The position numbers and the translations under genes are program-made. Below are positions 1 through 64,000 of a DNA stretch of 64,000 nt, piece by piece (position 1 is the first letter of the stretch; every line of letters begins with the position of its first letter). Source of the stretch: Bacillus sp. NEB1478 (GTDB lineage Bacteria > Bacillota > Bacilli > Bacillales > Fictibacillaceae); assembly GCF_031582965.1 (NCBI RefSeq), contig NZ_CP134049.1, forward strand, positions 2,356,001-2,420,000. Reading direction: 5' to 3'. Under the pieces are notes generated by a model that searched no databases, was not told where the DNA came from, and saw only the letters and a program-made list of their open reading frames with translations.

Positions 1-707
1 CTGGCTTTTAAGTCTCCTACCTTTTCAACACCATCCACATTTAAAATCTTGTCCTCCATTTCCTTTCCTTCCTCATAATCGAATCCATCAGAAAGGTTAT
101 GTGAGGTTTCGGAAAAAATGTCCCATCCGGTTTTAATAATAATAAGACCTACAAAAACTGCAGCTGCTGGATCGAGCCATGGCAGACCAATCTGGGCACC
201 AAAAATTCCGACAGCAGCACCAATACTTACAAATGCATCTGAACGGTTATCGAGGGCTGCTGCTCTTAATCCTTGGCTATCCGTTTCCTTCGCTACTTTT
301 ATATTATAAAAATAAACGCCAAGCATCACGGCAGCACCAAATAATGCAATAATCGCTGCAAGTAATGATGACTCTGTTTCTATTCCTTTAAACACTTTTT
401 TAATTGAAGATATTAATACTTGCAGACCTATCACTACCATAATAAATGAAGCTACCATTGAGGCTATCGTCTCTGCACGTAAATGACCATATGGATGATC
501 CTCGTCTGCGGGTTTCCGGGAAATTTTCAACCCGATTAATACTGCCATAGAGGCAATAATATCTGTCGCGTTGTTTAATCCGTCTGCCAATAATGCATCT
601 GAATGATAGAAAAAACCAGACACTAACTTTACGATTGAAAGAAAAATATATGCTCCTAAACTAATATAAACCCCGCGTTCCACTCTCTTTTGCTGATCTA
701 AATGCAT
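1..707 (-). CDS. Cation diffusion facilitator (Mn/Zn-type exporter), C-terminus cut by window edge
   Basis: Antiparallel reading frame from ATG at 707 running off the left edge (235 codons seen). It has the CDF layout of six membrane segments. TM2 carries ADGLNNATD, the loop after it HPYGHLRAE, and TM5 DNRSD, i.e. Asn/Asp in TM2 and D-x3-D in TM5 instead of the H-x3-D of zinc CDFs. This arrangement is known from manganese exporters such as the B. subtilis MneP/MneS group, so Mn(II) efflux at the cell membrane is the best inference. The start of the cytosolic ferredoxin-like domain is visible before the cut. A GGAG-type Shine-Dalgarno precedes the ATG. Confidence 0.9.
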   Translation of the reverse strand, partial: MHLDQQKRVERGVYISLGAYIFLSIVKLVSGFFYHSDALLADGLNNATDIIASMAVLIGLKISRKPADEDHPYGHLRAETIASMVASFIMVVIGLQVLISSIKKVFKGIETESSLLAAIIALFGAAVMLGVYFYNIKVAKETDSQGLRAAALDNRSDAFVSIGAAVGIFGAQIGLPWLDPAAAVFVGLIIIKTGWDIFSETSHNLSDGFDYEEGKEMEDKILNVDGVEKVGDLKA

Positions 708-798
708 TCTCTTTTCTCCTTCGTTACATGATACCTAATTAATCATAATGAAAGGTTACCGAGTGGGTCTAGAGCAATCTTTTTCCCCATAGGAAACA

Positions 799-1545
799 TT
801 AGTGTTCATAGATCATTTTTCTTGTCATCCCACCATCAACCACAATGTTTTCCCCTGTAATGAAATCATTTTCGGGGTTGGCAAGAAACAGACAAGTTCT
901 TGAAATATCCGAAGGTTTTCCTACCCTTTTTGAAAGATGCTGTTCATGATCAATATCTCTTAGATCTGAATAATCACCCGTATGAATCCAGCCAGGACTA
1001 ATTGAATTTACCGTTATCTTATCTTGTGCTAATGAGGAAGCCAGTGCATGTGTCAGGGCGACTATGCCCCCTTTTGCAGCTGCATAAGCCTCTGAATCTG
1101 GTTCTGACATAAAAGCCCTGGTCGAAGCCATATTTATGATCGTTCCACCGCTTGAACGAGACATGAATTTAGCCGCTTCTCTTGAAAATAGAAAAACGCT
1201 TCTTAAATTAGTATGTATAACTTCATCCCATTCATCTATTGATAATTCATATGGTGATTTCCACTTGGAAATACCAGCATTATTAATGACACATTGAATA
1301 CTGTGTAGCTTATCTTGTGTTTCCGCTACGGCTTTTATGATTGAATTTGGTTTTTTAACATCACATACTATGGCAATGCTTTCTGGCTCTATTTCACGAA
1401 CTTCAATTAACGTTTTATCCAGCTGGCTTTGATCAATATCCACTAAAGATGGAATCCAACCCGCTTTTGCAAAATCAATCGCCAGCTGTTTTCCGATCCC
1501 TTGTGCAGCCCCTGTGATTAGTACTGTCTTTCTATTGTTTTTCAT
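799..1545 (-). CDS. SDR-family NAD(P)-dependent oxidoreductase
   Basis: A 248-residue classical short-chain dehydrogenase/reductase. The Rossmann motif TGAAQGIG lies near residue 12, NNAG near 88, and the catalytic Y-x3-K is read as YAAAKGG near 155. The C-terminal GENIVVDGG is the usual end of the fold. The substrate cannot be told from sequence. It is preceded by GGGAGGT seven to eight bases before the ATG. It stands alone between a CDF gene and a coat-protein gene, with no operon partner visible. Confidence 0.9.
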   Translation of the reverse strand: MKNNRKTVLITGAAQGIGKQLAIDFAKAGWIPSLVDIDQSQLDKTLIEVREIEPESIAIVCDVKKPNSIIKAVAETQDKLHSIQCVINNAGISKWKSPYELSIDEWDEVIHTNLRSVFLFSREAAKFMSRSSGGTIINMASTRAFMSEPDSEAYAAAKGGIVALTHALASSLAQDKITVNSISPGWIHTGDYSDLRDIDHEQHLSKRVGKPSDISRTCLFLANPENDFITGENIVVDGGMTRKMIYEH

Positions 1546-1625
1546 TTAAGTTACCTCCCATAATTTCAGCTATATTATTCATTCCCCAGTTTTTAATTTT
1601 TTCATCAACTTTGAAAAAAATGCTA

Positions 1626-1663
1626 TAAAAAATGAAGCTGCCAACTATATTAGTTGACAGCTT
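1626..1663 (-). terminator. Rho-independent terminator of the CotD-like gene
   Basis: Near-perfect 13-bp inverted repeat (1635-1647 with 1651-1663, one mismatch) around a 3-nt loop. On the minus strand it is followed by a U-rich tract (A-run 1627-1632 on +). It lies 7 bp beyond the stop codon at 1670. Confidence 0.85.
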
Positions 1664-1669
1664 TTATAA

Positions 1670-2128
1670 CTATTTTTTCCTGTAAGGTGATGAACAAGGA
1701 CAAGGTGGGTATGGAAGTTGTTGTGCTGGCAATGTTTGCGCAGGCATTGTAGATCCACAAAGATTTTGCTGTGTTGCTTGGTTGATAACGTTCGTGTTCT
1801 GAGGGAAATAATGCACATACTTATAGTTCATTTGGTTAACTTGCGTAGTTTGAGTTGGATGGATCATCGGAATATAGACATCTTGCTGATTGTATTGTAA
1901 TTGCTGATTCGTCGGACTATATTGCGCTCCCAATACTTGTGGCGGGTAGTATTGTGACGGTGACACTGGAGGATATCCACATGAAGGCTGCTGCTGCATT
2001 TGTGCCATTTGTGCTGCCTGTACAGCTTGCATCTGCTGCATTTGTGCCATCTGGGCCATTTGCGCCATTTGTGCTGCTTGAACAGGTGATCCCATCCCTT
2101 TTTTCGGGAATAGAGGGCGTTTAAACAA
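1670..2128 (-). CDS. CotD-like inner spore coat protein with Gln/Met-rich N-terminus
   Basis: The protein has 152 residues from TTG at 2128. This start is chosen over an in-frame TTG at 2146 because AAAGGAG lies between them, seven bases before 2128. Residues about 15-50 are a run of AQM/QQM units. Residues about 85-130 match the CotD core as I remember it (IHP-x-x-TT-x-VN, VHYFP, NV-x-x-AT-x-Q). In B. subtilis CotD this core is very His-rich, whereas several of those positions are Gln here. The C-terminus has a PCPCSSPY Cys pair. An apparent sigma-K promoter lies upstream, as expected for a coat gene. Role inferred: mother-cell-made inner coat structural protein. Confidence 0.8.
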   Translation of the reverse strand: MFKRPLFPKKGMGSPVQAAQMAQMAQMAQMQQMQAVQAAQMAQMQQQPSCGYPPVSPSQYYPPQVLGAQYSPTNQQLQYNQQDVYIPMIHPTQTTQVNQMNYKYVHYFPQNTNVINQATQQNLCGSTMPAQTLPAQQLPYPPCPCSSPYRKK

Positions 2129-2170
2129 AAATAGTTCTCCTTTCAAAAATCTTTGATACTTATTTCTCTA

Positions 2171-2198
2171 TATTTTATGTAAGACAACTTAAAAAGTT
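2171..2198 (-). promoter_or_regulatory. Probable sigma-K promoter of the CotD-like gene
   Basis: On the minus strand AC (2197-2196) is followed after exactly 16 nt by CATAAAATA (2179-2171). This matches the sigma-K consensus (mACm, 16-17 nt, CATAnnnTA) with no mismatch. It lies about 45 bp before the TTG start. Confidence 0.75.
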
Positions 2199-2214
2199 CG
2201 TCCAAATTTTTATA

Positions 2215-2244
2215 ATAAAAAACCTCCTTGGAAGACCAAGGAGG
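2215..2244 (-). terminator. Terminator of tRNA-Val
   Basis: Perfect 9-bp inverted repeat (2223-2231 with 2236-2244) with a 4-nt loop and a U-tract on the minus strand, 15 bp after the tRNA 3' end. Confidence 0.9.
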
Positions 2245-2259
2245 ATGTATGTACTGTTA

Positions 2260-2335
2260 TGGTGACCCGAGAGGGGTTCGAACCCCCGACCTCTACCCTG
2301 TCAAGGTAGCGCTCTCCCAGCTGAGCTATCGGATC
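2260..2335 (-). tRNA. tRNA-Val (anticodon GAC)
   Basis: A 76-nt cloverleaf read on the minus strand. The acceptor stem GATCCGA pairs with TCGGGTC, the D-stem GCTC with GAGC, the anticodon stem CTACC with GGTAG around the loop TTGACAG (anticodon GAC, valine), and the T-arm has TTCGAAC. The CCA end is encoded. It is a single isolated tRNA gene with its own promoter and terminator. Confidence 0.97.
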
Positions 2336-2358
2336 TCTGTTTTTTTCGGACAATTAAA

Positions 2359-2387
2359 AATATACGATACAGACAGATTTCTGTCAA
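2359..2387 (-). promoter_or_regulatory. SigA promoter of tRNA-Val
   Basis: TTGACA (2387-2382) and TATATT (2364-2359) on the minus strand are separated by exactly 17 nt, a strong vegetative promoter about 24 bp upstream of the mature tRNA 5' end. Confidence 0.9.
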
Positions 2388-2448
2388 TAAAAAAATGCCC
2401 AAGTTAAAATCCCCTCAATGTAGTATCTGACACTGAATGATGGTACTG

Positions 2449-2524
2449 CTCGTTTGTTGGATTTTAGCCTTCGTTTGTTGGATTTGTGCATTCGTTTGTT
2501 GGATTACACCTTCTTTTGGTAGGA
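2449..2524. repeat. 21-bp-period intergenic repeat array, locus 1
   Basis: TCGTTTGTTGGATT occurs exactly at 2450, 2471 and 2492, and a decayed fourth copy starts about 2513. The spacers between cores differ. The period is 21 bp in every step. It lies in the roughly 310-bp gap between the pgpA 3' end and the tRNA promoter; the rest of that gap shows nothing else. Related arrays occur at 27454 and 46845. Confidence 0.85.
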
Positions 2525-2652
2525 ATGGACTCTAATTTTGTTATCTCAAAGCTTTCTCGCGTTGTATTACTCACTTCGAAGGTTGAATTAGGAGATTTTT
2601 TTATAAAAAATCAGCCATATCCCTAAATAATTTTATTCAATATTAAATAAAT

Positions 2653-2688
2653 GACCCAAAAGCGATGTTTTGCATCAGCTTTCGGGTC
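2653..2688 (-). terminator. Probable terminator of pgpA
   Basis: The minus strand reads GACCCGAAAGC, a 14-nt internal stretch, then GCTTTTGGGTC and a moderately T-rich tail (ATTTATTTAAT). The U-tract is interrupted, so efficiency is uncertain. Confidence 0.65.
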
Positions 2689-2703
2689 TTCAGCACTTAT
2701 AAT

Positions 2704-3261
2704 TTATCCGATTTTCTCTTCTTCTTCCCGCATCATAATTTCTTCATTATCGAGCCGTTCTTGTTTGTCTCTAAGTCTGTGGGCGAGGCGGCTGGATGCG
2801 TTTGCTGCGATACTGGCTACGAGGTCATCTAAAAAGGTATGAACCTTTCCATTCGCAATTTTGGTATCAAGCTTTTGTATGATGCCCATCTTAAATTTAT
2901 CTAAGTGACCAAATGTCGTTACCGCAATGCTACCATAGCCAAATACCGCTCCGAGTGCAATCGTTTCATCAACACCAAATAATCCTTCGTCCATTTCAAC
3001 GATGCTTTGCAAGGGCTCGGATAACATTTTTTTCTCGGCTAATATATCCAATTCAACACCTACTAAAATAGCATGCTGAATTTCTCGTTTTGTTAAAACT
3101 GCATCTACACTTTCGATGCAATCTTGTATCGTTAGACCAGGTGAAAACGGAATTTGCATTTCATAAACGATTTCAGCAATTTCCGGAATAGTGACGCCTC
3201 TTTCAATCAGCAATTTTCTTGCTGCTGCTTCAACTTCCCGACTGTGCACTCTCTTTTTCAA
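2704..3261 (-). CDS. pgpA: Phosphatidylglycerophosphatase A family protein (YutG-like)
   Basis: A 185-residue PgpA/YutG-type protein. The family removes phosphate from phosphatidylglycerophosphate to give phosphatidylglycerol for the membrane. Recognisable segments are MDEGLFGVDE (about 88-98), FGYGSIAVTTFG (about 107-118), and HTFLDDLVASIAANASSRLAHR (about 140-162) with the conserved Asp pair. The C-terminal tail is highly charged. The start is TTG at 3261, chosen because AGAGGTG lies about 8 nt upstream. It is divergent from yjcH. Confidence 0.8.
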   Translation of the reverse strand: MKKRVHSREVEAAARKLLIERGVTIPEIAEIVYEMQIPFSPGLTIQDCIESVDAVLTKREIQHAILVGVELDILAEKKMLSEPLQSIVEMDEGLFGVDETIALGAVFGYGSIAVTTFGHLDKFKMGIIQKLDTKIANGKVHTFLDDLVASIAANASSRLAHRLRDKQERLDNEEIMMREEEEKIG

Positions 3262-3403
3262 CAGACTTCACCTCTTCTATTTCTTTCAATGTAAAGCTTA
3301 ATCTTATTGATATTTTCATTATATCATTGTGTGATACAATAATACGAGTTGAATGAAACCGCTTTTTTTATAATTTATTAACTTGAAACAAGGAGGTCTT
3401 TTC

Positions 3404-4135
3404 GTGGCCATTTTAAAAGGATCCATTACAGACGATAAAGTTTATAGTAAATACTTAGATGAAACAATAGATCTTTTAATTTACCTCCCTTCCCGATTTA
3501 CACCGCTTTTAAAATATCCTATTCTAATCGCTCAGGATGGCAGAGATTATTTTCAGTTAGGAAAACTCGCAAAAACAGCCGATCGCCTTATGGAAGAACG
3601 CGAGATTCAAGATTGTATTATCATTGGGATTATTCATAAAGGAATTGAAGATCGAAAAGCTAAATATGATCCGACAGGTGAAAAGCACGAAAATTATATA
3701 CGTTTCATGGCCAGTGAATTAACGGCTTATTTAAATGACAAGTTTAATACGCTTCAGCTTGGTGCAGGATTGGGATTGATTGGGGATTCTCTAGGTGGTT
3801 ATGTGGCATTAAAACTAAGTCTCCTATATCCGCATACATTTGGTAAATGTATTCTTCAATCCCCGTATGTCCCTGAAGAACTCATTCAAACTGTTCAGGC
3901 TATTGAGCAAATGCAGACGCTGACGATTTATCATTCAATTGGTGATGAAGAACATAGTTTTACAAACCCCGAAGGAATCACACGTGATTTTCTGGACCCG
4001 AATCGCCGAATGAATAAATTGTTAAATAATCTTGCGCTTGATTATGAATACCAAGAGTTTCAAGGAAATCATCTTTGGGTAAACTGGCAAAAGGATTTGA
4101 TACCCGCATTAAGGTTTCTTTACAACGATCACTAA
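3404..4135 (+). CDS. yjcH: Putative esterase, YjcH family
   Basis: A 243-residue alpha/beta hydrolase of the esterase-D type. GDSLGG (about residue 128-133) is the nucleophile elbow, and a His near the C-terminus (GNHLWVNW) is the likely catalytic base. The start is GTG at 3404, since AAGGAGGT sits six bases upstream. An in-frame TTG at 3383 has no ribosome site. It is the first gene of a yjcH-yjcG-yjcF group, as in B. subtilis. The substrate is unknown. Confidence 0.85.
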
Positions 4136-4194
4136 AAGTGGGAAATAGAAAGAATATTTGGTATACTATTTCAAAAGATGAGGGAGGAAGAATC

Positions 4195-4713
4195 ATGAAA
4201 TACGGCATAGCTATTTTTCCATCAAAAAATTTACAAGATAAAGTTAATTCATACCGAAAAAGGTACGATCCCCATTATGCCCTTATCGCACCGCATATTA
4301 CGTTAAAAGAGCCTTTTGAAGCTACAGAAGATGAACTTCAAAATCAAATTGATTTTATTTCTACTATCGCAAAAGATACACAGCCATTTTCTATCAACAT
4401 AAATAAGGTGGGATCATTCCATCCTGTTAATAATGTAATATACTTAAAAATTAATGATTCAGAGAAATTAAAATCATTGCACGATCAACTGTATACCGGT
4501 CCTCTTGACCACCAGCAGCCATACAATTTTGTTCCTCATTTAACGCTGGGTCAAAAGCTTTCTGATGAGGAGCATTCAGATGTGCTGGAGAGACTGCGAA
4601 TGATTGATATTGAACATGAAGAAACGATTGACCGATTCCAGTTACTCTACCAATTAGAAAATGGTTCCTGGACCGTTTATGAAACATTTCGTTTTGGAAA
4701 GGGTGTAAAATAA
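4195..4713 (+). CDS. yjcG: 2H phosphoesterase family protein YjcG
   Basis: A 172-residue protein with two H-x-T-L motifs, HITL (about 35) and HLTL (about 114). This pair is the signature of the 2H phosphoesterase (2'-5' RNA ligase-like) superfamily. The ATG at 4195 follows GGGAGG; a longer in-frame extension back to 4075 would run into yjcH and has no ribosome site. It begins 59 bp after yjcH and ends 2 bp before yjcF. The physiological substrate is unknown. Confidence 0.87.
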
Positions 4714-4715
4714 GT

Positions 4716-5150
4716 TTGATTAAGAAGTACTCAACTGAGGACCTAGGCTATAAAGATGCTTTACACGTAAGAAGAAACGTGTTCGTTCATGAGCAGCAAA
4801 TTGATGAAAGTGAAGAAATCGATGGTTTTGAAGGTTCTTCTCTGCATTTTGTATTATATGATGAAGAAAAGCCTGTTGGTGCAAGCAGACTTCGCCAAGT
4901 GAATAACGATGGTAAGGTTGAACGAGTTTGCATTCTATCTTCTCACCGCAAGAAAGGGCTAGGTGAAAAATTGATGACAGCAATGGAACAAACTGCTATT
5001 GATCAATCATATTCCAGCCTTATATTATATGCGCAAATTCAAGCTGAAGACTTTTACAAAAAACTCGGATATGAAACTACATCAACAAAACCTTTCTTAG
5101 ATGCTAATATTCCACATGTAGCTATGAAAAAAGTATTGAAATCGCCTTAA
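4716..5150 (+). CDS. yjcF: GNAT-family N-acetyltransferase YjcF
   Basis: A 144-residue GNAT fold. The acetyl-CoA loop is read as SSHRKKGLGEKLM (about 76-88), and the N-terminal RRNVFVHEQ segment is typical of the ElaA/YjcF subgroup. The start is TTG at 4716, 2 bp after the yjcG stop, with AAAGGGTG inside the yjcG end as ribosome site, so translation is probably coupled. The acceptor substrate is unknown. Confidence 0.87.
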   Translation: MIKKYSTEDLGYKDALHVRRNVFVHEQQIDESEEIDGFEGSSLHFVLYDEEKPVGASRLRQVNNDGKVERVCILSSHRKKGLGEKLMTAMEQTAIDQSYSSLILYAQIQAEDFYKKLGYETTSTKPFLDANIPHVAMKKVLKSP

Positions 5151-5172
5151 TGGCGAAATCAATACTTTTTTT
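5131..5172 (+). terminator. Terminator of the yjcHGF operon
   Basis: Long stem formed by AAGTATTGA..TCGCC and GGCGA..TCAATACTT with the loop TTAAT, followed by seven T. Its 5' arm is the last codons and stop of yjcF, so coding sequence and terminator overlap. Confidence 0.92.
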
Positions 5173-5214
5173 AGTTTACAAATGATCGAACTCGTCAAAA
5201 CTGATAAAGAAAAC

Positions 5215-5244
5215 TTGACTGGCGGCAAGCCTTAAAAGTACTAA
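5215..5244 (+). promoter_or_regulatory. Probable SigA promoter of the DUF421 gene
   Basis: TTGACT at 5215-5220 and TACTAA at 5239-5244 with 18 nt between, about 30 bp before the start codon. Confidence 0.5.
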
Positions 5245-5274
5245 ATACATTCACTTTGAGGAGACATGGTTGGA

Positions 5275-5970
5275 ATGGACTTTCACGTTGGCCAGTTAAC
5301 TGTTGAGTTAACAGTAGGCTTTATTTCACTTTTTGTACTGACGAAGGTTTTGGGAAAAACACAAATTTCACAAATTACACCTTTTGATTTTATTTCATCT
5401 ATCTTTTTGGGTGAATTGGTCGGAAATGCGATGTATGATGATGAAATTTCTATATTTATGATTCTTTATGCCATTTTTATTTGGGGAACTCTCGTATACG
5501 TTGTTGAGATCATCTCACAAAAATTCAAAAAAACTAGAAAGTTTCTAGAAGGTGCTCCTTCTATTGTAATTCGCAAAGGAATGATTGATAGAGAACAACT
5601 AAAAAAGAATAAGCTGGATATAAATCAGCTTCAAAATTTGGTAAGGCAAAAAGGATACTTTGGTCTTAGAGAAGTTGAATATGCCATTTTAGAATCGAAT
5701 GGAACACTTAGCATCTTACCTAAATTTCAATACGGTGCTCCAACTCGAGAAGACATGCGGTTATTTAGTCAACATCAGCCTGAACTGCCTATTACCCTTA
5801 TTCTAGACGGAGAACTTAATCGAGATAACTTATCAACAGCACAAATTACTGAAGAAAAACTGATAGAGATGCTCCATGACCAAGGTTATAAAACTTACTC
5901 TGAAATCGTATATGCTGAAATGTCAGAAGGAAAGTTGCTTATTATGCCGATGACTGACCCAAAAAGATAA
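5275..5970 (+). CDS. DUF421 (YetF-family) membrane protein
   Basis: A 231-residue protein with three N-terminal membrane helices (about 5-25, 40-60, 63-83) and a cytosolic alpha/beta region. That region contains RKGMIDREQLKKNKLDINQL and GYFGLREVEYAILESNG, both typical of the YetF/YkjA/YrbG family. Some members are linked to spores. The ATG at 5275 is preferred over ATG 5266 because GAGGAG ends at 5263, only 2 nt before the latter. The last 29 bp overlap the convergent MBL-fold gene. Confidence 0.85.
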   Translation: MDFHVGQLTVELTVGFISLFVLTKVLGKTQISQITPFDFISSIFLGELVGNAMYDDEISIFMILYAIFIWGTLVYVVEIISQKFKKTRKFLEGAPSIVIRKGMIDREQLKKNKLDINQLQNLVRQKGYFGLREVEYAILESNGTLSILPKFQYGAPTREDMRLFSQHQPELPITLILDGELNRDNLSTAQITEEKLIEMLHDQGYKTYSEIVYAEMSEGKLLIMPMTDPKR

Positions 5971-6862
5971 CAGGCCGCCCTTCATGAATTTTATAGACTG
6001 CTCTTTTCTCATGTATGAACTGGATAAGATATGCCGTAATCGCAGTGCGGAATAAAGAATATACGCCTAAGTTATCAGGCTGTATTTCTTGTTTATTTAA
6101 CATCTCTGCTACTAGATCTTCTATAGATAAACCACGATCTCTCTTTGCTAAGATTATATTAAAAAGTTGACTCTCAATTTTAGACTGAGTGTCTAAGTTA
6201 GCTAAAATTGCATCTTTGTAACTTTCAGAATAAGAACCGTGCCCTGGTACCATTCCCTCAACATTTAATTGAAGCAAATATTCCAAAGTCATTCTATTAT
6301 CCCTTGAATCGACTATAAAAGGAATTTTATGTTTTACAAGGGCTTCAAATCCCAAAAAAGAGTCTGCAGCATAACAAATATTATTATAAATGATTCCGAA
6401 CTGATTATAGCTATGCCCTGGGAGATGAATAAATTCAACATTAAGAGTGGATTGATTCCACTTTCCTTTTTCGCACACTTCATCTATCCTTATTGGTTGA
6501 GCTTCTAAGAACTTGTTTCTCATCTCTTTTAGTGGTGTATTCCCATGAAATAAATAGATAGGTTCTAATAGTGGATATTTCATAATCGCTTCTTCTAATA
6601 AAGGTGCGATCGTATGGACATCAAAATGTTTTTGAATATAATGGGCGCCCCCGAAATGATCAGCATGTGCATGTGTTATAAATAAATGTGTGAGGGGTAA
6701 TTCATTTTCTGCAAGAACCCTCATAACTTTCTTGGCAGCAGCAGCTTCTAGCCCAGCATCGATCAGCATCCCGGATTTTTTTTCTTCATTCGTAATATAA
6801 CCGATATTAACAGCACTATTAAAGTAGAAACAGTTCTCTTTTATTTTGATAAATTCCATCAT
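5942..6862 (-). CDS. MBL-fold metallo-hydrolase
   Basis: A 306-residue metallo-beta-lactamase fold protein. The di-zinc motif is THAHADHFGG (about 60-69); further ligands are in HLPGHS (about 143-148), AADS (about 165) and PGHGSY (about 206). The C-terminal 90 residues form a helical LACTB2-like domain. Catalysis is hydrolytic; the substrate is not predictable. Two ATGs at 6862 and 6859 follow GGGAG; a GTG at 6868 lies inside the ribosome site and is rejected. The 3' end overlaps the DUF421 gene tail to tail, with no terminator between. Confidence 0.88.
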   Translation of the reverse strand: MMEFIKIKENCFYFNSAVNIGYITNEEKKSGMLIDAGLEAAAAKKVMRVLAENELPLTHLFITHAHADHFGGAHYIQKHFDVHTIAPLLEEAIMKYPLLEPIYLFHGNTPLKEMRNKFLEAQPIRIDEVCEKGKWNQSTLNVEFIHLPGHSYNQFGIIYNNICYAADSFLGFEALVKHKIPFIVDSRDNRMTLEYLLQLNVEGMVPGHGSYSESYKDAILANLDTQSKIESQLFNIILAKRDRGLSIEDLVAEMLNKQEIQPDNLGVYSLFRTAITAYLIQFIHEKRAVYKIHEGRPVIFLGQSSA

Positions 6863-6913
6863 GAACACTCCCGTATATCATACAATGCATGTATTTTTAT
6901 CAGGTCATCTGTT

Positions 6914-6943
6914 CAAAAAAAAGAAACCCTATTAGATGGTTTC
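6914..6943 (-). terminator. Terminator overlapping the end of the 76-aa gene
   Basis: GAAACC (minus strand 6943-6938), an 8-nt loop, GGGTTTC and eight T. The stop codon at 6932 lies in the loop. Confidence 0.85.
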
Positions 6944-7162
6944 GTTAATCGTTAATCCTTTTCCTTCAATACGGCTCAAAACTTGCTGGAAACTTAATTT
7001 TTTATGGTTCTGGCTGCTTTTATGGTGCTCAGAAAATTTATTTTTGATATCATTTTGAATAGGCGTAACGCTAGAAACAACCGGGATTCCTTGTCCCATT
7101 TTTTCCATTCGATTTGCATATTGCATGCTTTGAATAGGTAAATACGGTAATATGTAACCCAT
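6932..7162 (-). CDS. Hypothetical protein, 76 aa
   Basis: Not recognised. Starts MGYILPYLPIQSMQY, is polar with a His/Ser/Lys segment (about 44-56), and has no membrane helix or Cys. It has a strong purine ribosome site (AGAGGGAG) and its own terminator, so it is probably a real gene. It sits at the edge of the spore-surface island between an MBL hydrolase and the Ser/Lys protein; no function is proposed. Confidence 0.7.
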   Translation of the reverse strand: MGYILPYLPIQSMQYANRMEKMGQGIPVVSSVTPIQNDIKNKFSEHHKSSQNHKKLSFQQVLSRIEGKGLTINETI

Positions 7163-7222
7163 CTTGTCTCTCTCCCTCTAATTAATTTATAGTTTTTGTT
7201 CTATAATTTTGTATTCCCATAA

Positions 7223-7256
7223 TAAAGAAAGAGTACTCCTCTATTTAGAGCACTCT
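7223..7256 (-). terminator. Possible terminator of the Ser/Lys protein gene
   Basis: An imperfect stem (GAGTGCTCT with AGAGGAGTACTC) followed by TTTCTTTATT on the minus strand, just past the stop at 7276. Confidence 0.5.
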
Positions 7257-7275
7257 CCTGCAAAACATGAAAATC

Positions 7276-7539
7276 TTACTCCCAAGGGTCGTAATAACTG
7301 CTGGAACTAGAACTGGAACTAGAAGAAGATCCAAGCTTGCTTGATGATATTTCTAGTTTTTTATGACTTGATGATGAAGACACATGCTTACTTGAGCTGC
7401 TCGAACTTGAGGACTCACACTTGCAAAAGTTGCTGGAACTGCTCGAACTTGAGGATTCGTATTTATGAATTTTCTTTTTTTTCTTCTTCTTTTTCTTTTT
7501 GTTCTTCTTTTTCTTTTCAAAGAAAAAATAGTCTCCCAT
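7276..7539 (-). CDS. Lys-block/Ser-block low-complexity protein, probable spore surface component
   Basis: An 87-residue protein with two extreme blocks. Residues 9-23 are almost all Lys. From about residue 29 the chain is Ser runs of 5-11 residues separated by short linkers with Cys (NFCKCE), His/Lys and finally YYDPWE. GAGGAGGT precedes the ATG by seven bases and a near-consensus sigma-K promoter lies upstream, so this is a genuine gene. No family is recognised. Ser-rich plus Lys-rich coat proteins (CotB, CotG) are substrates of the CotH kinase, which is the closest functional analogy; this is inference only. Confidence 0.75.
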   Translation of the reverse strand: MGDYFFFEKKKKNKKKKKKKKKKIHKYESSSSSSSSNFCKCESSSSSSSSKHVSSSSSHKKLEISSSKLGSSSSSSSSSSSYYDPWE

Positions 7540-7561
7540 GTTTCAACCTCCTCGCATAGTA

Positions 7562-7588
7562 CATTTTATGCATGTCTATCGAGTTGGT
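7562..7588 (-). promoter_or_regulatory. Probable sigma-K promoter of the Ser/Lys protein gene
   Basis: AC (7588-7587), exactly 16 nt, then CATAAAATG (7570-7562) on the minus strand. One mismatch (final A to G) from CATAnnnTA. About 25 bp before the ATG. Confidence 0.6.
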
Positions 7589-7602
7589 TATAGGCCGTCG
7601 CA

Positions 7603-8496
7603 CTAAAAATTGATAGAGATATGGTTAACTGCTTTTGCTCGGAAGTTTTGTTTATGATAATAAACAAATGCCTCAACTGTGATATTTTCATCGATTTTAC
7701 TTTTTATAGGAATTTGGAAGTCATCTAACGATATACGATCCCCGCTATTTAATTTTGTTTCGCGGAGCGGACAAATCCAGATTTCTCCTCTTTCTCTTGC
7801 TTTTTCTGCCCATTCATTATCATCCATGTATATCCAGATTGATTGTGAAATTTCTTCCTGTGTTGGTGAAGCTATTAATGATATGATCTTTCCTTTTAAA
7901 GCTAGTGCTTCAGCAGGCTCGAAACGAAAACAAATATACGGATTATCTAATGGTTTTGTACCTGTATTTTCAATATAAAAAGATCCTCTGACAAAACCGG
8001 TTCTTTCTTGCGTAAAAATAACCGAATAGTCAAAAAAGCTCATACTGTTGAATTCTTCTTTCTGACGCGGTTCTGAATCTGTTTTTCCTGGTTCTTCCTC
8101 TTCAAATACAGGCTCTGATGTACGGTTAATATTTATCCGTTTCTCCATACTTTTTATACGCTGTTGATACAAGTCGATCTGCTGATCTTTATCATTTAAT
8201 TCTTCTTGAATACTGATTAATAAATCTTCATAACTCTTTATTCTTTTTTCAAGTTCATGCTCCTCTAATTTTTGCACCTTACGTGTCAGGTTTTTCATCT
8301 CTGCTCTTAAAGCAACAAGTTCTTTTTCCTGTTCTTCAATGATTTGAAGAGAATCACTCGTGTTTATTTCTTTCTCCAGTCGTTCAATGGTCTCTTCTGC
8401 AAAGACTAGCTTCTTCTCAAGATCAAGCGCTTTTTCCTTGTAATATTCCACCCGTGATATGAGCCGTTCATAGCTTAATTTATCTTTTGTACCCAT
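7603..8496 (-). CDS. Hypothetical protein with N-terminal coiled coil and C-terminal beta domain
   Basis: A 297-residue protein. Residues about 10-125 are a continuous charged heptad-type coiled coil (long Glu/Lys/Leu runs), 125-150 an acidic linker, and 155-297 a beta-rich domain with GSFYIENTGTKPLDNP and ICFRFEP, resembling a secreted or assembly-type beta sandwich. No signal peptide. GGGGGA precedes the ATG. A perfect sigma-K promoter match upstream points to mother-cell expression late in sporulation, so a coat or spore-surface assembly protein is inferred. Not recognised as a named family. Confidence 0.75.
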   Translation of the reverse strand: MGTKDKLSYERLISRVEYYKEKALDLEKKLVFAEETIERLEKEINTSDSLQIIEEQEKELVALRAEMKNLTRKVQKLEEHELEKRIKSYEDLLISIQEELNDKDQQIDLYQQRIKSMEKRININRTSEPVFEEEEPGKTDSEPRQKEEFNSMSFFDYSVIFTQERTGFVRGSFYIENTGTKPLDNPYICFRFEPAEALALKGKIISLIASPTQEEISQSIWIYMDDNEWAEKARERGEIWICPLRETKLNSGDRISLDDFQIPIKSKIDENITVEAFVYYHKQNFRAKAVNHISINF

Positions 8497-8531
8497 TCAA
8501 CTTTCCCCCTTGCAAAAATAGGCTCTTTTTT

Positions 8532-8558
8532 TATTGTATGTATGCCCCATCTAATCGT
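8532..8558 (-). promoter_or_regulatory. Probable sigma-K promoter of the coiled-coil gene
   Basis: AC (8558-8557), exactly 16 nt, then CATACAATA (8540-8532) on the minus strand. No mismatch to mACm-N16-CATAnnnTA. About 36 bp before the ATG at 8496. Confidence 0.75.
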
Positions 8559-8576
8559 TCACTCTTTTTTCTTAAA

Positions 8577-8615
8577 CTAAAAAAAGACCAGCTGGCTTTT
8601 CCTAACCAGCGGTCC
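8577..8615 (-). terminator. Terminator of the 377-aa surface protein gene
   Basis: GACC-GCTGG and CCAGC-TGGTC arms (8615-8606 with 8595-8586, minus strand) followed by at least seven T. Confidence 0.85.
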
Positions 8616-8632
8616 TTTTTTCTGTCTTTTGT

Positions 8633-9766
8633 TTAATGGTGTTGTAAATAATTCTCAACAACAATTTGACCTTCGTCAGCAGTAACTGTTCCTGTTGAGA
8701 ATTCTTTTTCACCTTCAGAATTGATGAGCTCTGCTTCAAAAAGATTTCCATCTGTTGTTTGTACAAGAGCTAAATTAAAATCAAATTGTTCTCCAGTTGT
8801 ATCAACATTGCCTGTTCCAGAGATCGTTAGCTTTAAGCCCCCACGATACTCTTCACAGCTTAAAGTATCTTGAGAAAATTCTGTAGCAATAAAGTTAAAT
8901 GCTCTTTGGTCGTCTGAAGTGTCATCGAAACTTAAACGGAATGTACTGTTTGCAAGTTGATCATTCGGGCTAATATCAACCAAAATTGCTACACTTCCGG
9001 TTTCTGTTGCTCCTTCTGACTTGCTAGTTAATCCGCTTGATTCTCCTGTAGCTCTAATCATGTATCCTGGCCTGGGATATATGTCTGGGCATCTTTTTGG
9101 GAACGATACCGTTGGACATAATTCACCTTCACTTTCGGGTACGATTTCGGGTGCGACTAAATCATTTTCACGAGGAGAACAGAATTTAGCAAGTACTTCT
9201 AGTCTTACTTCTGCTTCAACTTGGATATCGACACAGAAAGTAATATCCACTTCCAAACCAGTTGGTGCCGGGCTGTTTAACAGGACAGTACCAGATGGTA
9301 TGCGGGAAAAGATTTTAGAAATGCGAGCATAAAGTTCTGTTCCGTCTGGGTAACAAAGCACAAATGATTCAAATACAGAAGCATTTACTAATAATTCCGT
9401 TACGAGATCACCGTTTCTGTCTACAATTTGGATAAGAGAATCTGCTGTAAACAGTAGTTCAACAAGCTGTGCTTCTGCACGCCCTCCGTTTAGCATTACA
9501 GTTACGTCTCTTTTATCTCCAACTTGTTCGCATAGGTAATGTTCATTCGTATCTTCATTCGTTTCAGTGACTGGTGTTGTTTTTGGAACTTTTGCAACGA
9601 TCCTTAACGGGCGCAGAGAAGGATCTTCAAGAACTTTTTCTATTGCAGAAATCTGTTCAGATGTAAAAGAAACTGTTTTTCTTACATTAAGGGTATCCGT
9701 CACCCAGTCGTAAACTTTCTGCACACGGATACACTCATCCTGCAACTGATTATAATTGTTTCCCAT
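8633..9766 (-). CDS. Probable spore-surface protein, beta-rich, with CIRVxKVYDWV motif
   Basis: A 377-residue acidic beta-rich protein without a signal peptide. The N-terminal CIRVQKVYDWV (about 12-22) is a motif I associate with Firmicutes spore-surface and exosporium proteins. The middle (about 190-235) has a run of Cys-containing beta strands, and the C-terminal 130 residues look like a separate beta-barrel or jelly-roll segment. The start is ATG 9766, five bases after GGAAGGG; the longer frame to 9790 would include this ribosome site. Function inferred as structural. Assignment to a named family is not possible by eye. Confidence 0.75.
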   Translation of the reverse strand: MGNNYNQLQDECIRVQKVYDWVTDTLNVRKTVSFTSEQISAIEKVLEDPSLRPLRIVAKVPKTTPVTETNEDTNEHYLCEQVGDKRDVTVMLNGGRAEAQLVELLFTADSLIQIVDRNGDLVTELLVNASVFESFVLCYPDGTELYARISKIFSRIPSGTVLLNSPAPTGLEVDITFCVDIQVEAEVRLEVLAKFCSPRENDLVAPEIVPESEGELCPTVSFPKRCPDIYPRPGYMIRATGESSGLTSKSEGATETGSVAILVDISPNDQLANSTFRLSFDDTSDDQRAFNFIATEFSQDTLSCEEYRGGLKLTISGTGNVDTTGEQFDFNLALVQTTDGNLFEAELINSEGEKEFSTGTVTADEGQIVVENYLQHH

Positions 9767-9888
9767 TGTTTCCCTTCCTTTCCTCATCATGATCTCAAGA
9801 TTCCATACATACTATGGGAATAGAGTAGGTTATGACACAAGAACGAAAGCCTATTTTTATAGTGAAAAGCGTATAAGGAGGAACAACC

Positions 9889-10929
9889 ATGAAATCTGTT
9901 TCGTATAACAATCAGCGAGTCGATGATATTACTTCATCTGAATATGAGGCACTTTGTCTATTGCTGCCTTACTGGGGGATGCAGCTCTTTGAAAATAAAG
10001 AAGAAATTTCAGGTGCTTTATCCACTTTTATGTTAGGAATTCATGGTCTATCTCAACAAAAAGTAAAAGAGCTTTCACAACTTTTACAGCATACCGGTAT
10101 AACACTAACAACAGATCATGATGAAAAATGCAGCCAGCGATTTTTTGTAGATTTTCATGAAAATCATCCAATGCCTTTAGCTGTAAAAACACCAGACAGG
10201 CAGCTTTATTATTTAAATCCAGCAACAAGAATCCAATTTCCAGTTCAGTCTGCTATCCATAAAGGAATTACCTTAAAAAGAAAAGACGGTCCGCTTTTTT
10301 TAGCCGTTCAGCCTGCATTTGAAAAGCAAATCGCAGAGTGGATCAGTTATATCGTCATTCAAAGTTTTTTGCGGTTTTCATTTGAATCTCTAACATCTAT
10401 TTCTGAAACTACTTTTATATCTTGTGTTGAAAAAGTATTGTATCAGGTAAATGATAGTTTTGCCGCTAATCAGCTACCCGATGATTTTAAGACTCCAAAG
10501 AAAGTTAATCCAAAAAAAATCAAAGAAGTAATGCCTGAAAAATCAATTCCAGTACCAGAATTTGTTCCATCAAAAGAATTTACTAATAAAATGCAGCAAA
10601 CTCCTGATCTAGTTAAACCATCAGGACAAAAAGTATCTGTTCCACAAATCAGACCATTCTCTGCAAATGGTTCTTTAATTACTAGCAGCTCGCCAAAACC
10701 ATTTTCTTCTGATATGCTGCATTATCAGATTTCAGAACCGATAAAGCCTTTTAACTCAACGACTGCTAAAAAAAATACCATACAGCCTTTTCATTCGAGA
10801 AACACTTTGGATGCAAATCCTAAGTCCATCATCCGTCCATTTCAATCAAAACAAAACACCCCGTCATCGAATCAAGAATATAATAAAAACACATCGAACA
10901 TATTCAGAAAGAGGAGAGATGGAAAGTGA
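9889..10929 (+). CDS. Hypothetical protein with C-terminal [IP]-[RKQ]-PF repeats
   Basis: A 346-residue protein. Residues 1-200 look like a folded alpha/beta domain of unknown type; 200-346 are disordered, Pro/Ser/Lys-rich, with five copies of a short motif: IRPFSA, PKPFSS, IKPFNS, IQPFHS and IRPFQS, spaced 17-31 residues apart. Such linear repeats often dock a partner. A strong AAGGAGG precedes the ATG. Its stop overlaps the start of the next small gene (GTGA). Among spore-surface genes, so a coat-assembly role is plausible but unproven. Confidence 0.75.
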   Translation: MKSVSYNNQRVDDITSSEYEALCLLLPYWGMQLFENKEEISGALSTFMLGIHGLSQQKVKELSQLLQHTGITLTTDHDEKCSQRFFVDFHENHPMPLAVKTPDRQLYYLNPATRIQFPVQSAIHKGITLKRKDGPLFLAVQPAFEKQIAEWISYIVIQSFLRFSFESLTSISETTFISCVEKVLYQVNDSFAANQLPDDFKTPKKVNPKKIKEVMPEKSIPVPEFVPSKEFTNKMQQTPDLVKPSGQKVSVPQIRPFSANGSLITSSSPKPFSSDMLHYQISEPIKPFNSTTAKKNTIQPFHSRNTLDANPKSIIRPFQSKQNTPSSNQEYNKNTSNIFRKRRDGK

Positions 10930-11075
10930 ATAAGGATGATCTTCAGAAGCTTTACTCTGAAATCAAAGCTAATAAAACAAATGCATCAGGAAATAATACT
11001 CTTTTTAAACCTAAAGAAAAAAAAGGCTGCAGTTCTTGTGGCAAAGTAACTTGGAAACCAAATAAATTGAACTGA
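10926..11075 (+). CDS. Small Cys-pair protein, 49 aa, translationally coupled
   Basis: The GTG start at 10926 overlaps the upstream stop (GTGA). GAGGAG lies nine bases before it. The 49-residue product is Lys/Asn-rich, with C-S-S-C near residue 36-39 and the end TWKPNKLN. It is followed at once by a terminator, closing a two-gene operon. Not recognised; the single CxxC may bind metal as a dimer or form a disulfide. Confidence 0.75.
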   Translation: MNKDDLQKLYSEIKANKTNASGNNTLFKPKEKKGCSSCGKVTWKPNKLN

Positions 11076-11076
11076 A

Positions 11077-11112
11077 AAAGTGCTGTTGCTAATGCAACGG
11101 CACTTTAATTTA
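11077..11112 (+). terminator. Terminator of the 9889-11075 operon
   Basis: AAAGTGC-GTTGC / GCAAC-GCACTTT stem with a TAAT loop, then AATTTATT. It begins right at the stop codon. Confidence 0.85.
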
Positions 11113-11136
11113 TTAACTTGCGGGGTTACTATCCCC

Positions 11137-11277
11137 ATGAAATTTGAGATGAGTCCAATTTTTGTAAGGTGTAAAATCTGTGATTTACCCGAAAGATCAC
11201 ATCCCTCCATCTCCCACTTTGTAGAAGTCACTTCAGATGCAGGATTTACAGATATGCATACCTGCAGTTTCTTTTGA
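11137..11277 (+). CDS. Doubtful short ORF with CxxC (46 aa)
   Basis: ATG to TGA encoding 46 residues with CKIC near the N-terminus and a plausible folded-protein composition, but no good ribosome site (only GCGGGG 15 nt upstream, inside a small GGGG/CCCC hairpin). It could be a remnant of a larger gene. Reported because the gap between 11112 and 11311 otherwise holds nothing. Confidence 0.25.
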   Translation: MKFEMSPIFVRCKICDLPERSHPSISHFVEVTSDAGFTDMHTCSFF

Positions 11278-11310
11278 AAAAGGATATCGCAGTTATTAAA
11301 ATGGTTTTTC

Positions 11311-12126
11311 TCATGCCAACCATTCTTTTAATTCTTGAAGCTGTTTTTTATAAGAAGGAACTTTGTATAGATAATCGAGTCTGGCGTTATATAGAGTGCG
11401 GTCTATTCGGAGTTCAGTATGAGGGATTATGTTTATATTATCTTTTTGAAATATTTGTTTGATTAAGGATAGTAATTCATGTCTTGAAACCGTTTCTGGT
11501 GCTGTTAAATGATACAAACCTGAAACTGGGTTTTCGATTGCATGGTGGATAAATTTCGCTAATTCTAACGTTGTTACACCATTCCACATCACATGAGTAA
11601 ACCCTTTAATCGTTCCTTGTTGTTTCATAAACCATTGAAACAAACCAATTCCATCTTTTATTTCTGGACCAATTAAGGAAGTTCGAATTGTTAAGTGTTG
11701 TCCTGATTTAATTTCTCCGAGTACCTTTGTTTTAGCATACATGGTGATGCCGTCTGGAACTGATTCTTCGTTATAATTGCCTCCGTTTCCGCTAAACACA
11801 CAATCTGTACTGATATGAATTAATTTCCCGCCGTATTCTGCAAGATGCTTTTTTAATTCATGCGGCAGTAGACTATTTACTAGGATCGCTTCTCTTTGAT
11901 GGAATGCAGCATGTTCATTTAATAGTCCGATACAGTTAATGATGATATCAGGTTTATAATTTTGAATGACTTCTTTAATCTGATTAAGGTCGGTTGCATC
12001 CAGCTTAATTTGTCCTTCATCATCGTCTCTAGATGTCAAGTGCAGAGTATATGGTGTATTTTTTCTAAAATAGGAAGCTATCATATGACCCGCCATTCCA
12101 TTAGCTCCTAAAATCATGATATTCAA
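11311..12126 (-). CDS. RmlD-like sugar-nucleotide reductase (SDR)
   Basis: A 271-residue extended SDR resembling dTDP-4-dehydrorhamnose reductase. GANGMAGH (about 7-14) binds NAD(P), ISTDCVFSG lies about 103-111, and Y-A-K-T-K (about 129-133) gives the catalytic Tyr and Lys. Such enzymes make deoxysugar precursors for surface polysaccharides or spore glycans. Its ATG overlaps the stop of the upstream gene by 4 bp (ATGA), so the pair is an operon. Since the upstream partner is internally deleted, the pathway may no longer work. Confidence 0.82.
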   Translation of the reverse strand: MNIMILGANGMAGHMIASYFRKNTPYTLHLTSRDDDEGQIKLDATDLNQIKEVIQNYKPDIIINCIGLLNEHAAFHQREAILVNSLLPHELKKHLAEYGGKLIHISTDCVFSGNGGNYNEESVPDGITMYAKTKVLGEIKSGQHLTIRTSLIGPEIKDGIGLFQWFMKQQGTIKGFTHVMWNGVTTLELAKFIHHAIENPVSGLYHLTAPETVSRHELLSLIKQIFQKDNINIIPHTELRIDRTLYNARLDYLYKVPSYKKQLQELKEWLA

Positions 12127-12680
12127 TTCGAGAAACCGCCTTCAACAAGCATTTGGTGAATTTCTTCATTTGTCATCAAATCATTCTCTGTACTATAGGT
12201 TTCATATTCTACTTTTTCATAATTTGCATAATGTTCATTTACACTTTTAATTTCAATTGTCGGCAAAATGACAAGGTACTCACTATTGAAATATACAGTT
12301 GTTGCACTCTCATATTCAGAGAAGAGAATTTCATTAAGCTTTTCACCGGGACGTTTCCACAGTTCAACCATTGTCATCCCTTTTTTATCTGAATAATCAA
12401 TAACGGCCTGTGCTAAGTCTGTAATCTTGCAGGTTGGCATTTTCATAACGAATATTTCGTCGTCAACACTTTCATACTTAGCTTTAAACAATAAGCTGAT
12501 AGCTTCTTCAAGTGTTAAAAAGAACCGAGTCATCTGGAAATCAGAAATACCTACTTGTCCTTTATCATTACGGGATAAAATAATGATCTTTTTTAAATTT
12601 TTGGGCAACAGCCGTTTGACAGGCTCATGTCCCCAGGAGCCTGTTCCACCCGTAATTAATATTTTTTTATTAAACAACAA
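12123..12680 (-). pseudogene. Internally deleted UDP-GlcNAc 4,6-dehydratase/5-epimerase-like gene (CapE/FnlA type)
   Basis: The frame is open for 185 codons but lacks the middle of the enzyme. Residues 1-41 are the nucleotide-binding start (ITGGTGSWG, then IIILSRNDKGQ), then the chain jumps directly to the distal segment QMTRFFLTLEEAISLL and RPGEKLNEILFSEYE. Full-length relatives have about 330-340 residues and carry the catalytic Lys/Tyr region in the part missing here (roughly 150 residues). The deletion is in frame. The TTG start follows GGAGG. An enzyme without an active site is expected, so it is called a pseudogene; a retained non-catalytic protein cannot be excluded. Confidence 0.75.
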
Positions 12681-12689
12681 AATTTAATT

Positions 12690-13160
12690 TCCTCCTAAAG
12701 TAAACTTTACAACCCTGTCAGAATCATTTAGATCGTCACGTCATATCCTTCAAGAATAGGTCATGTTTTTTTGTTCATTCGTCATTACTTTAAAATTCTT
12801 GAAAAATATATTATTTTTAAACGAATGTGTAAAATTTTGTCTTGTATGAATTAAAATATGTCTCATCTGCTAATTGATCTAAATTTTTTATAATTAAGCT
12901 TTGAATGACTATTTCTAGCCGTATACTAAGTATGGTTACAATCTTCAATGAAACTCTTCTTTCTTTGCTAAATAAAATCTTTATATACATTAAACTATGA
13001 TTTATCATCCCATTAGGACTAGACCACTACCCGTGATTCCTTAAAAAGGGCGATAATTCTATATTCACAGCTTTGAATTATTTATATAAATTCATATATT
13101 ATGGCATATAAAAACTAAAGTAGCTGTTTTTGCAAAACGAAGATTATAAATCAATCATTA
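12690..13160. other. AT-rich gap of about 470 bp without a convincing gene
   Basis: Only short, AT-rich frames without ribosome sites (for example 12817-13008). A 9-bp inverted repeat TTCAAGAAT/ATTCTTGAA is visible near 12747 and 12795. It could hold the promoter of the sugar operon, but none is convincing. Confidence 0.5.
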
Positions 13161-13161
13161 T

Positions 13162-13189
13162 AAACCTCTTGAGGTTATCAAGAGGTTTA
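13162..13189 (-). terminator. Probable terminator of the Cys-rich CsxC-like gene
   Basis: Perfect 11-bp inverted repeat (13162-13172 with 13179-13189). The tail on the minus strand is only ATAATG..TTTATAA, so a weak U-tract. Confidence 0.55.
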
Positions 13190-13218
13190 TATGATAGAAG
13201 GCGCATGAATGTATTTTT

Positions 13219-14169
13219 TCAATCCAATAAAACTTGCTGATTCTGAAGCAGTTTGAGGGTTAAGTCTAGTATCATTTTCTCTGACAACTCTGTAAATGTA
13301 CCTTCTCTCATTAACGGTTTTCTATTGCATTTTTTGCAAGTACACTTAGCACATTTTTCACATCGTTTTGGTTTCCCTTCATTACACCGATTACATTTTT
13401 TATAACTCATAGAACTATGGGAATGGTCAAATAATGATGATCTTTGATTAATTCTCCCTGAATCCTTACACCATTTACATTTTCTTTCATGACAGCTGCG
13501 GCATTTTATTACTCTGCACTCTATTTCACATGGTACAGGTTCAGTAAAACGTATGCGATCAAGGGATTCATCGAACTCTGTGATATCCGCACGGATAATT
13601 TCACAGAATGGAAGCTCATTGAAGAATTGGGTACTTAATTGATGGAATTGAGACAGGTCAGTTCCTTCCAAACGATCTTTTTCTGGAAATCCAGCACCAA
13701 GGGGAGTGGAAGTAAAAAAACCAAATTCATCCTGCGAGTCGAAGAAGGGTCCAACAGGGGGTGTTCGAAAACTTTCAATTTGAACTACACAGTCAAAAGG
13801 TAACTCGACCGTTAACGAATTGATGGTCGATAGCACTTCTTTCTTGCAGTCTACTACAGGATTAGCCGCATATTGAATATTTTTGCGGACAAACCCGCTG
13901 AGAAAAAGGTTACCTGTTGCGGTGCTGCCCTTGGGTTGAACAAGACGACATTGAGTGATGAAAACTCGTTTTTTGATTTGTTTAATTTCGAGAACTTCTT
14001 CTCCTTTTGGAAATGCTATTTTAGCATGCATCGGTAATTGTACCGAAAATGCCTGTAAAACGACTGGAGTTTTAATAATAGTGCCATGAGCAGATACAAT
14101 AAAAGGGTCTACAATGTTTGCTTTACAAAAATTTGTTGATACAGATCTAGGAAATGGGCTAACACTCAT
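13219..14169 (-). CDS. CsxC-like spore coat protein with Cys-rich insertion
   Basis: A 316-residue paralogue of the next gene upstream, same architecture: start MSVxPFPRxxSTNxC, KTPVVLQAFSVQLP, GFVRKNIQYAANP, INSLTVELP, DRLEGTDLSQFHQ and STQFFNELPFCE, ending REGTFTELSEKMI. Between residues about 210 and 283 it carries an insertion with many CxxC pairs (CRSC, CKWC, CNRC, CEKC, CTCKKC) absent from the paralogue. I recall the backbone as the CsxC family of spore-surface proteins. The insertion may bind zinc or crosslink the coat. GGAGG is nine bases before ATG and a perfect sigma-K promoter match lies upstream. Confidence 0.78.
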   Translation of the reverse strand: MSVSPFPRSVSTNFCKANIVDPFIVSAHGTIIKTPVVLQAFSVQLPMHAKIAFPKGEEVLEIKQIKKRVFITQCRLVQPKGSTATGNLFLSGFVRKNIQYAANPVVDCKKEVLSTINSLTVELPFDCVVQIESFRTPPVGPFFDSQDEFGFFTSTPLGAGFPEKDRLEGTDLSQFHQLSTQFFNELPFCEIIRADITEFDESLDRIRFTEPVPCEIECRVIKCRSCHERKCKWCKDSGRINQRSSLFDHSHSSMSYKKCNRCNEGKPKRCEKCAKCTCKKCNRKPLMREGTFTELSEKMILDLTLKLLQNQQVLLD

Positions 14170-14223
14170 TTTTTTTTGCCTCCAATATTTTTTTTCCTCC
14201 GATTTTTTATTAGGTCACTTTTT

Positions 14224-14250
14224 TATTGTATGCAAAAATCCTTGGACTGT
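14224..14250 (-). promoter_or_regulatory. Probable sigma-K promoter of the Cys-rich CsxC-like gene
   Basis: AC (14250-14249), exactly 16 nt, CATACAATA (14232-14224) on the minus strand. No mismatch to the sigma-K consensus. It implies separate control from the upstream paralogue. Confidence 0.75.
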
Positions 14251-14312
14251 TTGGACGAATATCACTGTCTGGCTACTTGTTCCTTTTACGAATCAATGCG
14301 GCTTAAAGCCAT

Positions 14313-14338
14313 TAAAAAAAGAGCCATAAAGGCTCTTT
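14313..14338 (-). terminator. Terminator between the two CsxC-like paralogues
   Basis: AAAGAGCC/GGCTCTTT stem with a 5-nt loop and seven T on the minus strand, directly after the 14352 stop. Confidence 0.9.
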
Positions 14339-14351
14339 ATTTTAAAGATTT

Positions 14352-15149
14352 TTAGCCGTTTGCAGGACCCAAAGAGTCAATACGGACTTGTTGCTTTTGC
14401 AATAGTTTTAGTGTAAGATCTACAATCATTTTTTCAGAAAGACGTGTGAACGTACCTTCGCCAACGATTTGTTGATCTCCAGTTCCTCCAGTTAAAGGTA
14501 TGCGGTCTAAGGACTCATCGAATTCGATAATATCGGCTTGGATAAGTTCACAGAACGGAAGCTCGTTAAAGAACTGAGTGCTGACTTGATGGAATTGAGA
14601 AAGGTCAGAACCCTCTAAACGATCCTTTACAGCGAAATTCATATCATTTGGAAGGGGTTGAGAAACCAAAAAGCCGAAATCCGCTCTTTGATCAGTGAAT
14701 GGTCCGACAGGGGCGTTTAGGAAACCATTGATTTCAGCTACACAACTCCAAGGAACTTCAACTGTCAATGAATTAATAGCGGATAGAATTTCCCCTTGAG
14801 CATCGACTGTAGGGTTAGCAGCATATTGAATATTTTTGCGTACAAAACCGGCTATAAAAAGCTTAGCACTAAAAGTGGAAGGGTCAGCAATTTCGGCTGC
14901 TGTTGGGGGACGGTTTACAAGACGGCATTGAGTAGTGAATACCTTTTTCCCAATTGTTTTAATCTCTAGTACTCGTTGACCAGCTGGAAAAGTAATTTCA
15001 GCATGTGCCGGAATTTGAACCGATACTTCCTGTAAGACTACAGGCACTTTAATGATTGGATCTGGACTTGCAGCAATTGGACGTGGCGTGACATTTGTTG
15101 CCTCACAATGATTAGTTGAGGTGGTACGTGGAAATGGTTGAACAGACAT
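14352..15149 (-). CDS. CsxC-like spore coat protein (paralogue without insertion)
   Basis: A 265-residue beta-rich protein, clearly homologous along its length to the following gene (shared FVRKNIQYAANP, INSLTVEVP, DRLEGSDLSQFHQ, STQFFNELPFCEL and GEGTFTRLSEKMI). Where the neighbour has a 70-residue Cys-rich block this one has a short TGGTGDQQ loop. AAGGAGG precedes the ATG. It is the more ancestral-looking copy of a tandem duplication. The role is inferred from family and location as a spore coat or exosporium structural protein. Its own promoter was not identified. Confidence 0.78.
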   Translation of the reverse strand: MSVQPFPRTTSTNHCEATNVTPRPIAASPDPIIKVPVVLQEVSVQIPAHAEITFPAGQRVLEIKTIGKKVFTTQCRLVNRPPTAAEIADPSTFSAKLFIAGFVRKNIQYAANPTVDAQGEILSAINSLTVEVPWSCVAEINGFLNAPVGPFTDQRADFGFLVSQPLPNDMNFAVKDRLEGSDLSQFHQVSTQFFNELPFCELIQADIIEFDESLDRIPLTGGTGDQQIVGEGTFTRLSEKMIVDLTLKLLQKQQVRIDSLGPANG

Positions 15150-15281
15150 TTATTTTTTTCCTCCTTGATATTTTAGGAATAGGGAGCAAGTAAAACTCTC
15201 CCTTCTTTAATTAATGCTAAAAAGGGTATATTTGAAACGGCGGATTATCCAAGTCTATCGCCTTTTTTTAGCAGTATTTCG

Positions 15282-15785
15282 TTACCAGCCGCAACAGTTA
15301 TCGCAGCTGTGGGAACAGCACCTTTCGTGTGTAATTTCACAACAACACATACAATGCTTTTTAACACAATGGCAGTCGCACATATCATCACAACGGTGCT
15401 TTTTATCCCAATGGCAGTCGCACATATCATCACATCGATGCTTTTTATCGCAATGACAGTCGCACATATCATCACAACGGTGTTTTTTATCACAATGGCA
15501 GTCTGGCCATTCATGGTGCTTTTTATGACAATGACAGTCTGGCCATTCATGGTGCTTTTTATGACGGTGACAATCTGGCCATTCCTTGTGTTTTTTATGA
15601 CAGTGACAGTCTGGCCATTCACGGTGCTTTTTATGACAGTGACAGTCACAACAATCATTGTGCTTTTTATGACGGTGACAGTCACAACAATCATCTCTGC
15701 GTACCTTTTTAAAGAGACCTGATGTTTCCCATTTACTTTTATCGTTATGGCAATTATGCTTTTTTTTCAATTTTTTACTTAACAA
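15282..15785 (-). CDS. Cys/His-rich tandem-repeat protein (DCHxxKKH repeats), probable spore coat
   Basis: A 167-residue protein built of nine D-C-H-x-x-K-K-H repeats (about residues 37-141). The N-terminal six are 12 residues apart (W-P-D-C-H type), the last three 14 residues apart (RCDDMCDCH type). The tail is extremely Cys-rich (CMCCC, RCC, NCC). The start is TTG at 15785, nine bases after GGGGAGGTG; the ATG frame to 15824 would contain the ribosome site. The composition suggests metal binding and disulfide or other cross-linking, in the style of repeat coat proteins such as CotG, but no homology is claimed. The opposite strand and a second frame are also open here because of the repeats. 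Confidence 0.75.
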   Translation of the reverse strand: MLSKKLKKKHNCHNDKSKWETSGLFKKVRRDDCCDCHRHKKHNDCCDCHCHKKHREWPDCHCHKKHKEWPDCHRHKKHHEWPDCHCHKKHHEWPDCHCDKKHRCDDMCDCHCDKKHRCDDMCDCHWDKKHRCDDMCDCHCVKKHCMCCCEITHERCCSHSCDNCCGW

Positions 15786-16280
15786 ATTAACGAACACCTC
15801 CCCAAGGGAAAAATAACCATACACTATAAGGAGTCTGACAACATCTTGTAATAAACATATTAATAATTTTTATGAGAGTATAATGCCGATTTTAGTCCTA
15901 CTCTGACCATTATCAAACACCTTTAAAATCCTGTAATTCATATCGTTTATTCTTAATGAACAGTTTTCACATATGTTGTCCTACTCTTATTACAGTAGAT
16001 GTTAGTTAGGATAGAAAGGTAACGGCAATAAGCTGATTTCTAATAAAAAGGCTTTCCTGGGGTGATAACCCTTGAATAAAAGTTAAAGTCAACTAGCACA
16101 CTTTCGATTAATAGGTTAAGATAAGGTTCTCTAAAAATATCAAAGAAACATAAAATGATTTGCTCTTCATACAATTTGGTCACTTCTTTAGTATTTGCGT
16201 ACCGTTTTTCCTCAATTTTAGGCTGATACTGATCATTAATATTAACAACCTACTTTTTAAAAGCATAATGATGAAAACAG
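15786..16280. other. Non-coding gap of about 500 bp
   Basis: AT-rich, no frame with a ribosome site and no convincing promoter or hairpin. It separates the spore-surface island from fabI. Confidence 0.5.
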
Positions 16281-16317
16281 AAAAAACCCCGAATGCCATG
16301 TGAGCATTCGGGGTTTA
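16281..16317 (-). terminator. Terminator of fabI
   Basis: Perfect AAACCCCGAATGC/GCATTCGGGGTTT stem, 7-nt loop, then TTTTTT on the minus strand. Confidence 0.95.
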
Positions 16318-16330
16318 GTCTATAAATTTT

Positions 16331-17110
16331 TTATCGTGCGATGATGTTATATCCGCTGTCTACGTGGAGGATTTCCCCTGTTATACCGCGAGCCAAATCA
16401 CTCATAAGGAATAATGCAGCATCTCCAACTTCTTCTTGCGTGTTTGCTTTACGAAGCGGCGATCTTTCTTCAATCTCTTTTAGTACTGAGTTGAAATCAC
16501 CGATTCCTTTTGCAGCCAACGTTCGGATTGGACCTGCCGATATCGCGTTAACTCGGATGCCATCTTTCCCAACATCGTTAGCAAGATATTTAACACTCGC
16601 ATCTAACGCGGCTTTTGCTACACCCATTACATTATAATTGGAAACAACTCTTTCTCCCCCAAGGTAAGTTAGAGTAATAATGCTTCCGCCTTCAGTCATT
16701 AATGGACGAGCTTCTTTAACGACTGCTGTTAATGAATAAGCAGAGATGTTGTGAGCTAATAAAAACCCATCACGTGTTGTATTCAAATATTCGCCTTTCA
16801 ATTCTTCTGTATTTGCAAATGCGATACAGTGTGCAAGGCCATGAATAACGCCAACTTGTTCTTTAATGTCTGCAAAAGTTTTCTTGATTTCTTCATCATT
16901 TGTGATATCACAAGGCAATACTATTGAGTCATTGCTATCTAATGATTCAGCAAGATCACGTACGTTCTTCTCTAGTCTTTCACCTGCATATGTAAAAATT
17001 AAGCGGGCACCTGCATTTGATAGAGACTGAGCGATTCCCCAAGCAATACTGCGCTTATTCGCTACTCCCATTACGACAAAAGTTTTATCTTTTAATGATA
17101 ATTGATACAT
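16331..17110 (-). CDS. fabI: Enoyl-[acyl-carrier-protein] reductase (NADH) FabI
   Basis: A 259-residue FabI. It performs the last reduction of each fatty-acid elongation cycle. The N-terminal VVMGVANKRSIAWGIA is the FabI-specific cofactor loop, Y-x6-K is read as YNVMGVAK (about 151-158), and AGPIRTLAAKGI (about 188-199) is the substrate loop. The ATG at 17110 follows GAGGAGG; the longer frame to 17128 would include that site. A FapR-type operator overlaps its promoter, and the fabH-fabF pair at 47909-50123 carries the same box. Confidence 0.96.
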   Translation of the reverse strand: MYQLSLKDKTFVVMGVANKRSIAWGIAQSLSNAGARLIFTYAGERLEKNVRDLAESLDSNDSIVLPCDITNDEEIKKTFADIKEQVGVIHGLAHCIAFANTEELKGEYLNTTRDGFLLAHNISAYSLTAVVKEARPLMTEGGSIITLTYLGGERVVSNYNVMGVAKAALDASVKYLANDVGKDGIRVNAISAGPIRTLAAKGIGDFNSVLKEIEERSPLRKANTQEEVGDAALFLMSDLARGITGEILHVDSGYNIIAR

Positions 17111-17170
17111 ATTAAAACGCCTCCTCAATATCTGTTCATCTTTTACATTTCATTAGTATTAGTAATTGTT

Positions 17171-17196
17171 ATTAGTACCAAGTCCTAATTATTATA
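17171..17196 (-). promoter_or_regulatory. FapR operator and -10 box of fabI
   Basis: ATTAGTACCAAGTCCTAAT (17171-17189, + strand) is the imperfect palindrome bound by FapR, the malonyl-CoA-responsive repressor of lipid genes. On the minus strand TATAAT (17196-17191) touches it, so repressor binding would cover the start site. The same box is found before fabH. Confidence 0.85.
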
Positions 17197-17222
17197 ACAG
17201 ATAGAGAGAAATAAATCACTAG

Positions 17223-17369
17223 TTAACCTTTACTAGTCTGAATATTTTTCACTTCAAACCCGCAAGAATAACAGCGAAATATCACATTTTGATTGGATTG
17301 AGCAATCAGCACTTCCTCATTTAAATTATGCTCTCTCTCACAATTAGGGCAATAAACAGTAGGAATCAT
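17223..17369 (-). CDS. Small zinc-ribbon protein, 48 aa
   Basis: Starts at ATG 17369 after GAAAGGTGG; longer in-frame extensions have no site. The product has CPNC near residue 6 and CYSC near residue 33, a two-knuckle zinc-ribbon arrangement. No named family recognised. A regulatory or nucleic-acid-binding role is possible. Confidence 0.7.
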   Translation of the reverse strand: MIPTVYCPNCEREHNLNEEVLIAQSNQNVIFRCYSCGFEVKNIQTSKG

Positions 17370-17418
17370 TAAAATCCACCTTTCATTTGTATATATAATT
17401 AGCATGCTCAATTACAGC

Positions 17419-17441
17419 AAAAAAAATGGGGGACTGACCCC
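17419..17441 (-). repeat. GGGG-N5-CCCC hairpin with T-run (GGGGWCWGWCCCC element)
   Basis: Minus strand reads GGGGTCAGTCCCCC then a run of eight T after one A, a minimal terminator-like hairpin not tied to a gene end (the real yjbQ terminator is at 17560). The same 13-nt form occurs after yitT at 62184-62196. Confidence 0.6.
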
Positions 17442-17559
17442 TTACAATTTATTTCCCTATCGATTTTTTGAATTTCATCAGGGTAGTTTACTCACTATTC
17501 TCTATGGTTTTATACAGTTCTCAATTTTAGTGACCTTTTATTGATATTTATTACCCAAC

Positions 17560-17605
17560 AAAAAAAATGGAGACAAAAGGCTGCTTACAGCATCCTTTTG
17601 TCTCC
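17560..17605 (-). terminator. Terminator of yjbQ
   Basis: GGAGACAAAAGG..TGC / GCA..CCTTTTGTCTCC long stem followed by A and eight T on the minus strand. Confidence 0.93.
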
Positions 17606-17616
17606 TTCTTTCCTAC

Positions 17617-19461
17617 TTATGACAAAGCTTCTTTCATTTGTTGAATTTGCTGCTTGCTTCCAGTCACGACCAGCTTATCTCCTACTAGGAGCTCAGTATC
17701 TCCATGAGGCATAATTGATTCTTTTCCACGATAGATTCTAACAATGATACTGTCCCCTAAGAACGGGAAGTTCCTTAGGGCTGTGCGATTATAGAAACTA
17801 TTGATTATTCTAATTTCATTCAACTTGTTGTCTTGTGCAGTTAAGATGTCAACTACCGTCGGGTTTTCTATTAATGCTTTTAATAGAACTTGTGAAGAGA
17901 AATATACAGAATAAACCTCAATTCCTTCATTCTTTAACGAATCTCTTTTTTCTGTGTTTTCAATCCGCGCAATAATTCTCTCTACTCCTTCATCTTTTGC
18001 AAATAGAGCCAGTTCTTGGTTCGTTTCATCTTTCCCTGTAGCACAAATAAGAACATCAGCTGAAAGGACATCAGAATCTTTTAAAGTTTCAAGATCATAA
18101 TTTTCAAGTTCCTGAATATTAAAACTTTCGAGTTGTTTTTGGTCTTTTTCATCTTGTTTTGTGTGATAAATTCTTAAATCGAATCGTGATTGGTCTAACT
18201 CCGCTGTTATCGGCAGCGTATATTGATTGGCCCCCACTATGACGAGCTGCTTTTTCTCTGCTTCCCCTTTTTTCTTCTTCGGGAACAGCTTTTTAAAGAA
18301 AATCGGCGTAATTATGGAACTAATGACAGCCGTTAAAATTAACGCAGAAGATGTTCTGCTGTCAATAACATTTATACGTTCACCTATTTTAGCCGCTGCG
18401 ATTACGAGTGATAAAGTAGAAGTTAATAAAAATCCTGCAGCAGTGACCGTTTTCCAGTCATACCACTTTCTTAAAAACAAAATCGGTAAAAACTTCGAAA
18501 TAAGAAGTCCTAAAAGTAATAACGGTATGAGTGCCAGCGCTTTAGAATCTGCGAAAATAGAACGGATATCCAGTTCTACCCCTACCATTACGAAAAAGAT
18601 AGGAATTAAAAATCCATAGCCAAATGAATCAAGTTTGTGTACAAGATGCTTATTCGGTGACAATAAGGAAACGAGTACACCTGCTAAAAATGCTCCAAGA
18701 ATATTTTCAGCTCCGACCGTTTCAGATAACCCGACTAAAACGATAATGAGCGTGAAAACTGCTCTTGTATCAAGTTGAATCGTTCCTTTTGACATCGTAT
18801 CGATAAAGGATTGATGTCTTATTTTTTTTCCAATAAAGTAGAGAATTACTCCTGCTCCAAAAAGAATAAGAAGAAGCCACATTCTGCTGGAGTCTCCTGA
18901 TTCGATAGAAACAAACAATGTTAGTAATATCATCGTTACGAGATCTGCTATTACAGCGACCAACAAAATGATTTGACCAATTGTTGTCCTTGAGAGCTTT
19001 TCTTCTTTTAAAGTTGGCACAACTACACCTAGCGAAATCGTAGAGATAATTAATGTCATAAAGAAGGTGCTTTGCGCAAATCCTCCCCAGACAAACAACA
19101 TCGATAATCCATAAGAAAGAATGAAAATAAAAAGAAAAATTACAGAAGCGACAAATATCCGATTCGGCTCTTTCTTTTTCTCATTATTTTTCTTTTGTGA
19201 AGTTCCTCCGGCAAAGATGCTAAAATCAATTTCAAGCCCGCTTAAAAACATGAGGAAAATAAAGCCCAGCACTGATAAAATTTCTAGCCATGCGTCAGAA
19301 TGAACAACATCAAAACCACTTTTTCCTAGAATAATTCCTGCAATAATTTCCGCTACAACTACAGGTATTACACGCAAACGTAACTTATTAAGCAGAATCG
19401 GTATGACAAATGCCGTTAAAATGACTAATACTAATGAAGTAAAAGATGCATGTTCTTCCAT
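17617..19461 (-). CDS. yjbQ: CPA2-family cation:proton antiporter with RCK domains (YjbQ)
   Basis: 614 residues. About 12 membrane helices (residues 5-385) form a CPA2 exchanger core. From about 400 an RCK_N (TrkA-N) nucleotide-binding domain starts (QLVIVGANQY), then an RCK_C segment at the end (residues about 535-614, GDSIIVRIYRGKESIMPHGDT). It exchanges Na+ or K+ for H+ across the membrane, gated by a cytosolic ligand. GGAGGG precedes the ATG. Confidence 0.92.
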   Translation of the reverse strand: MEEHASFTSLVLVILTAFVIPILLNKLRLRVIPVVVAEIIAGIILGKSGFDVVHSDAWLEILSVLGFIFLMFLSGLEIDFSIFAGGTSQKKNNEKKKEPNRIFVASVIFLFIFILSYGLSMLFVWGGFAQSTFFMTLIISTISLGVVVPTLKEEKLSRTTIGQIILLVAVIADLVTMILLTLFVSIESGDSSRMWLLLILFGAGVILYFIGKKIRHQSFIDTMSKGTIQLDTRAVFTLIIVLVGLSETVGAENILGAFLAGVLVSLLSPNKHLVHKLDSFGYGFLIPIFFVMVGVELDIRSIFADSKALALIPLLLLGLLISKFLPILFLRKWYDWKTVTAAGFLLTSTLSLVIAAAKIGERINVIDSRTSSALILTAVISSIITPIFFKKLFPKKKKGEAEKKQLVIVGANQYTLPITAELDQSRFDLRIYHTKQDEKDQKQLESFNIQELENYDLETLKDSDVLSADVLICATGKDETNQELALFAKDEGVERIIARIENTEKRDSLKNEGIEVYSVYFSSQVLLKALIENPTVVDILTAQDNKLNEIRIINSFYNRTALRNFPFLGDSIIVRIYRGKESIMPHGDTELLVGDKLVVTGSKQQIQQMKEALS

Positions 19462-19614
19462 AAGCCCTCCGTATCTTCTAAAATCGATTTAATGGTTTAC
19501 TATAGTAAGAAAGAAAAAGAAATGTCAAACGATTGAGTGTAAATTCATTTGCAAACGTCTCGATTTTAGGTAAGATAATACATGTTATTGTTTTACTTAA
19601 GGAGACGGTCCAAT

Positions 19615-20772
19615 ATGCAAAATAACCATAAATCACCATGGCAGCAAATCGATTACAATTTAGTATTTATTTTATTTCTGATGGTCATCACAAGCTGTAT
19701 TGCAATCTATAGCGCTCAGATGATGGATCAGTACGGAAGCAACTTTGTTATTAAACAACTTGCTTGGTACTTTGTAGGTGGGATAGCTATTATCGGCGTA
19801 ATGTTCTTGGACTTTGATCAGTTCAGAAAATTATCTTGGCATCTTTACGGACTTGGAATTCTGTTATTGATAGGTATCATCATTGCTCCAGAAAGTATCG
19901 TACCGAATATTAACGGTGCTCAAGCCTGGTACAGATTTGGACCTTTTGCACTTCAGCCATCAGAACTTGTTAAAGTGGCACTCGTAATCTCACTTGCCAA
20001 TACGATTACTACTCATAATGAAAAGTATATTATAAGAACGATGCATGAAGACCTCTTACTGCTTGGTAAAATTGCACTGATTGCAGGGGTTCCAACATTG
20101 CTTGTTCTCATGCAGCCCGATCTCGGCACAACTTTAGTATTTATGGCCATTACGATAAGCCTTTTACTTGTGTCTGGAATCAGATGGAGAATAATCTTTG
20201 TTCTTATTCTTTCCTTTATTTTGTTCATCTCAATCTTAGTTTGGATTTATTTTACGTTTCCGCACTTTTTTGTTGAACATATCCTTGATCAATATCAATT
20301 AAACCGTTTTTACGCTTGGCTCGATCCATACGGGCACAAAGATGCCGGTTACCATACGCGTAACGCCTTGCTTGCTATCGGAAGCGGTATGTTATTCGGA
20401 AAAGGATTCACAGAAGGAACTGTTTATTTACCAGAAGCTCAAACAGATTTTATCTTTTCAATCATTGGTGAAGAATGGGGATTTTTAGGAACAAGCATCA
20501 TTATTTCACTTTTCTTCTTAATGATATATCGAATGATTAACACAGCACTGGAGAGCAATGAACCATTCGGAAGTTACCTCTGTGCAGGTGTTATCGGGAT
20601 GTTAACGTTCCAAGTATTCCAGAACATAGGAATGAACATTCAAGTTATGCCGATTACAGGGATACCGCTTCCCTTTATCAGCTACGGAGGAAGCTCCATA
20701 CTGGCTTATATGATTGCGTTCGGTCTCGTTCTAAATGTCCGGTCACGGACTGTTAAATACATGTTTGAATAA
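19615..20772 (+). CDS. FtsW/RodA/SpoVE-family SEDS protein (RodA-like)
   Basis: 385 residues, ten predicted membrane helices. SEDS proteins polymerise lipid II into glycan strands together with a class B PBP. Conserved segments: NGAQAWYRFGPFALQPSE (about 101-118), MQPDLGT (about 163), LPEAQTDFIFSIIGEEWG (about 280-297) and PFISYGGSS (about 353-361). The ATG at 19615 follows AAGGAGAC; the start at 19582 is rejected. Length and loops fit RodA better than FtsW, but paralogue identity is not certain. Divergent from yjbQ. Confidence 0.9.
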   Translation: MQNNHKSPWQQIDYNLVFILFLMVITSCIAIYSAQMMDQYGSNFVIKQLAWYFVGGIAIIGVMFLDFDQFRKLSWHLYGLGILLLIGIIIAPESIVPNINGAQAWYRFGPFALQPSELVKVALVISLANTITTHNEKYIIRTMHEDLLLLGKIALIAGVPTLLVLMQPDLGTTLVFMAITISLLLVSGIRWRIIFVLILSFILFISILVWIYFTFPHFFVEHILDQYQLNRFYAWLDPYGHKDAGYHTRNALLAIGSGMLFGKGFTEGTVYLPEAQTDFIFSIIGEEWGFLGTSIIISLFFLMIYRMINTALESNEPFGSYLCAGVIGMLTFQVFQNIGMNIQVMPITGIPLPFISYGGSSILAYMIAFGLVLNVRSRTVKYMFE

Positions 20773-20796
20773 CACCTGCCTTAGCAGGTGTTTTTC
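20772..20796 (+). terminator. Terminator of the RodA-like gene
   Basis: ACACCTGC/GCAGGTGT, loop CTTA, five T and C-rich tail. Confidence 0.92.
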
Positions 20797-20838
20797 TTTT
20801 GCTATTGAGTTATCCTAATGAGGAATGAGGTGATTAAA

Positions 20839-21579
20839 ATGAAATACGATATCATCGGAGATATTCATGGCTGTTTTGATGAATATAAACTGCTTACAGA
20901 AAAATTGGGGTATGTATGGAACAATGGTTTACCTCGGCATAACGATGCTAGAAAGCTTGTCTTCTTAGGAGACTTAACAGACAGAGGTCCCGCTTCCATT
21001 CAAGTGATGGAACACGTTTATCGCCTTGTCCAAAATAATTTTGCACTTTATACACCTGGCAACCACTGCAACAAGCTTTACCGATATCTTTTGGGGAGAA
21101 AAGTTCAGGTCAGACATGGACTTGAAACTACAGTAGCTGAACTAGAAGAACTGAATTCTAATAAAAGAAAAGAAATTAATGAACACTTTTGCTTTCTCTA
21201 TGAAAATGCTCCTCTTTATTTAGAATTGGATGGGGGAAAATTAGTAGTTGCACATGCCGGTATCCGAGCAGATTTTATAGGACAATCAGGCAATAAAGTA
21301 AAAACATTTGTACTCTATGGTGATATTACAGGTGAGACGAACCCAGATGGAACTCCTGTTCGGAGAGATTGGGCAAAAAAACATCAAGGTCCACAGACAA
21401 TTGTTTATGGACATACTCCAGTAGAAAATGTTAGGCATGTTCAAAACACATGGAACATTGACACAGGATGCGTCTTTGGCGGTCAATTAAGCGCGTTAAG
21501 ATATCCTGAGATGGAAACGGTGAGTGTTCCGTCCAGCATGCCATTCGTTACAGAGAAATTCCGTTCTTTTGATGATTAA
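20839..21579 (+). CDS. prpE: Bis(5'-nucleosyl)-tetraphosphatase PrpE
   Basis: 246-residue metallophosphoesterase of the PrpE type, cleaving Ap4A asymmetrically; B. subtilis PrpE also has phosphatase activity and affects germination. Signature metal motifs: GDIHGCFDE (about 5-13), GDLTDRGP (about 43-50), GNHCNK (about 75-80), HAGI (about 141) and GHTPV (about 191). Start ATG 20839, GAGGTG seven bases upstream. Confidence 0.93.
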
Positions 21580-21585
21580 TAATAA

Positions 21586-21622
21586 AAGGAACTGTATTTA
21601 TTTAACTACAGCTCCTTCCTTT
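21586..21622 (+). terminator. Probable terminator of prpE
   Basis: AAGGAACTGTA / TACAGCTCCTT stem with an 8-10-nt loop and a short CCTTTATATT tail right after the prpE stop. Confidence 0.6.
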
Positions 21623-21841
21623 ATATTAAGACATTCGGATCATATCCGAACATAGCAAAATCTTTTCCGTAAATTTTTTTGACTAATCGCATTGTAACTG
21701 AATCATATTGTTTCTAAGTTAATTGCAGAACCAATGCCGCTCATTACGATCTGTCAGTTTGTTTAACAAGATTTCACCACCATTGATCTATTACTATTAA
21801 ATGAATGAAGGCGCATTTTGAATGGATATTTAGCTAGTAAA

Positions 21842-22738
21842 TTATTTTAATAACACATTCATGTCATCAGGAAGTGTTAAGCATAGTTGAATGGATTCGT
21901 TTGTAAAAGGATGGGTAAATGTCGTTTTTTCACTGTGCAAGGCTTGGCGCATGATTAATTTTTGACTTCCTCCATATAAGTCATCTCCTAGTAAGGGATG
22001 GCCTATGGATGCCATGTGTACTCTTATCTGATGAGTCCTTCCTGTTTCCAAAACGAGTCTAACTACTGAAAAATCAAATTCAGGGTCATAGTCTAACTTT
22101 TCATAGTGTGTAATGGATGGCTGTCCATCTTCTCTCACCATACGTTCAATAATGCTTTCAGGGTTTCTTCCGATTGGGCTATTCACTGTTCCCTTTTCGT
22201 TTACTACGTTTCCATGCACAAAAGCCACATATTCTCTCTTGATCGTCTTTGCTTTTTGCTGTTGCGACATAAGTGAATGTGCAAATCGATGTTTCGCAAC
22301 CAAGACGATACCAGAAGTGTCTTTATCTAATCGATTCACTGCATGAAAAGTTGCTGGTATCTTATTTCTCTCATAATAATAAAGTACAGCTGCAGCAAGT
22401 GACCCTTTTGGCTGGTATAATGATGGAATCGTAGGCATGGCAGGAGGTTTGTTCAAAACAAGAAAATGGTCATCTTCAAAAACAATATCTAGGGGAATAT
22501 CTTCTGCTTCCATTGAGTCGCTTTTTACTTCAGGAGGAAAGCAAACTGTAACAACATCCCCCGCTTTCAACAACTTTCTTACCGTTGAATCAGCATCATT
22601 CACAAAAAGAGCGCCGCCGTGAAACTTTATATCGGTCAGCGCAGCTTTTGATATTTGTTTTTGCTTTAAAAATTCACGTAACAAAATGGGAGCTTCAACA
22701 TCAGAAACAGTCCATTTAATTGAAAAAAACTTCATCAT
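21842..22738 (-). CDS. yjbO: RluA/RluD-family pseudouridine synthase YjbO
   Basis: 298 residues with an N-terminal S4-like region (residues about 15-75) and the RluA catalytic core. [12 protein letters not shown] (about 131-142) contains the catalytic Asp, VLNKP (about 95) and [24 protein letters not shown] (about 231-254) complete the family signature. It isomerises uridine in structural RNA; target not predictable. ATG 22738 overlaps the nadF stop (ATGA), so translation is coupled. Last gene of yjbL-sasB-nadF-yjbO. Confidence 0.92.
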
Positions 22739-23535
22739 TCTATGCCGCCAATGAAAGAATCTTTTACTCTTTTCCAAAATGGGAAAGGTCGGAATCGGGC
22801 GAATCGAATTTTTTCTTCTGCTACTCGGTATTGAATGGACTTTACTTTTTTCTGAACCAAAAATAAATGGTCAATCGTAATATGAAAATCAACATCGTTC
22901 ACAGGTTTTAAAATACATGTGTGATGCTGCGGCAATACGAGCGGTGATCCAATCGTACGGAATACTCGATTGTTAATCGACGCCATCTCAGATAACTGAA
23001 TTGAAGCAAGAGATGGATGAATGATCGCTCCCCCTAAAGCTTTATTATAAGCAGTACTTCCAGATGGAGTCGAAATACATAAACCATCACCACGGAATGT
23101 TTCAAATCGGTCTCCTTTTATCTCAACATCCATAACTAATGAACCTTCAACACTTTTTACCGTACATTCATTTACAGCTAAGTACCTTTTCTCATCAATG
23201 CCATCAATATATCTTACTGTTACTTCTAGCAATGGGTATTCCACAATTTGAAAAGGTGTTTTTGCAATATGTATGACAAGTTTCTCTACTTCTTCAGGCA
23301 GCCAGTCAGCAAAAAAACCAAGATGTCCTGTATGAACACCAACGAACGCGGTCTGATCAATTCGGTGGACATAGTGATGAAAGGCATGTAACAACGTTCC
23401 GTCACCACCAACTGTAATTACGATATCTGGTTCTTTTTCTTCATAGACCAATTCGAACTCTTCCAAATAAGACCTGATTTTTTCTGTAAGCGTGTTCGAT
23501 TTGTTGTCTCCTTTTGATATGATGGCAAATTTCAT
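22735..23535 (-). CDS. nadF: NAD kinase
   Basis: 266 residues. ATP-dependent phosphorylation of NAD to [15 protein letters not shown] (about 43-53) is the NAD-kinase diphosphate loop, [10 protein letters not shown] (about 118-127) the NE motif, and [21 protein letters not shown] (about 148-168) the second conserved block. AAAGGGTGG precedes the ATG, 14 bp after sasB ends. Same gene order as B. subtilis yjbM-yjbN-yjbO. Confidence 0.95.
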
Positions 23536-23549
23536 TTCGTATCCACCCT

Positions 23550-24197
23550 TTATGAATCAAGATTCGTTTCACTGGATTGATCGTTTCGCTCTAAGAACAC
23601 GAGCTGAGCATCTTGTATCTCGCCCCTGATCTGAGACATTTCTTCATCAAGACGGTTAGCGGCTTCAGCTGCTCGTTGAAGACGCTCTCGAATATCTTCA
23701 GGGATTTGTCCCTGATACTTATAATTAATGGAGTGCTCAATGGTTGCCCAGAAATTCATAGCCAGTGTACGGATCTGAATTTCAGCTAAAATTTTCTTCT
23801 CCCCCTCAAGTACTTGAACGGGGTATTCAATGACAACATGATAGGACCTGTAACCGCTTGGCTTTTTATGGGTGATATAATCACGTTCTTCCAATATGGT
23901 AAAGTCATTGCGCTGTCGAAGAAGATTAATCACTGTTTCAATATCGTCCGTAAACTGGCACATGATTCGTATACCAGCTAAGTCTTGCAGCTCACTCTCT
24001 AACCGGTCTTCAGTAATATTCTTCTGATACGCTTTGTTAATTATTGATTTTACCGGTTTCACTCTGCCTGTTACGAACTCAATCGGACAAGACTGACTTG
24101 ATTTTTCAAATTGTTCCCGAATTCCCCGGAACTTAATTTTAAGTTCATCTACAGCTTGCTTGTATGGAACTAACAGAGTTTCCCAGTCCATATTCAT
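23550..24197 (-). CDS. sasB: Small alarmone synthetase SasB (RelQ/YjbM)
   Basis: 215 residues, only the (p)ppGpp synthetase domain, no hydrolase. Motifs: [10 protein letters not shown] (about 43-52) for [14 protein letters not shown] (about 71-81) for Mg, [11 protein letters not shown] (about 114-124) and [18 protein letters not shown] (about 138-155). It makes pppGpp/ppGpp from GTP or GDP. ATG overlaps the stop of yjbL (ATGA). Confidence 0.95.
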
Positions 24198-24592
24198 CCG
24201 GCGTTCTCCTCTGTGCCAAATATTTTCATTACTTCATCTTCCATTTTCTGACCATAGTTTGCGTTACCTTTAATATTCTCAGTCAAATATTCCATTTCCT
24301 TGTTAAAGGATTTTAATTTCATCTTTTCACCAGAATCATTCTGGATCCATACGTCAGAGCTGTTATTAATTGCTTTTCTGACATCTTCCCAATGATTGTT
24401 ATCAATTGCTATATAAATAAATCCTTCAGTGTTTTCTAAAACATAGATGAAAGATAGGCCATCTGAATCTACCAGCATTCTTTCACTATCATTCCATTCC
24501 ATGATTCCTTTACTTTCTTTCAGTGGTACATTTAATACTAGTGTGTTGTTCTCCCATGCAGTTGACTGCACATTCAATCGTAGTGGCATCAT
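24194..24592 (-). CDS. yjbL: YjbL-like protein of unknown function
   Basis: 132 residues, no signal or membrane segment, acidic C-terminus. Recognised by position (divergent from the CYTH gene yjbK and ahead of sasB-nadF-yjbO, exactly as in B. subtilis) rather than by a motif. AGGAGGT is seven bases before the ATG. Function unknown; stop overlaps the sasB start. Confidence 0.75.
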   Translation of the reverse strand: MMPLRLNVQSTAWENNTLVLNVPLKESKGIMEWNDSERMLVDSDGLSFIYVLENTEGFIYIAIDNNHWEDVRKAINNSSDVWIQNDSGEKMKLKSFNKEMEYLTENIKGNANYGQKMEDEVMKIFGTEENAG

Positions 24593-24652
24593 CTTAAAAA
24601 CCTCCTGTTTCTTCTCTAATAGTGTAACATAAAATGGACCCTAATTATGAAA

Positions 24653-24681
24653 TTGAGAAGCTTGTTTGACTATGAGATAAT
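24653..24681 (+). promoter_or_regulatory. SigA promoter of yjbK-cwlQ
   Basis: TTGAGA (24653-24658), 17 nt, GATAAT (24676-24681), 36 bp before the GTG start. Confidence 0.75.
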
Positions 24682-24716
24682 GGTTTTACTTTCTTAAAAC
24701 AACAGGAGGAAATGCG

Positions 24717-25307
24717 GTGGCACAAGAGATTGAGATCGAATTTAAAAATATCCTTACATATGATGAATTTTTGCGACTCCTGGATAAGTTTTCTGTTAAA
24801 AAGAGTGCATTTACAGAACAAACAAACTTTTATTTTGATACTCCGGACTTTCATTTGAAGGCTCATAAAAGTGCTCTGCGTATTCGACTAAAAAATAATT
24901 CGTATACGCTAACCCTCAAACAGCAATATGAAGAACATATTTTAGAAACACATCAAAAATTGAGTGAAGAAATATTCACAAGCCTAATTAAAGGTGGCAA
25001 GCTGCCAGCTGGAGAAGTTAATGCAGTCTTAGAAAACTTACATATTCCTCTTAATGAAATTCGGCACTTAGGCGAGTTAACCACACACCGGGCTGAAGTT
25101 TCATATGAAATGGGTCTGCTTGTTTTAGATAAAAATCATTATTTAGGTAAAATCGACTATGAACTTGAATACGAATCAACCGATTATAAAAGAGGGAAAG
25201 AAGTTTTCCTTGAACTCTTGCAAGCAAATAACATCCCAGCGCGGGCTACAGAAAGTAAAATTCATCGTTTTTTTCTGGAAAAACTCAATCGAGGTGGACT
25301 CTCTTGA
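24717..25307 (+). CDS. yjbK: CYTH-domain triphosphatase-like protein YjbK
   Basis: 196 residues. EIEIEFK at residues 4-10 is the E-x-E-x-K signature of CYTH / triphosphate tunnel metalloenzymes; later strands supply RIRLK (about 56-60), TLKQQ (about 66) and the Glu-rich pair KIDYELEYE (about 144-152). Family members hydrolyse inorganic triphosphate or similar substrates. GTG start after AGGAGG. Its last codon and stop overlap the cwlQ start (TTGA). Confidence 0.92.
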
Positions 25308-25969
25308 ACATTCAATCTTGGAAAGCCCTAATGGAAATCCAAGCTTTACAGCAAATTAATATAAATCCTGCCTCTTCGAATTCAGGAGAAAACAGTGAGA
25401 ATTCTTTTTCGTCACTTTTACAAGAAGCTTATTCTAAGGCAGGTATGGCATCTGCTGAAAGTGGTTCACAAATGAACCCAAGCCCAATGCTTCAAATGTC
25501 AAGCCAAGTACCATTGCTAAACTCAAACTTGTTGGGTACATCATTTCCAGTCAGTAAAAATTCCTCTGAGAAAATGAGCATACCGTCTAAGAATCTTGAT
25601 GATCTTATCACTCGTACCGCTTCTAAATTTGGTGTTGATCCACACTTGATTCGTTCGGTTATTAAACACGAATCTAACTTTAAAAGTACTGCCGTCAGTC
25701 ATGCTGGTGCACAAGGTCTTATGCAGCTTATGCCAGCTACTGCTAAATTCCTCGGCGTTACAAATGCATTGGATCCCGTACAAAATGTTGAAGCTGGGAC
25801 TAAATACTTAAAGATGATGCTTGAAAAGTATGATGGTAACGAACAACTAGCCCTTGCCGCTTATAACGCGGGACCTGGAAATGTGGATAAATATAACGGA
25901 ATACCTCCTTTCAAAGAAACAATAGCTTACGTTAATAAAATCATGAATACGTATAGTTCCAACATCTAA
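25304..25969 (+). CDS. cwlQ: Lytic transglycosylase / muramidase CwlQ (YjbJ)
   Basis: 221 residues. N-terminal 95 residues are low-complexity Ser/Asn/Met-rich; the C-terminal SLT domain starts near 98. The catalytic Glu is in [13 protein letters not shown] (about 119-131), followed by [17 protein letters not shown] and [15 protein letters not shown]. It cleaves the peptidoglycan glycan backbone. No signal peptide is evident, as in B. subtilis YjbJ. TTG start overlapping yjbK by 4 bp. Confidence 0.9.
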
Positions 25970-25993
25970 ACTCTCCTTTAGGAGGGTTTTTAT
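25968..25993 (+). terminator. Terminator of yjbK-cwlQ
   Basis: ACTCTCC/GGAGGGT with TTTA loop, then TTTTATTT. Confidence 0.88.
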
Positions 25994-26017
25994 TTGGGCT
26001 AAAAATGTTCTTATTGT

Positions 26018-26047
26018 TTGCGTACAATTGAAGAACCTTGCTACAAT
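26018..26047 (+). promoter_or_regulatory. Probable SigA promoter of yjbI-spxH
   Basis: TTGCGT (26018-26023), 18 nt, TACAAT (26042-26047); 34 bp before the yjbI ATG. Confidence 0.6.
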
Positions 26048-26081
26048 AAAATTACAAATTAACGCAAGGAGCTTTTGCACC

Positions 26082-26483
26082 ATGTTTGATGAAAAAAAAA
26101 CACCCTATGAACTTATTGGGGAAAGGCAAGGAATTGAAAAGCTTGTCACTTCCTTTTATGCATTAGTAAGCAAAGATCCTGTGCTGTCTCCTCTTTTTCC
26201 GGAAGACTTATCGGAAACAGCATACAAGCAGACACTATTTTTAAGCCAGTTTTTGGGTGGACCACCTTTATATACCGAAGAATTCGGACATCCTATGTTA
26301 AGAGCACGCCACATGCCTTTTCCGATTACTGATGTACATGCCGAAAGATGGCTTAATTGTATGGAACGGGCGATGACAGGACAAAAGCTAGAAACACACC
26401 TGCAGGAATTTTTATTAAGCCGATTGAAAATGACAGCTTATCACATGGTTAATACAGAAAGGAGCGAGAACGCTGACACATAA
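26082..26483 (+). CDS. yjbI: Group II truncated hemoglobin YjbI
   Basis: 133 residues, the size of TrHb2/GlbO. The 2-on-2 globin fold is shown by FLSQFLGGPPLYTEEFGHPMLRARHMPF (about 53-80), with the proximal His in R-H-M and a conserved Trp (ERWLNCM). It binds O2 or NO at a haem and lies, as in B. subtilis, directly before spxH. ATG 26082 follows AAGGAG. Confidence 0.93.
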   Translation: MFDEKKTPYELIGERQGIEKLVTSFYALVSKDPVLSPLFPEDLSETAYKQTLFLSQFLGGPPLYTEEFGHPMLRARHMPFPITDVHAERWLNCMERAMTGQKLETHLQEFLLSRLKMTAYHMVNTERSENADT

Positions 26484-27375
26484 TAAGTCCAATTTTTTGT
26501 ACGACGACCATGAGAATTTTAACCGTCAAGTTAATCAAAAGCCATTGGAAATCTATTCTGTCATCGATCCGCTTTGTCCAGAATGTTGGTCATTGGAGCC
26601 TGTTTTAAAGAAGCTGCAAGTTCAGTATGGTCGCTACTTTACACTTCGCCACTTTGTAAGTGGAAGTTTGGAATCATTAAATACGTATGTACCTAAAAAT
26701 AGAAAAGGCTTAAAAACAGCCGAGCAAATTGCTGAAAAATGGAAGAAAACTGCTTCTCTTACAGGGATGAGTTGTGATGGGGATGTATGGTTAGAAAACC
26801 CTGTCTCATCACCTATTAAAGCTACTTTGGCAATAAAAGCTGCTGAACTGCAAGGGAAACAGCAAGGAATGAAGTTTCTTAGAAAGCTGCAGGAAAATTT
26901 ATTCTTAAACAAAAGAGATATCGGAAATGAAGAAGTACTTTGTGATATTGCACGATCGGTTGGTCTGGATGAAGAAGAATTTTTAAAAGATTTATCATCC
27001 GCTGCTGCAATAAAAGCCCTGCACTGTGATTTGAAATTTTCGAAAGAGATGGATGTCACTCAAATCCCGACTCTTATTGTATTTAATGACAAGACAGACG
27101 ATGATGGCATTAAAATATCAGGTCGCTACTCCTATGATGTTTATGTAGAAATACTACGGGAGATGTTAGGTTTTCCTATCGAACCTGCACCGCTGCCAGA
27201 TCTTGAAGAATTTCTTTCAATCTATACATTTGTAGCGACAAAGGAAGTTTCTGTCGTTTATCAAATCAGTAATGAAGAAGCTGAGAAACAGTTAAAACGA
27301 CTTGTTTTAAAGCAAAAAGTCGAACGTATTCCCGTGAAATACGGAACTTTCTGGAGATATGTTCAGAACCGCTAA
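26473..27375 (+). CDS. spxH: ClpXP adaptor SpxH (YjbH), DsbA-like
   Basis: About 300 residues. The thioredoxin/DsbA-type fold has DPLCPECWSLEPV (about 32-44), and VTQIPTL (about 195) supplies the cis-Pro strand. SpxH delivers Spx to ClpXP; spx itself is at 33430. Start problem: no ATG, GTG or TTG has a ribosome site. TTG 26497 lacks one, whereas AAAGGAG lies eight bases before an in-frame CTG at 26473, inside the yjbI end (11-bp overlap). A CTG start also gives an N-terminus of the length seen in B. subtilis. CTG is therefore used here. Confidence 0.88.
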   Translation: MTHNKSNFLYDDHENFNRQVNQKPLEIYSVIDPLCPECWSLEPVLKKLQVQYGRYFTLRHFVSGSLESLNTYVPKNRKGLKTAEQIAEKWKKTASLTGMSCDGDVWLENPVSSPIKATLAIKAAELQGKQQGMKFLRKLQENLFLNKRDIGNEEVLCDIARSVGLDEEEFLKDLSSAAAIKALHCDLKFSKEMDVTQIPTLIVFNDKTDDDGIKISGRYSYDVYVEILREMLGFPIEPAPLPDLEEFLSIYTFVATKEVSVVYQISNEEAEKQLKRLVLKQKVERIPVKYGTFWRYVQNR

Positions 27376-27383
27376 AAAAATTG

Positions 27384-27427
27384 AAGCTGATCCTTAAGTG
27401 CTTGTACTTTTCGGATCAGCTTTTTTA
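27384..27427 (+). terminator. Terminator of yjbI-spxH
   Basis: AAGCTGATCC/GGATCAGCTT perfect stem, long loop, followed by TTTTATTT. Confidence 0.88.
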
Positions 27428-27453
27428 TTTATTTCTTTATTTTTCGAAATTAC

Positions 27454-27546
27454 ATTTTTGTCTGATTGCTCTTTCTTTTTGTTTGATTACCTTCAATTTT
27501 TGTCTGATTGCTCTCACTATTGATTACCTTCGTTTTTTGTCTGATA
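27454..27546. repeat. 21-bp-period intergenic repeat array, locus 2
   Basis: TTTTTGTCTGATT-type units start at 27454, 27475 (one base changed in the core: GTTTGATT) and 27496, exactly 21 bp apart. A truncated unit follows (27517-27531, about 5 bp shorter) and a final GTCTGATAA unit at 27532. It abuts the stop codon of the convergent GNAT gene at 27550. The core relates to locus 1 (GTTGGATT). Confidence 0.85.
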
Positions 27547-27549
27547 AAT

Positions 27550-28044
27550 TTAATTCCTCAGCAGTAATTGATAAAAGTGGACGTCTTGCCACACTTCAAA
27601 TTTGAAACCTACCTCTTTAAAACAGCCTACAAATTCAAATCCATATTTTTTATGAAGATGTACACTGGCTTCGTTTCCGCCTGTAATTCCGCCAATTACT
27701 GTATGATAGCCAAGAGTGTCTGCTCTTTGCAGAATTTCTTTCATCAGTAAATTTCCGATCCCCTTTCCCTGCTGTCCCCAATGAATATAGATAGATAGTT
27801 CTGTAGTCTTTGCATAAGCAGGTTTATCTCGGAAAGGGCTTAAGCAGCTATAGCCAATCACTTTATTTTCTTCAACGGCTACAATAAGCGGATACTTTTC
27901 ATTAAATTTGTCAAACCAGATCTGTCGTTCTTCTAGTGATTGTTCTTTTAAATCAAAAGTGGCTGCTAAATTCATTATCGCATAATTGTAGATCTCCAAA
28001 ATCTCTGGCAAGTCCTGCTGAACAGCTTCTCTAATCTGTATCAT
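27550..28044 (-). CDS. GNAT N-acetyltransferase (phosphinothricin acetyltransferase-like, YncA type)
   Basis: 164 residues. N-terminal IREAVQQDLPEILEIYNYAI and central GQQGKGIGNLLMKEI (acetyl-CoA pyrophosphate loop, about 91-105) plus GGITGGNEASVHLHKKYGF (about 118-136) are typical of the PAT/YncA subgroup. The substrate may be an amino acid analogue (for example methionine sulfoximine), not shown. It has no obvious own terminator; its 3' end runs into the repeat array. Confidence 0.88.
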   Translation of the reverse strand: MIQIREAVQQDLPEILEIYNYAIMNLAATFDLKEQSLEERQIWFDKFNEKYPLIVAVEENKVIGYSCLSPFRDKPAYAKTTELSIYIHWGQQGKGIGNLLMKEILQRADTLGYHTVIGGITGGNEASVHLHKKYGFEFVGCFKEVGFKFEVWQDVHFYQLLLRN

Positions 28045-28155
28045 CTGCGGTGTTCCTTCTTTCTAAGAATATTATTCATTTATTATAGACATCTTTTGGA
28101 CGTGCTTGCATATCCTCATTCTAGCAGAATAAATATGTACAAAGGAGGAGTCACA

Positions 28156-28332
28156 ATGTATTTAATTCTTTTTCTCATCAGCTTAATTTCACTAGGGGGA
28201 AGTTTTTATTACTTTGTCCTCTCCCTGTTAAATATGGCACCAAAGATTTTAGCATTTCCGCTTCTATTTATTGCGATTCTTTTTACCACGCTTTGCTATA
28301 ACTATCGTTCAAAACTTAAAAGAATTGGTTAA
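28156..28332 (+). CDS. Small two-helix membrane protein, 58 aa
   Basis: AAAGGAGGAG lies ten bases before ATG 28156. Two hydrophobic segments (about 2-24 and 30-48) and a positive tail (YRSKLKRIG). No family recognised; between a GNAT gene and pepF. Confidence 0.75.
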   Translation: MYLILFLISLISLGGSFYYFVLSLLNMAPKILAFPLLFIAILFTTLCYNYRSKLKRIG

Positions 28333-28335
28333 TGT

Positions 28336-28376
28336 AAAAAATCCTGCCCAACAATTTGGACAGGATTTTTCTTATT
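28336..28376. terminator. Bidirectional terminator (58-aa gene / pepF)
   Basis: AAAATCCTG-CCA / TGG-CAGGATTTT stem flanked by A-run on the left and T-run on the right, serving both convergent genes. Confidence 0.9.
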
Positions 28377-28381
28377 TTGAA

Positions 28382-30199
28382 TCACTCGGCAAAAAGTAAT
28401 TCTTCCATTTCATCTAAAATAGATTCAAATACTTTTAGCGCATTTTCAATTGGTTCTGGTGTTGTCATATCAACGCCGGCTTTTTTCAATACTTCGATCG
28501 GGTAGTCAGAGCTTCCCGCTTTTAAGAAATCCATGTATCGGTCAACAGCTGGCTTTCCTTCTTCAAGAATTTGTTTAGATAATGAAGCCGCAGCACTGAA
28601 TCCTGTTGCATATTGATAAACATAGAAGTTGTAATAGAAGTGAGGAATTCTAGCCCATTCTAAACCAATTTCTTCATCGATTACGAGATCTTCACCAAAA
28701 TATTTAACGTTTAGATCATAATAAATTTTCGTTAATAGTTCAGGAGTAAGAGGTTCTCCATTTGCAGCACGAACATGGATTTCCTGTTCGAATTCTGCAA
28801 ACATAGTCTGGCGGAATACAGTACCTCTAAATCCTTCTAAATGATGATTTAGCAAGTACAGTTTTTCCTTCTTATCAGATGTTTTCTGAAGCATGTAGTG
28901 ATTAAGCAGCGCTTCATTACATGTTGAAGCCACTTCTGCTACGAAAATGGAATAGTCAGCATACGGATATGGCTGATTTTCACGCGTATAATGACTGTGA
29001 ACTGAGTGACCGATTTCGTGTGTCAAAGTGAAAAGATTGTTAACATTATCTTGCCAGTTCATTAAAATATATGGCATTGTCCCATAAGCGCCAGAAGAAT
29101 AAGCACCACTGCGCTTGCCGGCATTTTCATGAACATCGATCCAGCGCTTTTCGTAACCTTCTTTTACGATTGTTTTGTACTCATCACCCATTGGATCTAA
29201 GCTATCCAAAACAAGCTGTTGCGCTTCTTTAAAGGTTACTTCCATCTTAGCATCTTTAACAAGCGGAGTGTAAAGATCATACATGTGAAGCTCTTCAAGA
29301 CCAAGCGCTTTTTTACGCAGACGAACATATCGGTGCAATAAGTTCAGGTTATCATTTACCGTTTTTACTAAGTTGTCATATACAGCTTCAGGAATATTGT
29401 TATTGTTTAGAGCAGCTTGACGTGCTGAATCAAAATGGCGCACCTTCGCAAAGAAGTTATCACGCTTTACAGTTCCAGCAAGTGTACTTGCAAAAGTATT
29501 TTTGTAAGAGTCATAAGTTCCATAAACCGCTTTGAAAGCCTCTTCTCTAACACTGCGGTCAGAGCTTTCCAAGAAACGAATATAACGGCCATGTGTGATT
29601 TCTATCTCTTCACCATTCTCGTCTTTAATTACAGGGAATTTTAAATCGGCATTGTTGAGCATACCAAAAGTGTTGCTTGAAGTATTCGCTACTTCTCTTA
29701 CATCAGCCAGCAGAGCTTCCTCTTCTTTAGATAGAACATGAGGGCGCTGACGGTTAATTTCATCCAAAGCATGCTTGTAAAGTTTTAGAGGTTCATAGCT
29801 TTTTAAATATTCAACAAGAGTTTCTTCTGAAAGTGATAAAATTTCAGGTACAGCAAAAGAAACAGTGCTGCTGACTTGTGTAGCCAGATTGGAAGCACGG
29901 TCGTTTAAACCTTGGTATAGGGAATTCGTAGTGTCCTGGTCATATCTCATATGAGCATATGTATATAGCTTACCAAGCTTTTTCGTAACTTCATCCTGTT
30001 TTTGAAAATAGGAATAAAGCGTTTCAGCGGACTCTCCTAATTTTCCCTGAAATGATTTTAATTCTGGAAGCAGATCTTTCGTTTCTGTGAACTCTTTTTC
30101 CCACACTTCATCCGTAGAATAAATCGCTTCTAAATCCCATGTATCCGCTACAGGAACTTCATTACGTTTCGGTAATGATTTCGTTTTAGTTTGAGACAT
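28382..30199 (-). CDS. pepF: Oligoendopeptidase F
   Basis: 605-residue M3B metallopeptidase. HEIGH (in LTHEIGHSVHSHY, about 388-392) gives the two zinc His and the catalytic Glu; the third ligand is in FVAEVASTCNEALL (about 412-425). It degrades imported or intracellular oligopeptides. Start ATG 30199, five bases after GGAGGTG. Neighbour of coiA as in B. subtilis yjbG. Confidence 0.95.
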   Translation of the reverse strand: MSQTKTKSLPKRNEVPVADTWDLEAIYSTDEVWEKEFTETKDLLPELKSFQGKLGESAETLYSYFQKQDEVTKKLGKLYTYAHMRYDQDTTNSLYQGLNDRASNLATQVSSTVSFAVPEILSLSEETLVEYLKSYEPLKLYKHALDEINRQRPHVLSKEEEALLADVREVANTSSNTFGMLNNADLKFPVIKDENGEEIEITHGRYIRFLESSDRSVREEAFKAVYGTYDSYKNTFASTLAGTVKRDNFFAKVRHFDSARQAALNNNNIPEAVYDNLVKTVNDNLNLLHRYVRLRKKALGLEELHMYDLYTPLVKDAKMEVTFKEAQQLVLDSLDPMGDEYKTIVKEGYEKRWIDVHENAGKRSGAYSSGAYGTMPYILMNWQDNVNNLFTLTHEIGHSVHSHYTRENQPYPYADYSIFVAEVASTCNEALLNHYMLQKTSDKKEKLYLLNHHLEGFRGTVFRQTMFAEFEQEIHVRAANGEPLTPELLTKIYYDLNVKYFGEDLVIDEEIGLEWARIPHFYYNFYVYQYATGFSAAASLSKQILEEGKPAVDRYMDFLKAGSSDYPIEVLKKAGVDMTTPEPIENALKVFESILDEMEELLFAE

Positions 30200-30275
30200 A
30201 CCCACACCTCCAAGTAAATTCAAAGAAAAATGCTAACATTCTTCTTATGTATATCTACATTTTACCAGAAAATGC

Positions 30276-31457
30276 TTATACAAAGTCAAAAAATCCGCCT
30301 CTTAAACTGAAAATTTTGTCTAGTTGGAACGCTTCGTCCAAAGTTGCTGGATATGAAATTGCATCTAGTTTTTTATAGAAATTTTCATGAATTTGGACGA
30401 TCACTTTTTCTTCTTCTAAAAAAGTTAAATAACCATGGAGAGCTGTCTTAAAGTTCTCATTCAAATATGGAAAGCTTCTTGTAGAAAATATTCTTTTAAA
30501 AATCAATCTTGAAAATTCTGATTCGATTTGAGAAAACAGAAATGTATTAGGGAGCTTTTCAATGTAATAAAGAAGATAGGATTGCCAAATGAAAGCGGCA
30601 GTATCGAAGTGATAAAAATCACGAGTTGGCACACCTGCTAAAGGAGAAAACAGCGTAAGGGATTTATGATGATAATAGAGGACTTTTTTCAAATACATAC
30701 TTGCAGGGCTGATGTTTTTAAAAGCTGTTTTTCTCCAACTCTTTTTTTGGTTCATCCATTGTGTAATTAAACACTTCGAATCAACTGAACCCTTTTTTAC
30801 ATCATTTAACCCCCTTAAATCTTTTAGAGAAAAGCTCTGAACTTTTCCCAGAATTTTGTTTGATGTTAACGGTATAATATTATGCACTAATAAAAATTTC
30901 TGCTGTAAGGGGCAAAAATAATAAAGATATAGATTCCCATTCAGATCTTTCTTTGCAGCAGTTAAGTCACCACTTTGAATCGAATAAAGCTCATTATGTA
31001 TCTTTTTCAGACGCTTCTTTGCAAAAATCCAGTCTGATTCCATATTCAGAGACTTATATCCATTTATTCTCCTGCAAAATATTTCTTTTTTCATAGAAAC
31101 GCACTGGAATTCTACGGCATGGTTTTGTAATGGGAGATAGATGTCCGGTCGCTGTTCGATACCTCGTATGTATTTCTCTAATATTGGCTCTTCTTTAAAA
31201 CTCTGAAACCAATGATACAATTTTTTCTTTCCGAGCAAATGATATTCTGTCTCTGCTTCATGATAAGGAAGACAATTTGAATCTTGAGAATGGGCAAAAT
31301 GCCATACCTTTTTTGTTCCGCACTTTGGTATGACTTTATTTTTGCATACTGGACAAAGCAGCACATCTATCTTTAATATTTCCTTCCATCCTTCTTTTGT
31401 AATATCTCCGAGCATATTAACAGACTGATTTTGAAACAACGCTACTAACAATGACAT
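30276..31457 (-). CDS. coiA: Competence protein CoiA
   Basis: 393 residues. N-terminal CPVCKNKVIPKCG and WHFAH (about 33-57) form the CoiA zinc-finger-like region, followed by the nuclease-like domain with EYHLLGKKKLYHWF (about 70-83), RPDIYL and VEFQC (about 101-117) resembling a PD-(D/E)xK core. CoiA helps process DNA taken up during transformation. Start chosen at ATG 31457; a TTG two codons later would fit the ribosome site (AGAAGGG) better. Long upstream extension rejected. Confidence 0.85.
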   Translation of the reverse strand: MSLLVALFQNQSVNMLGDITKEGWKEILKIDVLLCPVCKNKVIPKCGTKKVWHFAHSQDSNCLPYHEAETEYHLLGKKKLYHWFQSFKEEPILEKYIRGIEQRPDIYLPLQNHAVEFQCVSMKKEIFCRRINGYKSLNMESDWIFAKKRLKKIHNELYSIQSGDLTAAKKDLNGNLYLYYFCPLQQKFLLVHNIIPLTSNKILGKVQSFSLKDLRGLNDVKKGSVDSKCLITQWMNQKKSWRKTAFKNISPASMYLKKVLYYHHKSLTLFSPLAGVPTRDFYHFDTAAFIWQSYLLYYIEKLPNTFLFSQIESEFSRLIFKRIFSTRSFPYLNENFKTALHGYLTFLEEEKVIVQIHENFYKKLDAISYPATLDEAFQLDKIFSLRGGFFDFV

Positions 31458-31561
31458 CCCTTCTTTCTTTTCACTTATTATGAAGGGATATACATGCATG
31501 TTCATCTTTGTAAATTCGATATAATTAACTGCAATCAATTGATTTTTAAGAATATTACCCA

Positions 31562-31602
31562 TAAAAAAAATAAAAACCGATTTCAATAGAAACTGAAATC
31601 GG
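31562..31602 (-). terminator. Terminator of mecA
   Basis: CCGATTTCA/TGAAATCGG stem and TTTTTATTTTTTTT on the minus strand. Confidence 0.93.
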
Positions 31603-31609
31603 CAAAAAC

Positions 31610-32281
31610 TTATAATTTAAAATATTCTTGAACGTGATCTAATGCATTTTCGGATACAATATTTTTTCCATACTCCTGAATCCGATAAACAGATAGGTCA
31701 GAGTCGTTTCCGTATTCGAGAAGCTGTGCCAGTAAATCATCTTGTTCTTTGTCAGTAGCTTCTGCATTAAATGTCACATATAGAAAATATCTTCCTTCGA
31801 AATGATACAACGAGTTTTCAAATGACGAAGAATCGATCGTGTGACTTAATAAAATAACATCTTCAAAGTCATTAAACGTAAACAAGAACGATAAATAATC
31901 CTCATCCGATTCTTCTAATTCATCGTATTCTTCTTCTTCAACTTGAAATTGCTGGTCGAGCAGCTTCTCAATATGCTGATCAACGGGAAGATCCAGCTTA
32001 TCATCACCGATAGGGAGTTCAATTTTTTTGCCGTCTTTAGACATTTGGGCACGCGTTACGATAATTTCGAGTCCTTTATCTAAAGCTTGGACTTGAATCC
32101 AAAGAGGACCTTCTAGTGGAAATTGTTCTTGCTGATGGGCCTCATCCATCATTTCCCAAAAAAGTTCTTCTCCTCTTTCTCGATCAGACCATATTTCTTC
32201 GCGGTCAAATCCTCGATCTTCTATGTCACGATACGTAATAAAAAATTTTATGGTGAACTCATTCACTCTTTCAATTTCCAT
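31610..32281 (-). CDS. mecA: ClpC adaptor protein MecA
   Basis: 223 residues. N-terminal domain MEIERVNEFTIKFFITYRDIEDRGF and acidic linker (EEEEYDELEESDEDY, about 115-130), C-terminal domain GRYFLYVTF etc. MecA brings ComK and other substrates to ClpCP. ATG 32281 follows GGGAGAG; a longer frame to 32350 is not supported. Same neighbourhood as coiA and spx. Confidence 0.95.
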   Translation of the reverse strand: MEIERVNEFTIKFFITYRDIEDRGFDREEIWSDRERGEELFWEMMDEAHQQEQFPLEGPLWIQVQALDKGLEIIVTRAQMSKDGKKIELPIGDDKLDLPVDQHIEKLLDQQFQVEEEEYDELEESDEDYLSFLFTFNDFEDVILLSHTIDSSSFENSLYHFEGRYFLYVTFNAEATDKEQDDLLAQLLEYGNDSDLSVYRIQEYGKNIVSENALDHVQEYFKL

Positions 32282-32501
32282 GTCTGCTTCTCTCCCTTCT
32301 CTCCGGTTTGTTCGTGAAGGGATAAATACCCCTAGAAAAAAGCATTTCAAAGTTCCTTTAAGTTTCCAACCAGTAACACGTCAATCACTATAAACCTCTT
32401 GTACCTTATTCTATGACAAATCAGCTAATATGGAAATAAAAAAGGCGTAAAATTACTGCCCTTTTTTACCTCTCAATGTGAAGTACAACACAGCTTGAAA
32501 C

Positions 32502-32530
32502 TTGACGCAAAGTACAAGCTAGACTATAAT
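32502..32530 (+). promoter_or_regulatory. Strong SigA promoter of yjbE
   Basis: TTGACG (32502-32507), 17 nt, TATAAT (32525-32530). The leader to the TTG start is about 65 nt, too short for a yybP-ykoY manganese riboswitch. Confidence 0.85.
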
Positions 32531-32603
32531 TCATTAGGTCTTAAGGGTTAACATATTGTACCATAACTCACATGAAATTTCATTAATCACGGGGGGCTTA
32601 AGC

Positions 32604-33272
32604 TTGGAAACTGATTTTCTCATATCCCTTTTACAAATCATCGCAATTGATATCCTTCTTGGTGGTGATAATGCCATTGTCATTGCTCTGGCAAGCCGAA
32701 ACTTACCTGAAACTCAAAGAAATAAGGCTATCTTTTTGGGAACGGGTCTTGCAATCATAGTTCGTATCATACTAACAGTCCTGGCCGTTTATTTATTAAA
32801 TATACCTTACCTTTACTTAATTGGCGGAGTACTGCTAGTTATCATCGCGTATAAGCTTATTCTTGAAGAAGATGAAGATCTTAATGTGAAAGCTGGTAAA
32901 AGTTTATCTGATGCTGTTAAAACCATTGTATTTGCTGATATTGCAATGGGACTTGATAATGTATTGGCAGTTGCCGGTGCTGCACATGGAAATATTATTT
33001 TAGTCATGATTGGGCTTTTAGTTTCTGTACCTATAATTATATGGGGCAGTAAAATAATATTACACTTTATGGAGCGTTTCCCATTATTAATTTATTTAGG
33101 AGCGGGTGTTCTTGCTTTTACTGCAGCAGGTATGATTACAGAGGAAAAAATGATTCATTCTGTTTTTGCAGATAATCCATTGCTTGAATACGGAGTATAT
33201 ATCTTCTTGATTCTAGGTGTGATTTTCGGTGGAATCTTTACGAATAAGTTAAAAGGAAAAACAAATAACTAA
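32604..33272 (+). CDS. yjbE: TerC-family membrane protein YjbE
   Basis: 222 residues, seven or so membrane helices. GGDNAIVIALA (about 20-30) and GLDNVLAVAGA (about 117-127) are the paired TerC Asp-Asn motifs. Family members in Bacillus act in Mn2+ efflux or metalation of exoenzymes. TTG 32604, seven bases after GGGGGG, is the start; the frame to 32556 lacks a site. Its terminator forms a convergent pair with that of spx. Confidence 0.9.
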   Translation: METDFLISLLQIIAIDILLGGDNAIVIALASRNLPETQRNKAIFLGTGLAIIVRIILTVLAVYLLNIPYLYLIGGVLLVIIAYKLILEEDEDLNVKAGKSLSDAVKTIVFADIAMGLDNVLAVAGAAHGNIILVMIGLLVSVPIIIWGSKIILHFMERFPLLIYLGAGVLAFTAAGMITEEKMIHSVFADNPLLEYGVYIFLILGVIFGGIFTNKLKGKTNN

Positions 33273-33276
33273 TAAT

Positions 33277-33318
33277 AAAATCCTGCCTCCATAACGGGGC
33301 AGGATTTTTATTATTATT
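33277..33318 (+). terminator. Terminator of yjbE
   Basis: AAAATCCTGCC..GGCAGGATTTT perfect stem, then TTATTATTATT. Confidence 0.92.
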
Positions 33319-33392
33319 GATCAACGCCGAAATTCATTTGTTATTACCATTTTCTTTGTTCTCAAGTAAGACAACTGGAATCCGCAGTTAAA

Positions 33393-33423
33393 TAAAAAAC
33401 TTCCGCTGAAACTAACGGAAGTT
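33393..33423 (-). terminator. Terminator of spx
   Basis: AACTTCCG/CGGAAGTT stem, 9-nt loop, TTTTTTATTTAA on the minus strand. Confidence 0.9.
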
Positions 33424-33429
33424 TTTATA

Positions 33430-33828
33430 TTATTCATTTACAAGACGCTGTGCTTCCATAAGCTGGAATGTTCGAACTTTTCTTGGTAAGAAGCGTCGAA
33501 TTTCGTCTTCATTGTATCCGACTTGCAAACGCTTTTCATCCAAAATAATAGGACGTCTTAATAATCCTGGATGATCTGCAATGAGCTGATATAAATCCTG
33601 CAAAGGCATGGATTCAAGATTAATGTTTAATTCTTGGAACGTCTTGGAACGAGTTGATATAATCTCATCAGTACCGTCCTCAGTCATTCGCAAAATTTGC
33701 TTTACCTCTTCTATTGAGAGTGGCTCTGAAAATATGTTTCTTTCTTGATATGGAATTTCATTTTCTTTTAACCATGCTTTTGCTTTTCGGCATGATGTAC
33801 AGCTCGGCGAAGTAAATAGTGTGACCAT
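33430..33828 (-). CDS. spx: Redox-responsive transcriptional regulator Spx
   Basis: 132 residues, ArsC-like fold. CxxC redox switch in [10 protein letters not shown] (residues 10 and 13), [25 protein letters not shown] near the C-terminus is a near-identical Spx block. It binds RNA polymerase alpha-CTD under disulfide stress. ATG 33828 follows AAGGAGAG. Preceded by yjbC, as in B. subtilis. Confidence 0.97.
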
Positions 33829-34068
33829 AATCGGATCTCTCCTTCCCCTCTTTTGATTTAGGTACTTTAAAAAAGTTATTAAATCATCATTCATAGTATA
33901 CTACACTTTTTATCATTTAGGTAGGTGTTATACAAGCATTTATACAATTTTACTAATTTGACATACAAATGTAATACAACATTGTTCATACCCGTATATA
34001 CATAAACTGCAATTTACTATGTACATATATATAGACGTATTACCCAATAAAAAGTTTCATAAAACATA
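33829..34068. other. spx upstream control region
   Basis: 240 bp AT-rich. A TATACT within the palindrome TAGTATACTA (about 33895-33905, minus) is a likely -10 of spx. Four ATACAA copies lie at 33930, 33942, 33963 and 33974. Operators of known spx repressors (PerR, YodB) could not be matched with confidence. Confidence 0.4.
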
Positions 34069-34099
34069 AAAAATAAAAAAGAGTGGACAAAAGCCACCC
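34069..34099 (-). terminator. Terminator of the 44-aa basic protein gene (yjbC operon)
   Basis: GGGTGG/CCACTC stem, 7-nt loop, TTTTTTATTTTTT on the minus strand. Confidence 0.8.
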
Positions 34100-34107
34100 A
34101 TTTCTCA

Positions 34108-34242
34108 TTATGCAATCGTTTTTTTCACTTGAGAAGCTGGACCTTTTCTTGGCATAGAAGGTTTAAGATTCTTCAAGTTTTTCTTCAGCATTTCTTTCCA
34201 AAGTTCGCGTTTCGTTTTTTTCTTTTTGTCTTTTTGTTTCAT
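34108..34242 (-). CDS. Small basic protein, 44 aa
   Basis: ATG 34242 follows GGAGG by ten bases. Extremely Lys-rich N-terminus (KQKDKKKKTKRE), then LKNLKPSMPRKGPASQVKK. Predicted helix; could bind nucleic acid, but no family is recognised. It lies 37 bp after yjbC, so probably in its operon. Confidence 0.7.
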   Translation of the reverse strand: MKQKDKKKKTKRELWKEMLKKNLKNLKPSMPRKGPASQVKKTIA

Positions 34243-34279
34243 AATACCTGATCCTCCCTTAAAAGGAAAATGGTCTAGA

Positions 34280-34894
34280 CTACTCAGAAGCGGACTCTCG
34301 CTCAGTTTCATCCTTTATTAGCACTTCAGGTTCAGCTATGCTGCCTGTGTCTTCATATTCAAGTACAAGCACTTCACTCGCTGGCTGATAAGACTTTCCA
34401 TACAATTCACTATCTTTGTATGTGTGTATTTCATTATACGTCTTTTTCATGTTTTCATAAATAGTTTCCTCAGATTCTTCACTTGGCGCCCAAAATAATA
34501 TTTCCATCTCATTTATTTTATTCGTTGCAAGTGATCTTCTGCGGTATCCGATACTAGCAGCATGTTTGAATCCTTCTCGTTTGTAAAAACGCTGTCTTTT
34601 CTCTGTATCTGTATCTTCGTAATCTACCGGCTCTACTTCAAGAAGTATCGGCTTTCCTTTACCCTTCAATTGCTCAATAAGCTTATGCCCCAGTCCTTCA
34701 CCTCTGGATTCCTTTGAAACAAATAAATAATCAATAAAGACAAAGTTAGGGAGTTCTACATACATCAGTACATGGTTTTTCCCTTCATCTTTATGATAAA
34801 TATCGCTTTTTTCATCAAGAAGCAATTCCATATGCTCCTTTGATTTCATCTCTTCAATCGGAAAGTATTGATTTAATTTTTCATACCAATTCAT
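34280..34894 (-). CDS. yjbC: GNAT-like protein YjbC
   Basis: 204 residues. GNAT core with SKESRGEGLGHKLIEQL (about 60-76) as CoA loop; acidic C-terminal tail without Cys. In B. subtilis yjbC is co-transcribed with spx; here the small basic gene and a terminator lie between them. GGGG ribosome site before ATG. Confidence 0.85.
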   Translation of the reverse strand: MNWYEKLNQYFPIEEMKSKEHMELLLDEKSDIYHKDEGKNHVLMYVELPNFVFIDYLFVSKESRGEGLGHKLIEQLKGKGKPILLEVEPVDYEDTDTEKRQRFYKREGFKHAASIGYRRRSLATNKINEMEILFWAPSEESEETIYENMKKTYNEIHTYKDSELYGKSYQPASEVLVLEYEDTGSIAEPEVLIKDETERESASE

Positions 34895-35019
34895 CGTTTC
34901 CCCATCATCTCCTTATTTTTATGATTAAATATAGTTTTCCCTCTTTCTTCCTTTGTTATCATTCGTTAAAATAGAAGACAGAAGTACGTGAACCATTTCA
35001 GTAAAAAGGAGGAATCCAA

Positions 35020-35202
35020 TTGGCTGCATTTTTTACCGATTTAATCCTTTTGGCTTTGTGCGTGGTTGGAATTACAGCAATGATGGGAACTATTTCCCAA
35101 GTAATCGCTGTCAAATTATTTGGCGGCAAAAAAGTTTATCATTTCGTGGATAAATCGAAGTCCATTCAACAAAATTGGAATCCTATTAAAAGAAGAACGT
35201 GA
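35020..35202 (+). CDS. Small single-helix membrane protein, 60 aa
   Basis: TTG 35020, AAAGGAGG upstream (six-base spacing). One membrane helix (about 6-28), then a basic cytosolic tail (KSKSIQQNWNPIKRR). No family recognised. Confidence 0.72.
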   Translation: MAAFFTDLILLALCVVGITAMMGTISQVIAVKLFGGKKVYHFVDKSKSIQQNWNPIKRRT

Positions 35203-35205
35203 TGA

Positions 35206-35234
35206 AACAACCCGAAAAATGGGTTGTTTTTTTA
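35206..35234 (+). terminator. Terminator of the 60-aa gene
   Basis: AACAACCC/GGGTTGTT stem and seven T. Confidence 0.93.
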
Positions 35235-35295
35235 CATTTACAAAGCAAACTGATTTATAATGATAAGGGTAACATACGAAACCCGAGGTGTCCAA

Positions 35296-37056
35296 ATGCA
35301 TAAAAACCTGAGAACTTTCATTAACCAGCTTAGAAAAGAAAACGAAATCATAGAAATCAACGCAGAAGTTGATCCTTATCTCGAAATTCCTGAAATACAT
35401 AGACGTGTTATTGAGGAAGAAGGTCCAGCTCTTTTATTTACAAACATTAAAGGAAAAAACATCCCAGTTGTAACAAATTTATTTGGAACGATCAAACGAG
35501 TTGATATGGCATTTGGTCCAAAACCAGAAGCATTGGTAAAAGACCTTGTTTCTTCTTTGGATGAACTCATGCCTCCGTCTCCATCAATACTTTGGAAGAA
35601 AAAAGGGATGATTAAGGATGTCTTATCTCTGGGCACAAAAAAAGTAGGGAAAAGTAAAGCACCTTTGCTTGAAACATATACGACAAACGTCAATATGACT
35701 GACCTGCCAGCGTTAACAGGCTGGCATTTAGACAGCAATCCTTTTGTCACACTGCCGCTCGTTTATACAGAACATCCAGATAAGCATGAGCATAATCTTG
35801 GAATGTACCGAATTGAAATAAAAGAAAAAAACAAAACAGGCATCCACTGGCAGATCCATAAAGGCGGGGGATTCCATCATTATGAAGCTGAAAAGAAAAA
35901 CGAAGCATTACCGGTAACTTTATTTTTAGGCGGTCCACCCTCGCTGATGATCAGTGCGATCGCTCCGCTTCCAGAAGCAGTGCCCGAACTCATGTTTTCC
36001 TCGATGTTAATGGGTGATAAACTGAACTTAACACATGTTGATGGCCACCCCCATCCATTGATTGCAGAGGCAGAATTTGCGTTTGGAGGTGCAGTGCCTC
36101 CAAATGTACGTGAACCTGAAGGACCGTTTGGTGATCATTATGGGTATTATTCTTGGGCACATGACTTCCCTGTCTTTAACGTTGAAAAAATGTGGAAGCG
36201 AAAAGATGCTATTTATCCTGCTACCGTTGTAGGGAAACCAAAACAAGAAGATTACTTCATAGGTGAGTATTTGCAGCGTTTAATGAGTCCGCTATTCCCT
36301 GTTGTCATGAATGGCGTCCGTGATTTATGGACATATGCCGAAACAGGTTTCCATGCCCTGGCCGGCGCAGTGGTAAGAGAATCTTATTATAAGGAAGGAC
36401 TTGCCCACGCTTTCAGAATCATGGGTGAAGGACAGTTGACTTTAACTAAATTTTTAATGGTCACAAACAAGGCTGTAAACTTGCAGAATTTTGCTGAGCT
36501 AGCTGAAGGTGTACTAGAAAGATTCTTACCTGAACGCGATTTATTAATTATTCATGATACATCGATGGATACATTGGATTATACCGGCCGAAAGTTTAAT
36601 ACCGGTTCAAAAGCCATAATGACTGGACTAGGCGAACCTGTGCGTGAATTAAAACGCACATATGAAGGCGGAACTATTTCTGGAATCGATCAAGTTGGTG
36701 TATTTTGCGGTGGCTGCTTAACCGTAAGCGGTCCATCATTTGCCGATGCTCCTGACTTTGCTGAACATTTATTAAAAAATAGCCATGATTCTTTCAAAGA
36801 GTGGCCGCTCGTTTTCTTAGTGGATGATGCATCAATCGCATCTACTCAATCTGAATTTTTATGGACAACCTTCACCCGATTTGATCCTGCATATGATGTC
36901 TATGCGAAGAGTACGATCGACCGTAACCGCATTAAATATGAAGGTACTATTATCATTGATGCAAGAATGAAACCATTTTACCCAGATGTTGTAGAAACAA
37001 GAGAAGATATCGATCAAAAGGTAACAGAACGCTGGGATGAGTATTTTCCTAGATAA
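35296..37056 (+). CDS. UbiD-family prFMN-dependent decarboxylase
   Basis: 586 residues. UbiD signature: SAIAPLPEAVPELMFSSMLMGDKL (about 215-238), EPEGPFGDHYGYYS (about 273-286) with the catalytic Glu, and DTLDYTGRKFNTGSKA. UbiD enzymes use prenylated FMN to decarboxylate aromatic or acrylic acids; the length and C-terminal extension resemble menaquinone/ubiquinone-type members. No UbiX prenyltransferase is in the window. ATG 35296 follows GAGGTG. Monocistronic with a terminator on each side. Confidence 0.88.
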   Translation: MHKNLRTFINQLRKENEIIEINAEVDPYLEIPEIHRRVIEEEGPALLFTNIKGKNIPVVTNLFGTIKRVDMAFGPKPEALVKDLVSSLDELMPPSPSILWKKKGMIKDVLSLGTKKVGKSKAPLLETYTTNVNMTDLPALTGWHLDSNPFVTLPLVYTEHPDKHEHNLGMYRIEIKEKNKTGIHWQIHKGGGFHHYEAEKKNEALPVTLFLGGPPSLMISAIAPLPEAVPELMFSSMLMGDKLNLTHVDGHPHPLIAEAEFAFGGAVPPNVREPEGPFGDHYGYYSWAHDFPVFNVEKMWKRKDAIYPATVVGKPKQEDYFIGEYLQRLMSPLFPVVMNGVRDLWTYAETGFHALAGAVVRESYYKEGLAHAFRIMGEGQLTLTKFLMVTNKAVNLQNFAELAEGVLERFLPERDLLIIHDTSMDTLDYTGRKFNTGSKAIMTGLGEPVRELKRTYEGGTISGIDQVGVFCGGCLTVSGPSFADAPDFAEHLLKNSHDSFKEWPLVFLVDDASIASTQSEFLWTTFTRFDPAYDVYAKSTIDRNRIKYEGTIIIDARMKPFYPDVVETREDIDQKVTERWDEYFPR

Positions 37057-37060
37057 GAAA

Positions 37061-37087
37061 AAGAAGCGATTATTCGCTTCTTTTTTG
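37061..37087 (+). terminator. Terminator of the UbiD-family gene
   Basis: GAAGCGA/TCGCTTC stem with 4-nt loop and six T. Confidence 0.92.
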
Positions 37088-37097
37088 TATTTTTAAG

Positions 37098-37137
37098 TTG
37101 ATAACTTGTCTATTCGGTGGTATTGTATATAACAATA
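37098..37137 (+). promoter_or_regulatory. Promoter with palindromic operator of the HD-domain gene
   Basis: TTGATA (37098-37103), 17 nt, TATTGT (37121-37126). The -10 is the left arm of an inverted repeat TATTGT-N5-ACAATA (37121-37137), so a repressor may bind over the -10. Confidence 0.6.
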
Positions 37138-37166
37138 TACATTTTTATAGAAAGGAGAAAAACCAA

Positions 37167-37706
37167 ATGAGACAATTAACATTATTGAGCTTATATAATC
37201 ATCCTGATGTACAAAAATATGTAAAAAGATCAGGAATGGTGCATGCGATTTCGACTGCTTACCACGCTTATCACTTAGCAGTTAAACTTGGAGTTAATCC
37301 TGACTTAGCAACTAAGGCAGCATTTCTTCATGATATTGGTCATTATACATGGTATAAGAATGGTCACTGGGACTATGATATGTACAAAGAAAACGACATT
37401 CATGCTATTAAAGGAGCAGAGCGTGCACACAGAATACTCGTTTCACTTGGAGAAGATCGAAGAAAAGCAAAAGAAATTGCCCTGGCAATCTTACTTCATA
37501 CTGATTCGTACCTTCCAGAAGGAAGCCTTGAATTAAACCCGCTGCAAAAAGTTGTGGCACTAGCGGATGAAAGTGATGAAGAACCAGGCGGAAACCACCA
37601 TTACCGGACAATTAGCGATAAAAAAGCGATTGCTATGCTAAAAAAACTAGATGAAATGGTAGATGAATATCATGCTGAAAAAAAAATAAAACACTCTGTT
37701 TCCTAA
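37167..37706 (+). CDS. HD-domain phosphohydrolase
   Basis: 179 residues. H..HD...D pattern: HAISTAYHAYHLA (about 29-41), FLHDIGHYTW (about 53-62, HD), and ALAILLHTDSYLPEGS (about 108-123) with the final Asp. HD proteins hydrolyse nucleotides or phosphoesters; substrate not given by sequence. ATG 37167 follows AAAGGAG. Not linked to other genes. Confidence 0.88.
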   Translation: MRQLTLLSLYNHPDVQKYVKRSGMVHAISTAYHAYHLAVKLGVNPDLATKAAFLHDIGHYTWYKNGHWDYDMYKENDIHAIKGAERAHRILVSLGEDRRKAKEIALAILLHTDSYLPEGSLELNPLQKVVALADESDEEPGGNHHYRTISDKKAIAMLKKLDEMVDEYHAEKKIKHSVS

Positions 37707-37724
37707 TGGAAAAGAGTGTTTTTA
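37688..37724. terminator. Bidirectional terminator (HD gene / degV)
   Basis: AACACTCT-TTCC / GGAA-AGAGTGTT with flanking A and T runs, between two convergent genes. Confidence 0.9.
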
Positions 37725-37727
37725 AAA

Positions 37728-38579
37728 TTAATAACTTACAAATCCAATTGCTCGCTCACTGGCATAGGTTCCAATAGTGCTGCCAAAACGAGTATAATTA
37801 ACATTAGGAAAACTTGAAAAATCAAATATGTCTGCAAACTCATTTTTTACTTCTTGAGTGGATGATAAGCTATGGATAATATATAGCGTTTTTCCAGGAT
37901 TGCTTGTTTTCCAATGAAGAATCATTTCTTTCATTTTAGCAATTCCCTTTTTTGATCCTCTATATTTACCAATCGTTTCAACCGTTCCATCTTCTATTGA
38001 AATCATGGGCTTAATATTCAGCATTCCCGCAATAGCACCCTGAACAGCTGAAATTCTGCCGCCTTTTTTAAGATTTTCGATTGTTTCTATTAGTAAATAT
38101 CCTGTTATTCCAGCCTTTGTAACTTCTAATTTACTCAATATATCCTGAATTGACGCATTATTTAAAAGCATCTCGTTTGCTTCATGCAAAAGTATTTTCA
38201 CCCCTGCAGAAGCAATACCAGAATCAAAAATAGTGACTTTTTCTTGTTCTTCTTCATTTAACATTCCTTTTGCAATTGTAGCACTCTGAACAGTGCCACT
38301 TAGATTTGATGATAATCCGATATATAAGACATGATTACCTTTATCTAGTTCTTTTTTGAATGTATCAAAAAAAGATTGTGGTGAAGGCTGACTTGTTTTT
38401 GGAAGATCAGCTTCTCTAGCCATCCGGCTATAAAATTCATCGTCGGTTATATTAACCCCATCCAAATAGTGATCTTCACCAAACTGTACATTAAGTGGAA
38501 CTACTATTAAAGGGGTGTTTATTTGTTCTTCATTAATTTTAATATCACTTGCACTATCCACAACAAAACTAAGCTTCAA
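37728..38579 (-). CDS. DegV-family fatty-acid-binding protein
   Basis: 283 residues. DegV fold: VVDSASD (about 5-11), TSQPSPQSFFDTF (about 63-75), SSNLSGTVQSA (about 92-102, Ser ligand for the carboxylate) and GGRISAVQGAIAG (about 168-180). DegV/FakB proteins hand fatty acids to a FakA kinase. TTG 38579 (seven bases after GAGGT) preferred over GTG 38585. A second DegV gene lies at 63220. Confidence 0.9.
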   Translation of the reverse strand: MKLSFVVDSASDIKINEEQINTPLIVVPLNVQFGEDHYLDGVNITDDEFYSRMAREADLPKTSQPSPQSFFDTFKKELDKGNHVLYIGLSSNLSGTVQSATIAKGMLNEEEQEKVTIFDSGIASAGVKILLHEANEMLLNNASIQDILSKLEVTKAGITGYLLIETIENLKKGGRISAVQGAIAGMLNIKPMISIEDGTVETIGKYRGSKKGIAKMKEMILHWKTSNPGKTLYIIHSLSSTQEVKNEFADIFDFSSFPNVNYTRFGSTIGTYASERAIGFVSY

Positions 38580-38656
38580 TATCACTACCTCATTTCTGCT
38601 TCATACCTTTTCAAGTAAGGTTTGTATACGCTTTACATATACAAATTAGTTTAACA

Positions 38657-38689
38657 TAAAAAACGGCCTCCTGTAATAAGGAGACCGCT
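38657..38689 (-). terminator. Terminator of the opp operon
   Basis: CGG-CTCC / GGAG-CCG stem with 8-nt loop and six T on the minus strand, after oppF. Confidence 0.88.
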
Positions 38690-38698
38690 TCAAAATGT

Positions 38699-39697
38699 TT
38701 AATTATTTTGCTTCATTGCCTCTTCATCATACAAGTGGCAAGCAACCCAATGTCCTTCGCGTGCTTCTTGCCATTTTGGCTGGACTGCAGCACACACATC
38801 CATCGCATGAGGACAACGTGTACGGAATTTACATCCGCTTGGAGGGTTAATAGGACTTGGTACGTCACCTTCCAGGATGATTCGCTCACGGCTGCGCTCA
38901 AGTTCAGGATCTGGTACAGGTATTGCAGACAATAATGCTTGTGTATAAGGATGCAGCGGCTCTTCATAAAGCTCATCACTGTCCGTAAGCTCTACAATGT
39001 TACCTAAATACATTACACCGACACGATCAGAAATGTGTTTAACCATAGATAGATCATGGGCAATAAATAGGTAAGTGAGTCCGCGTTCTTTTTGAAGCTT
39101 CATCATCAAGTTAACAACCTGTGCCTGAATCGAAACGTCCAATGCTGAGATCGGCTCATCGGCAATGATAAAGTCAGGATCAACAGCCAGTGCACGAGCA
39201 ATCCCGATACGCTGACGCTGTCCACCTGAGAATTCATGTGGATAACGGTTTGCGTGCTCACGATTCAAACCAACCGTTTCCAGCAATTCAATTACACGCT
39301 CATTACGCTCTTTTTTCGTTTTTGCAAGACCATGGATATCAATACCTTCCGCAATGATATCTTTTACAGTCATACGAGGATTCAGTGAAGCGTAAGGATC
39401 TTGGAAAATCATCTGCATTTTCCGATTGAATTTCTTCAGTTCGGAGCGTGATTTACTATCGTGTACATCTTCACCCTCGTAATGTACTTCACCATCAGTA
39501 GCTTCATATAGACGGATAATTGTACGTCCAGTTGTAGACTTTCCACAACCAGATTCGCCAACTAGCCCTAATGTTTCACCTTTATAAATGTCAAAGGAAA
39601 CACCGTCAACAGCTTTTAGTACGGCCTTTTTTCCAGCTGGGAAATGTTTTTTAAGATTCTTTACTTCAAGTAATTTTTCTCTTTCAATTACTGCCAT
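38699..39697 (-). CDS. oppF: Oligopeptide ABC transporter ATP-binding protein OppF
   Basis: 332 residues. Walker [10 protein letters not shown] (about 50-58), LSGGQ-type signature [10 protein letters not shown] (about 157-166), Walker B FIIADEP (about 177-183). C-terminal OppF extension [21 protein letters not shown] (about 285-305), a Cys-rich stretch typical of peptide-transporter ATPases. Its ATG overlaps the oppD stop by one base. Last gene of oppABCDF. Confidence 0.96.
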
Positions 39698-40716
39698 TAT
39701 TGCGCACCTCCAACAACTGCAGCTTCAGGCGGTTCTACTTTTGGAGCTCGCTCATCTAATAACCAGCAAGCGGCTTTATGTGAAGAAGAAACATCTATAG
39801 CTTCAGGCATATGCTCTAAACAAACTTCCATTGCATAAGGGCAACGCGCTGCAAATGGACATCCTTTTGGAGGATTCATTAAATCAGGCGGTGTTCCCGG
39901 GATTGCAATCAATTCTTTTGATTCAGCATTCAGTTTAGGCATAGAAGCCAATAATCCCCATGTATATGGATGCTTAGGCTTATAGAAAATTTCATCAACT
40001 GTTCCTGTTTCAACAATGATACCGCCATACATAACTGCTACACGCTGAGCTAAATTAGCAACAACACCAAGGTCATGTGTAATAAGGATGATAGCTGTAC
40101 CTGTCTTATCTTGCAGGTCACGCATCAAGTCAAGAATCTGAGCTTGAATGGTAACATCTAAAGCTGTTGTTGGTTCATCTGCAATCAATACTTTCGGATT
40201 ACACGCAAGTGCGATTGCGATTACAACACGCTGGCGCATACCGCCAGAAAATTGATGCGGATATTCCAAAATACGAAGTTCAGGGTTAGGAATACCAACA
40301 AGCTTAAGCAAATTAATTGCACGTTCTTTCGCTTCGCTTTTAGACATGTTTTGGTGTTTGCGAAGACCTTCCATGATTTGTTTCCCGATAGTCATCGTTG
40401 GGTTTAGAGATGTCATCGGATCTTGGAAAATCATTGAGATTTCAGCACCACGGATTTTTTCCATTTCACGTTCTGTAGCCTTAGCCAGATCTTTTCCTTC
40501 AAAACGGATAGAACCTTCTTTAATTGAACCAATTTTATTCGGCAATAATCTCATAATTGCTTTCGAAGTAACAGATTTACCAGAACCTGATTCACCAACG
40601 ATTGCTAGGGACTCACCTTTTTCTAAACTAAAGTTAACACCTCGAACGGCTTTAACTTCTCCCCCATATGTCTGGAAGGAGACATGCAGGTTATCTAATT
40701 CTAATAGCTTTTCCAT
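39697..40716 (-). CDS. oppD: Oligopeptide ABC transporter ATP-binding protein OppD
   Basis: 339 residues. Walker [12 protein letters not shown] (about 38-48), signature [10 protein letters not shown], Walker B LIADEP; C-terminal [18 protein letters not shown] motif. It pairs with OppF as the ATPase heterodimer. GGAAGGAG before the ATG. Confidence 0.96.
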
Positions 40717-40733
40717 ATTATAAAATCTCCTTC

Positions 40734-41756
40734 CTATCGTCTCATCTTAGGATCTAGTGCATCACGCAATCCGTCCCCGATCAGGTTAAAGCTGATCATT
40801 AGAATACACATAACAGATGCAGGATACAATGCCAGATGCGGGAAAATACGCAACGATTTGAACCCATCACTGATCAATGAACCTAGAGAAGCTGTAGGCG
40901 GTTGAATTCCTAGACCGATAAAGCTTAGGAAAGATTCAAAGAAAATAGCGCCTGGAATTGTAAATGTTGCTGATACTATAATCGCACCTAGTGTGTTTGG
41001 CAATAAATGCTTCGTAATTAAACGGCCATTGGTCGACCCTAATGTTTTTGAAGCAAGGACAAACTCTTGATGCTTTAATTTTAAAATTTGAGCACGTACG
41101 ATTCGCGACATCCCTATCCACCCTGTTATACAGATGGCTAGTGTAATGGATAGAATACCTGGGTCCAAAATGATAATAAACAAAATGATTACGACCAGGT
41201 TTGGAATACCATATAAAACTTCAACAAAACGCTGCATTAAATCATCTGTTCTACCGCCATAAAAAGCAGAGATACCGCCATATGTTACACCCACAATTAA
41301 ATCGATGGCAGCAGCAAGAAACGCGATATAAAGTGAAATTTGAGTACCTTTCCAAACTCGAACCCATTGGTCACGGCCTAAGCCATCTGTTCCAAACCAG
41401 AAGTATTGATCTTTTGGAATGTTTTTCAGTTCATATGGGTTTGTGCCGCGAATATCGACTCCATTTACACCTAAAAATTCAATTTTTTCTAGTCCTTGAA
41501 TTTTAGGGGGCAAATTGGATCTCATTAATTCTTGGTCATCAATACCATATTTACTAAACAACGGAGCGATAAGTGAAAAGGCAATAATGAACACGATAGC
41601 GAAGAAAGCGAGCATTGCACCTCTATTTTTTCTTAACCGTCTAAACGCATCTTGCCAGAAGCTTAAACTTGGCTTAGAAATCTCTTCGCTTTTGCCCGTT
41701 CCTAATTCTGCAGGGCGGAATAAATCAGGTGTAAGTTGTTTTTCTGTAACATTCAT
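40734..41756 (-). CDS. oppC: Oligopeptide ABC transporter permease OppC
   Basis: 340 residues, N-terminal membrane helix (about 45-65) then a periplasm-side loop and five further helices. EAA-type loop ASKTLGSTNGRLITKHLLPN (about 235-254). GGAGGT precedes the ATG, whose first base overlaps the last base of oppB. Confidence 0.95.
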   Translation of the reverse strand: MNVTEKQLTPDLFRPAELGTGKSEEISKPSLSFWQDAFRRLRKNRGAMLAFFAIVFIIAFSLIAPLFSKYGIDDQELMRSNLPPKIQGLEKIEFLGVNGVDIRGTNPYELKNIPKDQYFWFGTDGLGRDQWVRVWKGTQISLYIAFLAAAIDLIVGVTYGGISAFYGGRTDDLMQRFVEVLYGIPNLVVIILFIIILDPGILSITLAICITGWIGMSRIVRAQILKLKHQEFVLASKTLGSTNGRLITKHLLPNTLGAIIVSATFTIPGAIFFESFLSFIGLGIQPPTASLGSLISDGFKSLRIFPHLALYPASVMCILMISFNLIGDGLRDALDPKMRR

Positions 41757-42685
41757 TATGATTTACCTCCTGCTACACGGATACGAGGATCGATAATTCC
41801 GTATAAAATATCTACGATTAAAATGATAACTACGATTAAGAAACTGAAAAACAGCGTAGTCCCCATAATCATCGGATAGTCATTTACTTGAATGGCTTTA
41901 ATGAATTGCTCACCAATACCAGGGATGGCAAATATATTTTCAATTACAAGTGAGCCGGTAATCAAGCCGATTGCCATCGGTCCTAAAATTGTGATGATTG
42001 GAATCAAGCTGTTACGCACACAGTGCTTGATAATTACTGACATTTTGCTAGCGCCCTTTGCTCTCGCCATTAAAATGTAATCGGTTCCTAAAATTTCTAG
42101 CATTTCAGTTCTCATAAAACGAGCAATTGTCGCAATTACAAATACGGATAGCGAAAACGCCGGCATTATGTGATACTCAGGTCCGTTCCAAAAGGCAACC
42201 GGCAGCCATTGAAGCTTTACACCTACGTAGTACTGCAAAAGTCCCGCAAAAACAAATGAAGGTATTGCAATTCCGAATACAGCAATAACCATGGCGCCGT
42301 AATCAATAAATGTGTTGTGTTTTAAGGCGGCTGTGACACCAAAGATCAAACCAACGAGTGTACCAAAAATCAGTGCTTCAACCCCGATTGTGGCTGATGG
42401 TCCCATACCATTTACGATCATGCTATTAACGGTACGACCATTAAACTGGAATGTATATCCTAAATCACCCTGTGCCAATCTCCCTAGATAAGTAACGTAT
42501 TGAACAGGCACCGGGTCATTTAACCCGTATTTTTCGTTAAGAGCATACTTTTGGGCTTCCGTTAACTTTTCTTGATTTTTAAATGGAGAACCCGGTAAAA
42601 GCTTCATTAAAAAGAATGTAATAGTTGCAATGATAAAAAGTGTTAAAAGCATAGCGAATACTCGCTTTGATATATAGCGCAACAT
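41756..42685 (-). CDS. oppB: Oligopeptide ABC transporter permease OppB
   Basis: 309 residues, six membrane helices, EAA loop ARAKGASKMSVIIKHCVRNS (about 205-225). Start ATG 42685; the TTG at 42703 would lie upstream of GGGGGAGGTG, the ribosome site. A terminator-like stem separates it from oppA. Confidence 0.95.
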   Translation of the reverse strand: MLRYISKRVFAMLLTLFIIATITFFLMKLLPGSPFKNQEKLTEAQKYALNEKYGLNDPVPVQYVTYLGRLAQGDLGYTFQFNGRTVNSMIVNGMGPSATIGVEALIFGTLVGLIFGVTAALKHNTFIDYGAMVIAVFGIAIPSFVFAGLLQYYVGVKLQWLPVAFWNGPEYHIMPAFSLSVFVIATIARFMRTEMLEILGTDYILMARAKGASKMSVIIKHCVRNSLIPIITILGPMAIGLITGSLVIENIFAIPGIGEQFIKAIQVNDYPMIMGTTLFFSFLIVVIILIVDILYGIIDPRIRVAGGKS

Positions 42686-42846
42686 TACAAACACCTCCCC
42701 CAATGTTTCAAACTAGAATGTCTTTGAAATCTTTCTGTAATATTAATTCTAAGGGACAAAATATTTTATATCAATAGAAAATATTTTTTTTTCGACATTT
42801 TCTGATTTCTTTCTTAGTTTAAATATTTCCAACGGTAAATTCATGG

Positions 42847-42885
42847 CAAAAAAGAGAGCACATGTCAGGAACACATGTACTCTCC
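42847..42885 (-). terminator. oppA-oppB intergenic stem-loop (attenuator)
   Basis: AGAG-ACATGT / ACATGT-CTCT stem, 7-nt loop, then CTTTTTT on the minus strand. In opp operons such partial terminators make more binding protein than membrane parts. Confidence 0.82.
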
Positions 42886-42917
42886 TGAGAATTGCTATTT
42901 ACTGTTTTTCAAAGAAC

Positions 42918-44597
42918 TTACTTTTGCTTACCATCGATATAGATCCACTTGTAAGAAGTATCAGCTCCGAATAAGTGGTTAACTGTGCCTTTAACATAAG
43001 GCTTACGAAGTCCAACTACACCTTTTTGGTACATTGGAGAGATCGCTTGGTCTTCGAAAAGAACTTTCTCAGCTTCAAGCATCATGTTCCAACGCTTATC
43101 TTGGTCAGCTTCTTTCTTAGCATCGTTGATTAGCTTGTCATACGCAGGATTTGAGTATGCCATTTGGTTATGAGATCCATCCGTTACGAACATGTCAAGG
43201 AACGTCATTGGATCTTGATAGTCAGGTCCCCAACCAGCGAATGAGAAGTCATAGTCTCCAGCTGATTCTAGGTCAAGTTTTTGTGCAAAAGGTTGTGCTT
43301 TAATGCTAACTTTCATACCAGGAAGGTTCTTTTCTAATTGGTTCTTGATGAACTCACCGATCTTCTTAGAAGATTCAGAGTCGTAGTTCAATAGTTCAAG
43401 AGAAACTTCTTTCTTGCCAATTTCTTTTAGACCTTCTTCAAAAAGCTTCTTAGCGCCTTCTGGATCGTATCCACCGAAGTCACCGTTAGTTTTACGGAAA
43501 TCTTCTCCGTCTTTGCTAAACGTGAAATCTTTTGGTACTAAGTAGTAAGCTTCAGTAGAACCGTTATTGTTGATAACATCGTTCATAGATTTCTTGTCGT
43601 AAGCCATGTCAAGCGCTTTACGGATTTTTGCATTTTTAAGAGCTGGGTTCTTTTGGTTCAAACGAAGGAAGTAAACTGCAGCATCCCCACGCTTATACAT
43701 ATCTGGATTATCTTTGTATTGATCTACGAATTCTGCATTAAGTCCAGTTGTATCAACTGCACCAGTTTCGTAAAGGTTAACGCCTGTTGCTACGTCTTTA
43801 ACAATCTTAACGTTGATTTCATCTAATTTTACTGTTTTAGCATCCCAGTATTTATCGTTCTTTTTAAACTGCCATCCTTCGTTATGCTTCCAATCAGAAA
43901 GTACGAAAGGACCATTGTAAAGAAGGTTTGAAGCTTCTAAAGCGTACTTGTCGCCTTGAGACTTAACATACTCTTCTTTTTGAGGATAGAAAGTTGCGAA
44001 TCCAGTTAGTCCTAAGAAATAAGGAGCTGGAGCTTCAAGAGTTACTTTAAGAGTTGCATCATCAACTGCTTCAACACCTAGTTGATCAACTTTTCCGTAT
44101 AACGGATCTTGATCATCTTGGATTGCGTTAGCGTTTTTAACTGGTCCCATGATATAAGCGTACTCAGAAAGTGTATCTGGGTTTAACGCTTTTCTCCAAG
44201 AGTAAACGAAATCTTTAGCAGTAACTTGAGATCCGTCACTCCATTTTGCGTTTGGATTTAAATGGAACGTGTAAACCAAACCGTCATCGCTTAGGTCGTA
44301 CTTTTCAGCAACACCTGGAGTTGGTTGGTTATCTTTATCTAGACGATATAGACCTTCCATAACGTTGTTCATAACTTCAAATGAAACTTGGTCTGTTGCT
44401 AGTGAAGAATCCATTGAAGGAATTTCAGAACCATCTGTTAAGTTAAGTACTTGCGGCTCACTTGGTGCAGCTGCTTTGTCGCCATCTCCATTACCTGAAT
44501 CCTTAGGTTTTTCGCCATCTTTACCACTACACGCAGCAAGGAACATGCTCAAAACTAGAACTAGAGTAAGAAGTAATGACCATTTTGACTTCTTCAT
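42918..44597 (-). CDS. oppA: Oligopeptide-binding lipoprotein OppA
   Basis: 559 residues. Signal peptide with lipobox LAAC (Cys about 23), followed by a Gly/Asp/Lys-rich linker. SBP family 5 segments: LNPNAKWSDGSQVTAKDFVYSWRKAL and SNPAYDKLINDAKKEADQDKRWNMM. Anchored outside the membrane, it captures peptides for OppBCDF. GGGGAGG precedes the ATG. Confidence 0.96.
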   Translation of the reverse strand: MKKSKWSLLLTLVLVLSMFLAACSGKDGEKPKDSGNGDGDKAAAPSEPQVLNLTDGSEIPSMDSSLATDQVSFEVMNNVMEGLYRLDKDNQPTPGVAEKYDLSDDGLVYTFHLNPNAKWSDGSQVTAKDFVYSWRKALNPDTLSEYAYIMGPVKNANAIQDDQDPLYGKVDQLGVEAVDDATLKVTLEAPAPYFLGLTGFATFYPQKEEYVKSQGDKYALEASNLLYNGPFVLSDWKHNEGWQFKKNDKYWDAKTVKLDEINVKIVKDVATGVNLYETGAVDTTGLNAEFVDQYKDNPDMYKRGDAAVYFLRLNQKNPALKNAKIRKALDMAYDKKSMNDVINNNGSTEAYYLVPKDFTFSKDGEDFRKTNGDFGGYDPEGAKKLFEEGLKEIGKKEVSLELLNYDSESSKKIGEFIKNQLEKNLPGMKVSIKAQPFAQKLDLESAGDYDFSFAGWGPDYQDPMTFLDMFVTDGSHNQMAYSNPAYDKLINDAKKEADQDKRWNMMLEAEKVLFEDQAISPMYQKGVVGLRKPYVKGTVNHLFGADTSYKWIYIDGKQK

Positions 44598-44681
44598 GAG
44601 TCGACCTCCCCTTTTTATCCCATTAATTTGTTAGCAGATAAAAGCATCAAGAATTATCAGATATTTTCATCTACAAGTTCG

Positions 44682-44709
44682 ATTATACAAGTTTTCAAAA
44701 AATTGTGCA
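44682..44709 (-). promoter_or_regulatory. Probable oppA promoter in the 430-bp oppA/DUF3899 gap
   Basis: TATAAT (44687-44682) with a weak -35 TGCACA (44709-44704, 16 nt away) on the minus strand. Starting about 80 bp before oppA. The rest of the gap to 45028 is AT-rich with no other supported element; the promoter of the + gene is unclear. Confidence 0.5.
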
Positions 44710-45028
44710 TTTGTTTTTTTTAAGACTTTTACAAAAATCCCATTATATTTACTTTTCCTTAACAAAAAATAGGGATAAAGACCTATATATTCATAGTGTG
44801 TTTTTTCTGATAATTCTACAAATTTTACCAATAATAGGGGATAAATAGCATGATTATTACATTCTCGATGAAGTCTTTAAACTTACATTGGAGTGAATCT
44901 CTGTTAAATTTCGTCATTTTTATATTTCATTTGTTACAATAGGCGTAAAGTCGGACGGTCTACTTTCAAATATGTGTTACATTGAAAGTAGTTTTGGTGT
45001 AATTTTTACTAGTCGGGGGATTTCAATT

Positions 45029-45406
45029 ATGAAAGAAGAGTTAAAAAAGTCCTTTATCATTTCGGGAGTCGCAATAATAATTGCTGCTGCTATTACATTA
45101 TTTGTTGATAACGGTTCCAGAGCGTTCCTGGAAACATTCATCACTACGCTTTTTTATATAGGACTGCCAATCGCTTTAATTGGTGTTGCTATGTACGTTG
45201 GCAAAAGCGGATTTTTTGATTTTTTTGCATTCAGTTTTAAGAAGATGACAAAAGCGTTATCCAGGAATCCTGATTACGATGAGCAAACTAGGTTTGAAAC
45301 AAACTTCCGAATTTCAGAGCGTGTAAGCGGAAGTTATATGCGATCGTTTCTTATAAGCGGAATAATCTTAACTATTTTTTCTATTGCCGTTGCATATACG
45401 CTTTGA
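45029..45406 (+). CDS. DUF3899 membrane protein
   Basis: 125 residues, three membrane segments (about 9-26, 35-56, 100-122) and a central KSGFFDFFAFSFKKM stretch as in DUF3899 proteins found near trpS in bacilli. ATG 45029 follows GGGGGA. The trpS promoter overlaps the last codons. Function unknown. Confidence 0.78.
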   Translation: MKEELKKSFIISGVAIIIAAAITLFVDNGSRAFLETFITTLFYIGLPIALIGVAMYVGKSGFFDFFAFSFKKMTKALSRNPDYDEQTRFETNFRISERVSGSYMRSFLISGIILTIFSIAVAYTL

Positions 45407-45418
45407 TTTGTGTATACT
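45390..45418 (+). promoter_or_regulatory. SigA promoter of the trpS leader
   Basis: TTGCAT (45390-45395), 17 nt, TATACT (45413-45418), inside the 3' end of the DUF3899 gene. Confidence 0.75.
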
Positions 45419-45439
45419 ACAAAAAATAAATGATAATGT

Positions 45440-45706
45440 GATGATAAAGAAGAGTACATGAAGTGAAGCTTTTAGAGAGCCTGTGGTTGGTGAAAACAGG
45501 CAGTGAACCTTTGTGGAATGGGCTTTGGAGCATTCTGACCGAACATTTTAGTAGGCTCAGACGTGTATATGTCCGCACGATATAAATGGACGCCGTATCG
45601 GATTATTCCCGTACGTATTGAGTGATTTTCAGTTAATTTGAGAATTATAAGGGTGGCACCGCGGTCCATTCGTCCCTTGCATAAGGCGACGAGTGGGCCT
45701 TTTTAT
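45440..45706 (+). promoter_or_regulatory. T-box riboswitch leader of trpS
   Basis: AAGGGTGGCACCGCGG at 45649-45664 is the T-box sequence that pairs with the free acceptor end of an uncharged tRNA. It is followed by a terminator (GGTCCA..CGTC / GACGAGTGGgcc, 45663-45700) and a T-run. Upstream a long stem I (from about 45470, with AGGCAGTG and several UGG triplets) should contain the Trp specifier, not assigned with certainty. Binding of uncharged tRNA-Trp would favour antitermination and trpS expression. Confidence 0.93.
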
Positions 45707-45734
45707 ATTGAATTTATTTATAAAGGAGAGATGA

Positions 45735-46727
<993 letters not shown>

Positions 46728-46754
46728 TCCGAAAAACAAGAAAAAAACTTAAAA

Positions 46755-46807
46755 TAGCTGGCTCTTGATGTCCTGTACTATACATCATTTGAGACCAGCT
46801 TTTTTAA
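46755..46807 (+). terminator. Terminator of trpS
   Basis: AGCTGG-TC-GATGT ... ACATC-GA-CCAGCT stem with large loop, then six T. Confidence 0.9.
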
Positions 46808-46838
46808 TGCAGGTTCGGTATCTGGATGTCGTTTTTTG

Positions 46839-46938
46839 TCGGTTCGGGAGTATATGAAGAATTCTCGGTGAATTACGAGTAAAAGTCGGTGGAATATTGT
46901 TAATTCTCGGTGGAATAACGCCAAAACCCGGTGGATTA
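46839..46938. repeat. 21-bp-period intergenic repeat array, locus 3
   Basis: The CGG of a TCGGTGGAAT-like core starts at 46845, 46866, 46887, 46908 and 46929, each step 21 bp. Central copies read TCGGTGGAAT with variable 11-nt spacers. It fills the gap between the terminators of convergent trpS and yjbA. Not identical in core to loci 1 and 2 but same period and shared GGATT/GGAAT. Confidence 0.85.
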
Positions 46939-46962
46939 TTCATATCTCATTAAAAAAATGAT

Positions 46963-47006
46963 CAAAAAAAGACTCAAAAGTGTTGTTCATCAACGTCTTT
47001 TGAGTA
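46963..47006 (-). terminator. Terminator of yjbA
   Basis: ACTCAAAAG-GTTG / CAAC-TTTTGAGT stem, then seven T on the minus strand. Confidence 0.93.
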
Positions 47007-47024
47007 CTTTTAATATAATTTTAG

Positions 47025-47771
47025 TTAGTTCACATGTGTTCCGTTTTCAAGCTCCCAAATTTTTTCGAAATAAGGCTGACCTTTTACTAACCGTTCACAC
47101 ATATCCAAATGCTGTTTCGACCAGCCGCTTTTTAATTCCCCGTAAAGAGCTTCCCACGCTTCATCAAAATCCATTCTCTGGATTTTCCCGTATGCTTCAG
47201 GCATCCATTCTGTACACCAATAGCGCATTTCAGCGGCATTTTTTGTAGAATGAAGCTGATCGAGTGCCATGAACAGCAGCTGTTTTAATTGTCTTTCTTT
47301 TCTTGTTAAACCTCTCATGCTGTCAGGGTTAGGAGATAGGATATGATATTCTTTGTCTATCTGTCTTTGGCTGAATGTAAAAACTTTTGTATCGGTTTGT
47401 TCTGCCATTTCAAATACAAGCTGTTCTTGTCTCGGAATGAGTCTGCTTTTACGAATTGGAATTCTGTATCCCATTGTATCTGCAATGAGTGATTTCTTCA
47501 TATCTGTGATGATGAAACAATGCTCCAGCTGTACGCGTTGGTTATTTTTTCTTACATACGCTTTTTGATGTACTTCTTCTAATAAGGCATCAGGGAGGTC
47601 ATTTAAATCATTTTCAATATAATGAAAAAGTGTTGATTCTATTTTTAAGATTGGCACTTGATCCAACAACTCAATATAGTCGTCTTTTCGCCATTCATGA
47701 AACTCACAAACGTTATAACCGTTCTCCTCTCCCTCAAACCAGTTGACCCAAACATCACGCAAGTATAACAT
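47025..47771 (-). CDS. yjbA: YjbA family protein (DUF3603)
   Basis: 248 residues, no membrane segment, acidic. [31 protein letters not shown] at the start is characteristic of YjbA proteins; position next to trpS and fabF supports this. GAGGGG precedes ATG. Function unknown. Confidence 0.85.
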
Positions 47772-47864
47772 TTGTACCCCTCACTTTTTACCGATTTGTA
47801 TTTAAAATCAGTATAGTCAGAGGTTGTCCTTTTTATTCTAAAATAAGGCAATTTACAAACTTAA

Positions 47865-47900
47865 ATAAAACCCCGCTGCTTTTGTTATGCAACGGGGTTA
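47865..47900 (-). terminator. Terminator of fabH-fabF
   Basis: AACCCCG-TGC / GCA-CGGGGTT stem and TTATTT tail on the minus strand. Confidence 0.9.
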
Positions 47901-47908
47901 GGCTTTAT

Positions 47909-49147
47909 TTATTCTGCAATTTTCTTAAACACTAGGGATGCATTATGTCCGCCGAAACCTAATGAATTACTTAAGACAGCATTTACTTCAGCACGTCTCG
48001 CTTCGTTTGGTACATAATCAAGATCACACTCTTCATCCGGAGTTTCATAATTGATAGTTGGAGGAAGGATACCTTCTTGAATTGCTTTTACAGAAAAGAT
48101 AGCTTCAATACCGCCAGCAGCCCCTAACAAATGACCTGTCATAGATTTTGTTGAACTTACAGGAATTTTATAGGCTTGCTCTTTAAAAAGCTCTTTAATC
48201 GCAGCAGTTTCAAATTTATCATTATAATCTGTACTAGTACCATGTGCATTAATATAAGAGATTTCATCCAATGCCAAACCACTGTCTTCTACAGCTTGTT
48301 TCATCGCGCGAACTCCGCCTTCTCCACCAGGAGCAGGCTGTGTAATGTGGTATGCATCACCTGTAGCACCGTAACCAACGATTTCAGCATAAATTTTTGC
48401 ACCGCGTTTTTTAGCAAATTCATATTCTTCAAGTACTAATATACCTGCACCTTCACCAATAATAAAACCAGTACGGTTCTTATCAAATGGACGGCTTGCA
48501 GTATTTGGATCTGGATTAGTCGAAAGGGCGCCTGCCTGGCAGAAACCAGCTAAAGCCATATCTGTAATAGGCGCTTCTGTACCGCCTGTAATCATAGCAT
48601 CTGCGTCTCCACGCTGAATAACTTTAAACGCATCACCAATAGAGTTTGCACCAGATGCACAAGCAGTTACCGTACAAGAGTTTATCCCCTTTGCTCCAAT
48701 AGCAATCGAAACTTGGCCAGATGCCATGTCAGGAATCATCATCGGTACAAAGAACGGACTAACACGTCTTACTCCTTTTGCTTCAAAAATCCGGAACTGC
48801 TCCTCATGCGTATCCATTCCGCCAATTCCAGATCCAATCCATACACCCACACGCGGAGAAATTTCTTCTGTGATTTCTAAGTCAGCATCTTTAACCGCCA
48901 TTATTGAAGCAGCTACCGCAAATTGAGTAAAGCGGTCCATTCTTCTCGCGTCGCGTTTATCCATAAAATCTTCCGGATTGAATTCCGTCGCTTCTGCTGC
49001 TACTTTAACAGGGAATTTATCTGGATTTCTTCTCGTAAGCGGACCTACCCCGCTTTGTCCTTCTATAATCTTTTTCCAAGTTTCTTCAACATTATTTCCT
49101 AGGGGAGTCACTGCTCCCATACCAGTTACAACTACTCTTTTCTTCAT
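47909..49147 (-). CDS. fabF: 3-oxoacyl-[acyl-carrier-protein] synthase II FabF
   Basis: 412 residues. Catalytic Cys in [11 protein letters not shown] (about 163), His in [12 protein letters not shown] (about 303) and in [11 protein letters not shown] (about 340). Elongates acyl-ACP with malonyl-ACP. Follows fabH by 43 bp in the same operon. GGAGAG before ATG. Confidence 0.97.
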
Positions 49148-49190
49148 CGTAAATCAACTCTCCTTTAAGCTGCGTAAGTTCGTTTAGAGA

Positions 49191-50123
49191 TTATCTTCCC
49201 CACTTAATGGCTAAAGCACCCCAAGTGAGTCCCCCGCCGAATCCAACAAGTACGATTGTATGATCATCTTTTATCTTACCATCTTTTAAAGCTTCTTTTA
49301 ATGCCATTGGTATTGAGGCAGAAGAAGTATTGCCAAATCGGTCAATGGTCATAATCATTTTTTCTTTTGGTAGCTCTAATCTTTCTCTTGAAGCTTCCAT
49401 GATTCTTATATTTGCTTGGTGCGGGATTAAGAAATCAACATCTTCTTTTGTTAACCCGGCTTTGTGAACTACATTTAAAGATGATTCTCCCATTTGTCTT
49501 ACAGCAAATTTAAATACTTCTCTTCCATTCATATGGATAAATTCATTCTGATAAAGGTGTTTTGCACCCGTACCGTCTGAGCCAAGTTCAAATGACAAGA
49601 TCCCTCTACCTTCGCTAACTGTTGAGAGTACGGCGGCTCCAGCTCCATCACCGAAAAGTACTGCAGTATTGCGGTCTTTCCAATCAGTAATTCTAGAAAG
49701 CTTTTCAACACCTACTACTAATACATTTTTATAAGTACCTGATTCAATAAATTGTTTTGCGACTACTGTAGCATATATGAACCCTGCACAAGCAGCACTA
49801 ACATCCATGGCTACTGCCTTTTTTGCACCTAAATAATCTTGCAGAAGGCACGCTACTGACGGGAACGGATTATCTGGAGTTACTGTAGCAACAACTATTA
49901 AATCTATATCTTCTCCCTTAATTCCTGCATCTTCTAACGCTTCTTCTGCTGCATGTCTTGCCATATGTGATGTATTTACTGATTCGTCTGCTATTCTTCG
50001 TTCTACAATGCCAGTTCGAGTTCGGATCCACTCATCATTAGTATCTACCATTTTTTCCAGGTCTGAGTTCGCCAAAATTTTCTCTGGAATGTAACTGCCC
50101 ATTCCGATAATTCCTGCTTTCAT
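49191..50123 (-). CDS. fabH: 3-oxoacyl-[acyl-carrier-protein] synthase III FabH
   Basis: 310 residues. Cys in [12 protein letters not shown] (about 112), His in [11 protein letters not shown] (about 237), Asn in [10 protein letters not shown] (about 268). Condenses acyl-CoA with malonyl-ACP to begin fatty-acid synthesis. AAAGGGG before ATG; a FapR operator lies over its promoter. Confidence 0.97.
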
Positions 50124-50166
50124 ATTATTACCCCTTTGGCTTATATTTTTAAATTTTATATCAAAT

Positions 50167-50195
50167 ATTATGACCTGGTACTAATTTTATGTGAA
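50167..50195 (-). promoter_or_regulatory. FapR operator and promoter of fabH-fabF
   Basis: On the minus strand TTCACA (50195-50190), 17 nt, CATAAT (50172-50167); the space between holds ATTAGTACCAGGTCATAAT (50185-50167), the FapR box, 16/19 identical to that before fabI. Confidence 0.85.
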
Positions 50196-50311
50196 ATTTA
50201 TGTTTTTGTCTAGTTAAAAGTGGTATTCTTTCACCAACAAACGCATAAGGGCATATCCTGTAAGGAAGAAAAATGTAAGTTTAGTGAAATTGACTATAGG
50301 AGTGGTTCAAC

Positions 50312-50614
50312 ATGTACAATTCTCAGTATCGACAGCAGCCGATGTATCCTCCACAGTTTCCTGGACGTTTTCAGATGGGTTCTGACCAGCAGCATCCAAT
50401 GCAGCCAGGTATGCAACCCCATAATTTCGGAAACCCAATGTTTCGTCAGATGCCGCCAGTGCCGTTTCAACAGCCATTTCCCCGCCCATTTTTACATTCT
50501 TTCAGAACGCAGGAAGGATCGTTGGATTACAATAAAATCTTTTCAGTAATTGATCAATCTGTAAAAGTCGCACAGCAAATATCACCCATATTTTCCGCGT
50601 TTAAAAAGAAGTAA
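50312..50614 (+). CDS. YppG-like spore coat protein
   Basis: 100 residues. First 65 are Pro/Gln/Met-rich (PPQFPGRF, GMQPHNFG), last 30 are DYNKIFSVIDQSVKVAQQIS plus KKK tail, resembling the conserved C-terminus of YppG coat proteins. AGGAGT nine bases before ATG. A weak sigma-K-like pattern (CACC, 17 nt, CATATCCTG) lies upstream near 50232-50260. Divergent from fabH, convergent with comZ. Confidence 0.7.
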   Translation: MYNSQYRQQPMYPPQFPGRFQMGSDQQHPMQPGMQPHNFGNPMFRQMPPVPFQQPFPRPFLHSFRTQEGSLDYNKIFSVIDQSVKVAQQISPIFSAFKKK

Positions 50615-50645
50615 AAAAAGCCAACCGGGTCAGGTTGGCTTTTTT
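50615..50645. terminator. Terminator between the YppG-like gene and comZ
   Basis: AGCCAACC/GGTTGGCT stem with 6-nt loop, A-run left and T-run right, usable from both sides. Confidence 0.92.
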
Positions 50646-50650
50646 GCTGT

Positions 50651-50830
50651 TTATTTATTTTCTGCTTTTCCAAGTTCATACGCATCGTTCATTACATTCA
50701 TTAAAAGCTGTAGCATTGGCTGAATATCTTCCATACCAAGCTCAATTCCTTTTTGCTCAAAAAAAGCTTTTGCTTCCGGCAGATGTGTCATGGCAATCTG
50801 CATAAGTTTCATGTTAAGTTCGTTATTCAT
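50651..50830 (-). CDS. comZ: ComG operon repressor ComZ
   Basis: 59 residues, short of usual gene-finder cutoffs. MNNELNMKLMQIAMTHLPEA and IELGMEDIQPMLQLLMNVMN, ending DAYELGKAENK, match ComZ as I recall it. It negatively affects late competence (comG). AGGAGG precedes the ATG; position near fabH is as in B. subtilis. Confidence 0.9.
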   Translation of the reverse strand: MNNELNMKLMQIAMTHLPEAKAFFEQKGIELGMEDIQPMLQLLMNVMNDAYELGKAENK

Positions 50831-50917
50831 TAGAAGGTCCTCCTGTAAAAAATTTATGCACCTTCTAAATTATAATAAAAAATGTACCATTACGAAATTA
50901 ATTTTACTGCTGCTAAA

Positions 50918-51811
50918 TTATTTTGAGTCTGATTTCCTGCTAATAAAATCAATAATCTGCTTTTGTATGCCTTCCTTAATCTTTGTTTTCGCTCTGAAAC
51001 CTAGTTCTGCCTCCGCCTTTTCCCCTTTTATCCGCATCTTTCGTTTTTCAGTAAATGACATTTTTTCAGCCTTCAATTCTTTCAGTCCCTCCTGCCAATG
51101 ATTCGGGTTTCCGCTTGATATGTTATATATCTGATTTACAGACCCGGATTTCCCTGCAAGAAATAATGCTTCTGCTGCATCATCTACAAAAAGAAGATCC
51201 TCTGTAACTGTATCTTTTGTAATTGAATCTTTTTTCCGGTTTTCTGAGACGTTCGAAGAAATAAGCTGATGGTAAGTATGATGATCAGGCTGCCCTGGTC
51301 CATACACTGTAGGCAGCCGCATAATAATAAATGGGAAAGAATGCTTCTCTGCAAGCTGTTTAATCATATTTTCTTCTGTTAATTTAATAAGTCCAAATAG
51401 CGTTTCCGGATTTTTGGGGGATTCTTCTACAACTTCCCCAGATCTTTTGCCATATACATCATAAGAAGAAACATAGACCACTTTTATATTCTCATTCGCA
51501 TGGGAGAGTAGCTTTTTTAATACAGAAACATGTCGTTGTACTTCATCCTCAATATTTGCCCATGGAGCAGTAGGTTTAACCGAACAAGCAAGATGAAAAA
51601 CAACATCGCATCCAAGTATATAAGGTTTCAATTCAACTTCATTTATATCAGAAGGAACATACTGAAATCCAGCATGGCGAGCAATAAAATCTATGCGGTC
51701 AGGTGATTCCGCCATGTCTATTCCAATTACATCAATTTCTTCATTTAACAACCGGCTGCACAAATGAAAGCCGATAAACCCCGCCGCTCCGGTTACAAAT
51801 GCTTTTTTCAT
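50918..51811 (-). CDS. NAD-dependent epimerase/dehydratase family protein, Tyr-less active site
   Basis: 297 residues, extended SDR. GAAGFIGFH (about 8-16) binds NAD; SSYDVYGKR (about 112-120). The expected Y-x3-K is F-G-L-I-K (about 137-141), so the catalytic Tyr is Phe. Probably binds a nucleotide-sugar but may not catalyse. GGAGG before ATG. Related in position to yjaV in B. subtilis. Confidence 0.82.
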   Translation of the reverse strand: MKKAFVTGAAGFIGFHLCSRLLNEEIDVIGIDMAESPDRIDFIARHAGFQYVPSDINEVELKPYILGCDVVFHLACSVKPTAPWANIEDEVQRHVSVLKKLLSHANENIKVVYVSSYDVYGKRSGEVVEESPKNPETLFGLIKLTEENMIKQLAEKHSFPFIIMRLPTVYGPGQPDHHTYHQLISSNVSENRKKDSITKDTVTEDLLFVDDAAEALFLAGKSGSVNQIYNISSGNPNHWQEGLKELKAEKMSFTEKRKMRIKGEKAEAELGFRAKTKIKEGIQKQIIDFISRKSDSK

Positions 51812-51889
51812 GAGTGGGCCTCCAGTATCTTTTTTCTCTTCTTAATATCCTATGGGGTAAAGAGCGAGAATACGATACTTTTTTACATT

Positions 51890-51928
51890 TAAAAAACCTC
51901 ATTACCGATATTTTTCAAGTAATGAGGT
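51890..51928 (-). terminator. Terminator of the YjaU-like gene
   Basis: ACCTCATTAC/GTAATGAGGT perfect stem, 13-nt loop, TTTTTT on the minus strand, starting at the stop codon. Confidence 0.92.
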
Positions 51929-52669
51929 CTAAAGCACTTTTTCGTGTTCTTTAAAATATTCACTGAAGGCGTTTGCTGGATTAAACGTTCGCTCTGGAAC
52001 ATGAAGGGATAAAGAGATGGGGGCTTTGATTTCCAACCTCTTTCTTTCATACACTCTGCTATGTTCTTTAAAGCTGAATAAAACACCTCTTGCTGCGTGA
52101 AAAATTTTCACTGGCGTTTTAGCCTGCCAATCACTCACATCAGTTATTGTATCTATAAATTCAGGTACTTCTTTTTGTGTTATTTTGTAAGAGTTACTTA
52201 ATTCACGTACGAGTCTTTTAAAAAAAAGCCGGTTTTGTTTTTCATGATTAAAATGATGTTTCAAGTCAATACACGGGTTTATAAAAAGCGCTGATCGAAT
52301 TTGCCCTTCCATTTCTTCCATTAATTGAAGAGCTACAAGTGCTCCCATACCTTCGGCGATCACGTGAATACTCGGATTTAAAATTTCATGCTTCATCACA
52401 TAATGATAAAGTCTTTTTGCCAAGATGACAGCTTGAGGACTTCCCCAATGACGGCCGTAAAGGTTAGAATAAAAAATGGTATAGCCTTGCTCTTTCAAAG
52501 ATTGAATGAGATGGGCGCGCTCCGTATTTTGTTTCCAAAGACTTGTATGTTCATCAACATAATGACTGCAATCACCTATGATCATAACAGCAAAACCATT
52601 TGGCCGATATGGCAGATGGATGATGTTCCATTGATTGTCTATTTGGAAGCAGCGTTTATCGATACTCAC
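51929..52669 (-). CDS. Alpha/beta-hydrolase-like protein without nucleophile Ser (YjaU position)
   Basis: 246 residues. The fold is suggested by IHVIAEGMGALVALQLM (about 100-116), where the usual G-x-S-x-G elbow is A-E-G-M-G. Oxyanion strand AVMIIGDCSHY near residue 28. With no Ser nucleophile it may be a non-catalytic relative. GTG start after GAGGGGAG. Confidence 0.72.
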   Translation of the reverse strand: MSIDKRCFQIDNQWNIIHLPYRPNGFAVMIIGDCSHYVDEHTSLWKQNTERAHLIQSLKEQGYTIFYSNLYGRHWGSPQAVILAKRLYHYVMKHEILNPSIHVIAEGMGALVALQLMEEMEGQIRSALFINPCIDLKHHFNHEKQNRLFFKRLVRELSNSYKITQKEVPEFIDTITDVSDWQAKTPVKIFHAARGVLFSFKEHSRVYERKRLEIKAPISLSLHVPERTFNPANAFSEYFKEHEKVL

Positions 52670-52747
52670 AGTTCTCCCCTCTCATTAGCGGTTCTTAACT
52701 AATGTATGCAGAGGAAAAAATTTAGCTAAAGTTATTTGCCTACAAAT

Positions 52748-52858
52748 TTAAGAATTCAGCTCCTTTTTAAGCTGATCCAATGTTTCTTTCCCTTGTGGCG
52801 TAAGATTTTTCTCATCCTGTTCTTCTAACGCTTTTAGTTCTTCCTTTTTTTGATCCAT
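52748..52858 (-). CDS. Small charged protein, 36 aa
   Basis: Too short for usual cutoffs. ATG 52858 after GGGGG (nine-base spacing). 36 residues, Lys/Glu/Gln-rich amphipathic helix (MDQKKEELKALEEQ ... TLDQLKKELNS). No family. The promoter was not identified. Confidence 0.55.
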   Translation of the reverse strand: MDQKKEELKALEEQDEKNLTPQGKETLDQLKKELNS

Positions 52859-53082
52859 GTGAAAAAACCCCCATGTTTCATTTTTAATTAGCTAAATACT
52901 GCTGCTGTTGTTACCTTTTTCTTTATATTAGCTTGACTTTCCTGTTAAGCTTGAACATTTTATGAAAATTACTTTTATTTATATGTTTAAATTCGCAAAG
53001 AATCTTTTCCTTTTTCCAAACATTTGTTACTATACAGGAGGGAAGAAAAAGAATTCGTTTACATAAAGAGGTGAATGTGAGC

Positions 53083-53262
53083 ATGCGTTACATTTGGACG
53101 TTTATCTGGTCTTTATTATTAAGTAATATGATGTATTATGTTTTAGTATCAATGCAAGGCGGTACTTTTGATCTTGTTAAAGCTTCAATCTTTGGTGTTA
53201 TTTTTGCAGTTGTTATTTCCGTTCTTGGAGAAATTTTACCTTCACAAAGTGAGGAAGTTTAA
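53083..53262 (+). CDS. yjzD: YjzD family membrane protein (DUF2929)
   Basis: 59 residues, two membrane helices (about 5-24, 33-54). MRYIWTFIWSLLLSNMMYYV is the typical start. ATG 53083, nine bases after GAGGTG; GTG 53071 and 53077 rejected on spacing. Linked to yjzC and comZ as in B. subtilis. Confidence 0.9.
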   Translation: MRYIWTFIWSLLLSNMMYYVLVSMQGGTFDLVKASIFGVIFAVVISVLGEILPSQSEEV

Positions 53263-53275
53263 CCCAAGAAACGTC

Positions 53276-53308
53276 AAAAACCCGGGTTTAAATATCCGGG
53301 TTTTTTTA
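53276..53308 (+). terminator. Terminator of yjzD
   Basis: AAACCCGG/CCGGGTTT stem with 10-nt loop and seven T. Confidence 0.93.
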
Positions 53309-53342
53309 TTTTTACATTATATTGTGCTGACATGGTATCAGG

Positions 53343-53522
53343 TTAAGGTTTTCTTTTATATGTCCAGACCCGGTTATGGTTGGTCGTTTCCGGAAAACGG
53401 TCTCCTGCTGATAAATGAATTTGTTTAGGATCATTTACCATGCTTCCTGTTTCACCAATCTCCACATACATACCATTGTTTGGTGCTTTTTGACCGTGCG
53501 TAAAATGTCTATGCTGACCCAT
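53343..53522 (-). CDS. yjzC: YjzC family protein
   Basis: 59 residues: MGQHRHFTHGQKAPNNGMYVE start and NDPKQIHLSAGDRFPETTNH end, a conserved small YjzC protein of bacilli, possibly spore-associated. AAAGGAGG precedes ATG 53522. Confidence 0.9.
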   Translation of the reverse strand: MGQHRHFTHGQKAPNNGMYVEIGETGSMVNDPKQIHLSAGDRFPETTNHNRVWTYKRKP

Positions 53523-53614
53523 TTGGTATGCCTCCTTTCTTTTATAGGTTACCCGCCCTTTGCCTGATAACACTTGCTAAAAAAAAGAAAAGATACACAC
53601 TCTTATGAAACCAT

Positions 53615-53944
53615 CTAATAAGCTGGGTTTACTCCCGCTACTGCATGAAGCGGAAACATACATCGTTGTATCTGATAACCCGAAACGCTATATTGCATAT
53701 CAGAACTCCGCACATCATTCATTTGATTTTGCAGATATGGAATCGCGAAATAAACATTCTGCTGATCAACGTATTCAATGAATCCGTTATAAGTTACCCC
53801 GTCGATTAACATAAGCTGAACATGCTGATCTTTATTTTTCAAACAGGTTTTATATATTTTTTTAAATGGAGACTTGCTGTTTCCGAAACCAAATTGTCCA
53901 CCCGATGATTGACCTGGAAAGTTCCCCATATTATATGGATACAT
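53615..53944 (-). CDS. Small protein with N-terminal Gly/Phe-rich tail and Sm-like beta segment
   Basis: 109 residues. First 25 are Gly/Phe/Ser-rich, then a compact beta domain: MLIDGVTYNGFIEYVDQQNVYFAIP resembles the strand-turn pattern of LSm-like or coat beta domains. AAAGGAGGG before ATG. Coat association likely from composition, not proven. Confidence 0.65.
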   Translation of the reverse strand: MYPYNMGNFPGQSSGGQFGFGNSKSPFKKIYKTCLKNKDQHVQLMLIDGVTYNGFIEYVDQQNVYFAIPYLQNQMNDVRSSDMQYSVSGYQIQRCMFPLHAVAGVNPAY

Positions 53945-54188
53945 AACACACCCTCCTTTTAACCTATCCTATTCATTCGGAAAAGAGTTGGTTCAAGTGT
54001 CTATATGTATGCAATCACAGATAAGTTATAAAAGGGAATTCATACAACTTGGAGAAGGAATAAGTGAGTTATTTATTTTTAGAACAATCAAGAAATGTAT
54101 CAGATATGAAGAGAATTCTTTCGTGGTTTTCAAATCGATATCCCGAATGAAAAGTGCAAATTGTCTTAAAAAAGGGAGGGCAAAACAA

Positions 54189-54350
54189 ATGAAGGAATTG
54201 GTAGGCAAATGTGTTCGTTGTGAAAAAGAATTGTTTTGCATGGATGGTTTTTTCCAAGCAGAGGTCAGTGACTCCGGTGAAACGTTCTGCTTTACATGTG
54301 TTGAAGAAATGAAGAAGGAATCCAACGATTACCGATCGTCAAATTCCTAA
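54189..54350 (+). CDS. Small zinc-ribbon protein, 53 aa
   Basis: CVRC (about 8-11) and CFTC (about 37-40) make a treble-clef or ribbon zinc site. ATG 54189 follows AAAGGGAGGG. Convergent with moaD. Function unknown. Confidence 0.75.
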   Translation: MKELVGKCVRCEKELFCMDGFFQAEVSDSGETFCFTCVEEMKKESNDYRSSNS

Positions 54351-54356
54351 ATGGAT

Positions 54357-54596
54357 TCACCCTCCGCTTACTGGGGGAATAAACGCTAACGTATCTCCTG
54401 CATCCACAGTTGAAGAGTCATCCGCATATTCTTCATTAATTGCTGTTAGACAATGGTCCAGTCCGTTTAATTTTCCTATTTTTTCTTGAAGCCTCTTTTT
54501 TATTTCCTTGATGGTTACTGGATCATTAACTACTAGTGATAATTCTTGCGTGCCCGCTTGCTGTGCAAGACCTGCAAATAGTAATACACGTACCAT
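54357..54596 (-). CDS. moaD: Molybdopterin synthase small subunit MoaD
   Basis: 79 residues, ubiquitin-like, ending in the essential Gly-Gly (PPVSGG) that is thiocarboxylated for sulfur transfer. LLFAGLAQQAG start. Follows moaE by 5 bp; overlaps its ribosome site. Confidence 0.95.
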   Translation of the reverse strand: MVRVLLFAGLAQQAGTQELSLVVNDPVTIKEIKKRLQEKIGKLNGLDHCLTAINEEYADDSSTVDAGDTLAFIPPVSGG

Positions 54597-54601
54597 AATT
54601 C

Positions 54602-55060
54602 TTATTCATTCCTTTCAGGGTGACCCTGTGGATAATGTTTCGTTCCCTTTTGGTTGCCGACCCATTCTTCTCCATCGATATAATGTTCTTTTTTCCATAT
54701 CGGAACTATTTCCTTTATGCGCTCAATTGCATAGCGACTCGCTTCAAACGCATCTTGCCGATGAGGAGTTGACACGGCAATCGTTACAGCAACATCCGAA
54801 ATTTGGAGAGTTCCTATTCGATGGGTAATGGCTGTTTTGGCATTTGGCCATCTCTCGTTAATTTCTTCTCCAATTTTTTCAAGCTGCTTTTCTGCCATAG
54901 GAACATAAGCCTCGTATTCAAGGTATTTTGTTTGTTTATCCCCTGTCATTTCCCTTACAGTTCCTATAAAAACAGAAACTGCACCAGCATTTTGGTGTAT
55001 AACTTGGTCTATTACTTTTTGATTATCAATGGGTTCTTTACATATATTAAAGAATTTCAT
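54602..55060 (-). CDS. moaE: Molybdopterin synthase catalytic subunit MoaE
   Basis: 152 residues. VREMTGDKQTKYLEYEAY (about 35-52), HRIGTLQISDVAVTIAV (about 81-97) and the C-terminal KKEHYIDGEEWVGNQKG (about 125-141) with the active-site Lys. Overlaps mobB by 14 bp. Confidence 0.96.
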   Translation of the reverse strand: MKFFNICKEPIDNQKVIDQVIHQNAGAVSVFIGTVREMTGDKQTKYLEYEAYVPMAEKQLEKIGEEINERWPNAKTAITHRIGTLQISDVAVTIAVSTPHRQDAFEASRYAIERIKEIVPIWKKEHYIDGEEWVGNQKGTKHYPQGHPERNE

Positions 55061-55589
55061 GATTACTTTCTTTCCCCTTACTCATTTCCTTATTTATATA
55101 TTCCATTAAAAAGGGCAGCCATTGTATTTGATCTTCATATAAAAAAAAGGGAAATGGATATTTTTCATCTAAACTTTTATCACTAATTATGACAACTGGA
55201 ACTAATGAATTCTCGATTAACATTTTATCTTTATTATTTCTGCAAAGCACAACCCGAGGGTATTGCATTTGTTTATAACCTTCGATCAAAACGCAATCCA
55301 TGTCTAATAATTTGTACATTTCGATTGTGTTTTCGAGCGACAAAGAGTGATCCATGTATATGATAGTATTCGCATCTGATGAAACACTTGTAACAATTGC
55401 ACCTGCTTTTCTATGACGATCTGTATCTTTACCGGAGTCATTGAAAGGAAGAGTAGAATCATGACCATGGTGCTTAATTACACCTGTTCTTATCCCCATC
55501 TTTGTTAAACGTTCCAATAAAGAAGTGATTACCGTTGTTTTCCCGCTGTTTTGATATCCGATGATTTGGAGAATAACGGGGAATCCCAT
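55047..55589 (-). CDS. mobB: Molybdopterin-guanine dinucleotide biosynthesis protein MobB
   Basis: 180 residues. P-loop GYQNSGKTT (about 9-17), KHHGHDS (about 37), DTDRHRKAGA. GTP-binding accessory for Mo-bis-MGD. ATG 55589 lies 61 bp inside moeA in another frame, nine bases after AAGGGAG. Confidence 0.93.
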   Translation of the reverse strand: MGFPVILQIIGYQNSGKTTVITSLLERLTKMGIRTGVIKHHGHDSTLPFNDSGKDTDRHRKAGAIVTSVSSDANTIIYMDHSLSLENTIEMYKLLDMDCVLIEGYKQMQYPRVVLCRNNKDKMLIENSLVPVVIISDKSLDEKYPFPFFLYEDQIQWLPFLMEYINKEMSKGKESNHEIL

Positions 55590-56848
55590 GGCCACTCACT
55601 CCCTTCCCCATCCCATGAGAGAACTCCGACTTGGCTGCCTTTCTCCCATCCTCTAGTTCCGCCGGGCAAGACGATTAAAGCGTTAGCATCCAAGAGGGAT
55701 GAAACTGAACTTGATTTATCCAGACCTGCAGGTTTAACCGTGTTTTCATTAATTCCTATTGATAATTTTGCCCGAACAAATCGGGTGAACGGATTTGCTT
55801 TCGAAAAGTCGGCGGCAAGTGTCGCTTTGTATAATGAACAATGTGGTGTTTTATAATTCATACCTGCTAAAATGACTGGACGCACGAAAAGCTCACAGCC
55901 CACAAAACAAGCAGAAGGATTCCCTGATAGACCGAAGAGCCATTTTTCTTTGTATTTTGCTACAGTCGTAACACTTCCCGGTCTCATCGCAACCTTGTTG
56001 AATAGGACAGTTGCACCTAATTTTTTGTAGATAGCCGGCAGATAGTCGTAATCTCCAACAGAAACGCCGCCAGTGGTTATGACAAGATCAGATTCATTTA
56101 GAGTTTCTGTAACTGCTTCATACAATGATTCAAAGTCATCTTCTCTATGCTGATAAAGCTTAACTTGTCCTCCCATTGCCTTTACTTGGGCTGCAGTCAT
56201 ATAGGCATTGCTGTTTCTAATTTTTCCCGGTTGTAATGTTTCATTTACTTCTAAAAGTTCTGTGCCGGTAGATAATATCCCGACAACTGGTTTTTTAAAA
56301 ACAGACACTGAATGGTAGCCGAATGTTGCGAGCAGCGCAACAATTCCAGGAGTAATAACCGTACCTTTCTCCGCTAACAATTCCCCTTCTTTCGTATCCT
56401 CTCCTTGAAATGAGATATTGTCATTTTTATTAACTTTCCTTTTGATCTCTATAAAAGTTTGTCCGTTTTCACTTGCTTCTTTTACTAATTCAAGCATGAT
56501 CACAGCATCTGCACCAACCGGAATTTGAGCACCCGTCATTATTCTGATGGCAGTTCCGCTTCTTACATTATGCTTTGCCACTTGTCCCGCACCTATTGTT
56601 TCTAAAACTTGCAATGTAACGGGATTGTTTTCTGATGCCTCTCTCGTATCATTGGAATAAATCGCGAACCCATCATAAGGCGATCGATGAAAAGGAGGCA
56701 CATCATTCGATGCTATGAGGTTTTCTGCCAATATTCGCTGATCACAATCGGTTATAGCAACGGTTTCTGTTCCCCATGTTTCTGTCCTTTCCAAGATTTT
56801 TTTCACAGCATCTCCAACAGGTATAGGGGTTCTTTTTTCTACCGGCAT
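55529..56848 (-). CDS. moeA: Molybdopterin molybdenumtransferase MoeA
   Basis: 439 residues. PPFHRSPYDGFAI (about 51-63), GAGQVAKHNV, GILSTGTEL (about 192), TGGVSVGDYDY (about 261-271), FGLSGNPSACFVG (about 312-324). Inserts Mo into MPT-AMP. C-terminus extends about 20 residues into mobB's coding region in another frame. AAAGGAGG before ATG. Confidence 0.96.
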   Translation of the reverse strand: MPVEKRTPIPVGDAVKKILERTETWGTETVAITDCDQRILAENLIASNDVPPFHRSPYDGFAIYSNDTREASENNPVTLQVLETIGAGQVAKHNVRSGTAIRIMTGAQIPVGADAVIMLELVKEASENGQTFIEIKRKVNKNDNISFQGEDTKEGELLAEKGTVITPGIVALLATFGYHSVSVFKKPVVGILSTGTELLEVNETLQPGKIRNSNAYMTAAQVKAMGGQVKLYQHREDDFESLYEAVTETLNESDLVITTGGVSVGDYDYLPAIYKKLGATVLFNKVAMRPGSVTTVAKYKEKWLFGLSGNPSACFVGCELFVRPVILAGMNYKTPHCSLYKATLAADFSKANPFTRFVRAKLSIGINENTVKPAGLDKSSSVSSLLDANALIVLPGGTRGWEKGSQVGVLSWDGEGSEWPWDSPLFSKSSDIKTAGKQR

Positions 56849-56940
56849 ATGTTTCCTCCTTTTAAATAGTCAGAATATATTTACTTTTCTGATTATATTT
56901 GATATGATTTATTTAATTCAATTGAAAGGATGTTGTTTTT

Positions 56941-57132
56941 ATGAAAGTTTCTTATGAATATTACCATCGAAGCGGCAATAAAATAACCATTACCGACATC
57001 CCTGAAGAGTTTAACGAATACGGGGTTTGGACTTTCCGGATTATGCATTCTCTGCAAAAACAAATTGATGAAATTGATCATATGTATCAGCCAAAAAAAT
57101 CATACCGGTTAAAACTCGAAGAAACGGGGTAA
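56941..57132 (+). CDS. Hypothetical protein, 63 aa
   Basis: MKVSYEYYHRSGNKITITD start, amphipathic helix near HSLQKQIDEIDHMY. AAAGGATG ribosome site nine bases before ATG. Unrecognised. Between moeA (divergent) and yitV (convergent). Confidence 0.7.
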   Translation: MKVSYEYYHRSGNKITITDIPEEFNEYGVWTFRIMHSLQKQIDEIDHMYQPKKSYRLKLEETG

Positions 57133-57158
57133 TGTCTACACCGTTTCTTTTGTTTTTT
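57117..57158 (+). terminator. Terminator overlapping both the 63-aa gene and yitV ends
   Basis: AGAAACGG-GT / AC-CCGTTTCT stem, then TTGTTTTTTT. Its stem spans the stop codons of both convergent genes. Confidence 0.85.
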
Positions 57159-57912
57159 TAATATTTTCCAGGACCCAATCAACTGCATTCAAATAAGCAG
57201 GACGTGAAACTTTATGACCCGAAGTTTTATCGTTCATGTAAACAGATTTCTCATTTTGTACGATTAAGTCTTCAATAAATGGCTTTGCAAATTCATACGG
57301 GACAACTTGATCTACTTCACTGTGCCAAATAAACAATGGCCGCTTGTTTAATTTCTCATAATTTTGTGTAAGGTCAAAACTTCTTAAATACTCGTAAGTT
57401 TTTGTTAACTCTTCATCAGAAAACGGAAGCTTATGACCTGCATTTTCAATTCTTTCAATTTGCCATTTTGCAAAAGCTTCATGAGCTGGTGTGCCCATTA
57501 AAGCAATAGCAGCGTTAATCTCAGGATACTGTACAAGTGAACCATATGTTATGATGGCTCCCATGGATGTTCCGCCTAAAGCAATTTCCCCGTTTGAAAT
57601 GAGTGTTCGATCCTTCGCCCAATTTATAAGGATTCCTACGTCTTGTATCCCTTGAGCAACAATATTCCAAAAATCATAATCATTTCTTTTTGCTGTATGA
57701 TCATCCACTCTTTCTCCATGGTGCATTGCATCTGGCAGAATGACGCGCATTCCTCTTTCAGCTAATGTATAAGCAAAATGCAAGTTATGTTCTTTTGCAC
57801 TTGTATATCCATGAACAAAAATGAAAAGCGGCAAAGGTTTCCCGGCATTTTCATGTTTCTCAGCCATTATAAAGGGAATACTCCCGACTGCTTCTCTTTT
57901 AATCGAAACCAC
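57136..57912 (-). CDS. yitV: Alpha/beta hydrolase (YitV-type esterase)
   Basis: 258 residues. HGYTS (about 33-37) oxyanion region, GGTSMGA (about 114-120) nucleophile Ser, WHSEVDQVVPY (about 195-205) Asp, GHKVS near 235 His. Serine esterase. Positioned with yitU, yitT and yitS as in B. subtilis. Confidence 0.9.
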   Translation of the reverse strand: MVSIKREAVGSIPFIMAEKHENAGKPLPLFIFVHGYTSAKEHNLHFAYTLAERGMRVILPDAMHHGERVDDHTAKRNDYDFWNIVAQGIQDVGILINWAKDRTLISNGEIALGGTSMGAIITYGSLVQYPEINAAIALMGTPAHEAFAKWQIERIENAGHKLPFSDEELTKTYEYLRSFDLTQNYEKLNKRPLFIWHSEVDQVVPYEFAKPFIEDLIVQNEKSVYMNDKTSGHKVSRPAYLNAVDWVLENIKKTKETV

Positions 57913-58055
57913 GTGTATCTCCTTCTCTCTTTCTCATTTTTTCCATCTTATCATGTCACAGTTCCTTTTACATGAATGACGTTTTATATCATTAGACTTT
58001 TTTTAGGGAAAATATTACACTTTAAGTATTCATATATAAAAAGGCAGGTACATTC

Positions 58056-58868
58056 GTGACACAACCATACTTAATTGCACTGGACCTTGATGGTACTTTA
58101 TTAACAGATGATAAGAAAATTTCGAAAAAGACTAAAGAAGTATTATTTAAACTGATGGAAAAAGGTCATCATGTCTGTATTTCAACAGGAAGACCTTATC
58201 GCTCTTCCAATATGTACTATGAGGAACTCGAATTAAATTCTCCGATTGTTAACTTCAATGGAGCTTTCGTGCACCATCCTCATGATGCTAAGTTTGGTAT
58301 TCATCATTCACCCCTCGAGCTTGATGTGGCAAAAAGAATCATTAAAGCGTGCGAAACTTTTCATGTGAAAAATATAATGGTTGAGGTTTTGGATGATGTT
58401 TATTTAAAAAAACATGATGAAGTAATCGTTAATACCTTTATCATGGATGAAAATCCGCTGCATATCGGTGATCTTCACAAGACTTTAACTGAAAATCCAA
58501 CAGCTATTCTCGTCCATCCTGAAGATCATCACATTAGTGAATTAAGATCCATGCTGGAAAAAGAACATGCTGAAGTTATCGACCAAAGAGTTTGGGCTGC
58601 TCCATGGAATATCATTGAAGTAATTCGTTCCGGTATCAACAAAGCAAAAGGTCTAGAAAAAATAGCTGCTTATTACAATATTCCTCAGGAACGAATTGTT
58701 GCTTTTGGAGACGAAGACAATGACTTTGAAATGATTGAATACGCTGGACACGGAGTTGCAATGGGAAATGCTATTGATGAATTGAAGGAACGAGCAAATT
58801 ACGTTACTTTAACAAATGAAGAAGACGGGGTCGCTCATTATTTAACTGAAGTTCTAGCTCTTGTTTAA
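58056..58868 (+). CDS. yitU: HAD-superfamily phosphatase, Cof type (YitU)
   Basis: 270 residues. DLDGTLL (about 9-15) motif I, STGR (about 43) motif II, K near 200 (INKAKGLEKI), GDEDNDFEM (about 218-226) motif IV, with a C2B cap. Likely acts on small phosphometabolites such as flavin or sugar phosphates. GTG start after AGGCAGG. Confidence 0.92.
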   Translation: MTQPYLIALDLDGTLLTDDKKISKKTKEVLFKLMEKGHHVCISTGRPYRSSNMYYEELELNSPIVNFNGAFVHHPHDAKFGIHHSPLELDVAKRIIKACETFHVKNIMVEVLDDVYLKKHDEVIVNTFIMDENPLHIGDLHKTLTENPTAILVHPEDHHISELRSMLEKEHAEVIDQRVWAAPWNIIEVIRSGINKAKGLEKIAAYYNIPQERIVAFGDEDNDFEMIEYAGHGVAMGNAIDELKERANYVTLTNEEDGVAHYLTEVLALV

Positions 58869-58890
58869 ATGAATAATTAGTTTTAGTAAG

Positions 58891-58926
58891 AATCTTCGGT
58901 ATCCTTTACCGGAGATTTTTTATTTT
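58891..58926 (+). terminator. Terminator of yitU
   Basis: AATCT-CGGT / ACCG-AGATT stem, 7-nt loop, six T and ATTT. Confidence 0.88.
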
Positions 58927-59011
58927 ATGACAGCCTTCCAATTTCTTATATTACATAATGTTATTTAATCGGTAAAAACTAATGTTACGGGAGAAAAGGA
59001 GGTATTTTCAC

Positions 59012-59155
59012 ATGAGCAAAAAAAGCCGTTCAAAACGTTCCATCAAGCAAGGTGCTGATATGGTAAGCCAAGAAACAACAATGGCATTCAGCAAAGATGA
59101 ACAAACAGAAAGAAAAAGAGAAAAAGAAGAAAGAAATGCACTAGGAGGTATATAA
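59012..59155 (+). CDS. Small charged protein, 47 aa, upstream of the DUF3813 gene
   Basis: AAAGGAGG before ATG 59012. 47 residues, SKKSRSKRSIKQGADMV then a Lys/Arg/Glu helix. Stop 2 bp before the next ATG; the ribosome site of the next gene is in its last codons, so expression is coupled. Not recognised. Confidence 0.72.
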   Translation: MSKKSRSKRSIKQGADMVSQETTMAFSKDEQTERKREKEERNALGGI

Positions 59156-59157
59156 AC

Positions 59158-59487
59158 ATGGCAAACCGATTATTCCAAATGGCTAGAAGTGCTGTCCAAA
59201 ATGCGGTTGGAAAGTTTCAAGGTTCTTCTAATGAAGGAAGTGCACATTCAGAAGCTCATTCCAATTTTTCTGGTCATGACCTGGAGATTGCACAAAACGC
59301 GCTTTCTTCAGCAATGGCTAATTCATCAGATGCGGAGCGTGCTCAGCTTGCAGAACTTCAGCAAGAGCTTGATGCACATACAAACCCTGGAACTTCACAA
59401 GCAGGAGCTACTTCAACTTCAATGGTACAGGAAGAAGCTGGAGCTAATTCTGTAGAAGATCTTTTTGATAATAATCAGCACAATTAA
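59158..59487 (+). CDS. DUF3813 (YitR-like) protein
   Basis: 109 residues. N-terminal MANRLFQMARSAVQNAVGKF and DLEIAQNALSSAMANSSDAE match the DUF3813 pattern as I recall it for YitR, which accompanies yitU/yitT in B. subtilis. C-terminal 40 residues Gly/Ser/Thr-rich. Function unknown. Confidence 0.72.
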   Translation: MANRLFQMARSAVQNAVGKFQGSSNEGSAHSEAHSNFSGHDLEIAQNALSSAMANSSDAERAQLAELQQELDAHTNPGTSQAGATSTSMVQEEAGANSVEDLFDNNQHN

Positions 59488-59493
59488 CGAAAA

Positions 59494-59528
59494 ACGGCTT
59501 TCTCTATCAAGGAGAAAGCTGTTTTTTT
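59494..59528. terminator. Bidirectional terminator (DUF3813 / SGNH gene)
   Basis: GGCTTTCTC / GAGAAAGCT stem flanked by A and T runs; it reaches into the last codons of the SGNH gene. Confidence 0.9.
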
Positions 59529-60094
59529 GGATTAGCTATACCAGATAATATTTGTAATTTTCGTAAGACAAGTTCGTATAATTCTTCATAGCCAAAATTG
59601 TTAAAGTGAAGTCCATCCTCAATTAAATAATGTTGAATATCTTTTGTATCCAATGTTTCAAAAAGAGGTACATATGCTGTTCCTTCGTGCTTAGCAACTT
59701 TTTTTACGATTTGGGCATAGTTTTTCATTCGTATGTTGGTCCGGGCTTTTTGCTTCTCTTCAAACACAGGAGCAGGACTAATTAAAATCACTTTTTGAGG
59801 TCCTATTTTATTTACCATATAAGTTAAATTTTTTTCGTATTCTTTCAGCGGAATTAGCCGATGATCACTGGAATCGTTTGCACCAAAAAGTATTGTTACA
59901 TAATCGGGCTCATGCCGCAAAACGTCATCCTGCAGACGAACTAGAGCTGCCCTCGTTGTTTCTGCTGGTATACCTGCGTTCATTACTACCCATTCTGTGA
60001 GCTTTTGTCTTAATCGAGATGTTAGTCTTAAGGAGCCATCTTCACTCTTTTCTTTTGATGTAATACTATCACCGAAACAAACCAATGTCTTCAT
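59507..60094 (-). CDS. SGNH/GDSL-type esterase or lipase
   Basis: 195 residues. GDSIT (about 8-12) with the Ser nucleophile, NAG (about 39), GAND (about 72-75) and DGLHFNNFGYE (about 164-174) with the Asp/His pair. ATG 60094 follows GAGGAG; GTG 60100 is too close to it. Substrate unknown. Confidence 0.9.
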   Translation of the reverse strand: MKTLVCFGDSITSKEKSEDGSLRLTSRLRQKLTEWVVMNAGIPAETTRAALVRLQDDVLRHEPDYVTILFGANDSSDHRLIPLKEYEKNLTYMVNKIGPQKVILISPAPVFEEKQKARTNIRMKNYAQIVKKVAKHEGTAYVPLFETLDTKDIQHYLIEDGLHFNNFGYEELYELVLRKLQILSGIANPKKQLSP

Positions 60095-60242
60095 ACCCAC
60101 ACATCTCCTCTTTTGTAATCCTTCTTACATTATTCGAAAGAAAATTCCATTTCTCAAACGTCATGGGATGATTAAATTTGATATAATGAGTAATGTATGT
60201 TTTTGTAGAAGTATATATGTTTTTGTTATCTGGGGGCATTGT

Positions 60243-60695
60243 ATGAAAATTTATCGTGTTACGAATGACGTAGAATCTAATCACATTGAAGAAATTGCTC
60301 AGCTGTTTTTGCAGCAGCGAACCATGGATGGTGAACCTGAAGAACATTCTCGTACCATTACTGGAATTAAGCTGGCCCTTGAAAACCCGGATAAAAGCGG
60401 GATTATTGTTGCTGAGGATGAAGACTCAATTATTGGCCTGGCGTTTTTCAATCTAGGTGTAAGTATTCGAATCGGCGGACCGTACTTATGGCTAAATGAT
60501 CTTTTTGTACATGAAGAGCACCGTAACAGAGGTATTGCCCGCAAACTGCTTCTTCATTTGATCTATTGGGCTGAAAGAGACGGTATAAAATCTATTGAGC
60601 TTGAAACGGGAATAAACAATTCGGTTACAAAGCATTTGTATAATTCCCTTGATTTTCATGATATTATCTCAAAAAGGTATGCATTTCATTTTTAA
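60243..60695 (+). CDS. GNAT N-acetyltransferase
   Basis: 150 residues. LNDLFVHEEHRNRGIARKLLLHL (about 87-109) is the acetyl-CoA-binding region. GGGGG is six bases before ATG 60243. Substrate unknown; 20 bp before the Nfu-like gene, so perhaps co-transcribed. Confidence 0.87.
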   Translation: MKIYRVTNDVESNHIEEIAQLFLQQRTMDGEPEEHSRTITGIKLALENPDKSGIIVAEDEDSIIGLAFFNLGVSIRIGGPYLWLNDLFVHEEHRNRGIARKLLLHLIYWAERDGIKSIELETGINNSVTKHLYNSLDFHDIISKRYAFHF

Positions 60696-60715
60696 TAATA
60701 GAAGGAGTGTTTATT

Positions 60716-60976
60716 ATGGCAGTTGAATTTTCGATCCAGCCTACACCAAATCCAAACGCAATTAAGTTTGATGCATCTGAAAAATTTTTAGAAGGCAGAT
60801 TATCTGCCCGGGCAGGAGACGATTCGGACTCACCACTTGCAAAAGCACTGCTATCAATTGATGGTGTAGAATCGATCTTCGGTTTTGAGAACTTTATTAC
60901 GGTTAATAAAACGAACGACAGTGATTGGAACGAACTTATGCCCGAGATTCAAAAAGCTTTAGAAGAAAACGCGTAA
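60716..60976 (+). CDS. Scaffold protein Nfu/NifU N-terminal-domain protein
   Basis: 86 residues. PTPNPNAIKF (about 7-16) and SPLAKALLSIDGVESIFGFENFITV (about 36-60) are the NfuN domain. It lacks the Cys pair of full Nfu, so a partner or regulator of Fe-S assembly is inferred. AGAAGGAG before ATG 60716. Confidence 0.88.
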   Translation: MAVEFSIQPTPNPNAIKFDASEKFLEGRLSARAGDDSDSPLAKALLSIDGVESIFGFENFITVNKTNDSDWNELMPEIQKALEENA

Positions 60977-60983
60977 AAAAATG

Positions 60984-61026
60984 AAGAAGCAGCTCCTTTG
61001 ATTTTATCGAAGGGCTGCTTTTTTGA
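60984..61026 (+). terminator. Terminator of the NfuN-domain gene
   Basis: AGCAGC-CCTT / AAGG-CTGCT stem, large loop, six T. Confidence 0.9.
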
Positions 61027-61117
61027 ATTACGATTGTATTAATGTTTTGTGCAGGTATTTCTTATGTTGTCTCATATTTTCCATATTGCGCTCGTATTTT
61101 ACATTTTTTTCGAACAG

Positions 61118-61933
61118 CTATTTAAAAGTTTGCAGCGGAATTGCTAGAACATCTGTTTTTGATCCGTCTTTTGGACTGAAATAGTACAATTCAAGTATTA
61201 ATGTACCATTAATCGGCAATTCATCCTCTGGTATATGAACATCAAATGAAAAAGTCGCCCAAGCTGGTGCTCCTGCAGAAGCCTGTTTATGCTGTTCATC
61301 AAAAACTTGATGTCCGTCGGTAACAGTATAGGCAAATGCAGCCTCAAACACCCTCGCCTCTCCTGTTACTTTATATTTCCCATCAGTTCCAGTGAAATGA
61401 ATATTACGGAACGAATTATTTTCTAGTTTTCCTGCTGGTGACTGCAGTGTTAACGTTTCTTCCATAGTTAGCGTTTCAGTTTTTAAGGAGCCTGGTGATA
61501 TTTTTTCCGGTAGAACTTCTGCATTTACTTTATAGATTCCGCCGTTTCGACCAGGTGCTAATTTCCAGCTCGATGTCCAAATATGGCTGTCTCCTGCTTT
61601 AATTGCAACTTTTTCAGGATTTTCACTGTATTGTTTATTATCTGTATGCCTAAACTGTTTCTTTCCAGACGTATCGGTGACAGTTATATCAAACATTTTT
61701 GAGGTCGGAAATGTTAAGGTAACAGTATGATTGCTGTTATTTTCTAATGCGATTAAAAATGAAATTTCTTCATTCCTTTGTTGAATTGAAAGTACTGGGC
61801 TTAACTGAGAACTAACTTGTTGTTTATGAGTTTGCTTCTTATCTTTATCGTTTACGCATCCTGAAAAAATGGTAAACAGTAAAGCTAATAAAAAGATTGG
61901 AACAACCCTATCTAAACTTCCCCAACGCTTCAA
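61118..61933 (-). CDS. Lipoprotein with BsuPI and Gmad2 domains
   Basis: 271 residues. Signal peptide with lipobox FSGC (Cys about 26). Residues about 42-150 form a BsuPI-type beta domain (NNSNHTVTLTFPTSKMFDI), residues about 175-268 a Gmad2 domain (VTGEARVFEAAFAYTV, ASAGAPAWATFSF), known from spore germination and adhesion proteins. Membrane-anchored outside. TTG start after AAGGCGGTG. Confidence 0.85.
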   Translation of the reverse strand: MKRWGSLDRVVPIFLLALLFTIFSGCVNDKDKKQTHKQQVSSQLSPVLSIQQRNEEISFLIALENNSNHTVTLTFPTSKMFDITVTDTSGKKQFRHTDNKQYSENPEKVAIKAGDSHIWTSSWKLAPGRNGGIYKVNAEVLPEKISPGSLKTETLTMEETLTLQSPAGKLENNSFRNIHFTGTDGKYKVTGEARVFEAAFAYTVTDGHQVFDEQHKQASAGAPAWATFSFDVHIPEDELPINGTLILELYYFSPKDGSKTDVLAIPLQTFK

Positions 61934-62115
61934 TCAAATCACCGCCTTTAAATTCATTTTTACCTTTATATGGCTGTTTTAACGAAAAGATTCATAAAGA
62001 AAACTCGGCTGCCGCCAAACCTTATCCGTCAGCCTTAGTTGCACTTATACTTTAAACCTAAACTTGTCACTGCGTCCCGTAATTCATCCTGCTAACAAGT
62101 TATACTTTCTTAAAG

Positions 62116-62160
62116 TAAAAAAAATACGTGGCACAGACTTTTTGTCCGTGCCACGTATAC
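62116..62160 (-). terminator. Terminator of yitT
   Basis: ATACGTGGCAC..GAC / GTC..GTGCCACGTAT long stem around AAAAA, then eight T on the minus strand. Confidence 0.92.
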
Positions 62161-62196
62161 AAATGCGGTATTTGTATTTGTATGGGGTCTGTCCCC
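62157..62196 (-). repeat. Two extra hairpins between the yitT stop and its terminator
   Basis: GGGGACAGACCCC (62196-62184, minus) begins inside the stop codon; it is followed by ATACAAAT-N5-ATTTGTAT (62157-62177). With the terminator they form three consecutive stem-loops. The first is the same GGGGWCWGWCCCC element as at 17428. Confidence 0.65.
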
Positions 62197-63068
62197 TAGC
62201 CGTCGTTGCGGAAGAATCCAAAGATGCCAGTGGTATGAACAATGTTCGTGAAGGCATTTGGATCGACTTCTTTTAAGACTTGCTCCAAATCATACAGTTC
62301 ATAGCGTGTAATAACGATGATGAGCATCTCTTTTTCTTGATTAGAAAATGCCCCTTTCGCAGGAATAATCGTAATTCCCCTTACCATCTGACCATGTATA
62401 GCTTCCTGCAGTTCCTTTCCTTTCTTCGTGACGATCATCGCTGTCAATTTCTCGTGACGTGTATGGACTGTATCGATGACCCTTGAGGATACATAAAGTG
62501 CTACAAGTGTATATAGCGCTTTTTCCCAGCCGAACAAGAAACCTGCAGCTAAAATAATTAAGCCATTCAAAATGAAAAAGTAACCGCCGATCGGCTTGTT
62601 TTTCATTCTGGATAATACCATTGCAATGATATCTAATCCACCTGTTGAAGCACCATATTTCAATGTTATTCCTACACCAAGAGCAGCAATTACACCGCCA
62701 AATACGGCATTTAATAATATGTCAGTGGATACAACAGTGATCGGAATAACTTGCAAGAAAAATGTAATCATAAGTACACTAAAAAAACTGTATACCGTAA
62801 AGGACTTTCCTACCTTATACCATCCTAATATAGAAACTGGAATGTTAAAAACGAAATATAAAATACCTGTTGTGATAGGAAAACTTGTATTTTCGAGTAG
62901 TGAAGATAAAAGCTGAGCGATCCCTGTAAATCCACTTGCATAGACTTTTGCAGGAATTAAAAACATGTTTAATGAAACAGCATTTAAAATTGCCCCAACT
63001 ATTATAAAAAATATTTTCTTCATTTCAGTAATTCCAAGTTCAGAAATACGAAAACGATCTCTTATCAT
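62196..63068 (-). CDS. yitT: YitT family membrane protein (DUF2179)
   Basis: 290 residues. About five membrane helices (residues 18-200) and a C-terminal DUF2179 domain with RGITIIPAKGAFSNQEKEML (about 227-246) and YELYDLEQVLKEVDPNAF. Possible transporter; exact role unknown. ATG 63068 after AAAGGAGG. Confidence 0.93.
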   Translation of the reverse strand: MIRDRFRISELGITEMKKIFFIIVGAILNAVSLNMFLIPAKVYASGFTGIAQLLSSLLENTSFPITTGILYFVFNIPVSILGWYKVGKSFTVYSFFSVLMITFFLQVIPITVVSTDILLNAVFGGVIAALGVGITLKYGASTGGLDIIAMVLSRMKNKPIGGYFFILNGLIILAAGFLFGWEKALYTLVALYVSSRVIDTVHTRHEKLTAMIVTKKGKELQEAIHGQMVRGITIIPAKGAFSNQEKEMLIIVITRYELYDLEQVLKEVDPNAFTNIVHTTGIFGFFRNDG

Positions 63069-63219
63069 ATGGGTCCTCCTTTCGACATCCAAGATTCATT
63101 TTTACCAGAAAAGCGAGAACCGCGTCAATAGCCAGATTTCCTATTTTATAAACATGAGCATTGCCTTTTCATTCCAACACAAGGTAAACTATAAAAAAAG
63201 CCATTAAGCAGGTGAAAAA

Positions 63220-64000
63220 ATGATACATATAATTACTGATACAGGTTCCGATCTGCCGAAACAAATCATGGACGAGCTGGATATCATCATGCTTCCGCTA
63301 GTCGTTCAAGTTAACAACGAAGAATACTTCGATCGTTCAACGATTGAACCCAAACAGCTCTATACATATATGAAAGATGGTGCAGCTCCAAAGACTGCAC
63401 AAGTACCTCCTGCTCTTATTAAAGAAACACTGGAAACTATCGCAAAAAAGGGAGAGTCTGCAATATACATCACACTGTCTTCTGGTATTAGCGGTACATA
63501 CCAGACAGCTGTACTTATGAAAAATGAAGTGCTTGAAGAATATCCTGATGCTAATATCGAAGTCTTTGATAGTCAGGCTGCCTCTTTAGGATACGGTTTA
63601 ATGGTATATGAAGCCGCTAAACAAGCTAAAGACGGCAAATCGTTTGACGAAATAATACATACCCTAAATCACTACATAGAGCACCTTGAACTTATTTTTA
63701 CCGTAGATGACCTTGAATATTTATTGCGTGGCGGCAGAATAAGCAAAACAGCTGCAGTGATGGGTACTCTTTTAAAAATAAAACCTGTATTGCACATGGA
63801 AGACGGAAAGCTTTTCCCTCTTGAGAAATTAAGAGGCAAGAAAAAAGTGTTAGGCCGTATGGTTGAAATCATGAAAGAAAGATCGCAAACAACGGATAAT
63901 ATTTCAACAATTGGAATCAGTCATGCAGATGATGTTGAGACTGCCCAGGCTCTTAAAGAAATGATTATTGAAGAAACAGGAAATAAAAACATCCTGATTA
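63220..64000 (+). CDS. yitS: DegV-family fatty-acid-binding protein (YitS), cut by window edge
   Basis: 260 codons visible, C-terminus missing. IITDTGSDLP (about 3-12), LSSGISGTYQTA (about 87-98), LRGGRISKTAAVMG (about 167-180) mark DegV. Partner of FakA-type kinases. GCAGGTG before ATG. Neighbour of yitT as in B. subtilis. Confidence 0.93.
   Translation, partial: MIHIITDTGSDLPKQIMDELDIIMLPLVVQVNNEEYFDRSTIEPKQLYTYMKDGAAPKTAQVPPALIKETLETIAKKGESAIYITLSSGISGTYQTAVLMKNEVLEEYPDANIEVFDSQAASLGYGLMVYEAAKQAKDGKSFDEIIHTLNHYIEHLELIFTVDDLEYLLRGGRISKTAAVMGTLLKIKPVLHMEDGKLFPLEKLRGKKKVLGRMVEIMKERSQTTDNISTIGISHADDVETAQALKEMIIEETGNKNILI

Follow-up and report, generated by a model that had tools for sequence, protein, structure and literature searches.

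The window analyzed here is a stretch of 64,000 nucleotides from Bacillus sp. NEB1478, whose genome is a single contig of 3.93 Mb. Two convergent genes in it enclose a short repeat array. The upstream neighbor, named trpS in an earlier note on this DNA and putatively so here, is a plus-strand open reading frame (ORF) of 329 amino acids (45738–46727) preceded by a T-box leader (45432–45680; RF00230, 127.2 bits). The downstream neighbor, putatively yjbA by the same naming, is a minus-strand ORF of 248 amino acids (47025–47771). This T-box and a tRNA were the only Rfam matches in the window, with none at the array. The array had been described as lying between two terminators of convergent genes, and both flanking hairpins indeed fold well: the plus-strand trpS hairpin with its T-run (46756–46805; z = -3.21, 1 of 200 shuffles as good) and the minus-strand yjbA hairpin (46965–47011; z = -3.27, 0 of 200 shuffles as good), the bounds of both being placed by eye. 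A simple terminator scanner missed these two hairpins.

The array extends from 46827 to 46938 and is read on the plus strand. CGG occurs at 46845, 46866, 46887, 46908 and 46929, which confirms the exact 21-bp steps reported earlier. The description of five equal units stands for the spacing but not for the first unit, which is a distinct head (TCGGGAGTATATGAAGAATTC, 46844–46864) that recurs in first position, with variants, in 24 copies. Three units follow in 21-bp steps (46865–46885, 46886–46906 and 46907–46927), and a fourth is represented by its core only (46928–46938). Conservation already begins upstream of the head, at TGTCG (46827), with the TGTCG...TTTTGTCGG motifs of the element (46827–46843; columns -17 to -4 are conserved in 21 aligned copies), and across the family it stops near position +95 relative to the start of the head.

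Two further plus-strand arrays lie in the window. One (2454–2537) consists of TTTGTTGGATT units in 21-bp steps and is one of three NEB1478 arrays with these units and the same period. The other (27454–27540) has TTTTTGTCTGATTGCTC units with the core TTTTTGTCTGATTG; a tandem repeat finder reported period 21 at 27454–27514, and the remainder was assigned by eye. Tandem repeats of 42 and 36 bp at 15355–15683 are multiples of 3 and possibly coding.

A Dispersed Family with Conserved Heads and Cores

A two-unit pattern derived from the array gave 17 matches in the whole genome, those of the window array included, and none in the reversed control; a relaxed unit pattern gave 92 matches versus 2 in the control. 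At least 24 arrays of this family, the window array among them, are present in the NEB1478 genome. All share one architecture: TGTC motifs, a head (typically TCGGGAGTATAT) and then 21-bp units, five in all in 19 of the 24 arrays and 2, 4, 4, 6 and 9 in the others. Immediately ahead of one copy (L005, about 1396–1479), near-identical tandem stretches (TCGATTTGATGGTGCTCCTGACATG) were noticed by eye.

The earlier observation that spacing is kept while spacer bases vary holds across the family. Steps measure 21 bp in 94 of 96 cases and 20 bp in the other two (the parser permitted 20–22 bp and tried 21 first), and pairwise identity among the 18 regular copies is 0.83 in the core versus 0.31 in the four linker columns, with 0.56 in the A-tract and 0.28–0.30 in the flanks. 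Whole units are about as similar within an array (0.673) as between arrays (0.668 at the same rank, 0.647 at other ranks).

Divergence between orthologous arrays was measured in a sister family, not in the family of the window, with four sets from the congeners G007, G014 and G005 compared in six pairs that are not all independent. Differences amount to 19/191 positions in the head (0.099), 37/348 in the core (0.106), 87/328 in the linker (0.265) and 168/1438 in the flank (0.117). The core differs from the linker with p = 1e-7, a value that is too small because three of the comparisons share one gap. No difference was found between core and flank in these sets (p = 0.64); the flanks are a poor neutral yardstick, since they include coding DNA and terminators. 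Between orthologues, head and core diverge about 2.5-fold less than linkers, and the elements accordingly look selected. That heads and cores stay alike where linkers are random points to selection acting at each copy. To judge from the sequence, the array in the window is a single copy of a DNA element that is dispersed and selectively maintained in the genome of what is very probably a Fictibacillus.

One Core Letter Is Usually Shared within an Array

Column 3 of the unit varies between arrays of the family and is nearly constant within them. Units of the same array agree there in 0.94 of pairs, compared with 0.56 after permutation (p = 0.001, the lowest value that 1000 permutations can give; 18 regular arrays out of 24), while none of the remaining 20 columns reached 0.05 in this test. 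Two arrays, at 1957184 and 2745150, are exceptions with mixed letters. A similar coupling is seen in arrays that begin with the sister-family head A, described below: columns 3 and 5 each agree in 0.91 of within-array pairs, against 0.72 and 0.65 when permuted, and columns 7, 11, 13 and 15 show an excess no larger than about 0.05 (p between 0.001 and 0.04). This sample comprises 53 of 65 parsed arrays, with some genomes and short arrays left out and some orthologues included. Slippage or gene conversion would equalize the linkers too, and the linkers differ, so that the single letter of each array seems to be kept by selection, as a specific multi-site binder would impose.

Sister Families in the Genus

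For comparison, 80 yjbA-related loci were kept; the nine YjbA relatives at 93%–94% identity all come from Fictibacillus. Inspected by eye, the trpS-yjbA gap of relatives holds other arrays in some cases (clearly in L045, L047 and L050) and none in others. The head plus first unit of the NEB1478 family, searched with up to 2 mismatches, had no match in 99 other genomes, a set that includes 17 congeners. The genus is taken here as in the taxonomy of the genome search, outside which some genomes named Fictibacillus fall.

The congeners carry families of their own with the same general plan. In G007, where 25 arrays out of 64 head matches were examined, a strongly conserved head (consensus TTACGGTACGTGTTCTTTTATTTATTACACG) is followed by mostly six units (TTCACGCA). 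When up to 3 mismatches are allowed, this 31-bp head, here called head A, is present in 17 of the 18 genomes of the genus, the exception being G017, where it was not found, and in 0 of 42 genomes outside it; reversed controls gave 0. Copy number ranges from 6 in NEB1478 up to 64. The cores behind head A are of several types (CACGCA, CGCTCA, CGCCC, CACCGG and others), and the steps in the 65 parsed arrays are 21 bp in 246 cases, 20 bp in 53, 19 bp in 10 and 22 bp in one, with a parser range of 19–22 bp and some of the 19-bp steps falling beyond the end of an array. The six NEB1478 copies of head A (L395–L400) are followed by weaker or shorter arrays of ATTCCACATAAA-like units, as if the family were decaying there. 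A third family has 20-bp units (ATGAGCGATTC) and, in some copies, a hairpin head; inverted repeats occur in the heads of two sister families.

Arrays of the ATGAGCG family of G015 (L342–L353) have about 8–17 units, and their length may vary; their linkers are similar within an array and different between arrays, whereas the other two families have random linkers. Another dispersed repeat, distinct from the arrays, roughly 65–160 bp long and containing GCTCGCTTTCCG, was seen at L179 (about 3065–3156) and at several loci of G007 and G015. A deep common consensus of all families is an impression gained by eye and is not claimed here.

Occupied gaps mostly differ between species. Of 26 NEB1478 regions, 2 share a gap with a G007 array (25 arrays compared, out of 64 head matches there), where a rough estimate predicts about one, and on this count the idea that one family takes the place of another was rejected.

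A Preferred Period of 20–21 bp

Intergenic regions were scanned de novo for their best period between 15 and 45, against a Markov null. Among 26 regions of the NEB1478 genome, a set that excludes 7 regions picked for known arrays, period 21 was found in 8 arrays and period 20 in 4; five had other best periods (one at 15, two at 16, one at 19 and one at 24), and the null gave 1 match. The dominance of 21 and 20 in these unselected regions supports the helical-phase idea put forward earlier. Ten other genomes of the genus, sampled in 20 regions, gave 7 at 21, 1 at 20 and 1 at 17 (null 1), and 17 Fictibacillus yjbA loci gave 3 at 21, 1 at 20, 2 at 18 and one each at 15, 16 and 17 (null 2, at 15). 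Outside the genus, 17 regions, including three whose genomes bear the name Fictibacillus, gave 4 at 21, 1 at 20, 2 at 16 and 1 at 17 (null 2, at 19 and 22), and at least one of the period-21 arrays there (L295) looks like coding DNA. The yjbA loci of other genera (63 loci with 231 kb of intergenic DNA) showed no clear excess: 3 arrays had period 20 and 1 had period 22, while the null produced a single array at each of 18, 19 and 20. Array cores vary from array to array in the genus-wide scans. The earlier note had asked whether 21-bp steps might be no commoner than other spacings; within the genus this is not so, and 20–21 bp is preferred.

The base composition of the units also carries a rhythm. 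A/T-rich and G/C-rich stretches alternate at half the unit length beyond the level of column permutation (Fisher p = 7e-11 over 35 arrays, namely 34 of period 19–22 plus the NEB1478 family, with related arrays included), and 13 arrays of unselected NEB1478 regions gave p = 7e-4. Taken singly, 12 of the 35 arrays fall below 0.05, with a median p of 0.14. In 91 units examined, the A-tract behaves as a block that is either AAAA-like or TTTT-like: the observed versus expected dinucleotide counts are 12 versus 32.4 for TpA, 34 versus 54.2 for ApT, 157 versus 135.5 for AA and 35 versus 15.4 for TT. Such block swaps suit DNA better than RNA.

Gap Placement and Replication Polarity

With genes taken as the longest ORFs, not from annotation, the NEB1478 family occupies 14 convergent, 10 tandem and 0 divergent gaps (n = 24), and the arrays examined in G007 occupy 13 convergent, 10 tandem and 0 divergent gaps, with 2 left without assignment (n = 25). 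Among unselected gaps of NEB1478 and congeners, arrays of period 19–22 were found in 10 of the 53 convergent gaps, in 10 of the 279 tandem gaps and in none of the 79 divergent ones (convergent versus tandem, p = 2.5e-4; convergent versus divergent, p = 6e-5).

The arrays are also oriented with respect to replication, fork direction being judged by GC skew. In the NEB1478 family, the head-first direction opposes the fork in 18 of 24 arrays (p = 0.023). The same was observed for 20 of 23 arrays in G007 (p = 5e-4; two of the 25, on a weak-skew contig, were left out, and the count is 21 of 25 if they are assigned by local skew) and for 46 of 56 heads in G005 (p = 1e-6; 46–48 of 56 for any terminus from 1.5 to 2.5 Mb), two genomes that have a family in common and some orthologous copies. 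For G015, each of the 12 arrays listed has its ATGAGCG strand in the direction of the fork (p = 5e-4). The sign of the polarity thus differs between families, against the fork in two and with it in the third, and the heads may therefore not be equivalent. Gene direction alone is insufficient to explain the rule, since it holds in two G007 tandem gaps of counter-fork genes (95548 and 511090). A fork trap was considered and rejected, as the arrays show, by eye, no clustering at the skew switch. The earlier remark that the array fills a gap where no gene control is needed is incomplete as a description: the arrays form a dispersed, conserved and replication-polar family.

A Proposed Phased Docking Track and Its Alternatives

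Several features that can be seen in the sequence bear on interpretation: copies are dispersed, the same head recurs, the units are phased, and heads and cores diverge less than linkers. One core letter is likewise usually shared within an array, and both gap preference and replication polarity are evident. Our preferred but tentative reading, to which we give a probability of about 0.45, is that the array may be a phased DNA docking track for a putative DNA-binding protein that forms a polar block at the 3' ends of genes. The protein that we infer, putatively sequence specific, would recognize roughly 10–17 conserved bases of each 21-bp unit, and because the units are 20–21 bp apart, all sites would face the same side of the helix. 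Binding would begin at the head and extend cooperatively over about five or six sites, producing a nucleoprotein block of about 110–150 bp in the DNA between terminators. This block would be directional relative to the fork and, at the 3' ends of genes, could present a polar boundary to machines moving along the DNA. The same-face spacing, the A-tract swaps and the shared letters fit a cooperative DNA-binding protein, and the polarity, together with the position between terminators, suggests that the block may serve as a boundary or roadblock. Counting against the docking track are the differing sign of the polarity, the gaps mostly unshared between species and the p of 0.64 for core versus flank. 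An unlikely extension is an address-coded system of polar boundaries, in which the one or two letters shared by the units of an array would be an address read by matching members of a family of DNA-binding proteins, and direction would let the array stop or load a fork, RNA polymerase or SMC from one side only.

A less probable alternative is that the arrays are non-autonomous mobile elements, whose head and units would be transposase sites and whose copies would survive where they are least harmful, in convergent gaps; entry into single-stranded DNA at forks would then produce the replication polarity. Dispersed copies with the same architecture, the absence of matches to the NEB1478 head and first unit in the 99 other genomes, the polarity itself and the empty divergent gaps are all in keeping with such elements. 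Dead copies, however, would not show linkers as different as flanks while the cores remain alike, nor are linkers that outpace cores in divergence between orthologues expected of them. Mobilization by a RAYT was rejected: G000, G007 and G015 each contain a single match to Y1_Tnp (RAYT-like; G000:C1:349862-350194 at L381, and L380 and L382, respectively), and none of the 3.3-kb loci around these genes holds a 20–21-bp array, L381 giving one weak hit of 24-bp period. Short palindromes of GGGGACAG or GGGGTCAG type lie near the Y1_Tnp matches and may be that gene's own repeats. The window array had no match in plasmid and phage records (blastn with words of 11, E 0.01), and viral contigs held 0 exact matches to the sister-family head or to the NEB1478 head plus unit. 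A mobile origin of some kind, possibly transposon-like, is likely, since the families are dispersed and confined to lineages; such an origin is compatible with later use by the host.

The remaining readings fare less well. It is improbable that the arrays are gyrase or bent-DNA sites, where a 10.5-bp bending pattern would wrap gyrase as positive supercoils collect between convergent genes. The half-period alternation speaks for this, as do the phased 10-bp G/C variation of the E. coli gyrase motif (PMC6379681) and the enrichment of positive supercoiling between convergent genes (PMC8360656). The alternation, however, falls below 0.05 in only 12 of the 35 arrays taken singly, bending needs neither conserved core letters nor letters coupled across an array, and a symmetric motif does not predict polarity. 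Distinctly improbable is a transcribed RNA element that would bind a protein or fold unit by unit. Twenty of the 24 NEB1478 copies do lie 3' of a same-strand ORF, and RNA stacking had been proposed earlier as one cause of the spacing, but the window copy sits beyond a terminator on either side and matches no Rfam family, the fold z scores within the NEB1478 family are -0.31 and +0.51, its alignment contains no structure, with two-sided change at 1 of 10 predicted pairs (18 copies), and the A-tract swaps are awkward for RNA. Structured RNA was rejected on these grounds. That the array arose by chance or is what is left of a coding repeat is hardly credible. The period of 21 is a multiple of 3, and the statement that no stop-free frame exists was wrong, as a minus-strand frame of 52 codons (46785–46943) is open through the array. 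This frame looks incidental, being open in 15 of 18 regular copies versus 15.2 expected from shuffling the linker letters among copies. A coding tandem repeat was rejected, since the family shows no avoidance of stops and sister families have 20-bp units; chance is opposed by the 92 genomic matches versus 2.

Interspersed repeats of bacteria are mostly regarded as mobile parasites in decay. In the arrays described here, linkers are random while heads and cores are conserved, and the spacing is locked to two turns of the helix. The units of an array share a core letter that is absent from other arrays of the same genome, and a host function becomes testable. The observations may point to a DNA-binding system at 3' gene ends that is directional relative to replication.

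Comparison with Known Systems

Among the titles and abstracts listed in searches of openly licensed PMC papers, none describes such arrays. Plasmid iterons are direct repeats of about 20 bp, helically phased and few per array, and an iteron array sits at a replication origin with an initiator gene. The arrays resemble iterons as phased direct repeats of about 20 bp and differ in that many are dispersed over one chromosome and the window array has no match in plasmid records. CRISPR loci have repeats of about 24–40 bp and unique spacers of about 30 bp. Conserved repeats separated by variable stretches of constant length are common to both, but the unit period here is about 20–21 bp, the linkers of about 4–12 bp drift by substitution between orthologues, and the copies are dispersed; we agree with the earlier view that this is not a CRISPR.

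The BOX elements of Streptococcus pneumoniae are composite interspersed repeats in which end modules flank a tandem middle module; PMC3049150 describes them as enriched between convergent genes and predicted to fold, with a boxC end, a variable number of boxB modules and 60.8% of copies on the leading strand, a coding bias. The arrays are similar in having a distinct end module, the head, followed by tandem units, mostly five or six. Unlike BOX, the NEB1478 family lacks strong secondary structure, the units measure 20–21 bp, the linkers are random and the unit number nearly fixed in two families, and 75%–100% of arrays point in one direction relative to replication, compared with the 60.8% of BOX. 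REP and REPIN sequences (PMC3733652) are short palindromes tagged GTAG or CGTC, with a RAYT gene flanked by repeats. The arrays are likewise extragenic and dispersed, and a RAYT-like gene is present in the genomes tested; by eye, however, neither consensus nor heads carry a GTAG or CGTC tag, and arrays do not flank the RAYT-like gene.

The E. coli gyrase motif (about 130 bp) has a G/C content phased at 10 bp, to which the half-period alternation of the arrays, strong in combination and below 0.05 in 12 of 35 arrays singly, may correspond, and BIME-2 are, like the arrays, dispersed intergenic repeats, which gyrase cleaves (PMC6379681); sequence-specific cores, coupled letters and polarity set the arrays apart from both. 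The TAACTGA direct repeats of the Beggiatoaceae also form many intergenic direct-repeat sets whose binder is given as not known in PMC4679880. Those repeats are heptamers found mostly just upstream of start codons, whereas the arrays described here have units of 20–21 bp and occupy convergent and tandem gaps.
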